From Coprobacter sp. (GTDB lineage Bacteria > Bacteroidota > Bacteroidia > Bacteroidales > UBA11471), in the NCBI GenBank assembly GCA_017462265.1, contig JAFTRN010000039.1:1-64000 (forward strand): a DNA stretch of 64,000 bases, written 5' to 3'. The position numbers and the translations under genes were made by a program. Under the pieces are notes generated by a model that was given only the letters and a program-made list of their open reading frames with translations, did not search any database and was not told where the DNA came from. This document shows, piece by piece, positions 1-64,000 of this stretch. Positions within the stretch are counted from its first letter, which is position 1; each line of letters begins with the position of its first letter.

Positions 1-363
1 ACGCTTGCCCGGAGGGCTATATTTGAGTAGCCGTGCGATGAGCGTAGCGGTTCGCACGGAAACGAAGGCCCAAAGTCTCCCCCGGAGTCCGGAGGTCTCA
101 ATCTTGTTGTTATCATAGAGGGCAATATCACCGAGGTGCACCACAAATTCAGATTGAGCGCTTCCCGCTGGGCACGCTATCGCTAAGCCCTCGGCTACTC
201 AAATTCGGCCCATTCGGGCAGATATTGTGATATACAATATCGATTACCTAACGGCAATCTTTTTATAATACAAACTCAAGCCCCTCTTTTTATTTTATCG
301 TATAAATCACGTTTAATCACAGACTTACGCAGATTTCAAGAATCTTTATCGGACACCAAATAA
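1..363. repeat. Gene-free repeat region with 58-bp inverted copy elsewhere
   Basis: No gene is seen here. A 12-bp perfect inverted repeat (TTTGAGTAGCCG at 22-33, its complement at 192-203) frames most of the segment. Bases 173-230 recur as the reverse complement at 13250-13307 with one mismatch. Bases 240-265 (CGATTACCTAACGGCAATC) have relatives near 13580 and 20815. Bases 343-361 carry a TTTATCGGACACCA-type motif repeated near 12910, 17220, 42380 and 54635. It looks like mosaic non-coding repeat DNA downstream of the pectinesterase. Confidence 0.6.
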
Positions 364-401
364 TAAAAAAACAATCGGGGCCACATTGCGCGGCCCCGAT
401 T
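364..401 (-). terminator. Rho-independent terminator of the pectinesterase operon
   Basis: A 10-bp GC-rich stem (AATCGGGGCC at 373-382 with GGCCCCGATT at 392-401) is followed on the minus strand by a T-rich run (the A-run at 364-370 of the plus strand). It lies 24 bp after the stop codon of the CE8 gene. Confidence 0.85.
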
Positions 402-424
402 TCATGAGAAAGATTACGTATAGG

Positions 425-3400
425 TTATTTTACAATAACTTTCGTAGTAACGATACTGCCATCGCTCATGTGCATACGCACGATATTGACGCCTTGTACC
501 GGCTCGGCTACACGCATACCGCTGAGGGTATATATCTCGGTAGATACTACGGTGGCAGCCACCTCTACACTATCGATAGCCGTAGATTCGGAATAGGTGG
601 CCGGAGCCGAAGCTGCACCCAGACTACCATATTCGTTGGCAGCTTGCACGGTGAATTCGTCACCCTCGGCAAACGATGCGGGAGTGTATGTGCACTCGGC
701 GGTGAAGCCTACCACTTTACCATTCTGCGATACCACGTAACACATAGCGTAGGGAACAGCAGCCCACGAGAGGCGTTTCTCGGCATTGTAGGTAACGACA
801 GGCGCATCGACAGCCTCCATCAGTTCACGAGGATTCCAATAGTCGCTACCGGTGAGGACATTGGCATAGGTGTAGGTCGCAGCCTCTTCGTCGGTGAGAT
901 AGTTTTTGGCCTTACCATATATCTTCTCGCCATTGCTGGTGTAGTAATAGGTATCGATACGGTGGCTGAGGTCGAGCAAATTACCCTCGGCATCGGTCGT
1001 CTTGTAATCGGCAAAGATAGCGGGAATGGTACCCATGGTTTCATACCAACCGGCTGCCGGAATGGTAACTTCGGCGCGGGTGTAGAGGAACACCGTCTTA
1101 CAAGCGTTGTGCCACGGACGGCCCAACCATATATCGGTAGCCGATGCGGGATTGGTGGGAGCTGTTATGACGTTGTGGTCGAACACATATCCCCACTTGG
1201 TCGAAGGACCGTGCGAAGGAGCTACGATATAACCACCGCTGGGACGTACGATATTGATGGTACACTCGTCGAAATACACATCACCACCACCGTAGATGAA
1301 ATCGACAGCTCCCTCGATGAAGCAATCTTTGAGGTAGTGACGGTGAGCATCAGAGGCTGTAGAGGTGAGGTAAGTATCTTGATAAGAGCGCAGCTTACAG
1401 TTGTAGAACACGGCACGGTCGTTATTGGTGTACATAGCCAAGGCTTGCGGACCGGCATTTTGTTGCACGCCATACTCGTTCTCGAACGAAATGTTCTCGG
1501 CATAGAAGTTGGCCGAATTTATCACAACCGAAGCACCTTGACTTACGTGGTAAGCGTTATCGCCACCGCAAAGGCGGTCGTCGGTAACGGTCACTTTGTC
1601 TTTGTCTTGACCGATAAGGTAGATATAGGGCTTGGTAGCAGGTATCTCTATGTGACCTTTGTAGTAACCCTCCTTGATGAAGATGAGCCACGGAGCCGTG
1701 CGACCGGCAGGTGCGGCAGCAATAGCATCAACCACATTGAGGTAGTCGCCACTGCCATCGGCAGCCACTACGGCATCATAGATACGGGCCTCGGGCTGTT
1801 TGCGATCCATCGTGGTGAACGAGAACGATGTACCGGCAAAGGCGTTGCCCGAACGGTCAACGAGAGCTCCGGCAGGAACATTCACGGTATATGAGGTGTT
1901 GTAGTCGAGGTTGTGGTAGCGATAGAGCACCGAGCTTCCGCTGTAGGTAACATCGGTAAGAGCCTCACCGTTGAGCGTAACATTACCCTCACCGGCTTTT
2001 ACGATTTCGTTGAAGTTAAGCACGATAGAACCGGTTGCCGAGGCGTTTCCGGCTTCATTGGCAGGTATAGTCGAGCGCAAGAGAGGAGCGTCAAAGTCGT
2101 CCTCGAGTACTTGGTCGGCCAAGATGAAGATATCGCAAATAGATGTACCATCTTGATCACCGAGAGTACCTACAAGCGACGAGGTGTAATCGGGATACCA
2201 ACGAATCCAGAGTTTCTCTTGATTCTCGGCAGCCTCGGGCAGTTTTATTTCGCTTTCGATCCACTTTTTGGCATCGGTTATCTTTATGGTATCGGCCGTG
2301 GTAAAGTTCTCACCATCGGTAGAGTATTGCAAGAACTGAATAGAATAACCGTTGAACGAGCAAAGCATCTTGGAAAGCACGCGAATGTTGTAATAGGTCT
2401 TCGACGAAATAGTCACCTCGTAATAGTAACGTTGAGCGATAGTACCCCAGTTCACCCAAGCATATCGACCTTCGTAGGTAGGATTGTTGGAGAGGGCACT
2501 GCGGTCGAGCGCGCCTTTGGTAGTACCATCGAGGGTACGGAGCGAAAGCATACCGGCATTGGTCGATTCGTTGAAGATGTCGCCCATGCGATTAGCGCCA
2601 CCGGCATTCCAAAAGTCCCAACCACAAATGAAGGGAGCGTTGCTGAAAGTAGCAGTCACATCGGTATCGGCAGTCATCTTTATGGTACGAGTGGTCTCGG
2701 TCGTTCCATCTTCCCAGTTGAGGAAAGTATAAACCACATTCTGCCAAGCGGTGAGCGATATTTCGGCACCCTCTTCATACATACGTTTGCCATTGACGAA
2801 TGTACCTTCGTCGGAGAGTTGTATATAGTAGTCGTTGGAATTCTCTACCGTGAGGTTGAGGGCGTAGGTGTTTACAGCCTTGAAGTTGGCGGTAAGTTCT
2901 ACATCAGCGGTAAGGGTGTGGGTGTAAGCCGGTGTCTCGGCCACGACGTTACCCTCGGCATCGGTCCAGTTTACAAAGTCATAACCGAAGTTTTCAACAG
3001 CTTCGAGAATAATCTGAGTGTTTTCGTTGAACTTGTTACCTATCGGGGCCTGTTTGATGCTACCGGCCTCGGCAATATTCTGCGCGATGGCAAATGTATA
3101 TTCGGGAACACTGGCAGGAATACCCTCGAAAGTACCGGCAATCTTGATGTTGGCAAGACCCACTTGCTTGTTATTGGCCAAGTTGTAGAGGTATATTTCG
3201 AGTGTCAGTTCCTCGCTCGTGTTGGTGATACCGGTCACATCGAACGTGTAGCTCGAGGTTTCGTTGTTGCGGGCAGGATTGGCTCCGGTCACAAGATTTA
3301 CGCGTTGATCGCCACATACCAGATAAATATCGAGATTACCGCCACTGGTACCATAGCGACAGCCATCGAGCGAAACCGTGGTGGGGGTGAATGTAACACC

Positions 3401-4936
3401 TACCTGAGGTTTGAAAGTGAAGGTGATTTTGTCATCTTCCGTGGGTGATTTGCTATTGGCAATCGGTTGGAAACGAGTGAAGTTGATACTGTTGGTGGTT
3501 GCTTTGTCAAGATAGGGCACGTTGCTTCCGGTTGCGTGCATATCATAAGCAAACAACAATTTGTCACTACGAGTGGCTACATGGGCATCTTTACCTTCGT
3601 CGAAAGGCCATACGATAGAAAAGTCACCCGAAGTGGCTATTTTCGTACCGATGAAATCGACTTTCTTTATACGAGTGTCGTAGGTTACATGACCTTCGCC
3701 GTTTTTACCATTGAGTATGCGCACATACACGCTGTCTTTGTTGGTAGCACCGGTGAGCAACACGGTATCGGCGCTGTAGGGTTGCCACCAAGCTTGGTCG
3801 GTAACCACCTCGGCAGCGGGCGACCAAGTCTTGCACGAGTCGGTAGAGTAAACGATAAAGTGGTTGGAACCGGCATTACAAGCATAGGTAAAGGCGAGCT
3901 TTATGTCTTGATATTCGGCCGTAGAGAAAACGTATTGCGCATAGTTGTCGTGATTGGCGGCATCGGCAAAATCAGCCAATACGAGCGAACCGTTATTAGT
4001 GGTTTTGAAGGCCAAGCTACCACCGGTACCTTCGAACGAAGGATAGTCGTCGGCATTCAATTCATAGCCTTTCGTACCATAGAACGAGAGTAATCCGCTA
4101 CCGGTGTGAGCAGCTACGGTTTTCTCGGTAAGGGTGTTGTTTTCGGTGGTAAAGAGCCAACCGGCAAGCGTCCTTGTTGTTCCGGCTGCCACCTCTTCAT
4201 CATCGGCAGGTTGCTCGGGTTCTTCGGTGGGAGTATCGGTTTCAGGCTCCTCAGGCTCAACCTCAGGTTCTTCGGGTTCTACAAATACCTCATCGGCAGC
4301 CATCTTCGTACCGGTAAACGACAAGGCTTGTATGCGTGTACCGAAAGGCGAATAGCCATTACCATTCACGCCATTGATGACACGTACCACTACGCTGTCT
4401 TTATCACCGGCCTTGGCAAGCAACACACTATCGGGGGTATAGGCTTGGAACCAAGCTTTATCGGTTTTGTACTCCCCTACAATGGTCCATGTCTTGCAGG
4501 TATCGGTAGAGTAAGCGATAAACCAATTGGTGTTGGTGTCGGAAGCAAAGGTGAACGCAAGTTTCACATCTTTGTAACGACGAGTAGAAAAGGCATATTG
4601 CGCATAGTTGTCGTGGTTGGCGGCATCAGCGCAATCGGCAAGAACCAGCAATGAGTTACCCGGAGCATCGAGCAAAAGACTGTTGCTGGGGTAAGCATCA
4701 GCTTTCAGGGTGTAACCGGCTGTCGCGCTGAAAGTGAGCAGACCATTACCGGTGTGGGCAGCGACCTGATTGTCGGCAGGCGCGGCATTGTTGTCGGCAT
4801 TGAACAGCCAACCGGCAAGCGTCGTTGTCGTTCCGGCTGCAACACCATCGTCTGTAGTTTGGGCTACTGCACGCAACGGCATCGCTATCAATGCCACGAC
4901 CATAAGCAGCGACCACAAGAAAGTGTTTTTTCGCAT
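425..4936 (-). CDS. Giant multi-domain secreted pectin methylesterase (CE8)
   Basis: Predicted to remove methyl esters from homogalacturonan outside the cell. Residues 1-26 form a signal peptide. Two copies of a roughly 180-residue module follow (about 30-215 and 250-435, each with LAGWLF near its start), then InlB-like beta repeats (about 620-770), a third anchor-like beta module (about 775-975) and an Ig-like module (about 985-1045). The catalytic beta-helix spans about 1053-1350 and shows the family residues: Gln in GPQA, Asp in QDTY (about 1187), nucleophile Asp in VDFIYG (about 1212) and Arg in WLGRPW (about 1273). The last 75 residues resemble a type IX secretion sorting tail. At 1503 residues it is about five times a bare CE8 domain. 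It lies 35 bp after the CE12 gene on the same strand, so the two are probably co-transcribed. Family call is firm; module boundaries are approximate. Confidence 0.93.
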   Translation of the reverse strand: MRKNTFLWSLLMVVALIAMPLRAVAQTTDDGVAAGTTTTLAGWLFNADNNAAPADNQVAAHTGNGLLTFSATAGYTLKADAYPSNSLLLDAPGNSLLVLADCADAANHDNYAQYAFSTRRYKDVKLAFTFASDTNTNWFIAYSTDTCKTWTIVGEYKTDKAWFQAYTPDSVLLAKAGDKDSVVVRVINGVNGNGYSPFGTRIQALSFTGTKMAADEVFVEPEEPEVEPEEPETDTPTEEPEQPADDEEVAAGTTRTLAGWLFTTENNTLTEKTVAAHTGSGLLSFYGTKGYELNADDYPSFEGTGGSLAFKTTNNGSLVLADFADAANHDNYAQYVFSTAEYQDIKLAFTYACNAGSNHFIVYSTDSCKTWSPAAEVVTDQAWWQPYSADTVLLTGATNKDSVYVRILNGKNGEGHVTYDTRIKKVDFIGTKIATSGDFSIVWPFDEGKDAHVATRSDKLLFAYDMHATGSNVPYLDKATTNSINFTRFQPIANSKSPTEDDKITFTFKPQVGVTFTPTTVSLDGCRYGTSGGNLDIYLVCGDQRVNLVTGANPARNNETSSYTFDVTGITNTSEELTLEIYLYNLANNKQVGLANIKIAGTFEGIPASVPEYTFAIAQNIAEAGSIKQAPIGNKFNENTQIILEAVENFGYDFVNWTDAEGNVVAETPAYTHTLTADVELTANFKAVNTYALNLTVENSNDYYIQLSDEGTFVNGKRMYEEGAEISLTAWQNVVYTFLNWEDGTTETTRTIKMTADTDVTATFSNAPFICGWDFWNAGGANRMGDIFNESTNAGMLSLRTLDGTTKGALDRSALSNNPTYEGRYAWVNWGTIAQRYYYEVTISSKTYYNIRVLSKMLCSFNGYSIQFLQYSTDGENFTTADTIKITDAKKWIESEIKLPEAAENQEKLWIRWYPDYTSSLVGTLGDQDGTSICDIFILADQVLEDDFDAPLLRSTIPANEAGNASATGSIVLNFNEIVKAGEGNVTLNGEALTDVTYSGSSVLYRYHNLDYNTSYTVNVPAGALVDRSGNAFAGTSFSFTTMDRKQPEARIYDAVVAADGSGDYLNVVDAIAAAPAGRTAPWLIFIKEGYYKGHIEIPATKPYIYLIGQDKDKVTVTDDRLCGGDNAYHVSQGASVVINSANFYAENISFENEYGVQQNAGPQALAMYTNNDRAVFYNCKLRSYQDTYLTSTASDAHRHYLKDCFIEGAVDFIYGGGDVYFDECTINIVRPSGGYIVAPSHGPSTKWGYVFDHNVITAPTNPASATDIWLGRPWHNACKTVFLYTRAEVTIPAAGWYETMGTIPAIFADYKTTDAEGNLLDLSHRIDTYYYTSNGEKIYGKAKNYLTDEEAATYTYANVLTGSDYWNPRELMEAVDAPVVTYNAEKRLSWAAVPYAMCYVVSQNGKVVGFTAECTYTPASFAEGDEFTVQAANEYGSLGAASAPATYSESTAIDSVEVAATVVSTEIYTLSGMRVAEPVQGVNIVRMHMSDGSIVTTKVIVK

Positions 4937-4971
4937 AACTGATAGAAATTAGGTTAGATGTTGTTTAAATT

Positions 4972-6861
4972 TTATTTGATTATTTTGTTTACGATTACTG
5001 TTCCATCGGAGTAGATTACCTTTTCGAGGTAGAGACCACTCGCGGGGGCCTCGCCGAGTTGCGCTCCACATATATTATAGTATAGTGTCTGCACCGGGAG
5101 GGCATCGACTACAGCCTCTTTCACGGCCGAAGTCGATTCTGCAGCGCCCCTGATAGTTACATTGCTGATACAGAAGGTCTTTCCTGTAGCGGCCGATGTG
5201 TACCAAGGATATGCCCGCACATAGAGCGATTCACCGGCGGCAAGCTCCACGACAGGCACAGCCTGCACGGTATACATGGTGTTCGACACCATCGATGAGG
5301 CATACTCGGCTATGACTACCGGATTGGCAAAATCGGCACTTGTAGAGTAAGAGACGCGACAACGCATACCATTACCACCGGCACCACCTACATACAGACC
5401 GATGGAGTCGATGTGCAATATCGTATTCTCGGCAGCGGTGATACCAAATTGTATATAGCGGGTAGAAACTTCGTCGATCTCACCTCCGGGCCATGCTTCG
5501 CCATTGATGAGATTGCGTTGCGTTTTGCGGTCGGCAATACCCGAGCCTTCGGGCCATGTGGTCGCGCCACCCTTGGGTTCGGCATAGCGTTGCACGAACA
5601 TATTGCTCCAGCTCTCGGCGACAGCGACAGCAGGTCCGGTGAGGGTATAGCTATCATCGGCCGTAAGCTCCCACACGATCGATACCGGCGCGCCACCGGC
5701 AAGATCTACCCCCTCATAGGCCAAGGGTATGCTCTTGGTGTGATTTCCGTTGGTCAATTCGAGAGTACCCTCCACTTTACCGGCACCGGCAACCGTGGCT
5801 TTCACATATATAGTGGTATAGTCGAGACTTCCGTCGGCGTAGGCCAACGAAATCGATGATGAATAGCTGTTCTTGTCTTTTGACACGACAAATCCTTCGC
5901 TGGCCGAGATGGTAAACTCGCCCGAGAGCGGTGTCAAACCTATACCCGAGAGCGAAATCTCGCGCACGAACTCCTGACCGATATAGGCCTTACCGAAATC
6001 TATCGACGCGGGGTTGATAAGCAGGTCGGTATCGATGTGGATATGATCGGCCAGAATACCCTGCGCTTTCATCTCTTGCGCCACAAGGCGAGCGATAAGC
6101 GTAGCGCCGTAGGCTTTGGGGTGGGTATTATCGCCGTCGCAGAAGAAGAGCGAGGTACAAGCAGCCTCACCATAGCTCAGATACAACTCGGCGGTCTTGG
6201 TGGTGATATCGAGGAAAGGCACCTCCATCTCATCGGCCACCTGCTTCATGGCGTAGATGTAGTCCATTGTATTGTCCGACTCGGGCAGTTTATTACCCGT
6301 GGAAATTGTACCGTCGGCATTGAGTATCGAATAGGAGTCACCCAAGTCGTGCTGACCATTGCGACGAATGGTGTTGCCCGAGAAATATTTGCGACAAATG
6401 GCACCCGCCAATATGGGGGTAGCCCCCAATTCGCGCGTCTCATTCACATATTTGCGCAGATAAGTTTTGTAGGTATCGTAAGGTGTGGTGCCTCGGTAGT
6501 CGGCCGAGGTATCACCGGTCTTTATCTGCACTGAATCTCCGTCCATACCTCCGTTTTTCTCGTCGTTGTGTGCGAATTGTATTATCACATAGTCGCCTTC
6601 GGAGATTTGTTTTTTCACCGAGGGCCAATAGGCACTTTCACGATAGAAACTTTTGCTGCTGGCACCGCTTTTACCACGATTGTTCACCGTGATGGTCTCG
6701 TCAAAGAATTGTTGGAACATCTGAGCCCACCCCCGTTTATCGGTTGTAGTCTCATCATACTCGGCCATCGTAGAGTCACCGATGGTGTGTACCTTTTTCT
6801 GTGCCGGCAACGAAAGCGAGACACACAAAAAAATCAAAATGAAGAAGTAAATCTTTTTCAT
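4972..6861 (-). CDS. Secreted SGNH/GDSL esterase, rhamnogalacturonan acetylesterase-like (CE12)
   Basis: Likely deacetylates rhamnogalacturonan or another pectin backbone. The start is placed at MKKIYFF because a signal peptide follows at once (residues 1-21); an in-frame ATG 51 bp upstream would add a charged stretch before it. The catalytic Ser is in GDST (Ser30), block III Asn is in FAHND, and the Asp/His pair is in DNTHPKAYG about 240 residues in. Residues from about 265 on form beta-rich accessory modules: an Ig-like domain ending near 360 and a carbohydrate-binding-like module at about 365-545. The C-terminus again looks like a type IX sorting tail. It is the first gene of a two-gene operon with the CE8 pectinesterase, so both probably act on the same substrate. 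Confidence 0.9.
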   Translation of the reverse strand: MKKIYFFILIFLCVSLSLPAQKKVHTIGDSTMAEYDETTTDKRGWAQMFQQFFDETITVNNRGKSGASSKSFYRESAYWPSVKKQISEGDYVIIQFAHNDEKNGGMDGDSVQIKTGDTSADYRGTTPYDTYKTYLRKYVNETRELGATPILAGAICRKYFSGNTIRRNGQHDLGDSYSILNADGTISTGNKLPESDNTMDYIYAMKQVADEMEVPFLDITTKTAELYLSYGEAACTSLFFCDGDNTHPKAYGATLIARLVAQEMKAQGILADHIHIDTDLLINPASIDFGKAYIGQEFVREISLSGIGLTPLSGEFTISASEGFVVSKDKNSYSSSISLAYADGSLDYTTIYVKATVAGAGKVEGTLELTNGNHTKSIPLAYEGVDLAGGAPVSIVWELTADDSYTLTGPAVAVAESWSNMFVQRYAEPKGGATTWPEGSGIADRKTQRNLINGEAWPGGEIDEVSTRYIQFGITAAENTILHIDSIGLYVGGAGGNGMRCRVSYSTSADFANPVVIAEYASSMVSNTMYTVQAVPVVELAAGESLYVRAYPWYTSAATGKTFCISNVTIRGAAESTSAVKEAVVDALPVQTLYYNICGAQLGEAPASGLYLEKVIYSDGTVIVNKIIK

Positions 6862-6909
6862 GGTTCTATGTTTTTTTCGAAAAAAAATCTTAAAACAACT
6901 TTTGTTTTG

Positions 6910-6917
6910 CAAATGTA
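6910..6917 (-). promoter_or_regulatory. Bacteroidales -7 box (TACATTTG) for the CE12-CE8 operon
   Basis: TACATTTG on the minus strand matches the Bacteroides -7 consensus TAnnTTTG, 48 bp before the CE12 start. A clear -33 TTTG is not visible. Confidence 0.5.
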
Positions 6918-7122
6918 TTTTTTTTTACGATATATCGGAATCGGTATAATGGAGAAAGACCGAACAATACTATATTTCAAGACTTTTGTCCCCTCGATAG
7001 ACCTATTTATCCACCTTGCGGACCAAAAAATCCTCCATAAGATCGTAAAAAAAATGGCACGAGAAACCCGACATAAGCACCACACAATACTTTATAAAAG
7101 TGATTATATCAGGGGTATTACC

Positions 7123-8562
7123 CTATTCCCGAACCGATAATGCGGTAATTTCGGCAGCACGAGATTGCATTTCGTACTCGTCGGGTTGTTGATAGAGGGT
7201 AATCAGCAGATTTTCCACCTCACCTATGCGATTGGCTATCGCCTGGCGATTGTTGCTACCGGTGTAGTCATCGCGCAATTTCTGCAATTCGGTCTCATAC
7301 CCCTTTATCAGGCGACGAGCCTCTTGCGCTTTGAGATAGAGCGCCCGAGCCTCTTTGTTGCGGAACTGCGACAAGTCGGTATAGACTATATCGTCGGTTA
7401 TGACAAAAGACATCTTGCCTCCTTGTTGTACCGGTTGCAGCGTGGTCTCTATTTTATTGATTTGAGCGAGAATGGTGCCATAATCGACATCGGGCTGCCA
7501 AGTGTCGCGTATCGACGATATTTTGGCCCGGCTTATGAGGTCGGGAGTATCGGCCTCGGAAAGCACTCGGGGACTCTCCTCATATATATATAGGTATATA
7601 ACAAGTTTCCCCTCGGGTTGGAATCGGTCACTGACAAACCACCCTACCCCATTGTATTCGTCGATAGCCATCATATAATCGTTGTAGGGCGAGTTGAAGG
7701 GCATAGGCAATGCCTCGGGCTCATTATACTCCTCACCTACAATATCGTAAGTAGTACGCACTATATCATACCCACCCAGCGATAAATCCTCATCGTTCGA
7801 AGCGTAATAGAGCGTAACGCCATCGCTCATCAAGAAGGGATAGTTCTCGTCATAGGGTGTACTGAGGTCGTCGAAAGGCTCCTCCTCGCCATAGGTTCCA
7901 TCGCCCATATTGGAGCGTGCCACAAGTTCGCACCCATACATGGTCGTAGTGACGGCATAGATAATTTTGTCGCCACGTTGCGTGCGATAAGCCGGCGACG
8001 CGGCGGGTGCAGCATCGGCTACAAGCGCGGTATAGTCAAGTAATGCCCCGGCTTCGCTCGAAAGACGATAATGGGTAAAAAAGCGTTCTTTATCGACTAT
8101 CATACTATCTATCACCTGCACATTTTGCACCTTCGATAGTTTTTGCGCACCGAGTTCGGCATGAGTTATCAGGGTTTCGTAGGTCTCTGTATCAATATCC
8201 TCCTCCTCGCTTTCATCGAGATACTCGATGTATCGGGTATAATAATTGACAGCCTCTACAAAACGGTACTGTTCGTAACAGATGTCTCCCAGGTATCGAT
8301 AGGCCGATGGTATTTTCCCGGCCACCGCTATTTTCAGATATTTCTCGGCACGGGCACGTTCGCCGGTCTCGTAGAGGCACACCCCATACCATTGGTTGAG
8401 CGTCGCACTCTTAGGTTTCTTTTTGAGTTGTTTTTCAAAGACAGGCATCGCCTCGGCATAACGACCGGCACGATACATATTACGAGCTTCGTCGAGTGTC
8501 TGCGCCGACAATATACCCGACACAAACAGCATAAGGCATACGTATATATATTTTCTCATCAT
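7123..8562 (-). CDS. Secreted TPR protein with PD40/WD40-like repeats
   Basis: Function unknown. It begins with a signal peptide ending in ILSAQ (residues 1-20). TPR-like helices occupy about 22-125 (repeated A-Y/F-A/G patterns such as YRAGRYAEAM and YEQYRFVEAV). A beta region at about 190-320 contains YPFLMSDGVTLYYASN, typical of PD40 strands seen in OmpA-associated TPR proteins of Bacteroidetes. The last 120 residues are helical and charged. No OmpA peptidoglycan-binding domain follows, so it resembles the front half of the SprE/PorE-like TPR-PD40 family. It is a single gene; a TATTTTTG box at 8585-8592 fits its promoter. The family-level description is reliable, the role is not known. Confidence 0.75.
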   Translation of the reverse strand: MMRKYIYVCLMLFVSGILSAQTLDEARNMYRAGRYAEAMPVFEKQLKKKPKSATLNQWYGVCLYETGERARAEKYLKIAVAGKIPSAYRYLGDICYEQYRFVEAVNYYTRYIEYLDESEEEDIDTETYETLITHAELGAQKLSKVQNVQVIDSMIVDKERFFTHYRLSSEAGALLDYTALVADAAPAASPAYRTQRGDKIIYAVTTTMYGCELVARSNMGDGTYGEEEPFDDLSTPYDENYPFLMSDGVTLYYASNDEDLSLGGYDIVRTTYDIVGEEYNEPEALPMPFNSPYNDYMMAIDEYNGVGWFVSDRFQPEGKLVIYLYIYEESPRVLSEADTPDLISRAKISSIRDTWQPDVDYGTILAQINKIETTLQPVQQGGKMSFVITDDIVYTDLSQFRNKEARALYLKAQEARRLIKGYETELQKLRDDYTGSNNRQAIANRIGEVENLLITLYQQPDEYEMQSRAAEITALSVRE

Positions 8563-8584
8563 AATAGAAGTTGATTTCTATCCC

Positions 8585-8592
8585 CAAAAATA
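8585..8592 (-). promoter_or_regulatory. -7 box (TATTTTTG) for the TPR/PD40 gene
   Basis: Minus-strand TATTTTTG matches TAnnTTTG and ends 22 bp before the ATG at 8562. Confidence 0.4.
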
Positions 8593-8637
8593 GGATTTTT
8601 TTTCGAAATAGAGAAACGATAAGCTATTAAAAAAAAT

Positions 8638-9117
8638 CTACACGGCAAGTATTCGCAGAACCCTCTTTTCTATGTCGATATACTCCTGTTCATCACCGAA
8701 TGCCGAAAATGGAAGAAACACAGGGGCCTCACCATCTGCCATATACAGCATTATATATGTACGCGTAATTTTATATCCCGTCACATATTCCCAGGGAAAG
8801 TGGTATCGCTCGCCATGAGTATATCGCAAAGCGATTCCTCCGTCGTCGATATGCGCAACACGTTCGCGCAACAACATATGAGTATGGGGGTGAGAAAGCC
8901 GCATGACAAAAAGGAATATCATAATCGTGGGTATGGCGGCAAATCCCAATATGATAGCCACATATATCATATCGGAAGTAAGAAACGACAACGCCACTAT
9001 GAGCGACAACAGCAACAACAGCCACCACCGATGTCGGCGGAGCAACGATTGCATCCACATATTAATATATATATCGACCGGCATATAAAATGGTACGGTC
9101 TCGATTGTTCGTTTCAT
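8638..9117 (-). CDS. Small two-helix membrane protein, YcxB-like
   Basis: Unknown function. The start is placed at MKRTIETVP (159 residues); the longer frame adds nine residues without support. Two adjacent hydrophobic segments (about 33-50 and 53-73) precede a soluble C-terminal half with a pattern of beta strands around DDGGIALRYTHGERYHFPW. That arrangement is the one seen in YcxB-like proteins. It stands alone, 75 bp upstream of the TPR/PD40 gene on the same strand, and has its own candidate TAACTTTG box at 9142-9149. Confidence 0.6.
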   Translation of the reverse strand: MKRTIETVPFYMPVDIYINMWMQSLLRRHRWWLLLLLSLIVALSFLTSDMIYVAIILGFAAIPTIMIFLFVMRLSHPHTHMLLRERVAHIDDGGIALRYTHGERYHFPWEYVTGYKITRTYIMLYMADGEAPVFLPFSAFGDEQEYIDIEKRVLRILAV

Positions 9118-9141
9118 CGTCGATAGTGTACGTTTCGAGAA

Positions 9142-9149
9142 CAAAGTTA
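9142..9149 (-). promoter_or_regulatory. -7 box (TAACTTTG) for the YcxB-like gene
   Basis: Minus-strand TAACTTTG lies 24 bp before the chosen ATG. It sits in an AT-rich divergent spacer (9118-9378) that also holds the ttcA promoter. Confidence 0.4.
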
Positions 9150-9326
9150 TACAATTATCTCACACAGACAATATTAATTATTTTTATTTTTTCACCATTC
9201 GATTCGAAAATCACCGATATATGATAAAATTCAGAATATTTTTGAAATAAAAATCATTTTTCAATATACACACCGACACAGCCATTAAATCACCACATAT
9301 ATACATACGATGATGATATATATTTT

Positions 9327-9359
9327 TTTGAAAAGATGTCTGATTTTTATCTACCTTTG
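9327..9359 (+). promoter_or_regulatory. Promoter of the ttcA-like gene
   Basis: TTTG at 9327-9330 and TACCTTTG at 9352-9359 are separated by 21 bp, matching the Bacteroides -33/-7 architecture. The ATG at 9379 would leave a leader of about 14 nt. Confidence 0.65.
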
Positions 9360-9378
9360 CAACCGCAAAGTGGAAAAT

Positions 9379-10137
9379 ATGAACAGGGAACACTCGACCG
9401 CGACCGAACAATTACTGCTGAAGCTCGACATCAAAGTGCGAAAAGCCATCAACGATTACGCGCTGATAGACGATGGCGATCGCATACTCATAGGCTTGTC
9501 GGGCGGAAAAGACTCGTTGGCGCTGGTGGAATTACTGGCACGGCGAGCACGTATCTTCGCACCCCGTTTCTCACTGGTAGCCGCTCACATACGCATGGCG
9601 AATATCGATTACAAAAGCGACTCGTCGGCGCTGCAAGAACATTGCCGACGCAACGGTGTGGAATATGTGGAGCGTACTACGGAGTTTGACCTCTCGACCG
9701 ACCGCCGCAAGACGCCCTGTTTTCTATGCTCATGGTACCGACGTAAAGCCCTCTTTACCATAGCCCGAGAGATGGGCTGCGACAAGATAGCCTTGGGGCA
9801 CCACCAAGACGATATACTCGAAACCCTGCTCATGAATATGTCGTTTCAAGGCTCGTTCGGCACAATGCCGCCTCGGCTCGATATGCGCAAGTTCGCGATG
9901 AGCATCATACGCCCGCTGTGCCTCGTACCCGAGAGTGAGTTGGTAGCACTGGCACAGGTGGCCGACTATCCTCAACAGGAAAAAATTTGTCCCTATGAGA
10001 AGGTTTCACATCGCCCCGCGATACGCGATATAATGCGACAATTAGAGGCCGTAAGCCCGCAACTACGGGGTCATCTGTGGAACAGTATGACACACATACA
10101 AGAGGAATATCTGCCACAAATCAAAAAGAAAGAATAA
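9379..10137 (+). CDS. ttcA: TtcA-family tRNA 2-thiocytidine synthetase
   Basis: PP-loop ATPase predicted to thiolate cytidine 32 of some tRNAs. The adenylation loop SGGKDS is at residues 41-46; the Cys pair PCFLC (about 116-120), with a further Cys in KICPY, is expected to hold the Fe-S cluster or persulfide. The start is the ATG at 9379: the upstream in-frame ATGs lie before or inside the promoter boxes. The length (252) is a little below the E. coli enzyme (about 310), mostly from a shorter C-terminus, which is common in Bacteroidetes homologues. The next gene starts 24 bp downstream on the same strand and may be co-transcribed. Confidence 0.88.
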   Translation: MNREHSTATEQLLLKLDIKVRKAINDYALIDDGDRILIGLSGGKDSLALVELLARRARIFAPRFSLVAAHIRMANIDYKSDSSALQEHCRRNGVEYVERTTEFDLSTDRRKTPCFLCSWYRRKALFTIAREMGCDKIALGHHQDDILETLLMNMSFQGSFGTMPPRLDMRKFAMSIIRPLCLVPESELVALAQVADYPQQEKICPYEKVSHRPAIRDIMRQLEAVSPQLRGHLWNSMTHIQEEYLPQIKKKE

Positions 10138-10160
10138 TACACTAACCAACTTCCATTTAT

Positions 10161-10529
10161 ATGCAAGGAGTATATACCATATTATTGCTTATTGTATCGA
10201 ACATATTTATGACATTCGCCTGGTACGGACATCTGAAATTACGCGAGTTCAAATTCTTTGAAAATTGGGCTTTGTGGGCGGTGATTCTGTTCAGCTGGGG
10301 CATAGCCCTGTTTGAATACTGTTTCCAAGTACCGGCCAACCGCATCGGATTCCGAGAAAACGGAGGGCCCTTTACGCTCGTACAACTCAAAGTGATACAA
10401 GAGGTTATCACACTCACCGTCTTCGGTATATTTTCTACGATAGCTTTCCACAACGAGTCTCTGCAATGGAACCATTTGGCAGCGGCCGTGTGCCTCATTT
10501 TGGCTGTATATTTCGTGTTTATGAAATAA
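10161..10529 (+). CDS. DUF486 / DMT-like four-helix membrane protein
   Basis: A 122-residue protein with four predicted membrane helices (about 4-20, 36-54, 76-95 and 101-120). The central NRIGFRENGGPFTLVQLK segment is characteristic of the DUF486 family, which is related to small drug/metabolite exporters. The substrate is unknown. It follows the ttcA-like gene by 24 bp. Confidence 0.85.
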   Translation: MQGVYTILLLIVSNIFMTFAWYGHLKLREFKFFENWALWAVILFSWGIALFEYCFQVPANRIGFRENGGPFTLVQLKVIQEVITLTVFGIFSTIAFHNESLQWNHLAAAVCLILAVYFVFMK

Positions 10530-10625
10530 CATCTAACAATTTCGAACAAAAAATTTGCACAAAACACTATTTTTCACGTATTTTGTGATGTTTTAGCGAA
10601 AGTAACCCTCAAAATAAAGTATTCC

Positions 10626-12836
10626 ATGAAAATGAAAAGATTACTCTTAATTGCTTGCTTATTACCTCTTTTTGCTTCGGCTCAAATATCTGTCAATGAG
10701 GCCGGTGGCTGGTTTGAATCGGCTTATGTGACCTTCAGCCTCACCAACGAAGCCACCTCTTACAACGTGTATTACAAGACCATAGGCGGCGAGTATAAAC
10801 TTATCGACGACGAGTTGGTACGCAACTACGGCACCTACGGTCGCGCCGACGTAGTAGGTATCACCGCCGGTGAATATATGTTGCGTATAGTACCTGTCGA
10901 TGCGACCGGCACGGAACTGATCGCACTTGCCGTAGAGACCGGCACACTCACCGTGAAAGCCCACGACCGCGGAGGATTTGCCCACCACAACTACTCGGGC
11001 GGTATCGGTGCCTACAAAGACGATGGCACGCTCAAAGCCGGTGCGAGAGTACTCTACATCACCGCTAAAAATGCCAAGACCGTATCGTGCGATGTAATTA
11101 CCAGCAACAAAGGTACGATAACCACCTGCGTAGGGTTTCAGACCATTATCGATGCCTACCAGAAAGGGTACGACACCACCCCTATCGCGTTCCGCATCAT
11201 CGGCACGATAGAAGACACTGATATGGACAAATTGTCAAGTTCGTCCGAAGGGCTGCAAATCAAAGGTAAAAACGCTCAAAGCACCCTGAATATCACCGTA
11301 GAGGGTATCGGCAACGATGCCGCCATACGGGGATTCGGTATTCTGTGCCGCAACGCATCGAGTGTAGAGTTACGCAACTTTGCCGTATATCTGTGTATGG
11401 ACGATTGTATCTCGCTCGACACCGACAACAGTCATTGTTGGGTGCACAACATCGATTTCTTCTACGGTAACACCGGTGGCGACAGCGACCAAGCCAAAGG
11501 CGACGGTTCGCTCGACGTGAAAGGAGATTCGCAATATATGACCTTCTCGTACAACCATTTCTGGGACGCCGGTAAATGCTCGCTGTGCGGTATGACCTCG
11601 GAGAGCGGCCCCAATTACATCAGCTATCATCACAACTGGTTCGACCATAGCGACAGCCGCCACCCGCGTGTACGTACCATGACGGTACACGTGTACAACA
11701 ACTACTTCGACGGCGTGGCCAAATATGGCGTGGGTGCCACAACCGGTTCGAGCGTGTTTGTAGAGAGCAACTACTACCGCAACACCTCTCGTCCGATGAT
11801 GATTTCGTTGCAAGGAACCGATATTTCGGGCGACGGCGAAGGTACCTTCTCGGGCGAGGATGGCGGTATGATAAAGTCGTATGGGAACCTGTTTGCCGAG
11901 AAATCTTCTAATTTCAAATATGTAACTTACCAACAAAATAGTGTAGAATTTGACGCTTACGAAGCGACGACACGCGATGAGCAAGTACCCTCTACGGTGA
12001 CAGCCAAGGTAGGCGGCGGCACCTACAACAACTTCGACACCAACAGCTCGCTGATGTATAGCTACACAGCCGACGCGGCGGCCGATATTCCCGCCATACT
12101 CACCGGCTCATATGGTGCCGGACGCTTGCAACACGGCGATTTCACTTGGACCTTCGACAATGCCACCGAGGATAGTAATTACGACGTAATAGCCGACATG
12201 AAGAGCGCAATTATCAACTACCAACCCTCCCTCGTGGGCTTCTTCACCGAAAGCGATGGCACCGGTGAAGGTGGCGGTGAAGCAGGAGGCGACGAAGGCT
12301 CGGGCAGTGACGAGGGCGACGATGATAGTGGAACGGGTAGCGATACACCCGTCGTAGTGCCTACCGGAGGCTATGAATGTCACTTCACCGGCAAGACACC
12401 CTCGAACAGTTTCTACACGATTTCGGGCAATTACTCCGACAGCAAAGGTACCGCCACTGTCAATGGCGTAACCTACAGCGAGTGTCTGAAAATAGAATCC
12501 AAGACCTCTATCTCCTTCACCATAGGCGAAGAGATGACGCTCACCTTGGTATTTGCCGATGGCACAGTGCCCAATATCAAAATCGATGGTGAAAAGGTAT
12601 CGGCCACAGGCAACAATGTCATCACCGCCACAGTAGCCGCCGGCACACACACCATCACGAAAGCCGACACCTACAACCTGTTCTATATAAACCTCACCGG
12701 TGCAAGCAGTGCCATAAAATCGCCGAAAGTCGATACCGACAATGGGCCGATATACGATATAATGGGCCGCATCGTGAGCGAACCGATTCCGGGCAAGGTA
12801 TATATCCGCAACGGCCGTAAATTTATCGCCCGATAG
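10626..12836 (+). CDS. Secreted pectate lyase (PL1) with C-terminal binding and sorting modules
   Basis: Predicted to cleave de-esterified polygalacturonate by beta-elimination, acting after the CE8 esterase encoded nearby. Residues 1-20 are a signal peptide; an N-terminal fibronectin-like region (about 22-110) precedes the right-handed beta-helix (about 120-470). PL1 hallmarks are visible: WVHNIDF, DGSLDVKGDS (calcium-binding acids), ISYHHNWFDHSDSRHPRVR with the catalytic Arg near 342-348, and VHVYNNYF. An acidic Gly/Ser linker (about 545-575) leads to a beta-sandwich binding-like module (about 580-700) and a short tail, YDIMGRIVSEP, resembling a type IX sorting signal. It is monocistronic and ends in a strong terminator. 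The upstream 96 bp show no clear TAnnTTTG box. Confidence 0.93.
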   Translation: MKMKRLLLIACLLPLFASAQISVNEAGGWFESAYVTFSLTNEATSYNVYYKTIGGEYKLIDDELVRNYGTYGRADVVGITAGEYMLRIVPVDATGTELIALAVETGTLTVKAHDRGGFAHHNYSGGIGAYKDDGTLKAGARVLYITAKNAKTVSCDVITSNKGTITTCVGFQTIIDAYQKGYDTTPIAFRIIGTIEDTDMDKLSSSSEGLQIKGKNAQSTLNITVEGIGNDAAIRGFGILCRNASSVELRNFAVYLCMDDCISLDTDNSHCWVHNIDFFYGNTGGDSDQAKGDGSLDVKGDSQYMTFSYNHFWDAGKCSLCGMTSESGPNYISYHHNWFDHSDSRHPRVRTMTVHVYNNYFDGVAKYGVGATTGSSVFVESNYYRNTSRPMMISLQGTDISGDGEGTFSGEDGGMIKSYGNLFAEKSSNFKYVTYQQNSVEFDAYEATTRDEQVPSTVTAKVGGGTYNNFDTNSSLMYSYTADAAADIPAILTGSYGAGRLQHGDFTWTFDNATEDSNYDVIADMKSAIINYQPSLVGFFTESDGTGEGGGEAGGDEGSGSDEGDDDSGTGSDTPVVVPTGGYECHFTGKTPSNSFYTISGNYSDSKGTATVNGVTYSECLKIESKTSISFTIGEEMTLTLVFADGTVPNIKIDGEKVSATGNNVITATVAAGTHTITKADTYNLFYINLTGASSAIKSPKVDTDNGPIYDIMGRIVSEPIPGKVYIRNGRKFIAR

Positions 12837-12855
12837 ATTTATCGCATAGTCAACA

Positions 12856-12901
12856 AAGAGAGGCAACCTGACAAAAACTCGAGTTGCCTCTCTTCGTTTT
12901 T
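12856..12901 (+). terminator. Rho-independent terminator of the pectate lyase gene
   Basis: A 12-bp perfect stem (AAGAGAGGCAAC at 12856-12867 with its complement at 12883-12894) with a 15-nt loop is followed by CGTTTTT. It begins 20 bp after the stop codon. Confidence 0.9.
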
Positions 12902-12905
12902 AGCA

Positions 12906-13490
12906 ATTATTGATGTCCGGTAAAACTTCAGATACAGTATAATGGCTATCATTATACCATCGGCATAAGATATTTTTCCTTACAGAATACTCTTACGCTC
13001 GGCATAATCCATACAAGTATGGTTCTGCTCTCGCTTATCGAGTATTTCAGCCCCGTATAAGAGAGCCGATAGGCGAACGCAATGCGGGGGGATATGAGGA
13101 GTGCGTATTACCAATGCCTTTAGGTATTGGACAATATCATTATAGCAACATCTTCGACGTAGCGGTTTATATTCATCGCCCTATCCCCCACGAATCGCTA
13201 TGCTTTATCGCACGGATAATAAGATATAGACCTTTGGGCAAACGGTTTCTCACAATATCTGCCCGAATGGGCCGAATTTGAGTAGCCGAGGGTTTAGCGA
13301 TAGCGTGTTTACAATCTCGGCGACTGTGTCGCCAACTCCCTCCCCCTAACGGGTACTCCCTCTATAAACATAGGGAGAGCTTTTTTCCACACCATTTATT
13401 TCTCGGCAGACGTTTGGACCAAGCGTCCCTACGTTTTGTTGATCGGGATTCCGCTTATCGCAGGACGAGACAGCCCGAAGAGGAAACACT
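12906..13490. repeat. Long mosaic intergenic repeat, copy 1
   Basis: There is no credible gene in 12902-13646. The stretch shares many ordered blocks with 17213-17770: ATTATTGATGTCCG, CCATCGGCATAAGATAT, GCAATGCGGGG, TATAGCAACATCTTCGACG, CCCCACGAATCGCTA and GGACCAAGCGTCCCTACG. Spacer sequence between blocks differs. It also contains the 58-bp segment (13250-13307) repeated inverted at 173-230. The remainder (13490-13646) has no gene; GATTACC and GGTAATC at 13582-13600 form a small palindrome. Confidence 0.7.
13356..13386 (+). terminator. Terminator-like hairpin inside mosaic repeat
   Basis: CTCCCT (13356-13361) pairs with AGGGAG (13372-13377), followed by AGC and six T. No gene ends directly upstream, so it may be a relic carried by the repeat. 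Confidence 0.4.
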
Positions 13491-13646
13491 AAATGTATTT
13501 ACGTGCCGCCGCGAGGGGTGTGCAGTGCTCTGCGCAACGGAAGAAAGCTGAGCGTGAGAGTATTCTTTAAAGAAAAATATCGATTACCTAATGGTAATCA
13601 TGCAAAACGCTCGTCATACCTATTGGTTGAAATATAATGTTCTAAT

Positions 13647-13958
13647 CTACTTTATTGATTTTTTCAGCCGATAATATTCTTGCAATAAATATTCGTCGGG
13701 GTAGCCTTTTGAGAATTTTTCGATTACCTGTTCCGCCGGGCTTATCTTCTCTGATTCGGCTTCTACACAATCAATCTCTACCATATCACTCATACTCAAA
13801 TCGGTAGCTAACCATGAATAGTACACATCGTCGCCACTAATGCCGGTAGCCAACAAGCGCAGTTCTCCGGACTTGTTCGTTATATGAATCTGAATATTCC
13901 CCGATGGTAAGGCAAGTAATTTTTCCTCATCGTTATATTTCAATCGTATAGCTTTCAT
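13647..13958 (-). CDS. Hypothetical protein, second gene of an unknown coupled pair
   Basis: Not recognised. It has 103 residues and no signal peptide or membrane segment. The first 65 residues look beta-rich; a helical tail with EKFSKGYPDEYLLQEYYRL follows. Its start codon overlaps the stop of the upstream gene by 4 bp (ATGA), implying translational coupling. The neighbour has the same plan (short beta N-terminal half, acidic linker, helical tail), so the two may be distant paralogues or partners. The pair sits alone between repeat-rich spacers. Confidence 0.7.
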   Translation of the reverse strand: MKAIRLKYNDEEKLLALPSGNIQIHITNKSGELRLLATGISGDDVYYSWLATDLSMSDMVEIDCVEAESEKISPAEQVIEKFSKGYPDEYLLQEYYRLKKSIK

Positions 13959-14287
13959 AACAATCCTTTCGTTTTAAGTAGTTCTTCCATCTGTGCGAGC
14001 ATTTCCTCCTTGGTATATTGTCGAGGACGAGGTCTTTCATATACTTCAGATATACAATCGCCGTTTTCCTCTCTGTCATCAGTGACACATATCTTCAACG
14101 TATCTCCTTTATGCAACGCTGTTTTGTGATATGTGCTTCGAGTATGGCGGGCATAATCGATCTTGCGTGTAAACAAACACATTTCCCCGTTGTCGCAATC
14201 CATACTTATCTGCATAGTCAATAAGCAATCCGTATCAACCGTAACAGTACAATCGCCCTTAGATGTTCTAATTTTCAATCCATTCAT
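13955..14287 (-). CDS. Hypothetical protein, first gene of an unknown coupled pair
   Basis: Not recognised. It has 110 residues and is probably cytoplasmic. The N-terminal 75 residues are beta-rich with several Cys and Asp (residues 12-32 hold three Cys), then a basic-proline stretch (RPRPRQ) and a helical tail (EEMLAQMEELLKTKGLL). It overlaps the next gene by 4 bp. No transposon or toxin-antitoxin hallmark is visible, although a small coupled pair in repeat-rich DNA makes that worth testing. Confidence 0.7.
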   Translation of the reverse strand: MNGLKIRTSKGDCTVTVDTDCLLTMQISMDCDNGEMCLFTRKIDYARHTRSTYHKTALHKGDTLKICVTDDREENGDCISEVYERPRPRQYTKEEMLAQMEELLKTKGLL

Positions 14288-14460
14288 AATATTTCAATAA
14301 AAGATAAATAACGAGTACAATATTACTAAATATTTCACAAAACAGCATCATTTTTCACTTCTCACTTGACCGTAAAAATGTGATGATATGTAAAAAAGTG
14401 GGGAGAATAAGGGGTATTTGCGGTTTTATTTGTATTTTCGCTTGGTAAAACAACGAACTA

Positions 14461-14527
14461 AGAAGTTGTTTGAAATTTTTCTTGAAAAAAATTATTACGG
14501 CTTAAAAAAAACGAAGTTTCGGCTTCT
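14461..14527 (+). repeat. Left-end fragment of the dispersed inverted-repeat element
   Basis: AGAAGTTGTTTGAAATTTTT through ATTATTACGGCTT to CGGCTTCT matches the first 66 bp of the full element at 23222. It ends 23 bp before the nitroreductase start. Confidence 0.65.
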
Positions 14528-14550
14528 CAATAACATAAATATTATACAAA

Positions 14551-15078
14551 ATGAAAGACTTTCACGAACTGCTAAGGGTACGTCGCAGCACCCGCAAATA
14601 TACCGACGAAGAAATTTCGGCCGAAGATGTAAAAACCATAATGGAGGCGGCTCTGATGGCTCCGTCATCGAAGCGCTCGCTGTCGTGGGAATTTGTACTC
14701 GTCGAGGAGAAAGAGACACTCGAGCGCCTTGCCACGTGCAAAGAGCACGGCTCGAAACTGGTAGCAGGTGCCAAGTTGGCCATCGTAGTACTGGGCGACC
14801 CCATGAAGAGCGACGTGTGGATAGAAGACGCTTCTATCGCTACCACCATCATACAGCTGCAAGCCGAGGAACTGGGGCTGGGCAGTTGCTGGGTGCAGGT
14901 ACGCAACCGATTTTCCGACAGTGGCGAATCGGCCGAGGACTACGTGCGCGAATTGCTGAACATACCCCTTCCCATGCAAGTATTGGCCATCGTAGCCTTA
15001 GGACATAAAGCCGAGGAAAAAGCGCCGTTCGATACCGAGAAAGCCGCTTGGGAGAAAGTACACATAGGTCAATGGTAA
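14551..15078 (+). CDS. Nitroreductase-family flavoprotein
   Basis: A 175-residue FMN-dependent oxidoreductase of the compact nitroreductase class. The N-terminal RRSTRKYTDEEIS carries the phosphate-contacting Arg pair; APSSKRSLSWEFVLV and the later GLGSCWVQV are conserved core strands, and VLAIVALGHKAE closes the fold. The substrate cannot be told from sequence. Its stop codon overlaps the start of the next gene (ATGGTAA), so translation is coupled to the DUF2520 gene. Confidence 0.87.
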   Translation: MKDFHELLRVRRSTRKYTDEEISAEDVKTIMEAALMAPSSKRSLSWEFVLVEEKETLERLATCKEHGSKLVAGAKLAIVVLGDPMKSDVWIEDASIATTIIQLQAEELGLGSCWVQVRNRFSDSGESAEDYVRELLNIPLPMQVLAIVALGHKAEEKAPFDTEKAAWEKVHIGQW

Positions 15079-15866
15079 ATCGCGAGATAAAACGCATCGT
15101 ATTTATAGGGGCGGGCAATATGGCAACCCGCCTCGCACAAGCGTTGCACAGCGCCGGATATGAGATAGCGCAGGTATATAGCCGCACAGAAACGTCGGCA
15201 CGCAACTTAGCCGAGAAATTAGGGTGCGACTACACCCACGACATAGAGGGTGTGGTGCCCGATGCCGATATGTACATCTTTGCCGTGAGCGACTCGGCTC
15301 TCGAAGGTCTCATAGCCCGCACACCCGCCCGTCACGACGCATTGTGGGTACATACCGCCGGCAGCATGTCTATGGAGGTGTTTTCCGGGCGATGCAACCG
15401 ATATGGCATATTCTACCCTTTACAGACCTTGAGCAAGGATAGAGAGGTCTCATTCGACGAGATACCCGTTTTCATCGAGGCCGATAGTGCCGACGACACC
15501 GAGTTGTTGCGTACCATAGGGCTGAAAATATCGCACCGGGTAATGGTCGCCTCATCGGAGCAACGCAAATACCTGCATCTGGCCGCCGTATTCGCCTGCA
15601 ACTTCACCAATCATATGTATGCCATCGCCACCGGACTGCTCGCCCGTCAAGGGTTGTCGTTCGACGCGCTACGTCCCCTCATCAAAGAGACGGCCTCGAA
15701 GATAGAGACACTGTCTCCCCTCGAGGCGCAGACCGGTCCGGCCGTGCGATACGACGAGAATGTGATGCAGAAACACATCGACTTGCTCGATAGCCCGGCC
15801 GAGAAAGAGTTGTACCGACTGATAAGCCGCCATATTCACACATTTGCCACAAAAGACAAATCATAA
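15072..15866 (+). CDS. Rossmann-fold DUF2520 oxidoreductase-like protein
   Basis: The N-terminal half is an NAD(P)-binding domain of the F420-dependent NADP-oxidoreductase type (FIGAGNMATRLAQALHSAG near the start); the C-terminal half is the helical DUF2520 domain, related to ketopantoate/pyrroline-carboxylate reductases. The reaction is not established. The start at 15072 is chosen because it overlaps the upstream stop and the Rossmann motif follows within ten residues. The cluster order nitroreductase, DUF2520, KdsC, Maf is common in Bacteroidales. A 195-bp repeat element separates it from kdsC and begins at its stop codon. Confidence 0.85.
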   Translation: MVNREIKRIVFIGAGNMATRLAQALHSAGYEIAQVYSRTETSARNLAEKLGCDYTHDIEGVVPDADMYIFAVSDSALEGLIARTPARHDALWVHTAGSMSMEVFSGRCNRYGIFYPLQTLSKDREVSFDEIPVFIEADSADDTELLRTIGLKISHRVMVASSEQRKYLHLAAVFACNFTNHMYAIATGLLARQGLSFDALRPLIKETASKIETLSPLEAQTGPAVRYDENVMQKHIDLLDSPAEKELYRLISRHIHTFATKDKS

Positions 15867-16061
15867 GATGCTGTTTAAAATTTTCTTGAAAAAATTATTA
15901 TGGCTTCAAAAAACAAAGTTTCGGATTCTTTAAGGCCCTTTTGGTTGCCTTTTTCACCAAATAGCTTGGACGTAGCCCGCTACGTCCTACGCAATTTGTC
16001 GAAAAATTCATTCCAAAATATCCCTTAAAATAATCTCGACAATAAAATTTAAACAGCATCT
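15867..16061 (+). repeat. Dispersed inverted-repeat element, 195-bp copy
   Basis: The ends AGATGCTGTTTAAA and TTTAAACAGCATCT are a perfect 14-bp inverted pair. The interior holds a perfect 9-bp hairpin (GGACGTAGC at 15968-15976, GCTACGTCC at 15979-15987). Compared with the 263-bp copies it lacks the 63-bp palindrome near the right end. It fills the space from the DUF2520 stop to 4 bp before the kdsC start. Confidence 0.85.
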
Positions 16062-16065
16062 AAGA

Positions 16066-16587
16066 ATGAGTAAGATAGCACAAGACTTGTCGCAGATAAG
16101 AGCCTTTGCCTTCGATGTAGATGGCGTATTATCGGCCAATACCATACCCCTGCACCCCAACGGCGAACCCTGTCGCACGGTGAACATCAAAGACGGGTAT
16201 GCCCTGCAACTCGCCGTGCGCGAGGGCTACGAGGTGGCCATCATCACCGGCGGGCGCACCGAGGCCATACGCAAGCGGTTCGAGGGACTTGGCGTACAAC
16301 ATATCTACATGGGGGCCTCCCTCAAAATAGAACAATTCACCGAATGGCTCGCCCTAACGGGACTGAAAAAAGAGGAAATATTGTATATGGGCGACGATAT
16401 TCCCGACTACAACGTGATGCGTCAAGTAGGATTGCCCTGCTGTCCCGCCGACGCCGCCCCCGAGATAAAGACCATATCGGCTTATATATCGCCCTACAAA
16501 GGGGGATATGGCTGTGGTCGCGACGTGATAGAGCAGGTATTGAAAGCCCAAGGAAAATGGTTGGGCGAAAAGGCTTTCGGTTGGTAA
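16066..16587 (+). CDS. kdsC: KdsC-type HAD phosphatase (KDO 8-phosphate phosphatase)
   Basis: Predicted to dephosphorylate KDO 8-phosphate for lipopolysaccharide core synthesis. It has 173 residues, typical of the capless HAD-IIIA group. The nucleophile and acid Asp are in DVDGVLS (residues 17-23), motif II is in ITGGR and motif III/IV is in GDDIPD. The [18 protein letters not shown] tail matches the tetramer-gating end of KdsC. It lies 36 bp upstream of maf. Confidence 0.88.
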
Positions 16588-16623
16588 TCGTTACGACATC
16601 GAAAGTGAAAATTTACACAGATT

Positions 16624-17202
16624 ATGGATTTTTTGAAAGACTACGACATCGTATTGGCAAGCAATTCGCCCCGACGCAAAGAGCTACTCGGCGGACTGGG
16701 CCTACCCTATAGAGTGAGCGTATTGCCCGACATCGACGAAACCTACCCCACCACCCTGCAAGGTGAAGAGATACCCCTCTATATTTCACGCAAGAAGGCC
16801 GAGGCTTATCGGGATAAAATGGGGGAAAATACCCTGCTCATCACGGCCGACACCATCGTGTGGCTCGACGGCAAGGTGTATGGCAAACCCGCCGACAAAG
16901 CCGAGGCTTGCGCCATGTTACACGCCCTATCGGGACATACCCACACGGTAATCACCGGCGTAACAATATGCACACTCGCCAAGGAGGTTTCGTTTGCCGT
17001 ATCGACCGAGGTTTCATTCGCCCCCCTCTCCGACGAGGAGGTAAACCACTACGTAGAAACCTACAAACCCTACGACAAGGCCGGAGCCTACGGCATACAG
17101 GAATGGATAGGCTACGTGGGTGTTACGGGCATCAGCGGCTCATACTTCAACGTCATGGGACTGCCCATACATCGCCTCTATCAAGAATTGAAACACTTCT
17201 AA
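16624..17202 (+). CDS. maf: Maf-family nucleotide pyrophosphatase
   Basis: House-cleaning dNTP/UTP pyrophosphatase. The Maf signature is at residues 9-20 (VLASNSPRRKEL), with the catalytic Asp in ITADTIVW and the conserved DKAGAYGIQ and GSYFNVMGLP motifs near the C-terminus. The 192-residue length is normal. It is the last gene of the nitroreductase-to-maf cluster; a long mosaic repeat follows. Confidence 0.92.
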   Translation: MDFLKDYDIVLASNSPRRKELLGGLGLPYRVSVLPDIDETYPTTLQGEEIPLYISRKKAEAYRDKMGENTLLITADTIVWLDGKVYGKPADKAEACAMLHALSGHTHTVITGVTICTLAKEVSFAVSTEVSFAPLSDEEVNHYVETYKPYDKAGAYGIQEWIGYVGVTGISGSYFNVMGLPIHRLYQELKHF

Positions 17203-17212
17203 TCATTGGACA

Positions 17213-17770
17213 CTAATTATTGATGTCCGATAAAAATAAAGCATACAGCTTTTGGAATTTCATTATGCCATCGGCATAAGATATTCCAGCTTCGTATAAG
17301 CCGATTTATCGGCGCAATGCGGGGTAAGGATTGGTGAAGAAATTTCAATGCCGTAGGTATCGGACTATAATGATTATCATATTAATATGAAGTCCAATAC
17401 CTAAAAGCATTGGACTATAATAATTCATTATAGCAACATCTTCGACGTAGGGCACTTATTCACAGGCCTTTTCCCCACGAATCGCTACGCTCTATCGTGG
17501 GGTTTCCTCCTAAGAAACCTCTCCGAGGTTTTATTGTTGGTCAAAAAATGGACCTTAACAACAGAGAAATACATCGAAGATGTTGTTTATAAGAAACCCC
17601 ATAATGTAACGTAGTGGAATTGTGGGGATAGGCGCATATTCCACCAAAATACTACGTCGGAGACGTTGCTTTATTGGATTTCCAGACGATGATTTCTTCC
17701 GGCGGACGCTTAGACCAAGCGTCCCTACGTTTTGTTGGTTCCGCTTATTGTAGGGCGAGCCGGGCCGAAG
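17213..17770. repeat. Long mosaic intergenic repeat, copy 2
   Basis: There is no gene in 17203-17894. The segment shares ordered blocks with 12906-13490 (see copy 1). It also contains internal near-repeats such as the pairs CCAATGC/TGGACTATAAT around 17360-17420, and hairpin-like AAACCTCTCCGAGGTTTT at 17515-17532. Confidence 0.7.
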
Positions 17771-17831
17771 AAAGATTTCCGTGGCATGCTATATTTTCCC
17801 GGCCTCCAATAATTTATTACTCCCCAATCAT

Positions 17832-17870
17832 AAACGAAGGTCACGAAAATATAAATCGTGACCTTCGTTT
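17832..17870. terminator. Strong hairpin terminator between the mosaic repeat and the minus-strand secreted pair
   Basis: AAACGAAGGTCACG (17832-17845) and its perfect complement (17857-17870) form a 14-bp stem with an 11-nt loop. It lies 24 bp after the stop of the minus-strand gene at 17895; T-rich sequence also follows on the plus strand. Confidence 0.75.
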
Positions 17871-17894
17871 TGTTGTTTCTGTTTCGAAGCTGTT

Positions 17895-18503
17895 TTACAT
17901 TTCTCCGCCGGTATAGGCCTGCTCTATTATCACCTCATCGACTTTGAGATGCGACGAGGTAATGAAACCTAAATAGGGAGAATTCAGGTGCCGTTTCCAG
18001 CGTAAAACTTCCATATTGTCGTACGACACGATAATCTTTCCGCCTTTACGCTCTATCACCACCTCCATATTCTTATTTCGAGCTTTCGGCAGTTTTATTT
18101 TCAGCTCTTCGCCCATTTCGTCCATGAATTTTCCACGATTATAGGGACAGGCGATAAATTTATCTTCTTGGAACATGAATGCCAATCGATTGAAATTCTC
18201 GTCCATATCGAATAAGATACCAAACTGATTCTTTTCATCGATTTTGGGAACGATGAGTTTGATAATGATCTTAAAGTCGTATTCGAACAATATGGGCAGG
18301 TCCGAACTGCAAAATACATAAAAGCCCTCTTTATGCACCTCGAGGTCGAGAGCGCCCATCTTCACCAGCGCGCTCACATCTTTATCGGCATGTTCGTTCC
18401 AATCGAGCGCAGTGGCCCCATCGAAATTATCGACAATACGTATCTGTGCCGACACTACCATCGTACACAATAGGACAACGACAATTACAAATATCCGTTT
18501 CAT
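17895..18503 (-). CDS. Secreted beta-sandwich protein of unknown function
   Basis: A signal peptide ends at VVSAQ (residue 19). The mature 183 residues have a strand pattern and motifs (NFDGATALDWNEHADKDVS, QFGILFDMDENF, YLGFITSSHLKVDEV) resembling concanavalin-like or DUF1080-type sandwich domains that bind carbohydrate. No catalytic residues can be assigned. It lies 6 bp downstream of the PEGA-domain gene, so the two are an operon. Confidence 0.7.
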   Translation of the reverse strand: MKRIFVIVVVLLCTMVVSAQIRIVDNFDGATALDWNEHADKDVSALVKMGALDLEVHKEGFYVFCSSDLPILFEYDFKIIIKLIVPKIDEKNQFGILFDMDENFNRLAFMFQEDKFIACPYNRGKFMDEMGEELKIKLPKARNKNMEVVIERKGGKIIVSYDNMEVLRWKRHLNSPYLGFITSSHLKVDEVIIEQAYTGGEM

Positions 18504-18509
18504 AATCTA

Positions 18510-19175
18510 TTAATTTTTTCCGATACGTTGTTGCATTTCATTGATGAGCGGTTCATAGAATTTCAGTACGCGCGGCCAGGGTTGATAACCGTCCATACCA
18601 TAAGAGTCCATCGGAGCAATTTCTGAAGATATACGTATCTGATAAGCCAATCCTTCGTTGGTAATCTCTTTTATTTGCACCATGGTACGCACTTTCACCT
18701 CTGCACTCGGGAAGGTCTTTACTACCCAGTGGGTATTCATAAATCCAGATGCTTTATCCGAGTTTTTCATCTCATTGAAATAGTTGAGCATCACCTGCGT
18801 CAGCAATTTCCAGGCCATATCCTCATCAATTCCTTCGCGTACACGAATAGTCGAATATGTATTTGCAAGCTCCGAAGCCACAGATCCCTCCATAGAATCG
18901 TCTTTTCTAAGGTCGATAGGAATAGCCTTGCGAGTATCGTGCTTATATATTCTCAGCGATTTTTCTACAAATCCGGGTAATTCTACCTTCACATTGAAAA
19001 ATTCGTCCTTTGACTTAAAATTGAGGACATAAAATCCGTCACCCACGTAATTTCCATCTACATATATTTTGGCATTATCGGGATTGGTTACAATTTTTAT
19101 TTTTTTAGCCGATACCTCATTCGATACAAGCATAAAGGCTCCTAACAGCATAAAAAGCGCAATTATTTTTTTCAT
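18510..19175 (-). CDS. Secreted PEGA-domain protein
   Basis: A signal peptide ends near VSAKK (residue 24). Residues 25-90 are a PEGA-like beta domain (IVTNPDNAKIYVDGNYVGDG, then VKVELPGFVEKSLRI), a fold often found in surface or cell-envelope proteins. The remaining 130 residues form an alpha/beta domain that is not recognised. The gene has no TAnnTTTG box of its own; the nearest upstream candidates are those of the structured RNA at 19414 and 19552, so the RNA may be its leader. Confidence 0.72.
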   Translation of the reverse strand: MKKIIALFMLLGAFMLVSNEVSAKKIKIVTNPDNAKIYVDGNYVGDGFYVLNFKSKDEFFNVKVELPGFVEKSLRIYKHDTRKAIPIDLRKDDSMEGSVASELANTYSTIRVREGIDEDMAWKLLTQVMLNYFNEMKNSDKASGFMNTHWVVKTFPSAEVKVRTMVQIKEITNEGLAYQIRISSEIAPMDSYGMDGYQPWPRVLKFYEPLINEMQQRIGKN

Positions 19176-19261
19176 ATCTGTTCTATGTATAATATACCCT
19201 ACTCACTTGTCGGCTTTTCAGGTTACTCCGCAGTCCTTATTATCATAGAAATACACACATA

Positions 19262-19408
19262 AAAAAAGCGCAGGACAGAACCCGGATATTGTTCTTGAGG
19301 TCTTCGACTACCTGACAACCAATGATACGAGTAAAGCCCACGCCGTATGACGTGAGCGTCCATCGCTTTACTCTTGGTTGTCGTGAAAGTGTCGAAGTTT
19401 CAAGAACA
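19262..19408 (-). ncRNA. Candidate structured RNA: long bulged hairpin (6S-like architecture)
   Basis: On the minus strand nested stems pair almost the whole segment: CTTGTTCTTGA with TCAAGAACAA, CTTCGAC with GTCGAAG, GACAACCAA with TTGGTTGTC, GAGTAAAGC with GCTTTACTC, and an apical GCTCACG/CGTGGGC stem. Internal loops and bulges separate them. A TAGCTTTG -7 box ends 5 bp upstream of the predicted 5' end, and a run of seven T follows the 3' side. A promoter, a single long interrupted hairpin and a length near 147 nt resemble 6S RNA, but no signature proves that; a leader for the PEGA operon is the alternative. Nothing in it codes. Confidence 0.6.
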
Positions 19409-19413
19409 AGAAT

Positions 19414-19421
19414 CAAAGCTA
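19414..19421 (-). promoter_or_regulatory. -7 box (TAGCTTTG) for the structured RNA
   Basis: Minus-strand TAGCTTTG matches TAnnTTTG and places the start site at the base of the first stem. A second box, TATCTTTG, lies farther upstream at 19552-19559. The remaining 19422-19551 holds no gene. Confidence 0.5.
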
Positions 19422-19587
19422 AAACGCTTTTCCAATATTTTTTAAAATGTGCGTACCAAATTATACGCTTTACTTCATCGGCAGAATGTTTTTTGTTGTT
19501 AATACTATTAAGAAGCCAAGGAGGCCACTATGTTCACTTTGCAAAGATATACAAAAATATGAATATCACGCGTATTGTCATTCTATT

Positions 19588-20382
19588 TTATACCTTTTCG
19601 AGGATACGACGCACGGCCGGGATTTTGAGTATCGGCAGTAGTACCCACGCCGGCATGGTGGCGCACAGGGCGGCCTCTACTTTGGTAAAGAATCCCGGCA
19701 AACAACTACGGCGACGGCGGAACATGGCCCGCAACGCCTTCCGTGCCACCGACGAGGCCGACATCATCACCCCACATCGCAGTAGGCGACGACGCATCTT
19801 GTCGTCGAGATTGTAGAAGGGGGTATCTACCGCCGAGGGAAACACCGTGGTGACGCCCACACCATAATTGCGCATCTCATACCACAAGGCACGTCCGAAG
19901 GTGCGTAGAAAGGCTTTCGAGGCGCTGTAATGCGATATGGTGGGATAGGGAGTCCAGGCCGTTATCGACGACATAATGAGCACATAGCCATACCGACGGA
20001 CTCGCATATCGGCCGCAAACAGGCGACACAACTTCATAGGCGTGGCACAATGCAGGGCCACGATTGTATCGAGTCGCTCAGGCGCGGTGCGCTCCAACGT
20101 CGAAAAGAGCAACATACCGGCGTTGTTTATAAGTATATCCACCTGCAAACCGTTGTTGCGAGTGTAGTTGTACAGCCGTTGAGCGGCATCGGTATCGGTG
20201 AGGTCGATGTAATAAGGGTGAGTTTTCACGCCATAGCGCGAGGCTATATCGGTCGCCGCACGACGATTCTCGTCCTCGCAATTACTTACCAATATTATAT
20301 TCCAACCGACGGACGCCAATTGATGGGCATATTCCAACCCCATACCCGACGACGCCCCGGTAATCAACGCATAATTTTTCAT
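19588..20382 (-). CDS. SDR-family oxidoreductase
   Basis: Short-chain dehydrogenase/reductase with a classical Rossmann fold: TGASSGMG cofactor loop at residues 8-15, NNAG near 85, catalytic Ser in IMSSIT and YSASK for Tyr/Lys. The C-terminal extension after about 210 is basic and then hydrophobic (PAWVLLPILKIP), as in SDRs associated with membranes or lipids. The ATG at 20382 is chosen over one 18 bp upstream because the latter overlaps the -7 box. The substrate is unknown. Confidence 0.87.
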   Translation of the reverse strand: MKNYALITGASSGMGLEYAHQLASVGWNIILVSNCEDENRRAATDIASRYGVKTHPYYIDLTDTDAAQRLYNYTRNNGLQVDILINNAGMLLFSTLERTAPERLDTIVALHCATPMKLCRLFAADMRVRRYGYVLIMSSITAWTPYPTISHYSASKAFLRTFGRALWYEMRNYGVGVTTVFPSAVDTPFYNLDDKMRRRLLRCGVMMSASSVARKALRAMFRRRRSCLPGFFTKVEAALCATMPAWVLLPILKIPAVRRILEKV

Positions 20383-20387
20383 AGAGA

Positions 20388-20395
20388 CAAAGGTA
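20388..20395 (-). promoter_or_regulatory. -7 box (TACCTTTG) directly before the SDR start codon
   Basis: Minus-strand TACCTTTG ends 5 bp before the ATG at 20382. If used, transcription would begin at or next to the start codon. No good -33 TTTG is present at the usual spacing. Confidence 0.45.
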
Positions 20396-20438
20396 ACCAA
20401 TTTTCAAAAGCGAGGAAATCATATCTCAAAAAAAGAGA

Positions 20439-20522
20439 TTATTCCTCCAATAGGCGTCCATCGTCGTTCCAATCGCCATAGATTATACCTTTAAAGTTGT
20501 GTATAATTAGGCGTTCTATCAT
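20439..20522 (-). pseudogene. Short remnant ORF with AAA-ATPase-like N-terminus
   Basis: A 27-residue frame begins MIERLIIHNFKGI, which resembles the first strand of SMC/OLD-type ATPases (typically xIxxLxIxNFKGI), but it stops after DWNDDGRLLEE. It lies next to another decayed gene. It is probably a fragment; a real micro-peptide cannot be excluded. Confidence 0.35.
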
Positions 20523-20534
20523 ACTATTTAAGTA

Positions 20535-20808
20535 TTATAATTCATTTATCTTTTCTAAGAGAAAGTCTTCAATATTGATATATTGTACCCCTTTTTCATC
20601 TATCCAAGGCAAAACATTATCACGTACCACAACTATTTTCGTATAAGAATCATCGATTCTATTTAGGGAGTTTGTTGGTGCTTTGAGTAGAGAAACGAAT
20701 ATCGGCATTCTCTCTTATTTGTTTCATTGTATCTTCTTTCCACTTATCTGTACTACGCAAATGTTCGCCCTTTGGTTCTATGAATATCTGAATATAGTCA
20801 GTCTTTGC
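20535..20808 (-). pseudogene. C-terminal remnant of a type III restriction-like Res subunit
   Basis: Translated on the minus strand, one frame reads YIQIFIEPKGEHLRS and DKWKEDTMKQI, as at the end of DEAD-box Res subunits of type III restriction systems. It stops at 20659, and the rest continues in another frame with KIVVVRDNVLPWID and ends in a stop at 20535. A frameshift therefore lies near 20660. The 5' side breaks off at a short repeat (ATCGATTTAACGGCAATC), with no N-terminal part and no methylase gene nearby. The fragment is non-functional as restriction enzyme. Confidence 0.65.
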
Positions 20809-20979
20809 TCATCGATTTAACGGCAATCTTTTATAATATATAAACCTTACCCTTCACTTTATATTTGACACCAACGATAAAAAAAATAGGTAATATAATG
20901 TATATTTTCGAGCAAATGAAATAAAAAGCGTTTATCGAAAAACTTTTTAGCAGAAATAACGTTTTTAAGAAAAAAGATG
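20809..20979. other. Gene-free AT-rich spacer with short repeat
   Basis: It begins with a copy of the CGATT..ACGGCAATCTTTTATAATA repeat also seen at 240 and is otherwise AT-rich. It holds a GACACCAACGAT motif near 20868. No coding potential is seen. Confidence 0.5.
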
Positions 20980-20987
20980 TATATTTG
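20980..20987 (+). promoter_or_regulatory. -7 box (TATATTTG) for rho, with about 150-nt leader
   Basis: TATATTTG matches the consensus. The start codon of rho is at 21144, so the leader would be about 150 nt, long for this region. No classical riboswitch is recognised in 20995-21143. The length leaves room for Rho autoregulation, which is known in other bacteria. Confidence 0.5.
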
Positions 20988-21143
20988 CATCGGAATTAGC
21001 GTAAACAATATAGGTTTCTCTTTCTCTATTGGCTTATTCCGTCAATCCAAAAACAAATACAATCTATTTATTGGCAGCACGTTCCTTTTATGTGAGGGGC
21101 GTCGTATGTTTTTACAGCTGCCCGAAAAATATCCTTATTTTAT

Positions 21144-23078
21144 ATGTACAACATTCTTGAACTCAAAGACAAAAGTCTTGATGAATTGCAGGGTATAGCC
21201 CAAGAAATGAGTTTAAATGACGTAAACAAAAACGATAAAGACGGATTGGTATATGCCATTCTCGACCAACAGGCCATAAATATGGCAGGACGTCAAACAG
21301 CTAAAAAAGAGGCTTCGACAGAGACTCGCCGTCAAGGTCGCACCAAGGCCAAAGCCGAGGAACCGGCCAAAACAGAAGAGGTGAAAGCCGAAGAAACTCC
21401 CGCCCCGGCACGAGAGAAAACTCCGCGCGGACGTCGCCCGAGAGTGAAAATCGAAGATGAACTGACACAGCTCTCGACCGAGGCAGCTGAAACCGAAACC
21501 AAAACGGAGCCGACCACCGAAGAAAACAGTTCTTCGCATCGAGTGCGCTATTCTCACCCTGCCCTCACCGAACAAGTAGAAATAGCCTTTACCGATGGTG
21601 AGGCCTCTGCCGCATCGGCCGTCACTGTTACCGAGGAGAAAGCACCCGTAGCCGAAGCACCCGTAGTAAAACGCGGACGTCGCCCCAAAATACAGAAAAT
21701 AGATGTCCCCGAAAAGGTGGCCGACGAACAAGCAAGTGCCGAAGCAAAAGCTCCGAAGACGGACGCTACCGCTCCGGCCGAAAACGCCGAAGCCGACAAG
21801 GAGAATACTCCCACAGCGGCGCCGACCGTAGAAGCACCGGCTGTGAATCTGCACACCTTCTTCCCCCGCGGAGAGCGCCAACGTTTCATTCCGAGAGGTC
21901 GCGGTGGCGATAATATGCAGTCGCAATCATATCGCCAGGCCGAAAAGGCTTTCGACTTCGACGGCATACTCAACGGTGTGGGTGTACTCGAAATGATGTC
22001 CGACGGTTATGGATTCCTCCGCTCGTCGGACTACAACTACCTCGCCTCACCCGATGATATATATGTATCGCCCGCACAGGTAAAAATCTACGGTCTCAAA
22101 ACCGGCGACGTGGTCGAAGGCCCCATTCGCCCACCGAAAGAGGGGGAAAAATTCTTCCCCTTGGTGCGAGTGGAACGCATCAATGGTCGCACACCCGAGT
22201 TTGTACGCGACAGAGTACCGTTTGATCACCTTACCCCGCTTTTCCCCGAAGAAAAATTCAAACTCACGACCGGTCGTCCCAACGACAATATTTCGTGCCG
22301 TGTGGTAGATATGTTCGCTCCCATCGGGAAAGGCCAGCGTGGCCTCATCGTAGCGCAACCCAAGACCGGTAAGACCATGTTACTCAAAGATATTGCCAAT
22401 GCTATAGCCGCCAATCACCCCGAGGTGTATATGATGATATTGCTCATCGACGAGCGCCCCGAGGAAGTAACAGACATGGCTCGCAGCGTGAATGCCGAGG
22501 TCATATCATCGACATTCGACGAACCGGCCGAACGCCACGTAAAAGTAGCCAGTATCGTACTCGAAAAGGCCAAACGTATGGTGGAATGTGGTCACGATGT
22601 AGTGATTCTGCTCGACTCTATCACCCGTCTGGCTCGTGCCTACAACACCGTATCACCGGCGTCGGGCAAAGTATTGTCGGGTGGTGTCGATGCCAACGCG
22701 TTGCATAAACCCAAACGATTCTTCGGAGCCGCCCGTAACATCGAAAACGGCGGCAGCCTTACCATCATAGCCACGGCTCTCACCGAGACCGGCTCGAAAA
22801 TGGACGATGTGATTTTCGAAGAATTCAAGGGTACCGGCAACATGGAGTTGCAACTCGACCGCAAGCTCTCAAACAAGCGTATATTCCCCGCCGTAGATAT
22901 TATTGCGTCGAGCACACGACGCGATGATTTGTTGCTCTCGCAAGACATTCTCAACCGTATGTGGATACTACGCAAATATATATCGGACATGAATTCCATC
23001 GAGGCCATGACCTTCATCAAGGAGCGTATGGAACGCACCGCCTCGAACGAAGAACTTCTCTACTCTATGAACGATTAA
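21144..23078 (+). CDS. rho: Transcription termination factor Rho with large disordered insertion
   Basis: Hexameric RNA helicase that terminates transcription. Residues 1-47 are the Rho N-terminal helical domain. About 48-265 is a low-complexity stretch rich in Glu, Lys, Ala, Pro and Thr with RGRRPR and RGRRPK repeats. The cold-shock-like RNA-binding domain is at about 275-355, and the ATPase core follows with Walker A PKTGKT (406-411) and Walker B VILLD (about 487-491). At 644 residues it is about 225 longer than E. coli Rho. Comparable insertions are known in Bacteroides Rho and have been linked to condensate formation. It is monocistronic with its own terminator. Confidence 0.97.
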
Positions 23079-23100
23079 GGCACTAAAAAACAGATTTCCA

Positions 23101-23131
23101 AAAAGGCAGGCCGCGGTCTGTCTTTTTTTTG
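23101..23131 (+). terminator. Terminator of rho
   Basis: An interrupted stem (AAAAAGGCAGGCCGCGG with its partner GTCTGTC and eight T) lies 22 bp after the rho stop. Confidence 0.75.
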
Positions 23132-23221
23132 TAAATACACCCTATCACCCCCGAATTATTGCCTTTTCATCGGGAAATTTGGTCACGTCAAAAAAAAATT
23201 GTAATATAGCACCTTGAAATA

Positions 23222-23484
23222 AGAAGCTGTTTTAATTTTCTAAAAAAATTATTACGGCTTCAAAAAAAACGTTTCGGCTTCTTTAAGGCTCTTTTGGCTG
23301 CCTTTTTCATCAAAAAACTTGGAAATAGCCCGCTATTCCCTGCGCATTTTGATGAAAAATTCATTCCAAAATACCTCTTAAAATAATCTCGAAAGATAGT
23401 GCCAACGAGCGCAATGTAAACTTGTTTACAAATTGCACAGCGAGTGCAGCCTATCTTCTGCAAAATAAAATTCAAACAACTTCT
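23222..23484 (+). repeat. Dispersed inverted-repeat element, 263-bp copy B
   Basis: It runs from AGAAGCTGTTTTAATTTT to AAATTCAAACAACTTCT. Inside are a hairpin (GGAAATAGC at 23321-23329, GCTATTCC at 23332-23339) and a 63-bp near-palindrome (23394-23456) centred on TGTAAACTTGTTTACA. The 63 bp are identical to the copy at 46758-46820. It occupies most of the rho-HU spacer; the rest of 23132-23527 holds no gene. Confidence 0.85.
23394..23456. repeat. 63-bp near-palindrome, identical in both long elements
   Basis: It begins AGATAG and ends CTATCT, with arms around a TGTAAACTTGTTTACA core. Its reverse complement is found base for base at 46758-46820, although the surrounding element copies have diverged. 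Confidence 0.85.
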
Positions 23485-23527
23485 AAAAGACTGTTATAAA
23501 TCAGCCTCAAGAAAAAACGCACAGATA

Positions 23528-23815
23528 GTGGAACACAAACAATTCTTTGCAACCTTACAAGAGCATCTCGGCAAGGACAAAAAAGAGGTCGATAACCTCT
23601 ACTCGGGCTTGTTGCAGATTATCAAAGAGCGTAGCCTGTCGATGGATTCCATATCGATACAAGGCTTCGGTGTATTCGAGCCGCGCAAGAAGCTCGAACG
23701 AGTAACCGTCAATCCGGCTACGGGTAAACGTATGCTTATCCCGCCCCGTATCGTGCTCACATTCAAGCCGGGAGCCGTACTGAAAAGTCGTATCAAAGAA
23801 AATCCCGCCCAATGA
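23528..23815 (+). CDS. HU-family DNA-binding protein
   Basis: A 95-residue HU/IHF-fold protein expected to bend and compact DNA as a dimer. The GTG at 23528 is taken as start because it gives the normal HU N-terminus (EHKQFFATLQEHLG), whereas the only in-frame ATG (23444) lies inside the upstream palindrome. Family features are the helical dimerisation half, GFGVFEPRKKLERV, and the DNA-arm with NPATGKRMLIPP; the arm proline is present. Its stop overlaps the start of the next HU-domain gene by 4 bp, so the two HU proteins are made together and could heterodimerise. Confidence 0.85.
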   Translation: MEHKQFFATLQEHLGKDKKEVDNLYSGLLQIIKERSLSMDSISIQGFGVFEPRKKLERVTVNPATGKRMLIPPRIVLTFKPGAVLKSRIKENPAQ

Positions 23816-25305
23816 ATACCAAGATAACACAACCCGAACTCATCGAGCTCCTGAGCAAGAAATGCGATTGCACCAAGAGAGAGGCCGAGCAATTCCTGAA
23901 AGAATTTTTCGCCTTGGCCGCCGACACCGTCGCACAAGGCGAGAATCTGAAAATCAACGGGCTGGGACAATTTCGCTCTATCTGGGTGGAACCTCGGGCC
24001 AGTGTGAACGTGCGCACCGGCGAGCCGATGGAAATAGCCGGGCACTACAAACTTTCGTTCGCCCCCGACAAGGCTATGCGCGAGGCGGTAAACGCCCCCT
24101 TCTCCTGTTTCATACCCGAGGTATTGCCCGATGATGCCATTATCGACGATATATCGACCGTCGATAACGACAATACCGACGACACAGAAAAAGACGAGAT
24201 TATAGACACCGCGACACAGCCCGAAAGCACTTCGCAGAAAGAACTTACACTCGTAGAGGCTCCCCTCCCCGCACCGGAAAATGTACCGCAAGAGGAAACC
24301 CCTCAACCCGTATCGGAAGAGGAGAATACGTCTGAAAAAGAAATCTACACGACCGAAACAGCCTCAGCAACGACTACCGAAGAGGTAACAAATGAAGCGG
24401 TAGATGAAAACACTCCCCCCCTCACCGAGACGCAACTCGACGAGCTTGCCGACTTTGTATTGCAAGAATTGATAGCCAATGCTCAGACCGAAGCAGAGAT
24501 GTCGGCAACCCCAAACGAAGAGACACCCACCGATACCACAGAGCCTACGCCTACCGACAGCCCCTCAAAGGAGCCTCAACCCGAGATCATAAACCTACCG
24601 GAAACCGGAGACACTGACTCCGCCGACATTCCTTCCGAAGTAGTGTTTTTGGTCGATGAAGAAACTCTGTGGCAGAAGATATGCCGTCGTCCGATTTTAT
24701 CGACAATATGCGCCATAACGTTAGCGGCAGTCGTATTTATCGGCGTCACCCTCTATCGCTCGCCCGAATGGCGCGCTCAGTATGCCGAGATATGGAGCGA
24801 GCGTATAGCCGCTCTTGTAACCGCAAGCGATGACAGCCCCCGACAAACCTCTGCAGACCTCACCACCGACGCACAAGCTCCTACACAAAATGAAATACCC
24901 GCCCCGGCAGAAAACGCCAAAGCAGAGCAACTCCACGCTACCAATACCGGCAGAGAGAACAATTCGGTCGAAAAGATTGTTCCTGTAGAGAAGTCGTCGC
25001 CCGAGCCCACAGAGCAAACCGTGACACCCCGGCCCGACGTTACCACATTGCCACCTATCGCCACCGTGAAATTGGAACGGGGTAAACGCCTCACCTTGCT
25101 GGCATTGGAATATTATGGCGATAAAGTTTTCTGGGTATATATCTACGAGGAAAACAGAAATCGCATCTCCAATCCCAACAATATACCCATCGGGTTCAGT
25201 CTGAATATACCCGATGCTCGCAAGTATGGTATCGACGCCAACGATAAAGCCTCGATAGACCGCGCAAACAAGTTGGCCGACGAACTGAAAAAGAGATACA
25301 AATAA
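23812..25305 (+). CDS. HU-domain membrane protein with periplasmic LysM domain
   Basis: Residues 1-95 are an HU/IHF-type DNA-binding domain (helical half, then INGLGQFRSIWVEPRASVN and an arm with VRTGEPMEIA). About 96-285 is an acidic, Pro/Thr-rich linker. CRRP precedes one membrane helix (about 296-315), which predicts the HU domain in the cytoplasm. A second linker (about 320-415) leads to a C-terminal LysM-like domain (about 417-470; LLALEYYGDKVFWVYIYEENR and IPIGFSLNIP), which usually binds peptidoglycan. The protein therefore appears built to connect DNA with the cell wall. The domains are visible; the tethering role is inference. It overlaps the upstream HU gene by 4 bp. Confidence 0.88.
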   Translation: MNTKITQPELIELLSKKCDCTKREAEQFLKEFFALAADTVAQGENLKINGLGQFRSIWVEPRASVNVRTGEPMEIAGHYKLSFAPDKAMREAVNAPFSCFIPEVLPDDAIIDDISTVDNDNTDDTEKDEIIDTATQPESTSQKELTLVEAPLPAPENVPQEETPQPVSEEENTSEKEIYTTETASATTTEEVTNEAVDENTPPLTETQLDELADFVLQELIANAQTEAEMSATPNEETPTDTTEPTPTDSPSKEPQPEIINLPETGDTDSADIPSEVVFLVDEETLWQKICRRPILSTICAITLAAVVFIGVTLYRSPEWRAQYAEIWSERIAALVTASDDSPRQTSADLTTDAQAPTQNEIPAPAENAKAEQLHATNTGRENNSVEKIVPVEKSSPEPTEQTVTPRPDVTTLPPIATVKLERGKRLTLLALEYYGDKVFWVYIYEENRNRISNPNNIPIGFSLNIPDARKYGIDANDKASIDRANKLADELKKRYK

Positions 25306-25308
25306 ATA

Positions 25309-25358
25309 AGAAGCTGATTTTTCATAAAACGCATTATAGTTTCAAAAAAACAACTTCT
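25309..25358 (+). repeat. Short derivative of the dispersed element (50 bp)
   Basis: AGAAGCTGATTTTT to AAAAACAACTTCT with a shortened interior. It begins 3 bp after the HU-LysM stop codon. Confidence 0.6.
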
Positions 25359-25426
25359 TAAAAATTTTTATGGAATGATTTCGTTAATTTAACGCTTCAA
25401 ACATTAAACACAGTCGGAATCATTCC

Positions 25427-25434
25427 TATTTTTG
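25427..25434 (+). promoter_or_regulatory. -7 box (TATTTTTG) for the moxR-bat operon
   Basis: TATTTTTG lies 46 bp before the moxR start and matches TAnnTTTG. It is the only good box before the eight-gene run. Confidence 0.55.
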
Positions 25435-25480
25435 CAGAAAAATAAGACAAAACGTATAATTGAAGAAAAACATATAGATT

Positions 25481-26476
25481 ATGGGACAGACAGTGGACAT
25501 TCGAGAACTTAACGAACTGATAGCAAGTAAAAGTTCATTTGTCAATATGCTTACCATGGGTATGGATCAAGTGATAGTCGGTCAGAAACACCTCATCGAC
25601 TCACTGATGATAGGCCTCCTCTCCAACGGACACATACTGCTCGAGGGTGTACCCGGATTGGCAAAAACATTGGCAATAAAGACATTGGCATCTCTCATCG
25701 ACGCCAAATACAGCCGTATTCAATTTACCCCCGACCTGCTCCCCGCCGACGTGGTGGGTACCATGGTGTATAGCCAGGCCAAAGAGCAGTTTCAAGTGAA
25801 AAAAGGTCCGGTATTTGCCAATTTCGTATTGGCCGATGAGATAAACCGTGCCCCCGCCAAGGTGCAAAGTGCCTTGCTCGAAGCGATGCAAGAGCGCCAA
25901 GTAACTATCGGCGAAAACACCTACAAGCTCGATGAGCCCTTCTTGGTAATGGCTACCCAGAACCCCATAGAGCAAGAAGGTACCTATCCCCTTCCCGAAG
26001 CCCAAGTGGACCGTTTCTTGCTCAAAGTCATCATCAACTATCCCAAGAAAGAGGAAGAAAAGCTCATCATACGCCAGAACATTGCCGGTACCCGTCCCGA
26101 GATAAAACCGGTACTCAAGACCGAAGACATCATCGAAGCACGTAAAATCGTGCAACAAGTATATCTCGACGAGAAAATCGAACGTTATATCGTGGATATA
26201 GTCTTTGCCACCCGTTATCCGCAAGATCACGGTCTCGAAGAGTTGAAAAACATGATTGCGTTCGGAGCCTCACCCCGTGCCTCCATCAATCTGGCCTTGG
26301 CTGCCCGCTCTTACGCCTTCTTGAAACAACGCGGCTATGTAGTGCCCGAGGACGTGCGCGCCGTGTGCCACGACGTGATGCGTCACCGCATAGGTCTCAC
26401 CTACGAAGCCGAAGCCAACAACATCACAGCCGAGGAAATCGTAAGCGAAATACTCAACAAAGTAGAAGTGCCTTAG
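25481..26476 (+). CDS. MoxR-family AAA+ ATPase
   Basis: Chaperone-like AAA+ ATPase thought to load or mature the VWA proteins encoded downstream. Walker A is GVPGLAKT (56-63), Walker B is LADEINRAP and sensor 1 is in ATQNPIEQEGTYPLPEAQ. The 331-residue length is typical. It is the first gene of the aerotolerance operon, with 29 bp to the DUF58 gene. Confidence 0.95.
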   Translation: MGQTVDIRELNELIASKSSFVNMLTMGMDQVIVGQKHLIDSLMIGLLSNGHILLEGVPGLAKTLAIKTLASLIDAKYSRIQFTPDLLPADVVGTMVYSQAKEQFQVKKGPVFANFVLADEINRAPAKVQSALLEAMQERQVTIGENTYKLDEPFLVMATQNPIEQEGTYPLPEAQVDRFLLKVIINYPKKEEEKLIIRQNIAGTRPEIKPVLKTEDIIEARKIVQQVYLDEKIERYIVDIVFATRYPQDHGLEELKNMIAFGASPRASINLALAARSYAFLKQRGYVVPEDVRAVCHDVMRHRIGLTYEAEANNITAEEIVSEILNKVEVP

Positions 26477-26505
26477 TGCTATAACGCCCTGTAACCAATA
26501 AGCGT

Positions 26506-27375
26506 ATGGAAACTTCCGAGTTACTAAAAAAAGTCCGTAGGATAGAAATAAAGACTCGCGGATTGTCGCGCAATATCTTTGCGGGACAGTACCATTCGGC
26601 CTTTAAGGGGCGGGGTATGGCCTTTTCCGAGGTAAGGGAGTATCAGTTTGGCGACGATGTGCGTGACATCGATTGGAACGTAACAGCCCGCCACCGCAAG
26701 CCCTACATCAAGGTATTCGAGGAGGAACGTGAAATGACCGTTATGTTGCTGGTCGATGTATCGGCCAGTCGCAATTTCGGTGCCGTGGGAGAAATGAAAA
26801 AAGAGATGATTACCGAAATCGCCGCCACACTGGCCTTTTCGACCATACAAAACAACGATAAAATCGGTGTTATCTTCTTTTCCGACCGTATAGAAAAATT
26901 CATTCCACCCCAAAAAGGCAAAAAACATGTATTGTATATCATTCGTGAGTTGATCGACTTCACCCCCTCACATACAGGCACATCGCTGTCGCAAGTGTTG
27001 CAATACCTCACAAATGCCATAAAGAAACGGTGCACCACCTTCCTCATATCCGATTTCATAACCCCCGAGGACTTCTCCAACGCGCTGACCATAGCCAACC
27101 GCAAACACGACGTGGTGGCCGTGCAAGTATATGACAAGCGCGAGACAGAATTACCCAACGTGGGACTTATAAAGTTGCGTGACGCCGAACGAGGTACCGA
27201 CGTGTGGGTTGATGCCTCATCGCGACGAGTGCGCGAACGTTACGCCGCATGGTGGAACGAACGCCAACAACATACCGAGGAGGCTTTGCGCAAAAGCCGT
27301 GTAGATATGGCCTCAATAGCTACCGATGAAGACTTTGTCGTTGCCTTGATGAACCTATTCAAGCGAAGGGCCTAA
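26506..27375 (+). CDS. DUF58 domain protein (VWA-like)
   Basis: Partner of MoxR ATPases in Bat-type operons. The DUF58 hallmark at about 44-65 (YQFGDDVRDIDWNVTARH) is intact. The following VWA-like fold has a MIDAS-type DVSASRNFG near residue 84. It is cytoplasmic, with no signal or membrane segment. Gene order and spacing place it between moxR and the BatD-like gene. Confidence 0.93.
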   Translation: METSELLKKVRRIEIKTRGLSRNIFAGQYHSAFKGRGMAFSEVREYQFGDDVRDIDWNVTARHRKPYIKVFEEEREMTVMLLVDVSASRNFGAVGEMKKEMITEIAATLAFSTIQNNDKIGVIFFSDRIEKFIPPQKGKKHVLYIIRELIDFTPSHTGTSLSQVLQYLTNAIKKRCTTFLISDFITPEDFSNALTIANRKHDVVAVQVYDKRETELPNVGLIKLRDAERGTDVWVDASSRRVRERYAAWWNERQQHTEEALRKSRVDMASIATDEDFVVALMNLFKRRA

Positions 27376-27457
27376 CCACAACGTCGGTCGGAACAGAAGC
27401 CGTCTTAAAATTCAGCACGACTTCACCCTAATCAAATTTCTGTGAAAAAGGAAAAAG

Positions 27458-28555
27458 ATGAAACGTATCAAACATAAATTCACACCGATTTATCTGTTGG
27501 CCGTATTGGTAGTTTCGCTACTGCCTATACGGCAAGCTGTCGCAGCCGACATATCGGTTCATGCCACTATCGACTCCACCGCTCTGTGGATGGGCGAGCA
27601 GACGCGCATAAGACTGGAATTGGCTCAAAACGATGGTGAAAAAGTGTGGTTATTACCTACTTTCTCTGACACGTTGGTGACCGGCATCGAGGTACTCGAG
27701 GTATCCCGACCCGACACTACCCGCCTGGCCAATAACCGATTGCAGATAGACCGTTCTATACTCATCACCTCTTTCGACTCGGGATTCTTCTATATTCCGC
27801 CGTTCCGATACTTGGCCGGCGACGACACCATCGACACCGAGGCCCTCAGTATAAAAATACTCCCAATGGAGGTCGATACCAGCAAATCGATTGTAGATAT
27901 AAAAGGTGTACGCGCGCCATCGTCGGCTTGGTGGTTGCGATTGTGGGACAATATGCCCCTATGGGCATGGTATCTGTTGGCCGGGCTGATAGGTGCCGCC
28001 ATACTTGCAGCGGTATTATACTATATATATAAAAAGAAACAACGCAACAATGGCGAAAAAATAGCCCCCGAAGACCTCCTGCCTCCGCACGAAAAGGCAC
28101 TATTAGCACTCACGCAACTGCGCGAGGAGAAATTGTGGCAAGAGGGGCGCGAGAAAGAATATTACACACACCTCACCGACATATTACGCGAATATCTCGA
28201 AGGTCGTTTCGGCATACAGGCCATGGAGATGACCTCTTCGCAAATATTAGACTGTATGCGAGCCGACAAAGAGACAAAAGCGCTCAACAAGCAGATGAAA
28301 GAGATACTCGAAATGGCCGACTTTGTGAAGTTTGCCAAGATGCGCCCGATGCCCGAGGACAATGAAGCCGCCATGAGAAAAGCCGTAAATTTCGTGGAGG
28401 ATACCCGCCCCGTAGAGGTCGCCGAGCCCGAGAAATCGTCCGACGACACCCCGACGGTTACTGATGCCACGGTCATAGCTCCGACAGCTGAGACGAGCAA
28501 GGACGCTGATAATGATTTTGAAAAATACGGACCTTCAAATAAGAACAGACTATGA
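27458..28555 (+). CDS. BatD-like membrane protein with single span
   Basis: A signal peptide (1-29, ending AVAA) leads a periplasmic beta domain (about 30-160). One membrane helix follows (about 170-190), then a cytoplasmic helical part with EYYTHLTDILREYLEGRFG, a motif shared with the cytoplasmic tail of BatD. A disordered acidic tail ends the protein. This arrangement matches the short BatD/DUF4381-like protein found between DUF58 and batA in Bacteroides. Its stop overlaps the batA start by 4 bp. Confidence 0.82.
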   Translation: MKRIKHKFTPIYLLAVLVVSLLPIRQAVAADISVHATIDSTALWMGEQTRIRLELAQNDGEKVWLLPTFSDTLVTGIEVLEVSRPDTTRLANNRLQIDRSILITSFDSGFFYIPPFRYLAGDDTIDTEALSIKILPMEVDTSKSIVDIKGVRAPSSAWWLRLWDNMPLWAWYLLAGLIGAAILAAVLYYIYKKKQRNNGEKIAPEDLLPPHEKALLALTQLREEKLWQEGREKEYYTHLTDILREYLEGRFGIQAMEMTSSQILDCMRADKETKALNKQMKEILEMADFVKFAKMRPMPEDNEAAMRKAVNFVEDTRPVEVAEPEKSSDDTPTVTDATVIAPTAETSKDADNDFEKYGPSNKNRL

Positions 28556-29535
28556 GTTTTGCCCACCCCTCCTATTTATGGCTGTTTCTGCTCTTTGTCC
28601 CGACTATTGTGTGGTATATACTCAAGCACAAAAAAGCCGAGGCGACTTTGCAGGTATCATCGACGTATGCGTTCGACCGTATAGGTAACAGTTATAAAAA
28701 ATATTTGCGCCATCTGCTTTTCGTATTGAGATTGGTGACCATAGGTTGCTTGATAATAGTCCTGGCTCGACCGCAGTCATCGAATAATTGGAGCAAACAA
28801 TCTACCGAAGGTATCGATATAATACTCACGCTCGACATATCTACGAGTATGTGGGCGCGCGATTTCGACCCCAACCGTATAGAGGCGGCCAAGAATGTAG
28901 CGGCACAATTCATTTCGGGCCGCACAACCGACAACATAGGTTTGGTAATTTTTGCCGGTGAAAGTTTCACTCTATGTCCCATGACTACCGACCGCACGGT
29001 GTTGCTCAATATGCTGCGTGAGGTACATTGCGGCATGATAGAAGACCGCACGGCCATAGGCGACGGACTGGCCACGGCTGTGAGCCGTATAAAAGATGGA
29101 CCTGCCAAGTCTAAAACCATCATACTGCTTACCGATGGAACGAACAATGCCGGAGATATTTCGCCCGAGACCGCAGCACAAATCGCCCAAACGTTCGGCA
29201 TACGCGTTTACACCATCGGTGTGGGTACAAGAGGCGAAGCCCCCTATCCCCACCAGACACCTTATGGTATAGAATATCGCCCCGTGAAGGTGGAAATAGA
29301 CGAGGCCTCACTACAAGCCATCGCCAATACCACCGGAGGTAAGTACTTCCGTGCCACCGACAAAAATGTATTGAAAGATGTCTTTACCGAAATAGATAAG
29401 TTGGAAAAGACCAAATTGGTCGTGAAAGAGTTCAGCACCAAAGAGGAATTGTACCTTTCTTGGGGCATAGTGGCTCTGCTGTCGTTGCTCGCCGAGATAC
29501 TCTTACGTCGCACCCTATTACGTAACATTCCTTAA
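28552..29535 (+). CDS. batA: BatA, membrane-anchored VWA protein
   Basis: Aerotolerance protein. A helix at residues 7-22 and another at about 62-80 precede a VWA domain with an intact MIDAS DISTS (Asp about 94); a further helix at about 303-322 anchors the C-terminus. VWA domains bind protein partners through Mg. It overlaps the upstream gene by 4 bp and lies 11 bp before batB, which encodes a similar protein. Confidence 0.93.
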   Translation: MSFAHPSYLWLFLLFVPTIVWYILKHKKAEATLQVSSTYAFDRIGNSYKKYLRHLLFVLRLVTIGCLIIVLARPQSSNNWSKQSTEGIDIILTLDISTSMWARDFDPNRIEAAKNVAAQFISGRTTDNIGLVIFAGESFTLCPMTTDRTVLLNMLREVHCGMIEDRTAIGDGLATAVSRIKDGPAKSKTIILLTDGTNNAGDISPETAAQIAQTFGIRVYTIGVGTRGEAPYPHQTPYGIEYRPVKVEIDEASLQAIANTTGGKYFRATDKNVLKDVFTEIDKLEKTKLVVKEFSTKEELYLSWGIVALLSLLAEILLRRTLLRNIP

Positions 29536-29546
29536 ATGTTGTAGTC

Positions 29547-30575
29547 ATGTTTCGATTTGCAAATCCCGAATACCTCTATCTGTTCCTGATACTGCCCGTG
29601 CTGTGGGGACTTTATTTCTATGGCGCTTGGCAGAATCGTCGCCACATGGCCCGTATGGGACGTGCCGATATACTGGGACAGTTGATGCCCGATGCCTCGC
29701 GCTATAAACCCGGAGTGAAATTTTTCATACAACAATTGGTCGTTATACTCCTCATATTCATGGTAGCCCGTCCACAATTGGGAGCAAAATTAGAGACCGT
29801 GAAACGTCAAGGTGTAGAAATCATCATCGCCCTTGACGTATCAAACTCAATGTTGGCCGAGGATATATCTCCCTCACGATTGGAAAAATCGAAAATGATG
29901 CTGTCGAAGTTGCTCGACGAGTTCGACAACGACAAAGTGGGATTGATAGTATTTGCCGGCGACGCCTATACACAACTGCCCATAACGGCCGATTTCGTAT
30001 CGGCCAAGATGTTCCTATCCAACATCTCGCCCGAGATGGTACCGACACAGGGTACCGCCATAGGCAGGGCCATAGATTTGGCGATGAACTCCTTCTCACC
30101 CGATGAGTCGGCCGATAAAGCCATCATAGTCATCACCGATGCCGAGAATCACGAAGACGACGCGATAGCAGCAGCCAAAGCCGCACTCGAAAAGGGGATA
30201 AAAGTCGATGTAATAGGTATAGGCAGTACCAAAGGTGCACCCATACCGCTATCGGATCGTAACGGCGATTTCCGTAAAGACAAGGAGGGTAACGTGGTAA
30301 TAACCAAGCTCAGCGAGCAAACAGGGCAAGAGATAGCCCGCGCCGGTGGCGGACTATACGTCACCGCCGACAATACCAACAGTGCTCTGCGTGCCCTGCT
30401 GGCTGAGGTTCGCAAAATGAAAAAATCAGAAGTTGAGAGCAAGGTATATTCGGCCTACAACGAGCAATTTCCGTGGTTGGCCGGCATAGCATTGGCCCTT
30501 CTGCTCTTCGATATATTCATCTTAGATACCAAAAATCGATTGATGAAGAAAATAAACTTCTTCGACAAACAGTAA
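29547..30575 (+). CDS. batB: BatB, membrane-anchored VWA protein
   Basis: Paralogue of BatA with the same topology: helices at about 9-25 and 58-76, a VWA domain with MIDAS DVSNS (Asp about 96), and a C-terminal helix near 312-330. The two probably act as a pair. It is separated from batC by 4 bp. Confidence 0.93.
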   Translation: MFRFANPEYLYLFLILPVLWGLYFYGAWQNRRHMARMGRADILGQLMPDASRYKPGVKFFIQQLVVILLIFMVARPQLGAKLETVKRQGVEIIIALDVSNSMLAEDISPSRLEKSKMMLSKLLDEFDNDKVGLIVFAGDAYTQLPITADFVSAKMFLSNISPEMVPTQGTAIGRAIDLAMNSFSPDESADKAIIVITDAENHEDDAIAAAKAALEKGIKVDVIGIGSTKGAPIPLSDRNGDFRKDKEGNVVITKLSEQTGQEIARAGGGLYVTADNTNSALRALLAEVRKMKKSEVESKVYSAYNEQFPWLAGIALALLLFDIFILDTKNRLMKKINFFDKQ

Positions 30576-30579
30576 CGCC

Positions 30580-31368
30580 ATGAAATGTAAGATTTATATA
30601 CTTTTACTCCTGTTATCGGGGACTTTCACGTTGCCGACGATGGCGCAAAAGGCCGACTCGAAAACCGAGCGACGTATGTTGCGTACCGGTAACAAAGACT
30701 ATGAGAATGAGAAATATACCGAGGCCGAGGTGAACTATCGTCGCGCATTAGACGCCAACCCCGCATCGGCTATGGCCAAATACAACATCGGCAATACTCT
30801 ATTCCGACAAAACAAATTCGAAGAGGCCGCCAAGCAATACAACGAATTGGTAGCCAACGAGACACCCGATACCGACAAGACCGAAGCCTCGGAAAACTGG
30901 TACAATCTGGGCAACTCCCTTTTTGTGCAAGAAAAATATGCCGAGAGTATCGAAGCCTATAAAAATGCCTTGCGTCGTAACCCTCACGATCATGAGGCCC
31001 GCTATAATCTGCGATTGGCACAACTGAAATTGAAAGAGCAACAAGATCAGCAACAAAACCAAGACAATCAACAGCAGAACCAGAATCAACAAAACCAAAA
31101 TCAGAACCAAAAACAAGACCAAAAGAAACAAGACAAAGAGCAAGAGCAACCTCAGAGCGAACAGCAACAAAAGCCTCAAAATCCTAATCGGGAGGAGCAA
31201 CGCGAGCCTCAAAACAACGAAGCTCAGCCCCACCCCGAACAGATGTCACGAGAGAATGCCGAACAGATATTAGAGGCTATGCAACAAGACGAGAAAGCCA
31301 CCCAAGAAAAAGCGCAAAAAGCCATTATGGAAAATCGTCAAAAGCGCAAAACCGACAAAGAATGGTAA
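30580..31368 (+). CDS. batC: BatC, TPR protein with Gln/Asn-rich tract
   Basis: Signal peptide (1-22, ending MAQ), then TPR repeats (about 30-145; NYRRALDANPASAMAKYNIG, NWYNLGNSLFVQEKYAESIE). Residues about 148-225 are almost pure Gln, Asn, Lys and Glu. The C-terminal ENAEQILEAMQQDEKATQEK motif is conserved in BatC proteins. It is expected in the periplasm, linking other Bat proteins. The Q/N tract is unusually long and repetitive. Confidence 0.92.
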   Translation: MKCKIYILLLLLSGTFTLPTMAQKADSKTERRMLRTGNKDYENEKYTEAEVNYRRALDANPASAMAKYNIGNTLFRQNKFEEAAKQYNELVANETPDTDKTEASENWYNLGNSLFVQEKYAESIEAYKNALRRNPHDHEARYNLRLAQLKLKEQQDQQQNQDNQQQNQNQQNQNQNQKQDQKKQDKEQEQPQSEQQQKPQNPNREEQREPQNNEAQPHPEQMSRENAEQILEAMQQDEKATQEKAQKAIMENRQKRKTDKEW

Positions 31369-31430
31369 GCTACTGTTTTTCCACAAGATTATCTTTTAAG
31401 ACACTGTAAAGAAGAAAGAATAAAGTTATA

Positions 31431-33260
31431 ATGATGCGTCAATTATTTCTAATAATAGCACTCTGTTTCACGGCCCTACCGACGGCTGTGGCCGACGATG
31501 TGCAGTTTTCGGCTTCCGCACCCAAACAGGTGGTTAGCGGACAGCAGTTCCAAGTTACATACACCTTGCAAAACAGTTCGGGTAGCGACTTCCGTGCGCC
31601 CGATTTCCCCGGTTGTATGGTCCTTTATGGGCCGAGTCCCGCACAAAGCACCTCTATCAACATCTCGGGTGGTAAAACCGTCAAGACCACAAAGTATTCT
31701 TATACCTACACTTTACGTGCCGAGAAAGAGGGTACTCACACCTTTGCGGCGGCAACGATAAAGGCCGACGGCAAACAATTGACCTCGAATAGTCTCACCG
31801 TGAAGATACTTCCTCCCGATAAAAACGCACAATCCTCCACCTCACCGTCGTCATCGGCAACACGAGCACAATCGTCATACGCATCGGGCGAAGAGCCTGA
31901 TGTTTTCGCACGTCTTATTCTTTCAAAAACAAATCTTTACGAGCAAGAGCCGTTATTGGCTACGGTCCGTCTCTACTGTCGTAATGCCGATTTCAACGGT
32001 TTCAGCAATGCCGACCTACCCAAATTCGACGGATTTGTCACTCAGGAAATACCTATGGACCGCTATGAAGTAGAACTCGAAAATTACAAAGGGTACAACT
32101 ATTCGGTAGTCGATATAAAGAAAGTGTTGCTCTATCCCCAACGTAGCGGAGAGATAGAAATAGATGGAGGGAAAATAGATGTATCGCTGGTCGTATATCG
32201 TTCGGTACCGGGATTTTGGGGCAATTTGGTGAATATGCCGCAAGAGGTGGCAAGCACGGTCGATTTGCGACAAGCTACCATCAAGGTGAAACCGCTCCCC
32301 ACACCTCGACCGGCAACCTATATGAACGCCGTAGGTAGCAATCTGCAACTCACCTCCACCATCAGTCATGAAACCCTCAAGAGCAACGAGGCCATGACCT
32401 TGAAGATAAAACTATCGGGTACGGGTAATCTGAAATATATGAAAAATCCCGAAGTAAATTTCCCCATAGATTTTGACGTGTACGATCCCAAAATCGCAAC
32501 CGATTTACAAAACACCACCTCGGGTGTGAAGGGCTCGCGTACCATAGAATACACTGCCATACCGCGAAGCGCCGGCGACTTTGTATTACCTCCTGTGGAA
32601 TTTACCTACTTCGACCTCACTACCCAGAAATACAAAACCTTGAAGACACCCGAATACCACATAACCGTGGAAAAGGGAGAAAACTCGGGCGAGGGAACCG
32701 TATTGGCCAACTTCTCCGACAAAGAGGCTGTGAAACATCTGAATCAAGACATTCGATACATAAAATTGGGTAATCTTCATCAGCAACTCAATCCATCATT
32801 CTTCCATGGTTCATGGGGGTATCGTCTGTGCTACATTGTCCCCATAGTGTTGTTGCTGGCATTCGTACTGCTCAATTACAAAAAAGCCCGTGAAAATGCC
32901 GATATGGCCCGACTGAAGACCAAGAAAGCCAACAAAGTGGCCATTCGCCGACTGAAAGTGGCCGGAAAATACCTTCAAGAGCATAACAGCGAGCATTTCT
33001 ACGAGGAAACACTCAAAGCCGTATGGGGCTATCTCGGCGACAAATTACAACTGCCACACTCGGTACTCACCCGCGACAATGTAGCCGCCGAATTGCAAAA
33101 ATATGGTATAGACGAGACCCAAATATCGGACCTTATACGCGTAATCGACACCTGTGAATTTGCCCGGTATGCTCCGGCGCAATCCGACGAAGCCATGGAC
33201 TCGCTCTATGCCGACACACTCGATATAATAGGTAAAATGGAAAACGTAAAACGTAAATAA
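31431..33260 (+). CDS. batD: BatD, oxygen-tolerance membrane protein
   Basis: A signal peptide (1-20) is followed by several periplasmic beta-sandwich domains over about 22-440 (start VQFSASAPKQVVSGQQFQV, the BatD signature). A membrane helix at about 463-482 and a cytoplasmic helical tail with FYEETLKAVWGYLGDKLQLP complete the fold. The 609-residue length is normal. The tail motif is shared with the BatD-like protein encoded at 27458, suggesting both bind the same cytoplasmic partner. Confidence 0.93.
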   Translation: MMRQLFLIIALCFTALPTAVADDVQFSASAPKQVVSGQQFQVTYTLQNSSGSDFRAPDFPGCMVLYGPSPAQSTSINISGGKTVKTTKYSYTYTLRAEKEGTHTFAAATIKADGKQLTSNSLTVKILPPDKNAQSSTSPSSSATRAQSSYASGEEPDVFARLILSKTNLYEQEPLLATVRLYCRNADFNGFSNADLPKFDGFVTQEIPMDRYEVELENYKGYNYSVVDIKKVLLYPQRSGEIEIDGGKIDVSLVVYRSVPGFWGNLVNMPQEVASTVDLRQATIKVKPLPTPRPATYMNAVGSNLQLTSTISHETLKSNEAMTLKIKLSGTGNLKYMKNPEVNFPIDFDVYDPKIATDLQNTTSGVKGSRTIEYTAIPRSAGDFVLPPVEFTYFDLTTQKYKTLKTPEYHITVEKGENSGEGTVLANFSDKEAVKHLNQDIRYIKLGNLHQQLNPSFFHGSWGYRLCYIVPIVLLLAFVLLNYKKARENADMARLKTKKANKVAIRRLKVAGKYLQEHNSEHFYEETLKAVWGYLGDKLQLPHSVLTRDNVAAELQKYGIDETQISDLIRVIDTCEFARYAPAQSDEAMDSLYADTLDIIGKMENVKRK

Positions 33261-33268
33261 TCGCACCC

Positions 33269-34021
33269 ATGAACTTTCGCAAACTATATATTATCATATT
33301 GTTGTTGCTCGGTATCGCAACAACCCATGCGCAATCGCTGACCGATAACGCCAGCGATGCCTATCAGAAAGGCGACTATGCCCGTGCTATCGAACTCTAT
33401 GAGCAATCGGCCGCTCGCGATGGCATATCGGCCGCCCTCTATTACAACTTGGGTAATGCCTACTATAAAAACAGACAATACCCCCAAGCCATTCTTAACT
33501 ATGAGCGCGCCCTGCTTTTGGAACCCCGCAACGAGGACGCGCGGTTCAATCTCGACATGGCCCGCGCACATATCACCGATAAGATAGAGCCGGTAGGCAC
33601 TTTCTTCCTCGTACAATGGATTACGGCCGTACGCGATCTGTTCTCTTCGAACGGGTGGGCTACCATCGCCGTACTTACCTTTTTCCTCTTTCTATGCGGA
33701 GTAGTGCTCTACTTTTTCACCTCTAAGGTGGGACTACGAAAAATCGGTTTCTTCGGTGGTCTATTGGCTTTGCTCATATCCTTGACGTCGAACCATTTCG
33801 CGACCGAACAAAAAGAATTGCTCACACATCGTAATCGCGCCATCATATTCGCCCCCACTATTACCATTAAGAGTTCACCAGCTGCCAGCGGTACCGACCT
33901 GTTCGTGTTGCACGAAGGCACCAAAGTCACTCTGCTCGACAAAGTAGGTGATTGGTGTGAAATTTTACTCGACGACGGAAATCGGGGTTGGATACCCGCC
34001 AACAAACTCGAAATCATTTAG
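33269..34021 (+). CDS. batE: BatE, TPR protein with SH3-like domain
   Basis: Signal peptide (1-21), two or three TPRs (about 24-112), two membrane helices (about 128-150 and 158-176) and a C-terminal SH3b-like domain (about 190-250; TIKSSPAASGTDLFVLHEG, then GWIPANKLEII). The layout is that of BatE. It is the last gene of the aerotolerance operon, 8 bp after batD. Confidence 0.9.
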   Translation: MNFRKLYIIILLLLGIATTHAQSLTDNASDAYQKGDYARAIELYEQSAARDGISAALYYNLGNAYYKNRQYPQAILNYERALLLEPRNEDARFNLDMARAHITDKIEPVGTFFLVQWITAVRDLFSSNGWATIAVLTFFLFLCGVVLYFFTSKVGLRKIGFFGGLLALLISLTSNHFATEQKELLTHRNRAIIFAPTITIKSSPAASGTDLFVLHEGTKVTLLDKVGDWCEILLDDGNRGWIPANKLEII

Positions 34022-34029
34022 GGCAGCTG

Positions 34030-34060
34030 TTGGCGATGTGGGCAAAAAGATGTATCTTTG
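34030..34060 (+). promoter_or_regulatory. Promoter of the PAP2 gene, adjacent to its ATG
   Basis: TTGG at 34030-34033 and TATCTTTG at 34053-34060 are 19 bp apart, an excellent match to the Bacteroides promoter. The ATG is only 6 bp after the -7 box, so the transcript would have almost no leader. Confidence 0.65.
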
Positions 34061-34066
34061 CCCATT

Positions 34067-34747
34067 ATGCTTGACACACTCCATACCATAGACCAATCAT
34101 TGCTCCTGTTTTTCAATGGGTGGCATACTCCCTATTGGGATATGGTGATGTGGATCTATACCGGTAAGATTATATGGATTCCACTCATACTCTCCATTCT
34201 ATACACACTATTGCGTGCCGGTGGTTGGCGCGAGACATTGTGGGCCGTCGCAGTCGTAGCCGTGGTGGTCGTGCTTTGCGACCAATTTTCGTCGTCGGTA
34301 TGTAAGCCGTTTTTTGAGCGCTTACGACCTGCCCGTGAACCCGAAATAGCGCAAATGGTCACCATCGTAAACGGTTATCGGGGCGGATTATACGGATTCT
34401 TCTCAAGCCATGCCGCCAATGCGGCCGGTATTGTAACTTTCACAGCTCTATTGTTCCGCAACAAAATATACACGGCGACGGCAATCTTATGGGCTGCAAT
34501 CACCTGCTACTCGCGTATGTATCTCGGGGTGCACTATCCCGGCGACATATTGGTAGGTATCATATGGGGTACACTTGTAGGTGCCGCCGGATATTGGTGC
34601 TACACCCGAGGGCGGAAATGGGTATCGTCCGGCATCGATTGCCCTTATAGAAATACCCGATATGTGCACATCATCACATCTGTTGTGTATCTTACTTTTG
34701 CCACGATATTGACGTTTGCCCCCATTATAGGATTTTCTATACGTTAG
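34067..34747 (+). CDS. PAP2-superfamily membrane phosphatase
   Basis: Lipid-phosphate phosphatase of the undecaprenyl-pyrophosphate / lipid A phosphatase type. Several membrane helices alternate with the family's motifs: KPFFERLRP, then FFSSHAANA and SRMYLGVHYPGDILVG, supplying Lys/Arg, Ser-His and Arg-His-Asp. The ATG at 34067 is preferred over an upstream TTG that lies inside the promoter. At 226 residues it is a typical single-domain member. The substrate cannot be set from sequence. Confidence 0.9.
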   Translation: MLDTLHTIDQSLLLFFNGWHTPYWDMVMWIYTGKIIWIPLILSILYTLLRAGGWRETLWAVAVVAVVVVLCDQFSSSVCKPFFERLRPAREPEIAQMVTIVNGYRGGLYGFFSSHAANAAGIVTFTALLFRNKIYTATAILWAAITCYSRMYLGVHYPGDILVGIIWGTLVGAAGYWCYTRGRKWVSSGIDCPYRNTRYVHIITSVVYLTFATILTFAPIIGFSIR

Positions 34748-34820
34748 CCTTTGGAAAAATCAACGCCCATATATTTCCATAATTATGTAATAAATAAGAA
34801 CTTACCATAATAATGTTTTT

Positions 34821-34850
34821 TTTGTTTAAAAAAAAGAAACGATTTATTTG
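34821..34850 (+). promoter_or_regulatory. Possible promoter of the small HTH gene
   Basis: TTTG (34821-34824) and TTTATTTG (34843-34850) are 18 bp apart, one base off consensus. The leader would be about 90 nt and contains a TCGGATA/TATCCGA hairpin near 34880-34907. Confidence 0.35.
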
Positions 34851-34943
34851 CTATTCCCGAAAATAAAAACTAAATTAGTCGTCGGATATAGAACAAATAG
34901 TATCCGAATAACCGATATTATTAACCATAAAATCTCATACACC

Positions 34944-35198
34944 ATGACAAAGACAATCACATTCAACGAACTCCGTCGTATCAAAGACAGTCTGCCCGAC
35001 GGTTCCATACACAGAATCGCCGATGAATTGAATGTAACCGTCCAAACCGTACGTAACTATTTCGGCGGCAACAATTATGAATTTGGAAAGAATTGTGGTC
35101 TCCACATCGAGCCGGGTCCCGATGGCGGTATCGTAGTTCTCGACAACACGACCATCTATGACATGGCGATGAAGATCCTCGAAGAGGCCAACGCGTAA
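34944..35198 (+). CDS. Small helix-turn-helix DNA-binding protein
   Basis: An 84-residue protein of a family widespread in Bacteroidales. The helix-turn-helix is at about 20-42 (IHRIADELNVTVQTVRNYFG), followed by a beta hairpin with EPGPDGGIVVLD and a short helix. The ATG at 34944 is preferred to the frame extending upstream, which has no family similarity. The target is unknown; abundance and size suggest a nucleoid or global role. Confidence 0.8.
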   Translation: MTKTITFNELRRIKDSLPDGSIHRIADELNVTVQTVRNYFGGNNYEFGKNCGLHIEPGPDGGIVVLDNTTIYDMAMKILEEANA

Positions 35199-35282
35199 TT
35201 TCGGGATAAATGCCCGAACAGAAACGTCGCGCTGATTGTTTCTGATATGATTGACATCGTTGTGTAACTAAATTCTACTAAT

Positions 35283-36416
35283 ATGAGCGAAGACAGATTG
35301 ATTACCGTAGCTATCTACACCTACGAAAAAGCGCAAATTATTAAAGGAATATTAGAAAATGAAGGCATTACCGTTGCCATTCAGAATGTCAATCTCATAC
35401 AGCCGGTCATCTCATCGGGTGTGCGTGTCAGAATACATGAGAGCGACCTGCCGAGGGCTTTGCAAATACTCGAAAGCACCCCACTCTTTGACGAATTAAT
35501 ACAACGTAAATCGGAGAATCGGGAGGCACAGATATTAGTGCCTGTCGATTTCTCCGATTATTCTATTAAGGCCTGCCGCACCGCATACACCATAGCCGGC
35601 GCCTTACAAGCCAAAATCGTGCTGTTGCACACCTATTTGATTCCCGACGTAAATACCCTCTCGGCCGTGAGTATATTTTCATTAGAGGCCTCGGGAGAGA
35701 GTAATACGGATATGTATAAAGAGGTGCACAACAAGGCCGAGACCGATATGCGGGAACTCATCGCATCGTTGAATCGAGAGGTGAAGAAAGGCCGACTGCC
35801 CAACGTCTCCGTAGAGACCGTATGGAAAGACGGTATTCCCGAAGATGAAATTTATCGATACGCCAAAGCCAACAACCCGTTACTCATAGTCATGGGTACT
35901 CGCGGAGCCGGTCATAAAGAACTCGACTTGATAGGCAGCGTCACTGCCGAGGTGATAGAATCATCGGGTGTGCCGGTACTGGCTATCCCCGAAGATATTC
36001 CTTTCGTAAGTATGGACAAGGTGAAAAGCGTAGCGTTTTTTACCAATTTCGACCAACAAGATCTCTTGGCCATAGATACTTTCATGCGCCTGTTTCCCGC
36101 CTTGCACTTCAAGGTTCATTTCGTACACATACAATCGCGTAAGGACCAATGGAACGATGTGAAATTGTCGGGACTGATGAGCTATCTGAAAAAACATTAC
36201 GAGGGGCACGATGTTGCCTGCTCACTGGTACAACAAGAAGAGAAGCTACTCGACGAGGTACAGGCGTTTGTCCACAACGAGCATATCGATTTATTGGCCA
36301 TGCCTACCCGCCGGCGCAACGTATTCGCTCGGCTTTTCAATCCCGGCTTGGCGCATAAAATGATTTTTCATACCGACACACCCCTATTGGTCATTCCTAC
36401 CGGAAGAAATATCTAA
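35283..36416 (+). CDS. DUF2007 - tandem universal stress protein fusion
   Basis: Residues about 5-70 are a DUF2007 domain (IYTYEKAQIIKGILENEGI), a small ferredoxin-like signalling fold. Two Usp domains follow (about 80-235 and 245-375). The first keeps the ATP-binding pattern G-2x-G-9x-G-S in MGTRGAGHKELDLIGS; the second does not, so only one half should bind nucleotide. No membrane segment is present. It is monocistronic, 84 bp after the HTH gene. Confidence 0.87.
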   Translation: MSEDRLITVAIYTYEKAQIIKGILENEGITVAIQNVNLIQPVISSGVRVRIHESDLPRALQILESTPLFDELIQRKSENREAQILVPVDFSDYSIKACRTAYTIAGALQAKIVLLHTYLIPDVNTLSAVSIFSLEASGESNTDMYKEVHNKAETDMRELIASLNREVKKGRLPNVSVETVWKDGIPEDEIYRYAKANNPLLIVMGTRGAGHKELDLIGSVTAEVIESSGVPVLAIPEDIPFVSMDKVKSVAFFTNFDQQDLLAIDTFMRLFPALHFKVHFVHIQSRKDQWNDVKLSGLMSYLKKHYEGHDVACSLVQQEEKLLDEVQAFVHNEHIDLLAMPTRRRNVFARLFNPGLAHKMIFHTDTPLLVIPTGRNI

Positions 36417-36535
36417 TCAACTTCTTGATTTTTTCATTAGAGACAAGATTGGTGTCGAAATAATATCTATTTTTGTACTGAGAAAACGATACCGATACTT
36501 TCGAGTACCGACAAAATGGTAAAACATGAAATGTT

Positions 36536-37351
36536 ATGGAAAGCGTACTGCAAAACAGGATTACCCCCGAACAAATAGAGCAACTATCGGCCAATGAAAT
36601 ATTTGTATTCGGGACCAACTTGATGGGCAATCATTATGGTGGCGCCGCCCAGATGGCGTGCAAAATGTTTGGCGCCGGCGGAGTTTCCGAGGGCATCAAG
36701 GGGCAAACCTACGCCATACCGGTAGTGTTGGCGGGCGTAGAACGCGTGAAACCCCACATCGAAACATTTCTCGACTATGCCGAGGCGCACCCCGAAAATC
36801 GGTTTCTCGTAACACGTATCGGGTGTGGCTTGGCCGGTTTTACCGACGAAGATATGGCGCCCCTCTTCGCCCGTGCCATAGACATGGCAAATGTCACTCT
36901 TCCGCATAGTTTCTGGGCCGTTTTGAAACGCGAGGGGTTGTATCTGCCCGACATACCGACCAATCGTATCGCCCCCTATCTCATAAAAGAACTTGCCGAG
37001 GGTGAAATATTCGTATTCGGCAGCAACCTATGGGGTAAACATTATGGCGGCGCGGCGCATCTGGCCACTACGATGTTTGGCGCGGAATGGGGTGTGGGCG
37101 TAGGTCTTACCGGGCGCACATACGCCATACCCACCATGCGAGCCGGTGTGGATATGATAAAACCCTATGTCGATGATTTTATCACATTCGCCCGTGAACA
37201 TAACGAATATCGATTCCTGGTAACACGCATCGGGTGTGGTATCGCCGGATTTACCGACGAAGACATAGCCCCCCTCTTTGCCGAGGCTGTCGATGTTGAG
37301 AACATCGCTTTACCGCACTCATTCTGGCGGGTAATAGTTTCTAAAGGATAA
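36536..37351 (+). CDS. Tandem duplicated A1S_2505-like protein
   Basis: Two halves of about 130 residues repeat the same motifs: IFVFGTNLMGNHYGGAAQ then QTYAIPV and FLVTRIGCGLAGFTDED in the first (about 22-140), and IFVFGSNLWGKHYGGAAH, RTYAIPT and FLVTRIGCGIAGFTDED in the second (about 158-268). These motifs mark the A1S_2505 family, known from phages and bacteria as a single domain of undefined biochemistry. Internal identity is high, so the duplication is either recent or under strong constraint. It is cytoplasmic and monocistronic, and the 44-bp gap to the next gene leaves room for little regulation. Confidence 0.78.
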   Translation: MESVLQNRITPEQIEQLSANEIFVFGTNLMGNHYGGAAQMACKMFGAGGVSEGIKGQTYAIPVVLAGVERVKPHIETFLDYAEAHPENRFLVTRIGCGLAGFTDEDMAPLFARAIDMANVTLPHSFWAVLKREGLYLPDIPTNRIAPYLIKELAEGEIFVFGSNLWGKHYGGAAHLATTMFGAEWGVGVGLTGRTYAIPTMRAGVDMIKPYVDDFITFAREHNEYRFLVTRIGCGIAGFTDEDIAPLFAEAVDVENIALPHSFWRVIVSKG

Positions 37352-37395
37352 TTTGAATTTTCTAATTACGGCTCCCCAAGAGGCTTTTTTTTATT

Positions 37396-38592
37396 GTGGC
37401 TACACTCTACCTGTTCAATCCCGAAAATGATTTAGCCCTGGCTCAAGGCAGCAAGAACTACACCGCGCCCCCCTTGGCTCGCGCTATAGCCTACGACCTT
37501 GCTACCCTGCCTCTGTGGTATGCCGACAAAAACGACACGGTGTGGTTGCCAACACCCCATTTTGCCTCACCACTGCAACCGATACTCGACGCACTCGCCA
37601 TTTCATGCCATACCGCCACGGCGACATGCCTACCCACGGATATAAGGAGTTGCAGCCCCTGGGGGTGGAGCCCCGAAGTAGCGCATCGCTTTGTCCGCCA
37701 CGGTATTCCCTCCGCACTACTGCCCGACGATAAAAAAATCTCGGTTCTACGCGACTATGGCCACCGACTACACACCCGGGATATTCTACTGCATCTGCAA
37801 GCATGTGGTTGCTCCACACCTCATACCCTGCCTCAACTCCTTACCGACAAAAAATCGGTACAAGATTTTCTGCTACAACACCCCCGAGCCTTGCTCAAAG
37901 CCCCTTGGTCGGGCAGTGGCAAAGGACTATGCTGGGTACTGCAAGGCTACGACCTCGCTACGGTCCGCCGGGTACAGGGCATACTCCACAAGCAGGGAGG
38001 CGTGATAGGCGAGCCGTATTACCCCAAAGTACAAGACTTTGCCATGGAATTTCGGGCCGATGGTACGATGGTGACTTTTGCCGGATATTCCTGCTTTACA
38101 ACCGACGACCGCGGCGCCTACAAAGGCAACCTATTAGCCTCGGACAGTAAGATAGAGGCTCTCCTTTCACAATATATACCTATTGCCAAGTTACAAGCGG
38201 TACGCGACGCGCTCATCGACTATTTCACCACACATATTTCGCCCATATACCAAGGCTATTTCGGTGTGGATATGATGATTTACACGACCTGCGACGGATA
38301 TGCACTACACCCTTGTATAGAGATAAATCTGCGTATGAACATGGGCATGGTATCACGTATTTTTTACGACCGATACGTCGCCAAGGAGGTCTCGGGGCTA
38401 TATCGGGTAGAATACTTTGCCGATTCCTCGATGCTCATGCACGACCATAGGCTACGCACTGAAAAATCGCCCCTGCAAATCACCAATGGTAAAATCACCT
38501 CGGGCTACCTCGCCCTCAACCCTATATACCCCGACACTCGCTATCGCGCCTCCGTTGAAATAATACAAAATGATATTCGAGGCTCTCGGTAG
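37396..38592 (+). CDS. Uncharacterised ATP-grasp-like protein
   Basis: A 398-residue protein with GTG start (GTGGCTACACTC, giving MATLYLFNPENDLALA). The centre has LLKAPWSGSGKGLCWV, resembling an ATP-grasp nucleotide loop, and the C-terminal third has CIEINLRMNMG, resembling the Glu-x-Asn metal site. The family is widespread in Bacteroidetes but has no assigned reaction known to me. Peptide or amino-acid ligation is the usual ATP-grasp chemistry. It follows the duplicated A1S_2505-like gene by 44 bp. Confidence 0.7.
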   Translation: MATLYLFNPENDLALAQGSKNYTAPPLARAIAYDLATLPLWYADKNDTVWLPTPHFASPLQPILDALAISCHTATATCLPTDIRSCSPWGWSPEVAHRFVRHGIPSALLPDDKKISVLRDYGHRLHTRDILLHLQACGCSTPHTLPQLLTDKKSVQDFLLQHPRALLKAPWSGSGKGLCWVLQGYDLATVRRVQGILHKQGGVIGEPYYPKVQDFAMEFRADGTMVTFAGYSCFTTDDRGAYKGNLLASDSKIEALLSQYIPIAKLQAVRDALIDYFTTHISPIYQGYFGVDMMIYTTCDGYALHPCIEINLRMNMGMVSRIFYDRYVAKEVSGLYRVEYFADSSMLMHDHRLRTEKSPLQITNGKITSGYLALNPIYPDTRYRASVEIIQNDIRGSR

Positions 38593-38671
38593 AACAAGCG
38601 ATGAGCAGAAAAACAATGCGATAGTGTTATATTTTTTATAGAAACGACAACTCTTTTGTTTGTTTTTTGTT

Positions 38672-38679
38672 TATCTTTG
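38672..38679 (+). promoter_or_regulatory. -7 box (TATCTTTG) for the YtxH-holin operon
   Basis: A perfect TAnnTTTG box, with T-rich TTTGTTTG sequence 13-20 bp upstream and the YtxH start 47 bp downstream. A solo repeat end (CAGCTTCTTAAC) lies in the leader. Confidence 0.6.
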
Positions 38680-38726
38680 CAGTAAACGTTTAACAAGTCA
38701 GCTTCTTAACTCTAAATATATACGTT

Positions 38727-38948
38727 ATGAAAGGAACATCGTTAATTGCCGGATTTTTGGCAGGTGCCGCCATCGGCGCCATTCTCGGACTGCTCTTCGC
38801 CCCCGAAAAAGGCGAGGATACCCGTCATAAAATAAATGAGATATTACGTGAAAACGGTATCAAATTGAGCCGCGAGGATATGGAAAATCTCGTCAATAAA
38901 ATTGCGGCAAAACTGAAATTGGACAAGTCTTCGGCTCCCGAAGCATAA
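38727..38948 (+). CDS. YtxH-domain small membrane protein
   Basis: 73 residues. A Gly/Ala-rich helix (about 4-24; IAGFLAGAAIGAILGLLFAP) ends in the APEKGEDTRHKI motif that defines YtxH proteins, with a charged helical tail. YtxH proteins are general stress proteins of unknown mechanism. It is first in a three-gene cassette of small membrane proteins. Confidence 0.88.
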   Translation: MKGTSLIAGFLAGAAIGAILGLLFAPEKGEDTRHKINEILRENGIKLSREDMENLVNKIAAKLKLDKSSAPEA

Positions 38949-39057
38949 TTATAAGAGACCTACGGCTCTCACCGACAAAGCCTCTTAAAAAACTATATCG
39001 ACTCTCGTTTCCTCTCATGTGAAACGAGAGACTTTCAATGTTCAACAAATCCGTTTT

Positions 39058-39438
39058 ATGACCAATAACGCCCCCTCCTTGCGCCAAATCATTGCCGAGG
39101 TGAAACAATATCTGTCGCTACAATATGAGTGGTTGCGACTCGATAGTGTGGAAAAGCTCACTCGCATCGCATCGGCACTGCTCATGCTCATACTATCGAT
39201 AATATTGGTAGCAACGGCACTTTTCTATCTATCTTTTGCCGCCGTGCACCTTATAGAGCCTTATACCGGCGAAGCCTGCGCTTTTGCCATTATGGCCGGA
39301 TTTTTCGTGATACTGCTTATCTTGCTGTGGATATTGCGCACCCCTTGCGTGATAAATCCGCTATTGAGATTCTTCTACAAGATGTTTATACCCCAAAAAG
39401 AAAACAATACCCCCACCTCAAAAAACAACGAGCAATGA
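39058..39438 (+). CDS. Phage-holin-family / DUF1469-like membrane protein
   Basis: 126 residues with two membrane helices (about 42-64 and 72-97), preceded by an amphipathic stretch LRQIIAEVKQYLSLQYEWLRLD. This fits the holin_3_6/DUF1469 family that accompanies YtxH in many genomes. No phage genes are nearby, so lysis is not implied. The start is the ATG at 39058; it overlaps the next gene by 4 bp. Confidence 0.8.
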   Translation: MTNNAPSLRQIIAEVKQYLSLQYEWLRLDSVEKLTRIASALLMLILSIILVATALFYLSFAAVHLIEPYTGEACAFAIMAGFFVILLILLWILRTPCVINPLLRFFYKMFIPQKENNTPTSKNNEQ

Positions 39439-39683
39439 CCACCGCGACTCAAAAAATAACTATGAAGACGCTCGCTCGCCAAAAGGCAGAGGTACGGGCC
39501 AAAATCGTGCGTCAGCACAGCAATATATCCCATAAATATTGGGACACCATAGCCCCTTTCTATCGACTGGGCAACTCACCTATATCGATACTCGGTAAAT
39601 TCTCGACCGGATTTGCCGTAGTGCAAGGTATCATCACCAGCCTACGTATGGTTTCGAAAGTGAGAAATTTTTTCAGGAGATAG
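39435..39683 (+). CDS. Small basic protein, third gene of the YtxH cassette
   Basis: 82 residues, strongly basic at the N-terminus (KTLARQKAEVRAKIVRQ), with a weakly hydrophobic C-terminal part (about 50-70). No family is recognised. Its start overlaps the upstream stop (ATGA), so it is translated with the holin-like protein and probably works at the same membrane. Confidence 0.65.
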   Translation: MTTATQKITMKTLARQKAEVRAKIVRQHSNISHKYWDTIAPFYRLGNSPISILGKFSTGFAVVQGIITSLRMVSKVRNFFRR

Positions 39684-39780
39684 TCGTCCTTGCGGGGTAA
39701 GCTCATTTTCTTTCCCAACTAAAAATGCAAAGAAAACGCAGAAATACACAAAAAGTTTTCTGCGATTCAAAAAAAATATA

Positions 39781-39788
39781 TATCTTTG
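39781..39788 (+). promoter_or_regulatory. -7 box (TATCTTTG) for the lipoprotein gene
   Basis: A perfect box with a leader of about 235 nt before the start at 40029. The 39684-40028 spacer has no gene: it holds a CGCAGAAA/TTTCTGCG hairpin (39737-39764), this box and a short repeat element. Confidence 0.5.
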
Positions 39789-39946
39789 TGCTCGAAAGCG
39801 AAGGCGTCTTATAAAACAAAAGTAAAAGCGCACTATTATACCGCTTATTGACAACCGTTTGTGATGGAAATAACGATATAAATAGTACCAACGATACGAT
39901 TGGATTAGAAGCACTCCTCCCGAGAAACAAAAAAACGTAAAATCTA

Positions 39947-40013
39947 AGAAGCTGTTTAAAATTTTCTTGAAAAATTTATTACGGCTTCAAAAAAACAAAT
40001 TTAACCAACTTCT
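39947..40013 (+). repeat. Short derivative of the dispersed element (67 bp)
   Basis: AGAAGCTGTTTAAAATTTTC through TTATTACGGCTTC to TTAACCAACTTCT. It ends 15 bp before the lipoprotein start codon. Confidence 0.7.
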
Positions 40014-40028
40014 AAAAAGCGAAGAATT

Positions 40029-40529
40029 ATGAAAAAAAACTTATTGTATCTGTTGATGCTTCTGGCTATGCCTATGGCTTTCGTCGCTTGCGGTGACGAT
40101 GATGATGACAAGGATGTAAAACCCACTACCGTAAACGCTACCGGCACCTATGACGGCGATATCGTGTTGCTCGTAGATGGTGAAAACCTGTTCGAGGCCG
40201 CAGCCGGTTCGACCTCATCGTCAAGCCCCATCGAGTTTTCACTCAATCAAAAAGCAAACTCGACCGACCTCGCTATCGACGACGAATTGTTGTATATCGG
40301 TAACATTGTCCTCTCGGTAGAAAACATCGCCAGCACCGCTACCAGCGAAAAACTCACCTTGAATGGCACCAACATAAACGTAGAGAAAAACATTATAGGT
40401 CTCGATGTTACGATCAACACTGTAACCGGTACCGTTGACAAAAACGGCAAAGCAACCCTCAACATCAGTGCTGTAGCTCCCGCATTGAGCCAAAATGTAG
40501 AAATAGAAATTACAGCTCAAAAAAAATAA
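40029..40529 (+). CDS. Surface lipoprotein, calycin-like
   Basis: A lipoprotein signal (residues 1-21) ends at the lipobox FVAC; Cys21 is followed by GDDDDDKD, an acidic stretch typical of the Bacteroidetes surface-export signal. The mature 145 residues form a predicted beta barrel (ATGTYDGDIVLLV and so on) like the calycin-like domain of Bacteroidales. The ligand is unknown. It is monocistronic with its own terminator. Confidence 0.75.
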   Translation: MKKNLLYLLMLLAMPMAFVACGDDDDDKDVKPTTVNATGTYDGDIVLLVDGENLFEAAAGSTSSSSPIEFSLNQKANSTDLAIDDELLYIGNIVLSVENIASTATSEKLTLNGTNINVEKNIIGLDVTINTVTGTVDKNGKATLNISAVAPALSQNVEIEITAQKK

Positions 40530-40550
40530 TAATTGGTATTTATGTATGAA

Positions 40551-40586
40551 GAAGTGCGGTCTCGTGAGAAACCGCACTTCTTTTTT
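40551..40586 (+). terminator. Terminator of the lipoprotein gene
   Basis: GAAGTGCGGT and ACCGCACTTC form a perfect 10-bp stem with a 10-nt loop and six T. Confidence 0.93.
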
Positions 40587-40671
40587 ATCCCCATCTGCTT
40601 ACCGGTAAAATAGAGCATTTTTTCACCCTTTTGACCTAACCGCACACAGAAAAAGTTCAAGAAAAAAATCG

Positions 40672-40679
40672 TATCTTTG
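40672..40679 (+). promoter_or_regulatory. -7 box (TATCTTTG) for the TPR-prmA operon
   Basis: A perfect box 54 bp before the ATG at 40734. Confidence 0.55.
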
Positions 40680-40733
40680 CACCCGAATTTATCGATTTCA
40701 AACTCGAATCCTAAAAAAATCCTGACACCAACG

Positions 40734-41471
40734 ATGAAAAAATTTCTGTTTATTCTTGCCCTTATCGTATGTTGCAATATGCAGGCCGCAACCAATTACA
40801 AAAAGCAGATATACGACCTGTTCATCACCGGCAACATATTGCAATGGGAAGAGGTAATAAATAAGATGAAAGGCGAATCAGCCACATACAGCCTCGATGA
40901 AAATATAGAGCTGATTACCTATTATTACGGATTGAGCGGACACCTGATGGGCAAAGACGACAGCAAAGCCAAGGAACTGATAGAAGAGGCCCTCGACATA
41001 CTGAAACCGCTATTAAAGAAAAATCCCGAGAACGCCTCACTCTTGGGATTATCGGCCAACCTGCACGGCTATCAGATAGCCATCAATCCTATAAAAGCTG
41101 CCACCCTGGCCCATTCGATGCTCGTACAGGCCAAGCGCGCACCCAAACTCGCTCCCGAGGACCCCGAAGCCAATATTTGGGGAGCAAACATTCTATTTTA
41201 TATGCCCAACGCGCTCGGTGGCAATACCAAGCAGGCCAAAGTATATTACAATAAAGCCCTGCAACTGTACGAAAGCGATGAATCGTTACGTGCCGATAAT
41301 TGGATGTATCTGCAACTCATTGTGACACTCGGTCTTGTAGAGGAAAAAGCCGAGAATTATACCGGTGCGTTGGAGTATTTCCATCACGTTTGCGAGCTGT
41401 TCCCCTCCTACCCTTATGTACGCGAAGTGCTTATACCCCGAGTAGAAGAAAAACGACAAAACGCACAATAA
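40734..41471 (+). CDS. Secreted TPR-like protein
   Basis: The ATG at 40734 gives a signal peptide ending MQAAT (residues 1-18). The mature protein is helical with TPR-like repeats (ELIEEALDILKPLLKKNPENAS; AKVYYNKALQLYESDESLRADN; YTGALEYFHHVCELFPSYPY). The function is unknown. It precedes prmA by 7 bp, an arrangement seen in other Bacteroidales. Confidence 0.75.
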   Translation: MKKFLFILALIVCCNMQAATNYKKQIYDLFITGNILQWEEVINKMKGESATYSLDENIELITYYYGLSGHLMGKDDSKAKELIEEALDILKPLLKKNPENASLLGLSANLHGYQIAINPIKAATLAHSMLVQAKRAPKLAPEDPEANIWGANILFYMPNALGGNTKQAKVYYNKALQLYESDESLRADNWMYLQLIVTLGLVEEKAENYTGALEYFHHVCELFPSYPYVREVLIPRVEEKRQNAQ

Positions 41472-41478
41472 TCACCAC

Positions 41479-42327
41479 ATGAAATATATCGAAACCCGTT
41501 TCAATATCACCGCCGACGATGTAACTCTGGTGTCGGATATACTTGCCGCCCTGCTCGCCGATGCAGGATACGATAGTTTTGTTCCCGACGAGACCGGCAT
41601 GACGGCCTATATACCCGAGCATCTGTTTGACGAGTCGGCCGTGCAACAGGTTATCGACACCATGCCCATCGCAGGTGTCGTATCGTGTTCCCACCAACTG
41701 ATTGCCGACAAAGATTGGAACGAGGAGTGGGAGAAAAACTATTTCAAACCCATAGTTATAGGCGACGAATGTGTGATACACAGCACATTCCACACCGACA
41801 TACCTCAAGCAAAATACGATATACTCATCGATCCCAAGATGGCATTCGGTACCGGGCACCATGAAACTACCTCGCTGATGCTCGAATGGCTGTTGCAACA
41901 CGATTTTGCAGGCGAAGATGTATTGGACATGGGTTGCGGAACGGCTATACTCGCCATACTCGCCTCGATGCGTGGCGCACACCATATCACCGCTATCGAC
42001 ATCGATAGTTGGGCTACCGAAAACGCACACGAGAATTTGAAACTGAATCATATCGACAACATCGACGTGCTCTTGGGCGGTGCCGAACTGCTCGACAGCA
42101 GTCGCACGTTCGATACCCTGCTGGCCAACATCAATCGCAATATACACCTCGACAATATGCAGGCCTACGCCTCGGTAATGCGTCATGGCGCTACAATATA
42201 TATGAGCGGATTCTACACGCAAGACCTGCCCATATTGCAAGAGGCCGCAACCCGATGCGGATTGCAGTATAGCCGCCACATCGAGAAAAACAATTGGGTT
42301 GCCGCCCGTTTCACCAAGAGCCTCTGA
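41479..42327 (+). CDS. prmA: Ribosomal protein L11 methyltransferase
   Basis: SAM-dependent enzyme that trimethylates ribosomal protein L11. Residues 1-100 are the substrate-recognition domain (KDWNEEWEKNYFKPI at about 75-90). The catalytic domain has DPKMAFGTGHHETT, SAM motif I LDMGCGTAILAI and the NINRN loop in place of the usual NILAN/NPP. Length 282 is normal. It is last in a two-gene operon and faces yebC convergently across a shared terminator. Confidence 0.95.
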   Translation: MKYIETRFNITADDVTLVSDILAALLADAGYDSFVPDETGMTAYIPEHLFDESAVQQVIDTMPIAGVVSCSHQLIADKDWNEEWEKNYFKPIVIGDECVIHSTFHTDIPQAKYDILIDPKMAFGTGHHETTSLMLEWLLQHDFAGEDVLDMGCGTAILAILASMRGAHHITAIDIDSWATENAHENLKLNHIDNIDVLLGGAELLDSSRTFDTLLANINRNIHLDNMQAYASVMRHGATIYMSGFYTQDLPILQEAATRCGLQYSRHIEKNNWVAARFTKSL

Positions 42328-42398
42328 TAAATCCGACGCCTAACAATTCTATACAACCGATGTTGTAGATATATTATTGGTGTCTGAGAAAACACAAA

Positions 42399-42435
42399 AA
42401 ACGCGGGAGAGACCGATGTGGTTTCTCCCGCGTTT
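42399..42435. terminator. Hairpin terminator between convergent prmA and yebC
   Basis: AAACGCGGGAGA (42399-42410) and its perfect complement (42424-42435) form a 12-bp stem. The A-run before it gives a good T-run for the minus-strand yebC transcript; the plus-strand tail is weaker. Confidence 0.88.
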
Positions 42436-42453
42436 GTATAGGTCGATGGCGAA

Positions 42454-43182
42454 TTATTCTTCGTCGTCGGCTTCTTTCATATTGTGGAATACGTTTTGTA
42501 CGTCTTCGTCTTCCTCAATACGCTCTATGAGTTTTTCGATTTGAGCGCGTTGCTCGTCGGTCACCTCTTTGGTATCGTTGGGGATACGTTCGAACTCGGC
42601 GCTGGTGATTTCAAATTCGTTTTCTTCGAGGTATTTCTGTATGGCGTTGAACGACTCAAACTCACCATACAATACTATTTCCTCGTCGTCGGCATCGAGC
42701 TCATCTACACCGAAGTCTATCAATTCGAGTTCGAGGTCTTCGAGCGATATTCCATCTTTGGGTTTGATATGGAACACGCTTTTGTGTTCGAAAAGGAACG
42801 AAAGGCTTCCCGATGTACCGAGAGAGCCGCCGAATTTATTGAAATAACTGCGAATATTGGCTACAGTACGGTTATTGTTGTCGGTAGCGGTCTCTACAAC
42901 GATGGCTATTCCATGAGGGCCGTATCCTTCGAAAAGCACCTCCTTGTAATCGCCTTCATCTTTAGAAGTGGCTTTCTTTATGGCACGTTCTACGTTTTCT
43001 TTCGGCATATTGGCCGCCTTGGCGTTCTGCATCAACACACGCAGACGGGGATTGGCGTCGGGATCGGGACCGCCGGCCTTTACGGCTATAGAGATTTCTT
43101 TTCCAAGTTTTGTAAAGGTACGGGCCATATTGCCCCAACGTTTGAGTTTACGGGCTTTTCGGTATTCAAATGCTCTTCCCAT
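42454..43182 (-). CDS. YebC/PmpR-family protein
   Basis: The 242-residue protein has the family start (MGRAFEYRKARKLKRWG, then LGKEISIAVKAGGPDP) and the conserved KAANMPKENVERAIKK and YEGYGPHGIA-like segments. Family members act as transcriptional regulators or, as shown for some, help ribosomes pass polyproline stretches. It has an acidic C-terminal tail. It lies downstream of pheT on the same strand (65 bp). Confidence 0.95.
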   Translation of the reverse strand: MGRAFEYRKARKLKRWGNMARTFTKLGKEISIAVKAGGPDPDANPRLRVLMQNAKAANMPKENVERAIKKATSKDEGDYKEVLFEGYGPHGIAIVVETATDNNNRTVANIRSYFNKFGGSLGTSGSLSFLFEHKSVFHIKPKDGISLEDLELELIDFGVDELDADDEEIVLYGEFESFNAIQKYLEENEFEITSAEFERIPNDTKEVTDEQRAQIEKLIERIEEDEDVQNVFHNMKEADDEE

Positions 43183-43247
43183 ATTGGTTGTTTTTTCGTG
43201 TTTATATTTTTATGTTTTTTATTTTCCTGAATTTCGTCAGCGTCTTA

Positions 43248-45710
43248 TTATCTCAACGATGCGCCCAATTTGTTTTGCAAATTGGCCACGACGCGCCCCA
43301 TGATATGCTCTATCTGCTTATCGTTGAGTGTTTTTGTCTCATCTTGCAAAAGCAGTGAAATGGCATACGATTTCTTACCGGCAGGCAGGTTCTTACCCTC
43401 GTACACGTCAAAGAGCGATACGTCTTTGATAAGTTTGCGTTCCGACTCAAGTACGACCTTCTCTACCTCGGCAAATGTCACGGCATTGTCGAGCAGGAGT
43501 GCCAAGTCGCGTTTTACCGGCGGGAATTTAGGTATATCGGCAAAAGTAACCTTTTTGCCGGCAAGACGCATGAGCAACGTCCAATTCAGTTCGGCAAAAC
43601 ATACCTCGGTGTCGATATCGAATTTTTTCAAAACCTTGGCAGAGACAATACCCATGCGGGCTACCTCTTTGCCGTCGCGTGTAGCATATACCAGCACGGC
43701 GCTATACAGGTCATCGGAGGTCTGCGATGTAACGATGCGACCTCTCTCCACACCAAGTCGGGTAAGTATGTTCTCGACATAGGCTTTGAGTTGATATACG
43801 CTCGTTTTTTCATCGGCATGCGCCCAACTGCCCGATACACGGTTTCCGGTAATCCACAATCCGAGGTGTTGCGCCTCGCTATAAGGAGCCAGCACTTTTT
43901 CTGAGGCATCGGCTGCCGCATTGTAACGATAGCAATTACCAAACTCGTAGAAAAGCAGGTCGGGACGGCGACGGTTGATATTGTGAGCCACACTCTCCAA
44001 GCCGCCAAACATGAGTGTTTGACGCAAGACGCTGAGGTCGGCACTCAACGGATTCATCAGTTTCACGCAATTCTCTTCGGGGAACGAGGCGCAACCGGCA
44101 TAGTATGCCACCTTGGTAAGAGAGTTGTTCATTATTTCATTGAATCCGCAACCGGTCAGTTGCTCCGATATGAGTTGTTGCAAGGCATAGCTGCTGTCGG
44201 TAGCCGTCTTATATGAGAGGTTGGAGTGTACCGAGTCGGTAAACTCTACATTGTTGTATCCGTAAATGCGAAGTATATCCTCGATGACATCGACCGCACG
44301 GCGCACATCTACCCGATAGGTAGGCACTTGTAGCGACAGCACACCATTCTCTTCCGAAAGGATATTTATTTCGAGTGAGTTCAATATACTTTTTACCGTG
44401 TCTTGGGGTATCTCTTTCCCTATCAATGAATTGATATGCTCATAGCTCAGCGTCACGGGGTAGGTATCAATGGGTGTAGGGTAAATATCCACGATATCGC
44501 CCGTGATTTCACCACCGGCTAACTCTTTCACCAACAAAGCGGCACGTTTGAGCACATAAATGGTATTGTTGGGATCGGTACCACGCTCGAAACGGAACGA
44601 CGAGTCGGTATTCAAGCCGTGGCGACGAGCGGTTTTACGCACCCACATAGGATTGAAATAGGCCGATTCGAGGAATATATCGGTGGTATCCATCGTCACG
44701 CCCGATTTCAAGCCACCAAAAACTCCGGCGATGCACATACCCTCGGTGTCGTTGCATATCATGAGGTCGCGGTCGGAGAGTTTACGCTCTACCTCATCGA
44801 GAGTGACAAAGGGTGTACCCTCGGGCATAGTCTTCACCACGACTTTATCGCCCGATATATGTTTCAAGTCGAAACAGTGCATGGGCTGTCCCGTCTCATG
44901 GAGCAGGTAGTTGGTAATATCCACGATATTGTTGATCGGACGCAGACCTATGGCGAGCAAGCGCTTTTGCAACCATTCGGGGCTCTCGGCCACCTTCACG
45001 TTGCGTATGGTCAATCCGCTGTATCGAGGACAAGCCTCGGTGTTCTCGACAGATACCTCTATCGCCTTTCCTCCGGGATTGTCGATACTGAAGCCCTCGA
45101 TCGAGGGGCGATTCAATGTCGCATCGTGGCCATTCTGGCGAAGCCATGCCGCCAAATCGCGAGCCACGCCATAGTGCGACGCCGCATCTACACGGTTGGG
45201 GGTAATATCGACCTCGAGTACATAGTCGCTCTCGAGATTATAATATTTTTTGGCCGGGGTACCGGGCTGTGCCGTCTCGGGCAGGACTATGATGCCATCG
45301 TGCGATGTGCCCACGCCTATTTCGTCCTCGGCACAAATCATACCGTTACTTTCTACACCACGAATCTTTGATTTTTTGATGGTAAAACTATTGTCACCAT
45401 CATACAATACCGTGCCGAGCGTAGCCACAACCACGTGCTGACCGGCGGCAACATTGGGTGCGCCACATACAATCTGGGTAGGTACGCCATCGCCCAAATC
45501 TACGGTCGTAACATGCAAATGGTCGGAATTGGGGTGTTCTTCACAAGTAAGTACCTTACCTATAACCAGTCCTTCGAGGCCGCCTCGTATTGCCTGCACC
45601 TCTTCGATGCCTCCGGTTTCGAGACCGATAGAGGTCAATGCGGCCGACACCTCATCGGGGGTAAGTGAAAGATTGAGGTAATCTTTCAGCCAATTATACG
45701 AAATATTCAT
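43248..45710 (-). CDS. pheT: Phenylalanyl-tRNA synthetase beta subunit
   Basis: It charges tRNA-Phe with the alpha subunit (pheS is not in this window). Domains in order: N-terminal helix NWLKDYLNL, EMAP-like tRNA-binding OB fold (about 42-150), B3/B4 editing domain (about 210-390), B5 (about 405-480), catalytic-like core (about 490-700) and anticodon-binding ferredoxin fold at the C-terminus (about 725-820; FPPVKRDLALLLD). Length 820 is standard. A TACCTTTG box at 45772-45779 is its promoter candidate. Confidence 0.97.
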   Translation of the reverse strand: MNISYNWLKDYLNLSLTPDEVSAALTSIGLETGGIEEVQAIRGGLEGLVIGKVLTCEEHPNSDHLHVTTVDLGDGVPTQIVCGAPNVAAGQHVVVATLGTVLYDGDNSFTIKKSKIRGVESNGMICAEDEIGVGTSHDGIIVLPETAQPGTPAKKYYNLESDYVLEVDITPNRVDAASHYGVARDLAAWLRQNGHDATLNRPSIEGFSIDNPGGKAIEVSVENTEACPRYSGLTIRNVKVAESPEWLQKRLLAIGLRPINNIVDITNYLLHETGQPMHCFDLKHISGDKVVVKTMPEGTPFVTLDEVERKLSDRDLMICNDTEGMCIAGVFGGLKSGVTMDTTDIFLESAYFNPMWVRKTARRHGLNTDSSFRFERGTDPNNTIYVLKRAALLVKELAGGEITGDIVDIYPTPIDTYPVTLSYEHINSLIGKEIPQDTVKSILNSLEINILSEENGVLSLQVPTYRVDVRRAVDVIEDILRIYGYNNVEFTDSVHSNLSYKTATDSSYALQQLISEQLTGCGFNEIMNNSLTKVAYYAGCASFPEENCVKLMNPLSADLSVLRQTLMFGGLESVAHNINRRRPDLLFYEFGNCYRYNAAADASEKVLAPYSEAQHLGLWITGNRVSGSWAHADEKTSVYQLKAYVENILTRLGVERGRIVTSQTSDDLYSAVLVYATRDGKEVARMGIVSAKVLKKFDIDTEVCFAELNWTLLMRLAGKKVTFADIPKFPPVKRDLALLLDNAVTFAEVEKVVLESERKLIKDVSLFDVYEGKNLPAGKKSYAISLLLQDETKTLNDKQIEHIMGRVVANLQNKLGASLR

Positions 45711-45771
45711 ATCTAACTAATGATTTTTTTAGAAGCTGTTTCCTCAAAATGAATCCTCATTTTAAGGCACG

Positions 45772-45779
45772 CAAAGGTA
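45772..45779 (-). promoter_or_regulatory. -7 box (TACCTTTG) for pheT
   Basis: A minus-strand box 61 bp before the pheT start. The leader contains a solo end of the dispersed repeat (AGAAGCTGTTT at 45731). Confidence 0.55.
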
Positions 45780-45818
45780 ATAAGAATCTTGCGTTATTTC
45801 AACGATTTTTGAACGTTT

Positions 45819-46724
45819 TTAGCGCACAACGCGATGAAAACCGCCAGGCAGGGGTATTTCGAAAAGCATATCGCGCCGGGTGATGGGGTGCACAAATCGC
45901 AAACGACTGGCGTGTAGTGACAATCGTCCGAGCGGATTGGTCTTGGCTCCATACTTGCGATCGCCGGCGATGCTATGGCCCAAATCGTGCATGTGTACAC
46001 GTATCTGATTTTTACGTCCGGTAGCCAACTGCAACTCTACCAACGAATATCGCCCGTTCGATGCCAATACCTCATATCGTGTCACGGCCAATTGTCCGTT
46101 TTCTTTGTCATCGGTGGAATAGACGTGAAAAGCCGAGTTTTCCTTGAGGTAGGATTTCACCTCTCCTTTTTCGGGCGAAGGTATGCCCTCGACCACCGCT
46201 ACATAACGACGATCGAGCACCATCTCGTTCCACGAACGTTGCATTTTTTCCTGAATACCTTGGCTCTTGGCAAACATCATCAAACCCGACGTATCTCGGT
46301 CGAGACGATGCAGTATAAATATACGATTGGCGGGATTTTCACTTCGCACATAGTCGCTCAATATATGATATGCCGTCTTTTCCTTGATGCGGTCGGTCGA
46401 CATGGAGAGCAGTCCATAACCCTTATCCACTACGATCAGAAATTCGTCTTCGTAAACGATACGCAGACGCGGGTGACGAAACTCTTTGAATCCGCGGGTA
46501 AAATTCACGGTAATTTCATCGTCGCGGTGCAACGGCATATCAAATTGCGTCGTAACCGTATTGTTTACCATCACCTGCCGATGAGCCAAATAGGACTTCA
46601 CGGTAGTCTTACTACGATCGGCAAACAGGGCAAACAGATAATCGAGCAATTTAGTATCTTCGGGCACACGATACACCCGCACATCGTCGGGCATACGACG
46701 AGATTTTCTATTCTTTGTATTCAT
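45819..46724 (-). CDS. RluA-family pseudouridine synthase
   Basis: It isomerises uridine in rRNA or tRNA. An S4 RNA-binding domain (about 23-80) precedes the catalytic domain with HRLDRDTSG (139-147, catalytic Asp142), ALIVVEG-like YVAVVEG and GRKNQIRVHMHDLGHSIAGD. The target base is not predictable. A -7 box TATCTTTG at 47006-47013 would give a leader of about 280 nt that contains the whole 263-bp repeat element. Confidence 0.93.
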   Translation of the reverse strand: MNTKNRKSRRMPDDVRVYRVPEDTKLLDYLFALFADRSKTTVKSYLAHRQVMVNNTVTTQFDMPLHRDDEITVNFTRGFKEFRHPRLRIVYEDEFLIVVDKGYGLLSMSTDRIKEKTAYHILSDYVRSENPANRIFILHRLDRDTSGLMMFAKSQGIQEKMQRSWNEMVLDRRYVAVVEGIPSPEKGEVKSYLKENSAFHVYSTDDKENGQLAVTRYEVLASNGRYSLVELQLATGRKNQIRVHMHDLGHSIAGDRKYGAKTNPLGRLSLHASRLRFVHPITRRDMLFEIPLPGGFHRVVR

Positions 46725-46729
46725 AATTC

Positions 46730-46992
46730 AGAAGTTGTTTGAATTTTATTTTGCAGAAGATAGGCTGCACTCGCTGTGCAATTTGTAAACAAGTTTACAT
46801 TGCGCTCGTTGGCACTATCTTTCGAGATTATTTAAGAGGAATTTTGGAATGGATTTTTCATCAAAATGCGCAGGTCGTAGCGGGCTACGTCCAAGCGGGT
46901 TGATGGAAAAGAGGACCAAAAGAACCTTAAAGAATCCGAAACTTTTTTTGAAGCTATGTTTAAATTTTTTAATAAAATTCAAGACAGCTTCT
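46730..46992 (-). repeat. Dispersed inverted-repeat element, 263-bp copy C
   Basis: Opposite orientation to copy B and the same length. Read on the minus strand it runs from AGAAGCTGTCTTGAATTTTA to AATTCAAACAACTTCT and contains the GGACGTAGC/GCTACGACC hairpin (plus-strand 46873-46892) and the 63-bp near-palindrome (46758-46820). It fills most of 46725-47143; nothing else is recognised there apart from a promoter box at 47006. Confidence 0.85.
46758..46820. repeat. 63-bp near-palindrome, second copy
   Basis: Exact reverse complement of 23394-23456. Confidence 0.85.
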
Positions 46993-47005
46993 CTTTATTA
47001 TGGTA

Positions 47006-47013
47006 CAAAGATA
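47006..47013 (-). promoter_or_regulatory. -7 box (TATCTTTG) upstream of repeat copy C
   Basis: A minus-strand box. A transcript from it would carry the complete element as the leader of the pseudouridine synthase gene. Confidence 0.5.
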
Positions 47014-47143
47014 GTGTAAATGAGTGTGCGAGCAAACAATTTGCCCGCACATTTGTACCAAGAGATTGTTTTTAAGAAGCGTTCAAACCGTTTCTAAATC
47101 AACAACAAATCTTCAAAGTTATATATTCCCCTTCTACGATTTC

Positions 47144-48049
47144 TCAATCGGCGAAAGCATCGAACATTTTGGTACTCAGATATTTTTCGGCCCTATCGGG
47201 AAAAACCATCACTATATTGCCCGTCTTGATGCGAGCGGCTACACGTCGGGCGGCAATCATGGCCGCGCCACTGCTCATACCGGCAAAAATACCCTCCTGC
47301 GATATGATGTGTCGCGCCATATCTATCGCCTCCTCACTCTCTATCATTTCCTGTACATCGATGAGCGACGCGTCATATATCTGTGGTACAATGGCCTCTT
47401 CCATATTTTTCAAGCCCTGTATATAATGTCCTTTGACAGGGTGGGCACACACCACTTTGATGTCGGGTTTCATGGCTCGGAGGAAGCGTGACAACCCCAT
47501 CAGCGTGCCCGATGTACCCACCGCGCACACCAGATAATCTATCTGTCCGCCTGTCTGCTGCCATATTTCTATGGCGGTATTCTCATAGTGAGTAAGGTAA
47601 TTGGCCGCATTGGCAAATTGGTCGGGCATAAAATACTTTTCGGGATTTTCGGCCACCATGCGTCGTGCCAGTCGAATAGCTCCATCTGTACCCTCCTCGG
47701 CCGGGGTGAGAATCACTTTTGCTCCGTACGAACGCAAAATTTTACGACGCTCGATCGATACCGCCGAACTCATAACTATCTCTACCGCATATCCCTTTAC
47801 GATACCGGCGATGGCCAATCCTATTCCCGTATTTCCCGAAGTGGGTTCTATAATGGTCTTACCCTTATGCAAAAGACCGTTTTTCTCAGCCGCCTCTACC
47901 ATACGTATCGCTATACGATCTTTGATACTGCCCGTAGGATTGAACCCCTCCAATTTGGCAAATATATTCACATCGGGATTGGGCGACAGCCTGTTTATAC
48001 GCACCATCGGCGTAGAACCGATAGTTGCCAGAATATTCTCTTTTACCAT
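47144..48049 (-). CDS. cysK: Cysteine synthase (PLP-dependent)
   Basis: O-acetylserine sulfhydrylase. Lys43 in TGSIKDR holds PLP; PTSGNTGIGLA and GTSGTLMGLSRF bind phosphate and substrate. The 301-residue length suits CysK or CysM, so the isozyme is open. The start is well supported: an AGGAGG Shine-Dalgarno (48058-48063 on the plus strand) sits 8 bp upstream, unusual in this phylum. A TAATTTTG box (48083-48090) gives a leader of about 28 nt. Confidence 0.92.
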   Translation of the reverse strand: MVKENILATIGSTPMVRINRLSPNPDVNIFAKLEGFNPTGSIKDRIAIRMVEAAEKNGLLHKGKTIIEPTSGNTGIGLAIAGIVKGYAVEIVMSSAVSIERRKILRSYGAKVILTPAEEGTDGAIRLARRMVAENPEKYFMPDQFANAANYLTHYENTAIEIWQQTGGQIDYLVCAVGTSGTLMGLSRFLRAMKPDIKVVCAHPVKGHYIQGLKNMEEAIVPQIYDASLIDVQEMIESEEAIDMARHIISQEGIFAGMSSGAAMIAARRVAARIKTGNIVMVFPDRAEKYLSTKMFDAFAD

Positions 48050-48082
48050 ATATAAATCCTCCTATTGAATGCTTTAATATTG

Positions 48083-48090
48083 CAAAATTA
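48083..48090 (-). promoter_or_regulatory. -7 box (TAATTTTG) for the cysteine synthase gene
   Basis: A minus-strand match to TAnnTTTG, 33 bp before the ATG. The spacer 48091-48379 between this and the thi promoter is AT-rich and shows no gene. Confidence 0.5.
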
Positions 48091-48379
48091 GTAATATTTT
48101 TCCGTTCGCCCTCATCTTAAATTAAAATATATAATAATACCCCGACACAATTATTAAAAAATAAAGATTTTTACAACTTCTTAAAATATATTTTGTCCAA
48201 TTTCATTAATTCAATGAACACAATTACAGCTTCTTATAGTCGTCCACTTTTATCAATAGTCAAATGACCACTTTTTTATAACAAAAGACAAACGAGTTAA
48301 AAACCAAATTTACTTGGACTTTTTACCACGAATAAAAGATTTTTTTGCAGGTGATGAATCAAAACAAATATTTTATTGC

Positions 48380-48387
48380 TACATTTG
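48380..48387 (+). promoter_or_regulatory. -7 box (TACATTTG) for the thiamine operon
   Basis: TACATTTG ends 7 bp before the riboswitch begins, so the aptamer would form the very 5' end of the transcript. Confidence 0.6.
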
Positions 48388-48394
48388 TCACCGA

Positions 48395-48475
48395 TAACAA
48401 AAGGGGTGCCTATATGGCTGAGATTACACCCTATGAACCTGCCCGGGTAATGCCGGGAAGGAATTTGTTCATAGA
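48395..48475 (+). ncRNA. TPP riboswitch (THI element)
   Basis: The aptamer is clear from its conserved parts in order: GGGGTGCC, the CTGAGA pyrimidine-sensing loop, ACACCC closing the first helix, GAACCTG, CCGGGTAATGCCGG and AAGGAA. It lies 65 nt upstream of thiD and should repress the operon when thiamine pyrophosphate is plentiful. No terminator hairpin with a T-run is visible between aptamer and start, so translational control is likelier. Confidence 0.95.
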
Positions 48476-48539
48476 AAGCATATATATTCCATATCTCATA
48501 ATGTAAGTCATATACACCTCGTAATCATATAAGGTATAT

Positions 48540-49412
48540 ATGGCATTTTTTTATCCTACATGTCTCACAATAGCCGGCTCGGACAGCGGTGGCGGAGCCG
48601 GCATACAGGCCGACCTGAAAACGATGTCGGCCCTCGGGGTATATGGTATGTCGGTAATCACTGCCGTCACGGCACAAAATACCCAAGGCGTCACCGCCAT
48701 ACAGGCCATCACTCCACACATTGTAACGGCTCAATTAGAGGCTGTATTCTCGGATATACGATGCGACGCCGTGAAAATAGGTATGCTATTCTCGGAAGAG
48801 ATTATCACCGCGCTCATTGAGGCATTAGACCGATACAAGCCGCACCACATCGTACTCGATCCGGTAATGGTATCGACCAGTGGCCACAAGTTGGTCGAGA
48901 ACGATATTTGCAACATCATAATGCAAGATTTGTGCCCTCGAGCCTCGCTCATCACCCCCAATATACCCGAAGCCGCCCTACTGAGCGGTATAGAAATATA
49001 CGACGAAGAAGATATGATGCAAGCCGGCAAGATACTATTGGACCGTGGCTGCCGGGCCGTACTCATCAAGGGGGGGCATCTATCAGGGCAAGAGATGAAC
49101 GACATTCTGTTCACTCACGACAACACGCCACAAGTATATACCTCGACCAAAATCGCGACAAAAAACACTCATGGCACGGGGTGCTCGCTATCATCGGCCA
49201 TCGCCTCATATCTGGCTTTAGGCAATAATATGCCCGAGGCGGTGAGAAAAGCCAAAGCCTATATAAGCGACGGATTAAAAGCCGGTGCCGATGTCACTTT
49301 GGGAAAAGGACACGGACCTATCAATCATTTTTTCGCACCACAACCTCTACTACCGATACCCGAGATAGAATGTGCCGAAGTCGTATCTAAAGACACTCTC
49401 CTCCCATCATAA
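48540..49412 (+). CDS. thiD: HMP/HMP-P kinase
   Basis: Phosphorylates hydroxymethylpyrimidine and its monophosphate for thiamine synthesis. The ribokinase fold has [19 protein letters not shown] at the start and the anion hole/catalytic Asp in [13 protein letters not shown] near 214. The C-terminal 25 residues extend beyond the usual end. It is the first gene after the riboswitch. Confidence 0.95.
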
Positions 49413-49437
49413 TATTAACAATTAAACCCTAAACGAA

Positions 49438-49647
49438 ATGGAAAGTATCAAAGTGCTTCTGAATCGCCAGGAAATATGCGTAGGCGGCCGTGCTACCCTG
49501 CGCGAGTTGTTGATAAGCCAAAGCATTCCTACCGAGGGAATTGCCGTAGCCGTAAACAATCGTATTATCAAAAAAGAGGATTGGGCCGAGACATTTCTCG
49601 CCAACAACGACAAGATAACCGTAGTACACGCAGCTTGCGGGGGATAG
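49438..49647 (+). CDS. thiS: Sulfur carrier protein ThiS
   Basis: A 69-residue ubiquitin-like protein ending in the GG dipeptide (HAACGG) that becomes the thiocarboxylate donating sulfur to the thiazole ring. ILNRQEICVGGR-type strands and the NNRIIKKEDWAETFL helix match the family. Activation requires a ThiF-type adenylyltransferase, which is not in this cluster. Confidence 0.93.
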   Translation: MESIKVLLNRQEICVGGRATLRELLISQSIPTEGIAVAVNNRIIKKEDWAETFLANNDKITVVHAACGG

Positions 49648-49650
49648 GAT

Positions 49651-50268
49651 ATGAAACTTATTGGTATCACCCCCGAATCGAACGTAGATAACGAAGCCGT
49701 GCTGATAGCAAACCTGCTCGACGCAGGTATTGACGAAATGCACATACGGAAACCGACCTCTCCGGTCGATGCCGTAGCGCGCTTATTGCAAGATATACCC
49801 GAGCCATTCCATGCGAGGCTCATACTGCACGAGCATTTCGACCTTACGCATAGGTTCGGTATAGGCGGTATCCATCTCAACCGGCGAAATTCCCACAAAC
49901 CGACCGATTATCACGGAAAGATAGGGCGCTCCTGCCACACCCTCGACGAGGTGGCACATAGCGTCGATACCGATTATTGTTTCCTCAGTCCTATATATAA
50001 CAGTATATCCAAGGTGGGATATATGGCTCGTTTCACCGATAAGGATTTGGAACAAGCGGCTTGTGATGGCATTATCGGTCCTCATGTGTATGCCTTGGGA
50101 GGAATCACACCACACAATCTGCCGCAATTACAACGTTACGGATTTGGTGGAGCGGCATTTCTCGGCTATTTATGGAACGATTTGACACTACACAATCTTC
50201 CCGAGAGGGTATATAGTCTGCGCTCGGTCTTGACAAGCGACAATCACTATAATCAAAACAACTTCTGA
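49651..50268 (+). CDS. TenI/ThiE-like protein
   Basis: A 205-residue TIM barrel homologous to thiamine phosphate synthase but divergent. It keeps MHIRKP and YALGGIT and lacks the ThiE stretch GPxFxTxTK (it has DYCFLSPIYNSISK). In related operons such a second copy is TenI, a thiazole tautomerase, so that role is the better guess. It overlaps thiE by 1 bp and lies 3 bp after thiS. Confidence 0.8.
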   Translation: MKLIGITPESNVDNEAVLIANLLDAGIDEMHIRKPTSPVDAVARLLQDIPEPFHARLILHEHFDLTHRFGIGGIHLNRRNSHKPTDYHGKIGRSCHTLDEVAHSVDTDYCFLSPIYNSISKVGYMARFTDKDLEQAACDGIIGPHVYALGGITPHNLPQLQRYGFGGAAFLGYLWNDLTLHNLPERVYSLRSVLTSDNHYNQNNF

Positions 50269-50889
50269 TGTTACAATTCATCACACATACCAACGAACGA
50301 TACAGCTACCCGGCATCGGCCGAGGTAGCCCTCAAAGGAGGCTGTCGCTGGATACAGTTGCGCATGAAAGAGGCAACCGACGACGAAATATTATCGACGG
50401 CACACCCTTTGCGACAGCTATGCGACCGATATGGAGCCACCCTGATTCTCGACGACAAAGTACATCTCGTGCAGGTCTGTAGGGCCGATGGGGTACATCT
50501 GGGAAAAAGCGATATGTCGCCCGACGAAGCCCGCAAAATACTCGGCGAGAATGCCATCATAGGAGGCACAGCCAATACATTAGACGATATAAAAAGGCTT
50601 GTAAGCCTCGGGGTAAATTATATCGGACTCGGACCTTTCCGTTTCACCCATACCAAGAAAAATCTAAGTCCCGTATTAGGTCTCGACGGATATAACGATA
50701 TATTGCGACAATGTCGCGCCTACGGCATAAAAACACCGATCGTCGCCATCGGTGGTATCACCATCGACGATATTCCGGCTTTGATGCAGACCGGGATTGC
50801 CGGCATAGCTCTATCGGGAACCATACTCAATGCCGAAAACCCCATAACAGAAACAAAAAATATTCTTAACACCATAAACACAATCCATT

Positions 50890-50897
<8 letters not shown>
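50268..50897 (+). CDS. thiE: Thiamine phosphate synthase
   Basis: Joins HMP-PP and thiazole phosphate to thiamine phosphate. The 209-residue TIM barrel has [51 protein letters not shown] and VAIGGIT, all ThiE signatures with pyrophosphate-binding residues intact. Its end overlaps thiG by 8 bp. Confidence 0.93.
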
Positions 50898-53393
<2,496 letters not shown>

Positions 53394-53414
53394 CCGGTTT
53401 CAAAACGACTTGTT

Positions 53415-54524
53415 ATGTTTTCAGAAGAATTAGAAAAATATCGGTGGGACGAAATTACCGAGCGCATATATGCCAAAAACGCCGACGATGTGGAGCGAGC
53501 TCTATCCAAGCAGCATCTGCAAATCGACGATTTCATGGCCTTGGTTTCGCCTGCCGCCACACCCTATCTCGAAGAGATGGCCGCCCAAAGCCGTATGTAC
53601 ACCCAACAACGATTTGGCAACACTATAAGCTTGTATATCCCCCTATATATCACCAATTCTTGCACGAATTGCTGTGTGTACTGCGGTTTCAACCACAACA
53701 ACCCCATAGAGCGGGTGATACTTACTCCCGAAGAAATAGAGGAGGAATGTAAGGCCATACGACGCTTAGGCCCGTTCGAAAATCTGCTCATCGTCACCGG
53801 CGAAAATCCGCGCGATGCCGGCGTAGATTACCTCGAAAAGGCCCTGCAAACCGCCCGCCCCTACTTCTCAAACCTGTCGATAGAGGTAATGCCACTCAGC
53901 AGTGACGACTATTACCGCCTTACCCAGTCGGGGCTTAACGGCGTGGTATGCTTCCAAGAGACCTACCATCGGGATCGCTACAAAATATATCACCCCAAAG
54001 GCATGAAATCAAACTTCGAGTGGCGCGTGAACGGATTCGACCGTATGGGGCAAGCCGGCGTGCACAAGATAGGTATGGGTGTGCTCGTGGGACTCGAAGA
54101 TTGGCGCACCGATGTCACCTTCATGGCTCTACACCTGCAATACCTGCGTAAAAAATATTGGAAAACCCGCTATAGTGTAAACTTCCCGCGACTACGCCCC
54201 TCGAAAGGGAATTTCCAGCCCAACGTGGTAATGAACGACAAAGAGTTGGCACAGACCATCTTTGCCTACCGCATATTCGACCACGATGTGGACATTTCGG
54301 TATCGACACGAGAGAATCCCCATTTCCGCGACCATATAGCCACCCTTGGTGCCACCTCGCTCAGTGCCGGCTCCAAAACCGAGCCCGGCGGATACTACAC
54401 CCACCCTCAGGCATCGGAACAGTTCAGTGTGAGCGACGAACGCACCCCAGCCGAAGTGGCGCAAGCCATTCGGGCCGTCGGAAACGAAGCCGTATGGAAA
54501 GATTGGGACAGAATATTCGACTAA
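53415..54524 (+). CDS. thiH: 2-iminoacetate synthase ThiH
   Basis: Radical SAM tyrosine lyase supplying dehydroglycine for ThiG. The cluster motif CxxxCxxC is in SCTNCCVYCGF (about 82-91). YHRDRYKIYHPKGMKSNFEWR and the C-terminal SAGSKTEPGGY segment match ThiH. It is the last gene of the operon and is followed by a terminator. Confidence 0.95.
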   Translation: MFSEELEKYRWDEITERIYAKNADDVERALSKQHLQIDDFMALVSPAATPYLEEMAAQSRMYTQQRFGNTISLYIPLYITNSCTNCCVYCGFNHNNPIERVILTPEEIEEECKAIRRLGPFENLLIVTGENPRDAGVDYLEKALQTARPYFSNLSIEVMPLSSDDYYRLTQSGLNGVVCFQETYHRDRYKIYHPKGMKSNFEWRVNGFDRMGQAGVHKIGMGVLVGLEDWRTDVTFMALHLQYLRKKYWKTRYSVNFPRLRPSKGNFQPNVVMNDKELAQTIFAYRIFDHDVDISVSTRENPHFRDHIATLGATSLSAGSKTEPGGYYTHPQASEQFSVSDERTPAEVAQAIRAVGNEAVWKDWDRIFD

Positions 54525-54558
54525 ACGAAATTCTCACCGTTTAATCAACACTTATATC

Positions 54559-54595
54559 AGAGAGCAGATACGTCAAAAACATCTGCTCTCTTTTC
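54559..54595 (+). terminator. Terminator of the thiamine operon
   Basis: AGAGAGCAGAT and its complement form a perfect 11-bp stem with an 11-nt loop and a short T-run. Confidence 0.9.
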
Positions 54596-54651
54596 TATCC
54601 CCTCATCGATACACAATTTATCCTCAAAAATCTTTATCGAACACCAATAAT

Positions 54652-54684
54652 AAAAAAGAGTTACGAAAAATTCGTAACTCTTTT
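54652..54684 (-). terminator. Terminator of tRNA-Ser
   Basis: GAGTTACGAA/TTCGTAACTC form a perfect stem; on the minus strand a run of T follows. It lies 14 bp beyond the tRNA 3' end. Confidence 0.85.
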
Positions 54685-54693
54685 ATTGTCTTG

Positions 54694-54781
54694 CGGAGTG
54701 AGGGGGATTCGAACCCCCGATGCGCTTTTGACGCATACACGCTTTCCAGGCGTGCCTCTTCAACCACTCGAGCATCACTCC
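54694..54781 (-). tRNA. tRNA-Ser (anticodon GGA)
   Basis: The 88-nt class II tRNA folds with a 7-bp acceptor stem (GGAGTGA/TCACTCC), anticodon stem CACGC/GCGTG with loop CTGGAAA, a long variable arm (TATGCGTC..GCGCAT) and GGTTCGAATCC in the T arm. The loop reads anticodon GGA, serine. CCA is not encoded. A TATATTTG -7 box lies at 54808-54815. Confidence 0.97.
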
Positions 54782-54807
54782 TTGGGGTTTCGTCCTAAAA
54801 ACGGGTG

Positions 54808-54815
54808 CAAATATA
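54808..54815 (-). promoter_or_regulatory. -7 box (TATATTTG) for tRNA-Ser
   Basis: A minus-strand match to TAnnTTTG 26 bp before the tRNA 5' end. Confidence 0.55.
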
Positions 54816-54909
54816 CAAATTTTTCACATACCACCCTCCCCTACGACCGTATATTTTTCAACAAAAAAATGATCGTGAACAAGTTTTTGAAGTTCATCAC
54901 TTTTTTATC

Positions 54910-55434
54910 TCAGAGGGATAGCAGGCCTTCGGGGATATTCATGGTGATGGTGTGGGCGAGGGTGTCGATGGCGACTACGAAGTCGTCGTTGGCGGGAATA
55001 AGGAGTTCGCTGCCATCGGCGCGCTCTACGACGAAGAGGGTGTTGGCGGTGGTATCGTCCACATCTACGATGCGTCCCAACGTACCATAGAGGCTATCCA
55101 CGACGGTAAATCCGATGAAGAAGTCGCCGGGGGCGGCAAAGTCGTCGTCATCGTCGGTGAGCCAACTTTTAGGGAAATATACATCTACACCGGTGAACAT
55201 ACGCGCCTCGTCGTCGGTATCGACGTCTTCGAGTTTCACGAGGGCGGTATCTTCGCCTCGGAAACGATACTCTTCGATGAAGAAAGGCACGAATATTCCA
55301 TCGATTTCGCACACGATATAGGGGCACTCGCTACGGTCGAAAATGTCGTCGGTGAAGGTAAACGATATTTCGCCCTTCAAGGCGTGGGGTTTGTTGAAGG
55401 TGCCTATTTTTATGAGTTCGTCGCGGGTAATCAT
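54910..55434 (-). CDS. rimM: Ribosome maturation factor RimM
   Basis: Assists 16S rRNA/30S head maturation with S19. The N-terminal domain has [14 protein letters not shown] (the usual GKIxxxHGLKGE), and the PRC barrel is in about 95-170 (FFIGFTVVD to [14 protein letters not shown]). Length 174 is typical. It is in line with murA (6 bp spacing), an order seen in other Bacteroidales. Confidence 0.93.
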
Positions 55435-55440
55435 GGATGT

Positions 55441-56748
55441 CTATGATTGGCGGGTAATCGACGCGCCTATGGCGTTCAGTCGTTGGTCTATGCGTTGATA
55501 GCCACGGTCGATTTGGTCGATATTGTGTATGACGCTTACCCCCTCGGCCGACATGGCGGCGATGAGCATGGCCACACCGGCGCGTATATCGGGCGATACC
55601 ATGGTGGCTGCTCGCAGGGGATTGGCCTTGGCCTGACCTATAACGGCGGCTCGGTGGGGGTCGCAGAGTATGATTTGCGCACCCATATCGATGAGTTTAT
55701 CGACAAAGAACAGTCGGCTCTCGAACATCTTCTGATGTATAAGCACACTGCCTCGGGCCTGTGTGGCCACGACCAGAAAGACGCTCAGGAGATCGGGTGT
55801 CAGTCCCGGCCAAGGCGCGTCGGCAAAGGTCATGATAGAGCCGTCGATGAAGGTATCGATTTCGTAACTTTCTTGTGCGGGGATATGTATATCGTCGCCC
55901 TCTTGATTGACAATGATACCCAATCGGCGGAAACTATCGGGTATGATGCCGAGGTCGTTGTACGATACGTTTTTGAGGCGTATGTCCGAGCCTGTCATGG
56001 CCGCCATGCCTATGAAGCTACCCACCTCTATCATATCGGGCAGAATGGTGTGGGTGCAACCGCCCAAGTAATCGACACCCTCGATGGTGAGCAGGTTGGA
56101 ACCTATACCCGAGATGTGCGCGCCCATGGCATTGAGCATCTTGGAGAGTTGTTGCAGATAGGGTTCACAAGCGGCGTTGTATATGGTGGTCTTGCCTTTG
56201 GCCATCACGGCGGCCATAAGTATGTTGGCCGTACCGGTGACGGAGGCCTCATCGAGCAGCATATAGGTTCCTTTCAGCTCCCGCGCCGAGATTTCATACA
56301 CCCGTTTGTCGGGCGCGTATGAGAACTCCGCTCCCAACTTCTGAATACCGAGGAAGTGGGTATCGAGGCGACGGCGGCCTATCTTGTCACCTCCCGGCTT
56401 GGGAATGACAGCTTTTCCGAAACGGGCCACCAGCGGGCCTACTATCATCACCGAGCCACGCAACGAGGCGCTCTGCCGCATAAACTCGGGCGTAGCCAGA
56501 TAGTCGAGGTTCACGTGCTCGGCTTTGAAACGATAAGCCCCCTCGCCCAGCCGCGACACCTCCACGCCGAGGTCGCGCAAGAGTTGTATCAGATTGTTCA
56601 CATCGAGAATATCGGGCAGATTGTATATATCCACCGTCTCGGGGGTAAGCAACGTAGCGCACAATATCTGTAACGCTTCATTTTTAGCTCCTTGCGGTGT
56701 CAGCTCTCCATGCATACGACGACCGCCTTCGATTACGAATGATGCCAT
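55441..56748 (-). CDS. murA: UDP-GlcNAc enolpyruvyl transferase MurA with Asp in place of Cys115
   Basis: First committed step of peptidoglycan synthesis. The ATG at 56748 gives 435 residues starting ASFVIEGG; Lys22-Asn23 are in QGAKNEA. The loop that reads PGGCTIG in E. coli reads PGGDKIG here, so the catalytic/fosfomycin-target Cys (E. coli 115) is Asp121. The same change is known to make MurA insensitive to fosfomycin in mycobacteria and others. The codon is at 56386-56388. The remaining fold motifs (GPLVARFG, GMAAMTGSD) are intact. The gene lies upstream of rimM. Confidence 0.96.
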   Translation of the reverse strand: MASFVIEGGRRMHGELTPQGAKNEALQILCATLLTPETVDIYNLPDILDVNNLIQLLRDLGVEVSRLGEGAYRFKAEHVNLDYLATPEFMRQSASLRGSVMIVGPLVARFGKAVIPKPGGDKIGRRRLDTHFLGIQKLGAEFSYAPDKRVYEISARELKGTYMLLDEASVTGTANILMAAVMAKGKTTIYNAACEPYLQQLSKMLNAMGAHISGIGSNLLTIEGVDYLGGCTHTILPDMIEVGSFIGMAAMTGSDIRLKNVSYNDLGIIPDSFRRLGIIVNQEGDDIHIPAQESYEIDTFIDGSIMTFADAPWPGLTPDLLSVFLVVATQARGSVLIHQKMFESRLFFVDKLIDMGAQIILCDPHRAAVIGQAKANPLRAATMVSPDIRAGVAMLIAAMSAEGVSVIHNIDQIDRGYQRIDQRLNAIGASITRQS

Positions 56749-56784
56749 GTGATAGAATTTTGTGGGAAGATACAAAAAAAGCGG

Positions 56785-57402
56785 TTATCTACCCGCTTTT
56801 TTTCCATTATTTTTTGTTTTCCGTTGCATATTATTCTCTTTTGGCAGTTCGCGCAGGCGTAATTGCTCTTTTTCGATAGGTACTCTGTTGCCCGTATATT
56901 CTATTATATCCTTATAAATCTTCTCGTCCTCGACTGCCTCTTTGTTCCAAGCCGCCATCGATTTTTTCATGTGATTGGCCAGATACACGATCAGTTGCGA
57001 GCGTTCCTCGCCCTCGGGCATCTCCTCCCATTTGTGCAGCATCTCCTCGAGCAGTTTACCATAGTGGCGGTAACGTATGCCGGTGGTCGTATAGGGCACT
57101 TTGTCGGGCTTATCGTTCAACTTCTCCCGACGTATCACCTCGCAGGGGTAGTCGATATCGAGTTTGAAATCGGACATAATGGCCAGATGGTCCCACAATT
57201 TGTGTTTGAAATCGTCGATATCGCGCAAGTGGGGAAAGAGGTTGCCCATAATATTCACAATGGCATGGGCACAACGGGTACGCTCGGCACGGTCTTCGAT
57301 TCCCGCGCAATATTCTATCATGCGATGCACGTTGCGGCCATACTCGGGCAATACGAGTTTCTTTTTACGGGTATTATATGTAAGCAAATCTTCTTGTTCC
57401 AT
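56785..57402 (-). CDS. DUF4290 protein
   Basis: 205 residues starting MEQEDLLTYNTRKKK; the start is chosen because the longer frame lacks family similarity. DUF4290 is confined to Bacteroidetes. It is helical with conserved YGRNVHRMIEYC and FKHKLWDHLAIMSDFKLDIDYP. The function is unknown. It lies between tsaB and murA in a tight minus-strand run, so a link to translation or wall growth is possible. Confidence 0.88.
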   Translation of the reverse strand: MEQEDLLTYNTRKKKLVLPEYGRNVHRMIEYCAGIEDRAERTRCAHAIVNIMGNLFPHLRDIDDFKHKLWDHLAIMSDFKLDIDYPCEVIRREKLNDKPDKVPYTTTGIRYRHYGKLLEEMLHKWEEMPEGEERSQLIVYLANHMKKSMAAWNKEAVEDEKIYKDIIEYTGNRVPIEKEQLRLRELPKENNMQRKTKNNGKKAGR

Positions 57403-57415
57403 ATCGGGTTGAGGG

Positions 57416-58117
57416 TTAGTCTTGGGATAATACTTTGTTTTTAGGCTTTGTAGCCACAAATTCTTTGAGATAGAAAGGCTCGAAATAGGCCACGTTCTCG
57501 AATCGGCCGGCGCGGAAAGCTTGTTCCGAGAGAGCCAGCATATCGGTGGCCAGCAAGTGCACATCGTCGATGAAACGGGCGTTGGGGTGAGTTATCACCG
57601 GGCTACACTTCGCCGCACCGTTGCCGAAGAACAGCACTCGCTGCTCATCGAGTATCGAGGCATAGGAATTTTCGTCGATAATATCGGCCGAGACCGGTTT
57701 CACGGGTTGCAACGCACGGTCGTATATGGCGGCATACACCTCCATGCGCCGGGCATCGATCATGGGGCACAGCAAGGCGTTCTCATCTACGTCGGGGCGA
57801 AACAGCACGGCACACGCCAATATGGCCAACGTATCGACCGCTATAAGGGGCACGTCGAGACCGAAGCACACGCCCTTGGCCTCGGACACACCTATACGCA
57901 GGCCGGTGTACGAACCGGGACCGCGGCTCACCGCCACGGCATCGAGCGCGAGATGGCTGTCGCGAGCATAGGCCAACGCCTCTTGCACATACCCTGCCAA
58001 CGACACGGCGTGCGACATGGGTTTATAATTTTCTCGGTGGAACGCGACCTGTCCGTCGCACGTCAATGCCACGGAACATACATCGGTCGAGGTCTCTATA
58101 TTGAGTATTACCGGCAT
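57416..58117 (-). CDS. tsaB: tRNA t6A biosynthesis protein TsaB
   Basis: Partner of TsaD in threonylcarbamoyladenosine synthesis. The ASKHA fold shows ILNIETSTDVCSVAL and VAVSRGPGSYTGLRIG near the N-terminus. TsaB itself lacks the catalytic metal site, as expected. 233 residues. It lies 13 bp upstream of the DUF4290 gene, first in the run tsaB-DUF4290-murA-rimM. Confidence 0.94.
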   Translation of the reverse strand: MPVILNIETSTDVCSVALTCDGQVAFHRENYKPMSHAVSLAGYVQEALAYARDSHLALDAVAVSRGPGSYTGLRIGVSEAKGVCFGLDVPLIAVDTLAILACAVLFRPDVDENALLCPMIDARRMEVYAAIYDRALQPVKPVSADIIDENSYASILDEQRVLFFGNGAAKCSPVITHPNARFIDDVHLLATDMLALSEQAFRAGRFENVAYFEPFYLKEFVATKPKNKVLSQD

Positions 58118-58259
58118 ATTTCTGATGCTGTTAGTATTCTTCTAAATCTGTTTCGAATGTAGTTTCGAAGCCGTTATACCATTACTATTATCGGTTATCA
58201 ACGATAGAACTGAAACAAGCCACCATGCGCAGATGTTCGGTAGCAGTCGCAAGCGCCCT

Positions 58260-58287
58260 GCATACACGCCTGGAAAGCGTGCCTCTT
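58260..58287. repeat. tRNA-Ser anticodon-arm copy with inverted 7-nt loop
   Basis: GCATACACGC and GCGTGCCTCTT match tRNA-Ser bases 54733-54742 and 54750-54760 exactly, but the 7 bases between read CTGGAAA instead of TTTCCAG, its reverse complement. It is not a tRNA gene. The rest of 58118-58493 holds no gene; part of a dispersed repeat (AGAAGCGACTCTGAAATTTC) lies near 58392. Confidence 0.7.
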
Positions 58288-58493
58288 TCTCAGTCTTATT
58301 TCAGTGCCACAAAAATAACCTTTTTTTTCGACATACACGCATAATACACTATGTTTATAATTTCCCAAAGCGAGTTTCTCGAACTGAATTCAGAAGCGAC
58401 TCTGAAATTTCTTGAAAAATTTATTTCACACTAAGGTGTTCTCGTTTCATTCTTTTTTGTAATATTGCACTCCGTAAACCAACGCCTAAACCT

Positions 58494-59690
58494 ATGATTA
58501 CGCTCGACAAAATCTATCACGCTTCGCTGGTACTGAAAGAGGTCATTCGTCGCACCGATTTGATATATGCTCCTCAAATAAATCCCGGCTGTGAAATATA
58601 TCTGAAACCCGAGAATCTGCAACTTACCGGGTCGTTCAAGGTGCGAGGTGCTTACTACAAAATTTCGCAACTTTCCGACGAAGAGAAATCGCGTGGTGTG
58701 ATAGCCTGCTCGGCCGGAAATCATGCTCAAGGGGTAGCCCTCGGCGCTACGAAAAACGGCATAAAATCTCTGATATGTCTCCCCGCCGGCGCACCTATCT
58801 CGAAGGTAGAGGCCACCAAGAAATATGGAGCCGAGGTATGTCTGGTCGATGGCGTGTATGACGATGCCTACCAGAAGGCCCTGCAACTGAAAGAGGAGCG
58901 GGGATACACGTTTGTACACCCATTCGACGACGACGATGTGATAGCCGGGCAAGGCAGTATAGGACTCGAACTGCTCGACCAACTTCCCGACGTAGAGGCC
59001 ATCATTGTGCCGGTTGGTGGCGGAGGACTGATTTCGGGCGTGGCTTTTGCCGTGAAGGCGTTGAATCCCAACATCAAGGTATATGGTGTGCAGGCCGTAG
59101 GAGCGCCCAGTATGGTGCAGTCGATAGCCCACAAGCACATAGAGCGATTACCCGCCGTGAAAACGATTGCCGATGGTATAGCCGTGAAAGAGCCGGGCAA
59201 GAATACATTCGACATTTGCAGTAAGTATGTCGATGACATCGTCACCGTGAGCGACGACGAAATATCTACCGCCATACTATCGCTCATAGAGCAACAGAAA
59301 CTCGTAGCCGAGGGTGCCGGCGCGGTAGCCGTGGCGGCCGCCATGTTCAACAAGCTGCCTATCAAGGGCAAGAAAGTAATATGCCTCGTATCGGGTGGAA
59401 ACATAGATGTAACCATTCTGTCGCGCGTCATAAATCGCGGTTTGCAGAAATCGGGCCGCTCATATGTGCTCACCGTGGAACTGCTCGACCGCCCCGGACA
59501 ACTCGTAGGCGTGACAAGCATTATAGCCCGTATGGGGGCCAACGTGATATCGGTACACCACGAACGTGCAGGTAAGACCACCGACATCAACGCCTGCTAC
59601 CTACAAGTGGTGCTCGAAACCCGTAACCAAGAGCATATCGACAACATACGCGAGGAACTCATCCGCTCGGGCTATCACGTGATTTCGTAA
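58494..59690 (+). CDS. ilvA: Threonine ammonia-lyase with ACT domain
   Basis: PLP enzyme converting threonine to 2-oxobutyrate. The PLP Lys is in TGSFKVRGAYY (Lys49), with SAGNHAQG and PVGGGGLISG. An ACT domain forms the last 75 residues (TVELLDRPGQLVGVTSIIA). At 398 residues it is the short form with one ACT, closer to TdcB-type enzymes than to the 514-residue biosynthetic IlvA. TAATATTG at 58461-58468 is a near match to the -7 box. Confidence 0.92.
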   Translation: MITLDKIYHASLVLKEVIRRTDLIYAPQINPGCEIYLKPENLQLTGSFKVRGAYYKISQLSDEEKSRGVIACSAGNHAQGVALGATKNGIKSLICLPAGAPISKVEATKKYGAEVCLVDGVYDDAYQKALQLKEERGYTFVHPFDDDDVIAGQGSIGLELLDQLPDVEAIIVPVGGGGLISGVAFAVKALNPNIKVYGVQAVGAPSMVQSIAHKHIERLPAVKTIADGIAVKEPGKNTFDICSKYVDDIVTVSDDEISTAILSLIEQQKLVAEGAGAVAVAAAMFNKLPIKGKKVICLVSGGNIDVTILSRVINRGLQKSGRSYVLTVELLDRPGQLVGVTSIIARMGANVISVHHERAGKTTDINACYLQVVLETRNQEHIDNIREELIRSGYHVIS

Positions 59691-59785
59691 GAATTATTGA
59701 CCTTGCGGATCAATGGGTTATTTCTCAAGCTCGGAAAAATTCACACAACTTTCCGCAAGTACTTTTTTTTTCATGATAGTTGCAC

Positions 59786-59793
59786 TATCTTTG
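59786..59793 (+). promoter_or_regulatory. -7 box (TATCTTTG) for the yicC-gmk operon
   Basis: A perfect box 25 bp before the yicC start. Confidence 0.6.
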
Positions 59794-59817
59794 CCATAAT
59801 AAAACTATGAAACTATC

Positions 59818-60693
59818 ATGATATACTCTATGACAGGATTCGGCAAGGCCGTTGCCGAACTCCCCGGTAAAAAAATCACCGTCGAGATAAAGTCGCTCAA
59901 CAGCAAGCAACTCGACCTCTCTATGCGTGTACCTCAGATATATAAGGAGCTCGAAATGGAAGTGCGCAGTGCGATTGCACAACGATTGGAACGAGGCAAA
60001 GTGGACTTCTCGATACAAATCGAAAACAAAGCGACCACCGACCACAATACCGAGTTCAACACCGAAGTCATCAAAAACTATTATACCCAACTGCGCGAAT
60101 TGTCCGACAGCTTGCAAATACCGCAACCCGCTGATTGGTTTCAAACCCTGCTCCGCCTGCCCGACGCCTTGAAAAACGATGCCGTAGAGGTAAGCGACGA
60201 CGAGACCGGACTCATAATGACGGCCGTGCGCGAAGCCATCGAGCACCTGATGGACTTCCGCGCCCAGGAGGGTATCATGTTGCAAAAGCTCTTTACCGAG
60301 AAGATAAGCAACATTGCCGCACTGCTCGGCGAGGTAGCCCCCTACGAGCAAGAGCGCACCGAGAAAATAAAACTGCGCATAGAGGAGGCGCTGTCGAAAA
60401 TCAAAGATTTCGACTACGACAAGAATCGTATGGAGCAGGAAATGATTTTCTACATCGAGAAGTTGGACATCAACGAAGAGAAAAATCGCCTCGACAATCA
60501 CCTGAAATATTTCATGGAGACCATGGAAGGCCGATATGGCCAAGGTAAAAAATTGGGATTTATCACGCAAGAAATAGGCCGTGAGATTAACACCATGGGG
60601 TCGAAAGCCAATCATGCCGAACTGCAGAAAATCGTCGTTCGCATGAAAGATGAGTTAGAGCAGATAAAAGAGCAGATACTCAACGCCATGTAA
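59818..60693 (+). CDS. YicC-family endoribonuclease
   Basis: Member of the YicC/YloC family, recently shown in E. coli to act as an RNase. The start gives the conserved MIYSMTGFGKA; KSLNSKQLDLSMRVP and the C-terminal GFITQEIGREINTMGSKA are hallmarks. 291 residues is normal. It lies 46 bp before gmk, the usual order. Confidence 0.93.
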   Translation: MIYSMTGFGKAVAELPGKKITVEIKSLNSKQLDLSMRVPQIYKELEMEVRSAIAQRLERGKVDFSIQIENKATTDHNTEFNTEVIKNYYTQLRELSDSLQIPQPADWFQTLLRLPDALKNDAVEVSDDETGLIMTAVREAIEHLMDFRAQEGIMLQKLFTEKISNIAALLGEVAPYEQERTEKIKLRIEEALSKIKDFDYDKNRMEQEMIFYIEKLDINEEKNRLDNHLKYFMETMEGRYGQGKKLGFITQEIGREINTMGSKANHAELQKIVVRMKDELEQIKEQILNAM

Positions 60694-60739
60694 GAAGCAG
60701 CCGGCAAGGCATCGTGATAACACCCTAAAAAACATTTCT

Positions 60740-61309
60740 ATGCAACCGGGAAAACTGATTATATTTTCCGCCCCATCGGGCTCAGGAAAATCGACTATCA
60801 TCAACTACCTGCTGTCTAAGGACCTGAATTTGGCCTTCTCTATATCGGCCACATCACGCGCACCACGAGGTACGGAGCAGAATGGTGTAGAATACTACTT
60901 CCTCAGCCCCGATGAGTTCCGCACCCGCATTGCTGCCGGCGATTTTCTCGAATACGAGGAGGTATATACCGACAAATTCTACGGCACACTGAAGAGTGAG
61001 GTGGAACGACTTACCGCCGAGGGCAAAAACGTGGTATTCGACGTAGATGTCGTAGGGGGCGTAAATATCAAGAAATTCTACGGCGAACGCGCCCTATCGA
61101 TATTTATACAACCGCCCGGTATCGACGAGTTGCGTCGCAGGCTCGAAGGTCGTGCCACCGATACACCCGAGGTCATCGAAAGCCGACTGGCCAAAGCCGA
61201 ATATGAGCTGAGTTTCGCTCCGAAATTCGACACCGTGGTCATCAACGACGACTTGATGGTAGCCCAAGAGGAGACTTTGAACATAATCAAAGACTTTATC
61301 GGGAAGTAA
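60740..61309 (+). CDS. gmk: Guanylate kinase
   Basis: Converts GMP to GDP. The P-loop SAPSGSGKST is at residues 10-19, and GMP-binding SATSRAPRGTEQNGVEYYFLS follows, with EYEEVYTDKFYGT. 189 residues is standard. It lies 31 bp before nadD. Confidence 0.96.
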   Translation: MQPGKLIIFSAPSGSGKSTIINYLLSKDLNLAFSISATSRAPRGTEQNGVEYYFLSPDEFRTRIAAGDFLEYEEVYTDKFYGTLKSEVERLTAEGKNVVFDVDVVGGVNIKKFYGERALSIFIQPPGIDELRRRLEGRATDTPEVIESRLAKAEYELSFAPKFDTVVINDDLMVAQEETLNIIKDFIGK

Positions 61310-61340
61310 GAAAATGTTTTGATAAAGCGATTTCGGTCAG

Positions 61341-61916
61341 ATGAAAAAAATAGGATTCTTCTCGGGTTCGTTCAACCCCATACACAAGGGGCACTTGGCC
61401 ATTGCCGAATATATGCTCGACAAGGCAGGGTTCGATGAGGTATGGCTCAGTGTGTCGCCACAGAATCCACTGAAGCACAGCGACAATCTGCTCGACGACG
61501 CTACGCGCATAGCCATGGTATCGCTGGCTATCGCAGCCAATCCTCGACTGCGATATTGCGACATAGAGATGACCTTGGCTCGCCCGTCGTACACGATTAC
61601 CACATTGGAGGCTCTTACCGCCAAGTATCCCGACTGTGAATTTCACCTACTCATCGGGGCCGATAATTGGCTGATATTCGACCATTGGAAATCGTATCGG
61701 GAAATCATAGAGCGCTACCCGATAGAGATATACCCGCGACCGGGATATACCATCGACACCCACAACCTGCCGGCATCGGTGCGCGCGACCGAGGCCCCGC
61801 AAATGGATATTTCGGCCACCGAGATACGTCGTCGTATAGCCGAGGGGGACCGGGCCGACGCCCTGCTCCCGCCCGAGGTTTATCGCTATATAGTACAACA
61901 TCGGCTCTATTTATAA
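61341..61916 (+). CDS. nadD: Nicotinate-nucleotide adenylyltransferase
   Basis: Late NAD synthesis enzyme. The nucleotidyltransferase site GSFNPIHKGH is at residues 9-18, and the second motif ISATEIR is near 157. 191 residues. Its stop codon overlaps the first bases of a repeat element. Confidence 0.95.
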   Translation: MKKIGFFSGSFNPIHKGHLAIAEYMLDKAGFDEVWLSVSPQNPLKHSDNLLDDATRIAMVSLAIAANPRLRYCDIEMTLARPSYTITTLEALTAKYPDCEFHLLIGADNWLIFDHWKSYREIIERYPIEIYPRPGYTIDTHNLPASVRATEAPQMDISATEIRRRIAEGDRADALLPPEVYRYIVQHRLYL

Positions 61917-61983
61917 GAAGCCGTTTTGATTTTTCTTAGAAAAATAAACCATTGCTTCAAAAAACGAAGTTCAAACAACCACT
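61916..61983 (+). repeat. Short derivative of the dispersed element (68 bp)
   Basis: AGAAGCCGTTTTGATTTTTC to GAAGTTCAAACAACCACT. It exactly fills the gap from the nadD stop codon to 3 bp before the next start. Confidence 0.7.
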
Positions 61984-61986
61984 AAA

Positions 61987-62625
61987 ATGGACAATTATAT
62001 CTTTGGCAAAAACAGTGTAGAATTTGTAACCGTGGGCGTAGAATTCTGCGCTTTTATGGAACGCACAACCGAAATGACACAGGAGGAGTTCACATCGACG
62101 TGTGTAAAACTACTCCCGTTGCTTTACCTCAAAGGCACCTTATTGCCCGAGGGCGAGGAGGATAGCGAATATTTCGACACTCCCGAGCAATTTGTCACCG
62201 AAGAATATTACGAATTTTTACGTCGTAACATCGAACATATCTTGGGCGACAAAGACGCCTATCTGCAAGTGCAAAGCTCTGATATGCAATACAGCGACCT
62301 GCCCATCGCCGCCAGTGTGGCCGAGGACCTGGCCGACCTGTATCAAGTAATAAAAGACTGCGTATCGGCCTATCGCACCGAGAACGAGGAGTGTATGCGT
62401 GCCGCGCTCACCATCTGTCGCGAAGACTTCAAGACCTATTGGGGAGCAAAATTGCTCAGCGCTCTCGGTCCGTTACATCGCATATGCTTCGACACCGAAA
62501 GCGACGATATATACGAATGTGAATGTGGGCATCACCACCATCACACGCACGACGAAGAAAACTTCTACCAACACCGCCAATCGGACTGGTATGCCGATGA
62601 AGAGGACGCCGATCGTTGGTTATAA
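61987..62625 (+). CDS. DUF5063 protein with His/Cys-rich tail
   Basis: A 212-residue helical protein of a Bacteroidetes family. Conserved patterns include FCAFMERTTEMTQEEF and TLLPLLYLKGTLLP-like LPLLYLKGTLLPE. The tail (about 178-195) reads ECECGHHHHHTHDEENFYQH, a likely metal-binding stretch. The function is unknown. It is in the gmk-nadD run, followed 15 bp later by a 3'-5' exonuclease gene. Confidence 0.82.
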   Translation: MDNYIFGKNSVEFVTVGVEFCAFMERTTEMTQEEFTSTCVKLLPLLYLKGTLLPEGEEDSEYFDTPEQFVTEEYYEFLRRNIEHILGDKDAYLQVQSSDMQYSDLPIAASVAEDLADLYQVIKDCVSAYRTENEECMRAALTICREDFKTYWGAKLLSALGPLHRICFDTESDDIYECECGHHHHHTHDEENFYQHRQSDWYADEEDADRWL

Positions 62626-62640
62626 TCGTAACACATCTAC

Positions 62641-63279
62641 ATGATACACATAGACAAAGCCTGCATAGCCGATATGGAAATCGCCCGATTTCCCGGAAAA
62701 ATCGTAGTCATCGACACCGACGAGAAAGCCGATGCTGCCTACGAACGTTTATGTCGGGAAGCCGTTGTAGGACTCGATACCGAGACACGGCCGTCGTTCA
62801 AAAAAGGTGTCGTGCACCAAGTGGCCTTGGTCCAAATCTCGACATGGGACACCTGCTACCTGTTCAGGTTGTGCAAAATGAGCGCTCTACATACGATAAA
62901 ACGCATCTTGGAGTCGAAAAAAATTCTGAAGATAGGTCTGTCACTGAAAGACGACTTTCATGGACTGCATCGTCTCGACGAGATAGAGCCACATCATTAC
63001 ATAGAGTTGCAACAGTTTGTGGCTGCCTACGACATCGATGAAATGAGCCTGCAAAAGGTATATGCCATACTTTTCGGACGAAAAATTTCCAAATCGCAAC
63101 AGCTCTCCAACTGGGAAGCCGCAGAGCTCACCCCGGCACAACAGCAGTACGCGGCCACCGACGCATGGAGCTGCCTGCACATATATCGTGCCTTGCAAGG
63201 CGAGCATATTCCCAATATATATCCGCCGGTACTACCCATTATCGGGACGGTCGATCCTAAACCATTCATTCAAAAATAA
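62641..63279 (+). CDS. DEDDy 3'-5' exonuclease, RNase D-like
   Basis: Single-domain exonuclease. The four acids are visible: Asp46 and Glu48 in GLDTET, Asp in SLKDDFHG (about 102) and the YAATD motif (about 174). The 212-residue protein lacks the HRDC domain of RNase D. The substrate (RNA or DNA) is not determined. It follows the DUF5063 gene by 15 bp. Confidence 0.9.
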   Translation: MIHIDKACIADMEIARFPGKIVVIDTDEKADAAYERLCREAVVGLDTETRPSFKKGVVHQVALVQISTWDTCYLFRLCKMSALHTIKRILESKKILKIGLSLKDDFHGLHRLDEIEPHHYIELQQFVAAYDIDEMSLQKVYAILFGRKISKSQQLSNWEAAELTPAQQQYAATDAWSCLHIYRALQGEHIPNIYPPVLPIIGTVDPKPFIQK

Positions 63280-63284
63280 GCCGT

Positions 63285-63542
63285 ATGAAAAAGTCGTATA
63301 TCCTCATTCCTATCCTCCTATTTATCTACACGATAGTGATGGCCGTTTATGGCTGGGACAAGTTTCCCGGAGGTCGCACCGAGTTTATAACCATCGTCGG
63401 GGCCAACATCGGTATTATAATACTGCTGTTTTTCTTGTTACGCCGACGCAGTAAGTTCCGCAACGAAATGCGCGAGGCCAACAAACGATTTGCCGCCGAG
63501 AAAAACGCCAAGAAAAATGAGGCCGAAAAGAATGTAGAATAA
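63285..63542 (+). CDS. Small two-helix membrane protein
   Basis: 85 residues with two membrane helices (about 5-22 and 34-52), then a charged helical tail rich in Lys, Glu and Ala (RRRSKFRNEMREANKRFAAE). It is not recognised as a named family. It starts 5 bp after the exonuclease stop and its stop directly abuts the convergent DUF456 gene. Confidence 0.72.
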   Translation: MKKSYILIPILLFIYTIVMAVYGWDKFPGGRTEFITIVGANIGIIILLFFLLRRRSKFRNEMREANKRFAAEKNAKKNEAEKNVE

Positions 63543-64000
63543 CTATATATACATTATTATATAGATAAGCATCACGCAGGCGACAATGGTTTTGAGACCT
63601 GTACCCGCAATAAAACCTAAGAAAGCACCAAAAGCCGGCTTCAATGCCTCTGTCATTTTTTTATTGGCATAATACATTTCGGACAAAAGCGCACCGAGGA
63701 ACGAACCGATTATCATACCTATAGGAGTGAATATAATACCAATTATAAGGCCTGCCATCGCCCCGCGAGAGGCATATTTACTACCGCCCGACAACTTGGT
63801 AAAATAACCGGGAATGAAATAATCGATTACACTGATTGCCAACACTATACCGAGCCACACGAGTAAAAATGTGGGCGACATAGGGTTGTCGGCCACGAAA
63901 TTACCTCCCCAGAAGTAGAGCAACAACATACCTACCCAACTGAGGTGTATTCCCGGCAATCCGGGTATAATACTGCCTATTATACCTACAATTCCGGTAA
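63543..64000 (-). CDS. DUF456 membrane protein (5' end beyond window)
   Basis: The reading frame is open to the window edge, so the start lies beyond 64000. The visible part begins TGIVGIIGSIIPGLPG and has four hydrophobic segments, with the Gly-rich GAMAGLIIGIIFTPIGMIIGSFLGAL repeat split around residue 100 that marks DUF456. The function is unknown. The gene ends where the neighbouring plus-strand gene ends, with no spacer. Confidence 0.8.
   Translation of the reverse strand, partial: TGIVGIIGSIIPGLPGIHLSWVGMLLLYFWGGNFVADNPMSPTFLLVWLGIVLAISVIDYFIPGYFTKLSGGSKYASRGAMAGLIIGIIFTPIGMIIGSFLGALLSEMYYANKKMTEALKPAFGAFLGFIAGTGLKTIVACVMLIYIIMYI

What the first reader, a model, noticed from the sequence alone, without database searches (positions are those of the whole stretch)
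23812..25305. HU-type DNA-binding domain fused through a membrane helix to a LysM domain: candidate chromosome-to-cell-wall tether
Seen: an HU/IHF fold (1-95), an acidic linker, one hydrophobic helix (about 296-315) preceded by CRRP (positive inside), and a LysM-like domain (about 417-470). Known: HU binds DNA, LysM binds peptidoglycan. Inference: the DNA-binding end is cytoplasmic and the LysM end periplasmic, so one polypeptide could link nucleoid and wall. It is translationally coupled to a soluble HU, which could heterodimerise with it. I know of no described system of this form.
Basis: partly seen in the sequence, partly recalled or inferred. Interest (0 to 1): 0.75.

Follow-up and report, generated by a model that had tools for sequence, protein, structure and literature searches.

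The report
Membrane HU–LysM protein with HU partner
Many gut and oral Bacteroidales carry a pair of adjacent genes that appears to make a two-part DNA-binding head anchored through the inner membrane to a cell-wall-type domain; this could tie the chromosome to the envelope, but several lineages have lost the DNA-gripping arms, so that cannot be its only job everywhere.

Summary
The 497-aa protein (23812-25305) has an HU fold (1-97), an acidic linker, one transmembrane helix (about 294-316), a second linker, a LysM fold (417-468) and a C-terminal helix. Homologs occur across Bacteroidales and in one family (f59) of another class of the phylum.

A small HU gene lies directly upstream in 79 of 87 Bacteroidales homologs and 7 of 7 f59 loci. 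In the other 8 (Porphyromonas group) the two HU domains are fused in one chain, and a further fusion occurs in family f31. When the membrane HU keeps its DNA-gripping arms, the partner keeps its ER motif (70 of 71); when the arms are lost, the partner has usually lost it too (15 of 16). Arms were lost at least four times. Together these point to an HU heterodimer.

Topology (N-in, C-out) is well supported. DNA binding is likely in the window's lineage but not universal. Wall binding is not shown: the LysM most resembles those of cytoplasmic Kbp and phage baseplates.

Best reading: an inner-membrane HU heterodimer tethering DNA to the envelope, paralleling HU-CCDC81–membrane–SPOR-like proteins. 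I found no description in the open literature searched.

The parts
23528..23815 (+). small soluble HU/IHF-like subunit (95 aa, GTG start), presumed partner of the membrane subunit; tip motif NPATG kept, net charge +8
   Evidence: Pfam PF00216 2.6e-19; start inferred from relatives; charge and tip
23812..25305 (+). membrane subunit: HU - acidic linker - TM - linker - LysM - C-terminal helix (497 aa)
23812..24102 (+). HU/IHF domain (aa 1-97); arm tip VNVRTG, i.e. the intercalating Pro replaced by Val
   Evidence: Pfam 6-94, 1.9e-19; AlphaFold and Foldseek; tip Val/Ile in 70 of 71
24103..24690 (+). acidic, mostly disordered cytoplasmic linker (aa 98-293) with a conserved NxPFxxF segment at its start and a predicted helix at aa 206-226
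   Evidence: family median length 160 aa, about -20 net charge per 100 residues
24691..24759 (+). single transmembrane helix (aa 294-316), preceded by RR
24760..25059 (+). periplasmic linker (aa 317-416)
   Evidence: family median 66 aa from TM to LysM
25060..25209 (+). LysM domain (aa 417-466), FWVYIYEEN signature
25210..25302 (+). conserved C-terminal extension (KYGIDAxDxxS + helix, aa 467-497)
25481..29535 (+). downstream MoxR ATPase - DUF58 - BatD-like - VWA genes; neighbours, not shown to be functional parts
   Evidence: MoxR is the next gene downstream on the same strand in 36 of 86 loci and within two genes in 38; same order in Bacteroides finegoldii

Best explanation
The two genes encode one complex: an HU/IHF-type heterodimer in which one subunit is soluble (23528-23815) and the other is anchored in the inner membrane (23812-25305). 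The HU head grips DNA in the cytoplasm, mainly through the partner's arm, which keeps the intercalating proline. The acidic linker holds the DNA away from the membrane. The single TM and the periplasmic linker place a LysM plus C-terminal helix in the periplasm, where it binds peptidoglycan or a wall-associated protein. The complex would thus fix DNA to the envelope. In some lineages (Porphyromonas, several Muribaculaceae and others) the head has degenerated and the complex has become a membrane scaffold without HU-style DNA binding. Shown by computation: folds, one TM, conserved pairing, fusions, co-degeneration. Inferred: heterodimerisation itself, DNA binding, wall binding, tethering.
For: HU and LysM folds. 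One TM with positive-inside bias. Separate small HU directly upstream in 79 loci (42 overlapping, 76 within 30 nt) and in all 7 loci tested of another class. Natural HU-HU fusions in Porphyromonas and, apparently separately, in family f31 (L159). Partner tip Pro 70/71 and ER 70/71 when membrane arms are present, ER 1/16 when absent. Arm loss at least 4 times and partner ER loss 4 times on the tree, with 3 of 4 independent pairs changing together. In f59 and in L158 both HU arms keep NP, suggesting ancestral DNA binding. A related LysM + KYGID extension sits on an OmpA/beta-barrel protein, which fits a periplasmic module.
Against: No binding data. The membrane HU is near neutral and lacks the tip proline. 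16 of 87 members lack arms. Closest solved LysMs are not wall-binders. The C-terminal LysM extension implies more than a simple wall anchor, and Bacteroides finegoldii lacks it. Independent co-change events are only 3 of 4, too few for significance. Patchy: about 11 of 60 genomes sampled from different families of the order (my count). The two HU subunits could also pair with other HUs in the cell.
Confidence: 0.5

Rival explanations
1. Protein scaffold: the HU heterodimer is a membrane-proximal protein-protein interaction module (as HU folds are in CCDC81), and the complex organises envelope machinery without binding DNA; DNA binding is ancestral and dispensable.
For: Arms and basic residues lost repeatedly while TM and LysM are kept. 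Best Foldseek hits of the fused double-HU model are chains of doublet-microtubule entries, which I recall to include CCDC81. Conserved non-HU segment after the HU fold. Next to the MoxR-Bat envelope/stress genes in many genomes.
Against: In 71 of 87 members the arms are kept, with highly conserved R62, T69 and G70 and a basic partner that keeps the tip Pro in 70 of 71, as expected if DNA is bound. Gene order next to moxR is not universal.
Confidence: 0.27
2. One-component membrane transcription regulator or envelope sensor: LysM senses wall state and the HU heterodimer acts on a few promoters, for example its own operon or the moxR-bat genes.
For: Topology is that of a one-component sensor; both subunits score best with IHF-alpha among curated models, and IHF is a regulator; frequently upstream of moxR-DUF58-bat.
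Against: HU/IHF domains usually bind with low specificity; half of the loci lack moxR next door; armless lineages keep the gene.
Confidence: 0.13
3. Potassium sensor like Kbp, by virtue of its Kbp-type LysM.
For: Best solved relative of the LysM is E. coli Kbp (1.4e-9).
Against: The K+ site of Kbp lies in its BON domain (PMC9481166), and no BON domain is reported here; the LysM is on the other side of the membrane.
Confidence: 0.02

Closest known systems
HU-CCDC81_bac proteins (PF18174 + PF18175) with TM and SPOR-like end, Bacteroidota
   Same: two HU domains, the second armless in sequence, then one hydrophobic segment and a C-terminal envelope-type domain; present in the window's own genome (L105), and its first HU domain found in 52 of 60 genomes of the order
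   Different: both HU domains in one chain by default; different HU subfamilies; SPOR-like (by eye only, no Pfam or NCBIfam hit) rather than LysM; the HU-LysM system has a separate soluble partner in most genomes and usually keeps DNA-binding arms
HU/IHF nucleoid proteins (PF00216)
   Same: fold and family of both HU parts; heterodimer logic as in IHF
   Different: one subunit is membrane-anchored, near neutral and has Val/Ile at the intercalation tip
E. coli Kbp (YgaU) LysM and phage/contractile-baseplate LysM
   Same: closest solved relatives of the LysM part
   Different: no BON domain; here the LysM follows a TM and carries its own C-terminal extension
RodZ (HTH - TM - periplasmic domain), from general knowledge
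   Same: DNA-binding-type fold on the cytoplasmic side of a single TM with a periplasmic part, where the fold serves protein contact
   Different: different folds and no HU partner; precedent only, not tested

Membership tests
HU/IHF superfamily (PF00216) | HU fold and Pfam match | tested here: met
   1.9e-19 and 2.6e-19; Foldseek HU/IHF
HU/IHF superfamily (PF00216) | two beta arms with intercalating Pro in the RNPxTG tip | tested here: inconclusive
   Membrane subunit: arm present but tip Pro is Val/Ile in 70 of 71, so not met there. Small partner: tip Pro in 70 of 71, so met there. The tip Pro is typical but not strictly defining for the superfamily.
HU/IHF superfamily (PF00216) | works as a dimer | tested here: inconclusive
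   natural fusions and co-degeneration imply a heterodimer; no complex model could be run
HU/IHF superfamily (PF00216) | DNA binding | not testable with these tools
   needs EMSA or ChIP
LysM (PF01476) | strand-helix-helix-strand LysM fold and profile match | tested here: met
   AlphaFold; family profile against solved LysMs 1.4e-9; hhalign prob 89.7 against LysMs of the own genome; but the single sequence gives no Pfam hit
LysM (PF01476) | peptidoglycan/GlcNAc binding | not testable with these tools
   closest solved relatives are Kbp and baseplate LysMs, which are not known wall-binders (and general knowledge)
HU-CCDC81 tether-type proteins | HU domains of the CCDC81 subfamilies | tested here: not met
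   window protein matches PF00216, not PF18174/PF18175, at E<=1; 15 of 74 relatives hit PF18175 weakly, best 8.5e-6
HU-CCDC81 tether-type proteins | tandem HU + TM + envelope domain architecture | tested here: inconclusive
   reached in Porphyromonas and f31 through fusion; two-gene form elsewhere; LysM instead of SPOR
Kbp potassium-binding protein | BON domain with the K+ site | tested here: not met
   no BON match in the Pfam searches; K+ site in BON (PMC9481166)

The most novel reading that the evidence does not exclude
A dedicated two-subunit chromosome-to-cell-wall tether, found in at least two classes of the phylum, built from a soluble and a membrane-anchored HU. The membrane subunit evolved a non-intercalating arm so that DNA grip depends on the partner, and the device was several times converted into a DNA-free envelope scaffold, paralleling or foreshadowing the CCDC81 type.
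Probability: 0.38. Interest if true: 0.82.

Novelty: new variant of a known kind. Interest (0 to 1): 0.62.

Why it matters
How Bacteroidota attach, position or segregate their chromosomes relative to the envelope is largely unknown (general knowledge). A conserved gene pair that would physically join a nucleoid-type protein to the periplasm gives a concrete, knock-out-ready candidate present in ordinary laboratory genera (Bacteroides, Dysgonomonas, Barnesiella). In public records the membrane member is hidden under the name 'HU family DNA-binding protein'. The repeated paired loss of DNA-binding features is also a natural experiment on how a DNA-binding dimer turns into a structural one.

Tried and rejected
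Potassium-sensor reading (LysM closest to Kbp): rejected because the K+ site lies in the BON domain, which is absent. Idea that f59 (another class) has the membrane protein without the small HU: rejected after a profile search found it in 7 of 7; my notebook entry is wrong on this point. A LysM-only tree for the co-loss test gave too little support (1 starred pair) and was replaced by a 231-column tree without the arm columns. The plasmid hit in Bacteroides finegoldii is a record carrying rpmB, ftsY and rimO, so I do not read it as evidence of mobility. The promoter/terminator scan near the pair was not above shuffles.

Full report
What is there. ORF 23812-25305 encodes 497 residues. Pfam finds an HU/IHF domain at 6-94 (1.9e-19). 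An AlphaFold2 model with 74 homologs shows a confident HU fold (1-97), a disordered acidic linker with one predicted helix (206-226), a helix at 294-316 that is the only hydrophobic segment, a disordered periplasmic linker, a LysM core (417-466) and a further helix (479-496). Foldseek puts the HU part on HU/IHF structures. The LysM is not detected from the single sequence by Pfam. The family profile matches solved LysMs, best E. coli Kbp at 1.4e-9 and phage/contractile-baseplate LysMs, and it matches LysMs of the same genome by profile-profile comparison.

The partner gene. A 95-aa HU (GTG 23528 to 23815) overlaps the start of the membrane gene by 4 nt. Of 87 Bacteroidales homologs with a complete locus, 79 have a separate small HU immediately upstream (42 overlapping, 76 within 30 nt, largest gap 81 nt). 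In the other 8, which form one group of Porphyromonas and relatives, the two HU domains are fused into one protein. A further fusion occurs in family f31 (L159). In a family of another class (f59), all 7 loci examined also have the small HU directly upstream, and the conserved NxPFxxFE-type segment after the HU fold is shared. Bacteroides finegoldii has ftsY-rimO-HU-(HU-TM-LysM)-MoxR-DUF58-BatD-VWA, with both genes annotated only as 'HU family DNA-binding protein'.

Topology. 87 of 89 proteins have exactly one hydrophobic segment. K/R in the 10 residues on the N side average 3.4 against 1.3 on the C side, with N>C in 76 of 89. A single TM puts HU and LysM on opposite sides, and the charge bias puts HU inside. 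A LysM of this type with the KYGID extension also occurs at the end of a protein with OmpA and outer-membrane-barrel matches (L155), which fits a periplasmic module. The median lengths of the two linkers are 160 aa (about -20 net charge per 100 residues) and 66 aa.

DNA-binding features. In armed members the partner is basic (median +8), keeps the tip proline in 70 of 71 and the ER pair in 70 of 71. The membrane HU is near neutral and has Val or Ile at the tip in 70 of 71. In f59 and in L158 of the window's own order, the membrane HU still has NP, so the canonical tip is probably ancestral. In 16 members the membrane arms are gone. In 15 of these the partner has lost the ER pair; the median partner charge in the 16 is -1. 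On a tree built without the arm columns, arm loss needs at least four events on supported branches, partner ER loss needs four, and three of four independent pairs change together. That is consistent and striking, but the number of independent events is too small for a significant sign test, and several long branches make details of the tree uncertain.

Interpretation. The pairing, the fusions and the joint decay are best explained by an HU heterodimer with one subunit in the membrane (my confidence about 0.8; inference from comparative data, no complex model run). In lineages with intact arms, including the window's, DNA binding is likely (about 0.65). What the LysM holds is open: peptidoglycan is plausible (about 0.55), but the nearest solved relatives are not wall-binders, and the conserved FWVYIYEEN and KYGID extension suggest a specific, perhaps proteinaceous, contact. 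A DNA-to-envelope tether is therefore the leading explanation for the armed majority, and a membrane scaffold for the armless lineages.

Comparison with the known. The same genome holds a tandem HU-CCDC81 protein with TM and a SPOR-like end (the SPOR call is by eye, with no Pfam or NCBIfam hit). Its first HU domain was found in 52 of 60 genomes of the order. From memory, Burroughs et al. 2017 proposed a role in chromosome partition for that type; the paper is not held here. The Porphyromonas-type fusion of the present system, with two HUs (the second armless), a TM and an envelope domain, has the same plan, and its model's best Foldseek hits are chains of doublet-microtubule structures, where I recall CCDC81 being found. 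The window protein itself is not a CCDC81 member by profile. I therefore file it as a new variant of a known kind of architecture rather than a categorically new one.

Limits. The open literature library cannot exclude a prior mention. f59 is unnamed. The distribution within the order is patchy: I count about 11 of 60 genomes from different families, and 69 of 295 with the Porphyromonas-type profile, which also picks up some LysM-only hits.

Noticed in passing
window 23217-23488; also 46727-46992 and 15863-16039 in the window: A dispersed repeat of about 270 bp, AT-rich, with roughly inverted ends (AGAAGCTGTTTT ... AAACAACTTCT), sits just upstream of the small HU gene. The genome search returned 58 matches, many 86-96% identical, some full-length and some internally deleted. 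A 57-nt version with both ends lies at 25304-25360 just after the membrane gene. It looks like a MITE-like element.
   Followed up: partly
L155:1753-3438 (G617): OmpA-type outer-membrane protein carrying the same LysM + KYGID extension at its C-terminus (OmpA 3.6e-12, barrel 1.2e-5).
   Followed up: partly
L154:1681-2340 (G684); L156:1498-1956 (G533): Short TM-LysM proteins of this LysM type without an HU domain. In G533 the order is small HU, HU-TM-LysM, TM-LysM.
   Followed up: no
L157:1190-2503 (G631): The membrane protein appears split: small HU, an HU ORF of 147 aa and an overlapping TM-LysM ORF of 217 aa; a frameshift, a sequencing error or a real split.
   Followed up: no
L163:976-1551, L164:1337-1894: Proteins with a Cys-rich zinc-ribbon-like start, a TM and a LysM: another head on a membrane LysM.
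   Followed up: no
L105:1318-2247 (G000:C28): HU-CCDC81 tandem HU + TM + SPOR-like protein in the window's genome.
   Followed up: partly
NZ_OY725888.1 (L168): A 123-kb Bacteroides finegoldii record labelled plasmid carries rpmB, rpmG, ftsY and rimO, so it is probably a chromosomal fragment.
   Followed up: no
Fold search of the L095 fusion, entry 9io5: The double-HU model also matches chains of the Mycoplasma mobile gliding G1-ATPase structure, possibly another HU-fold dimer used structurally.
   Followed up: no
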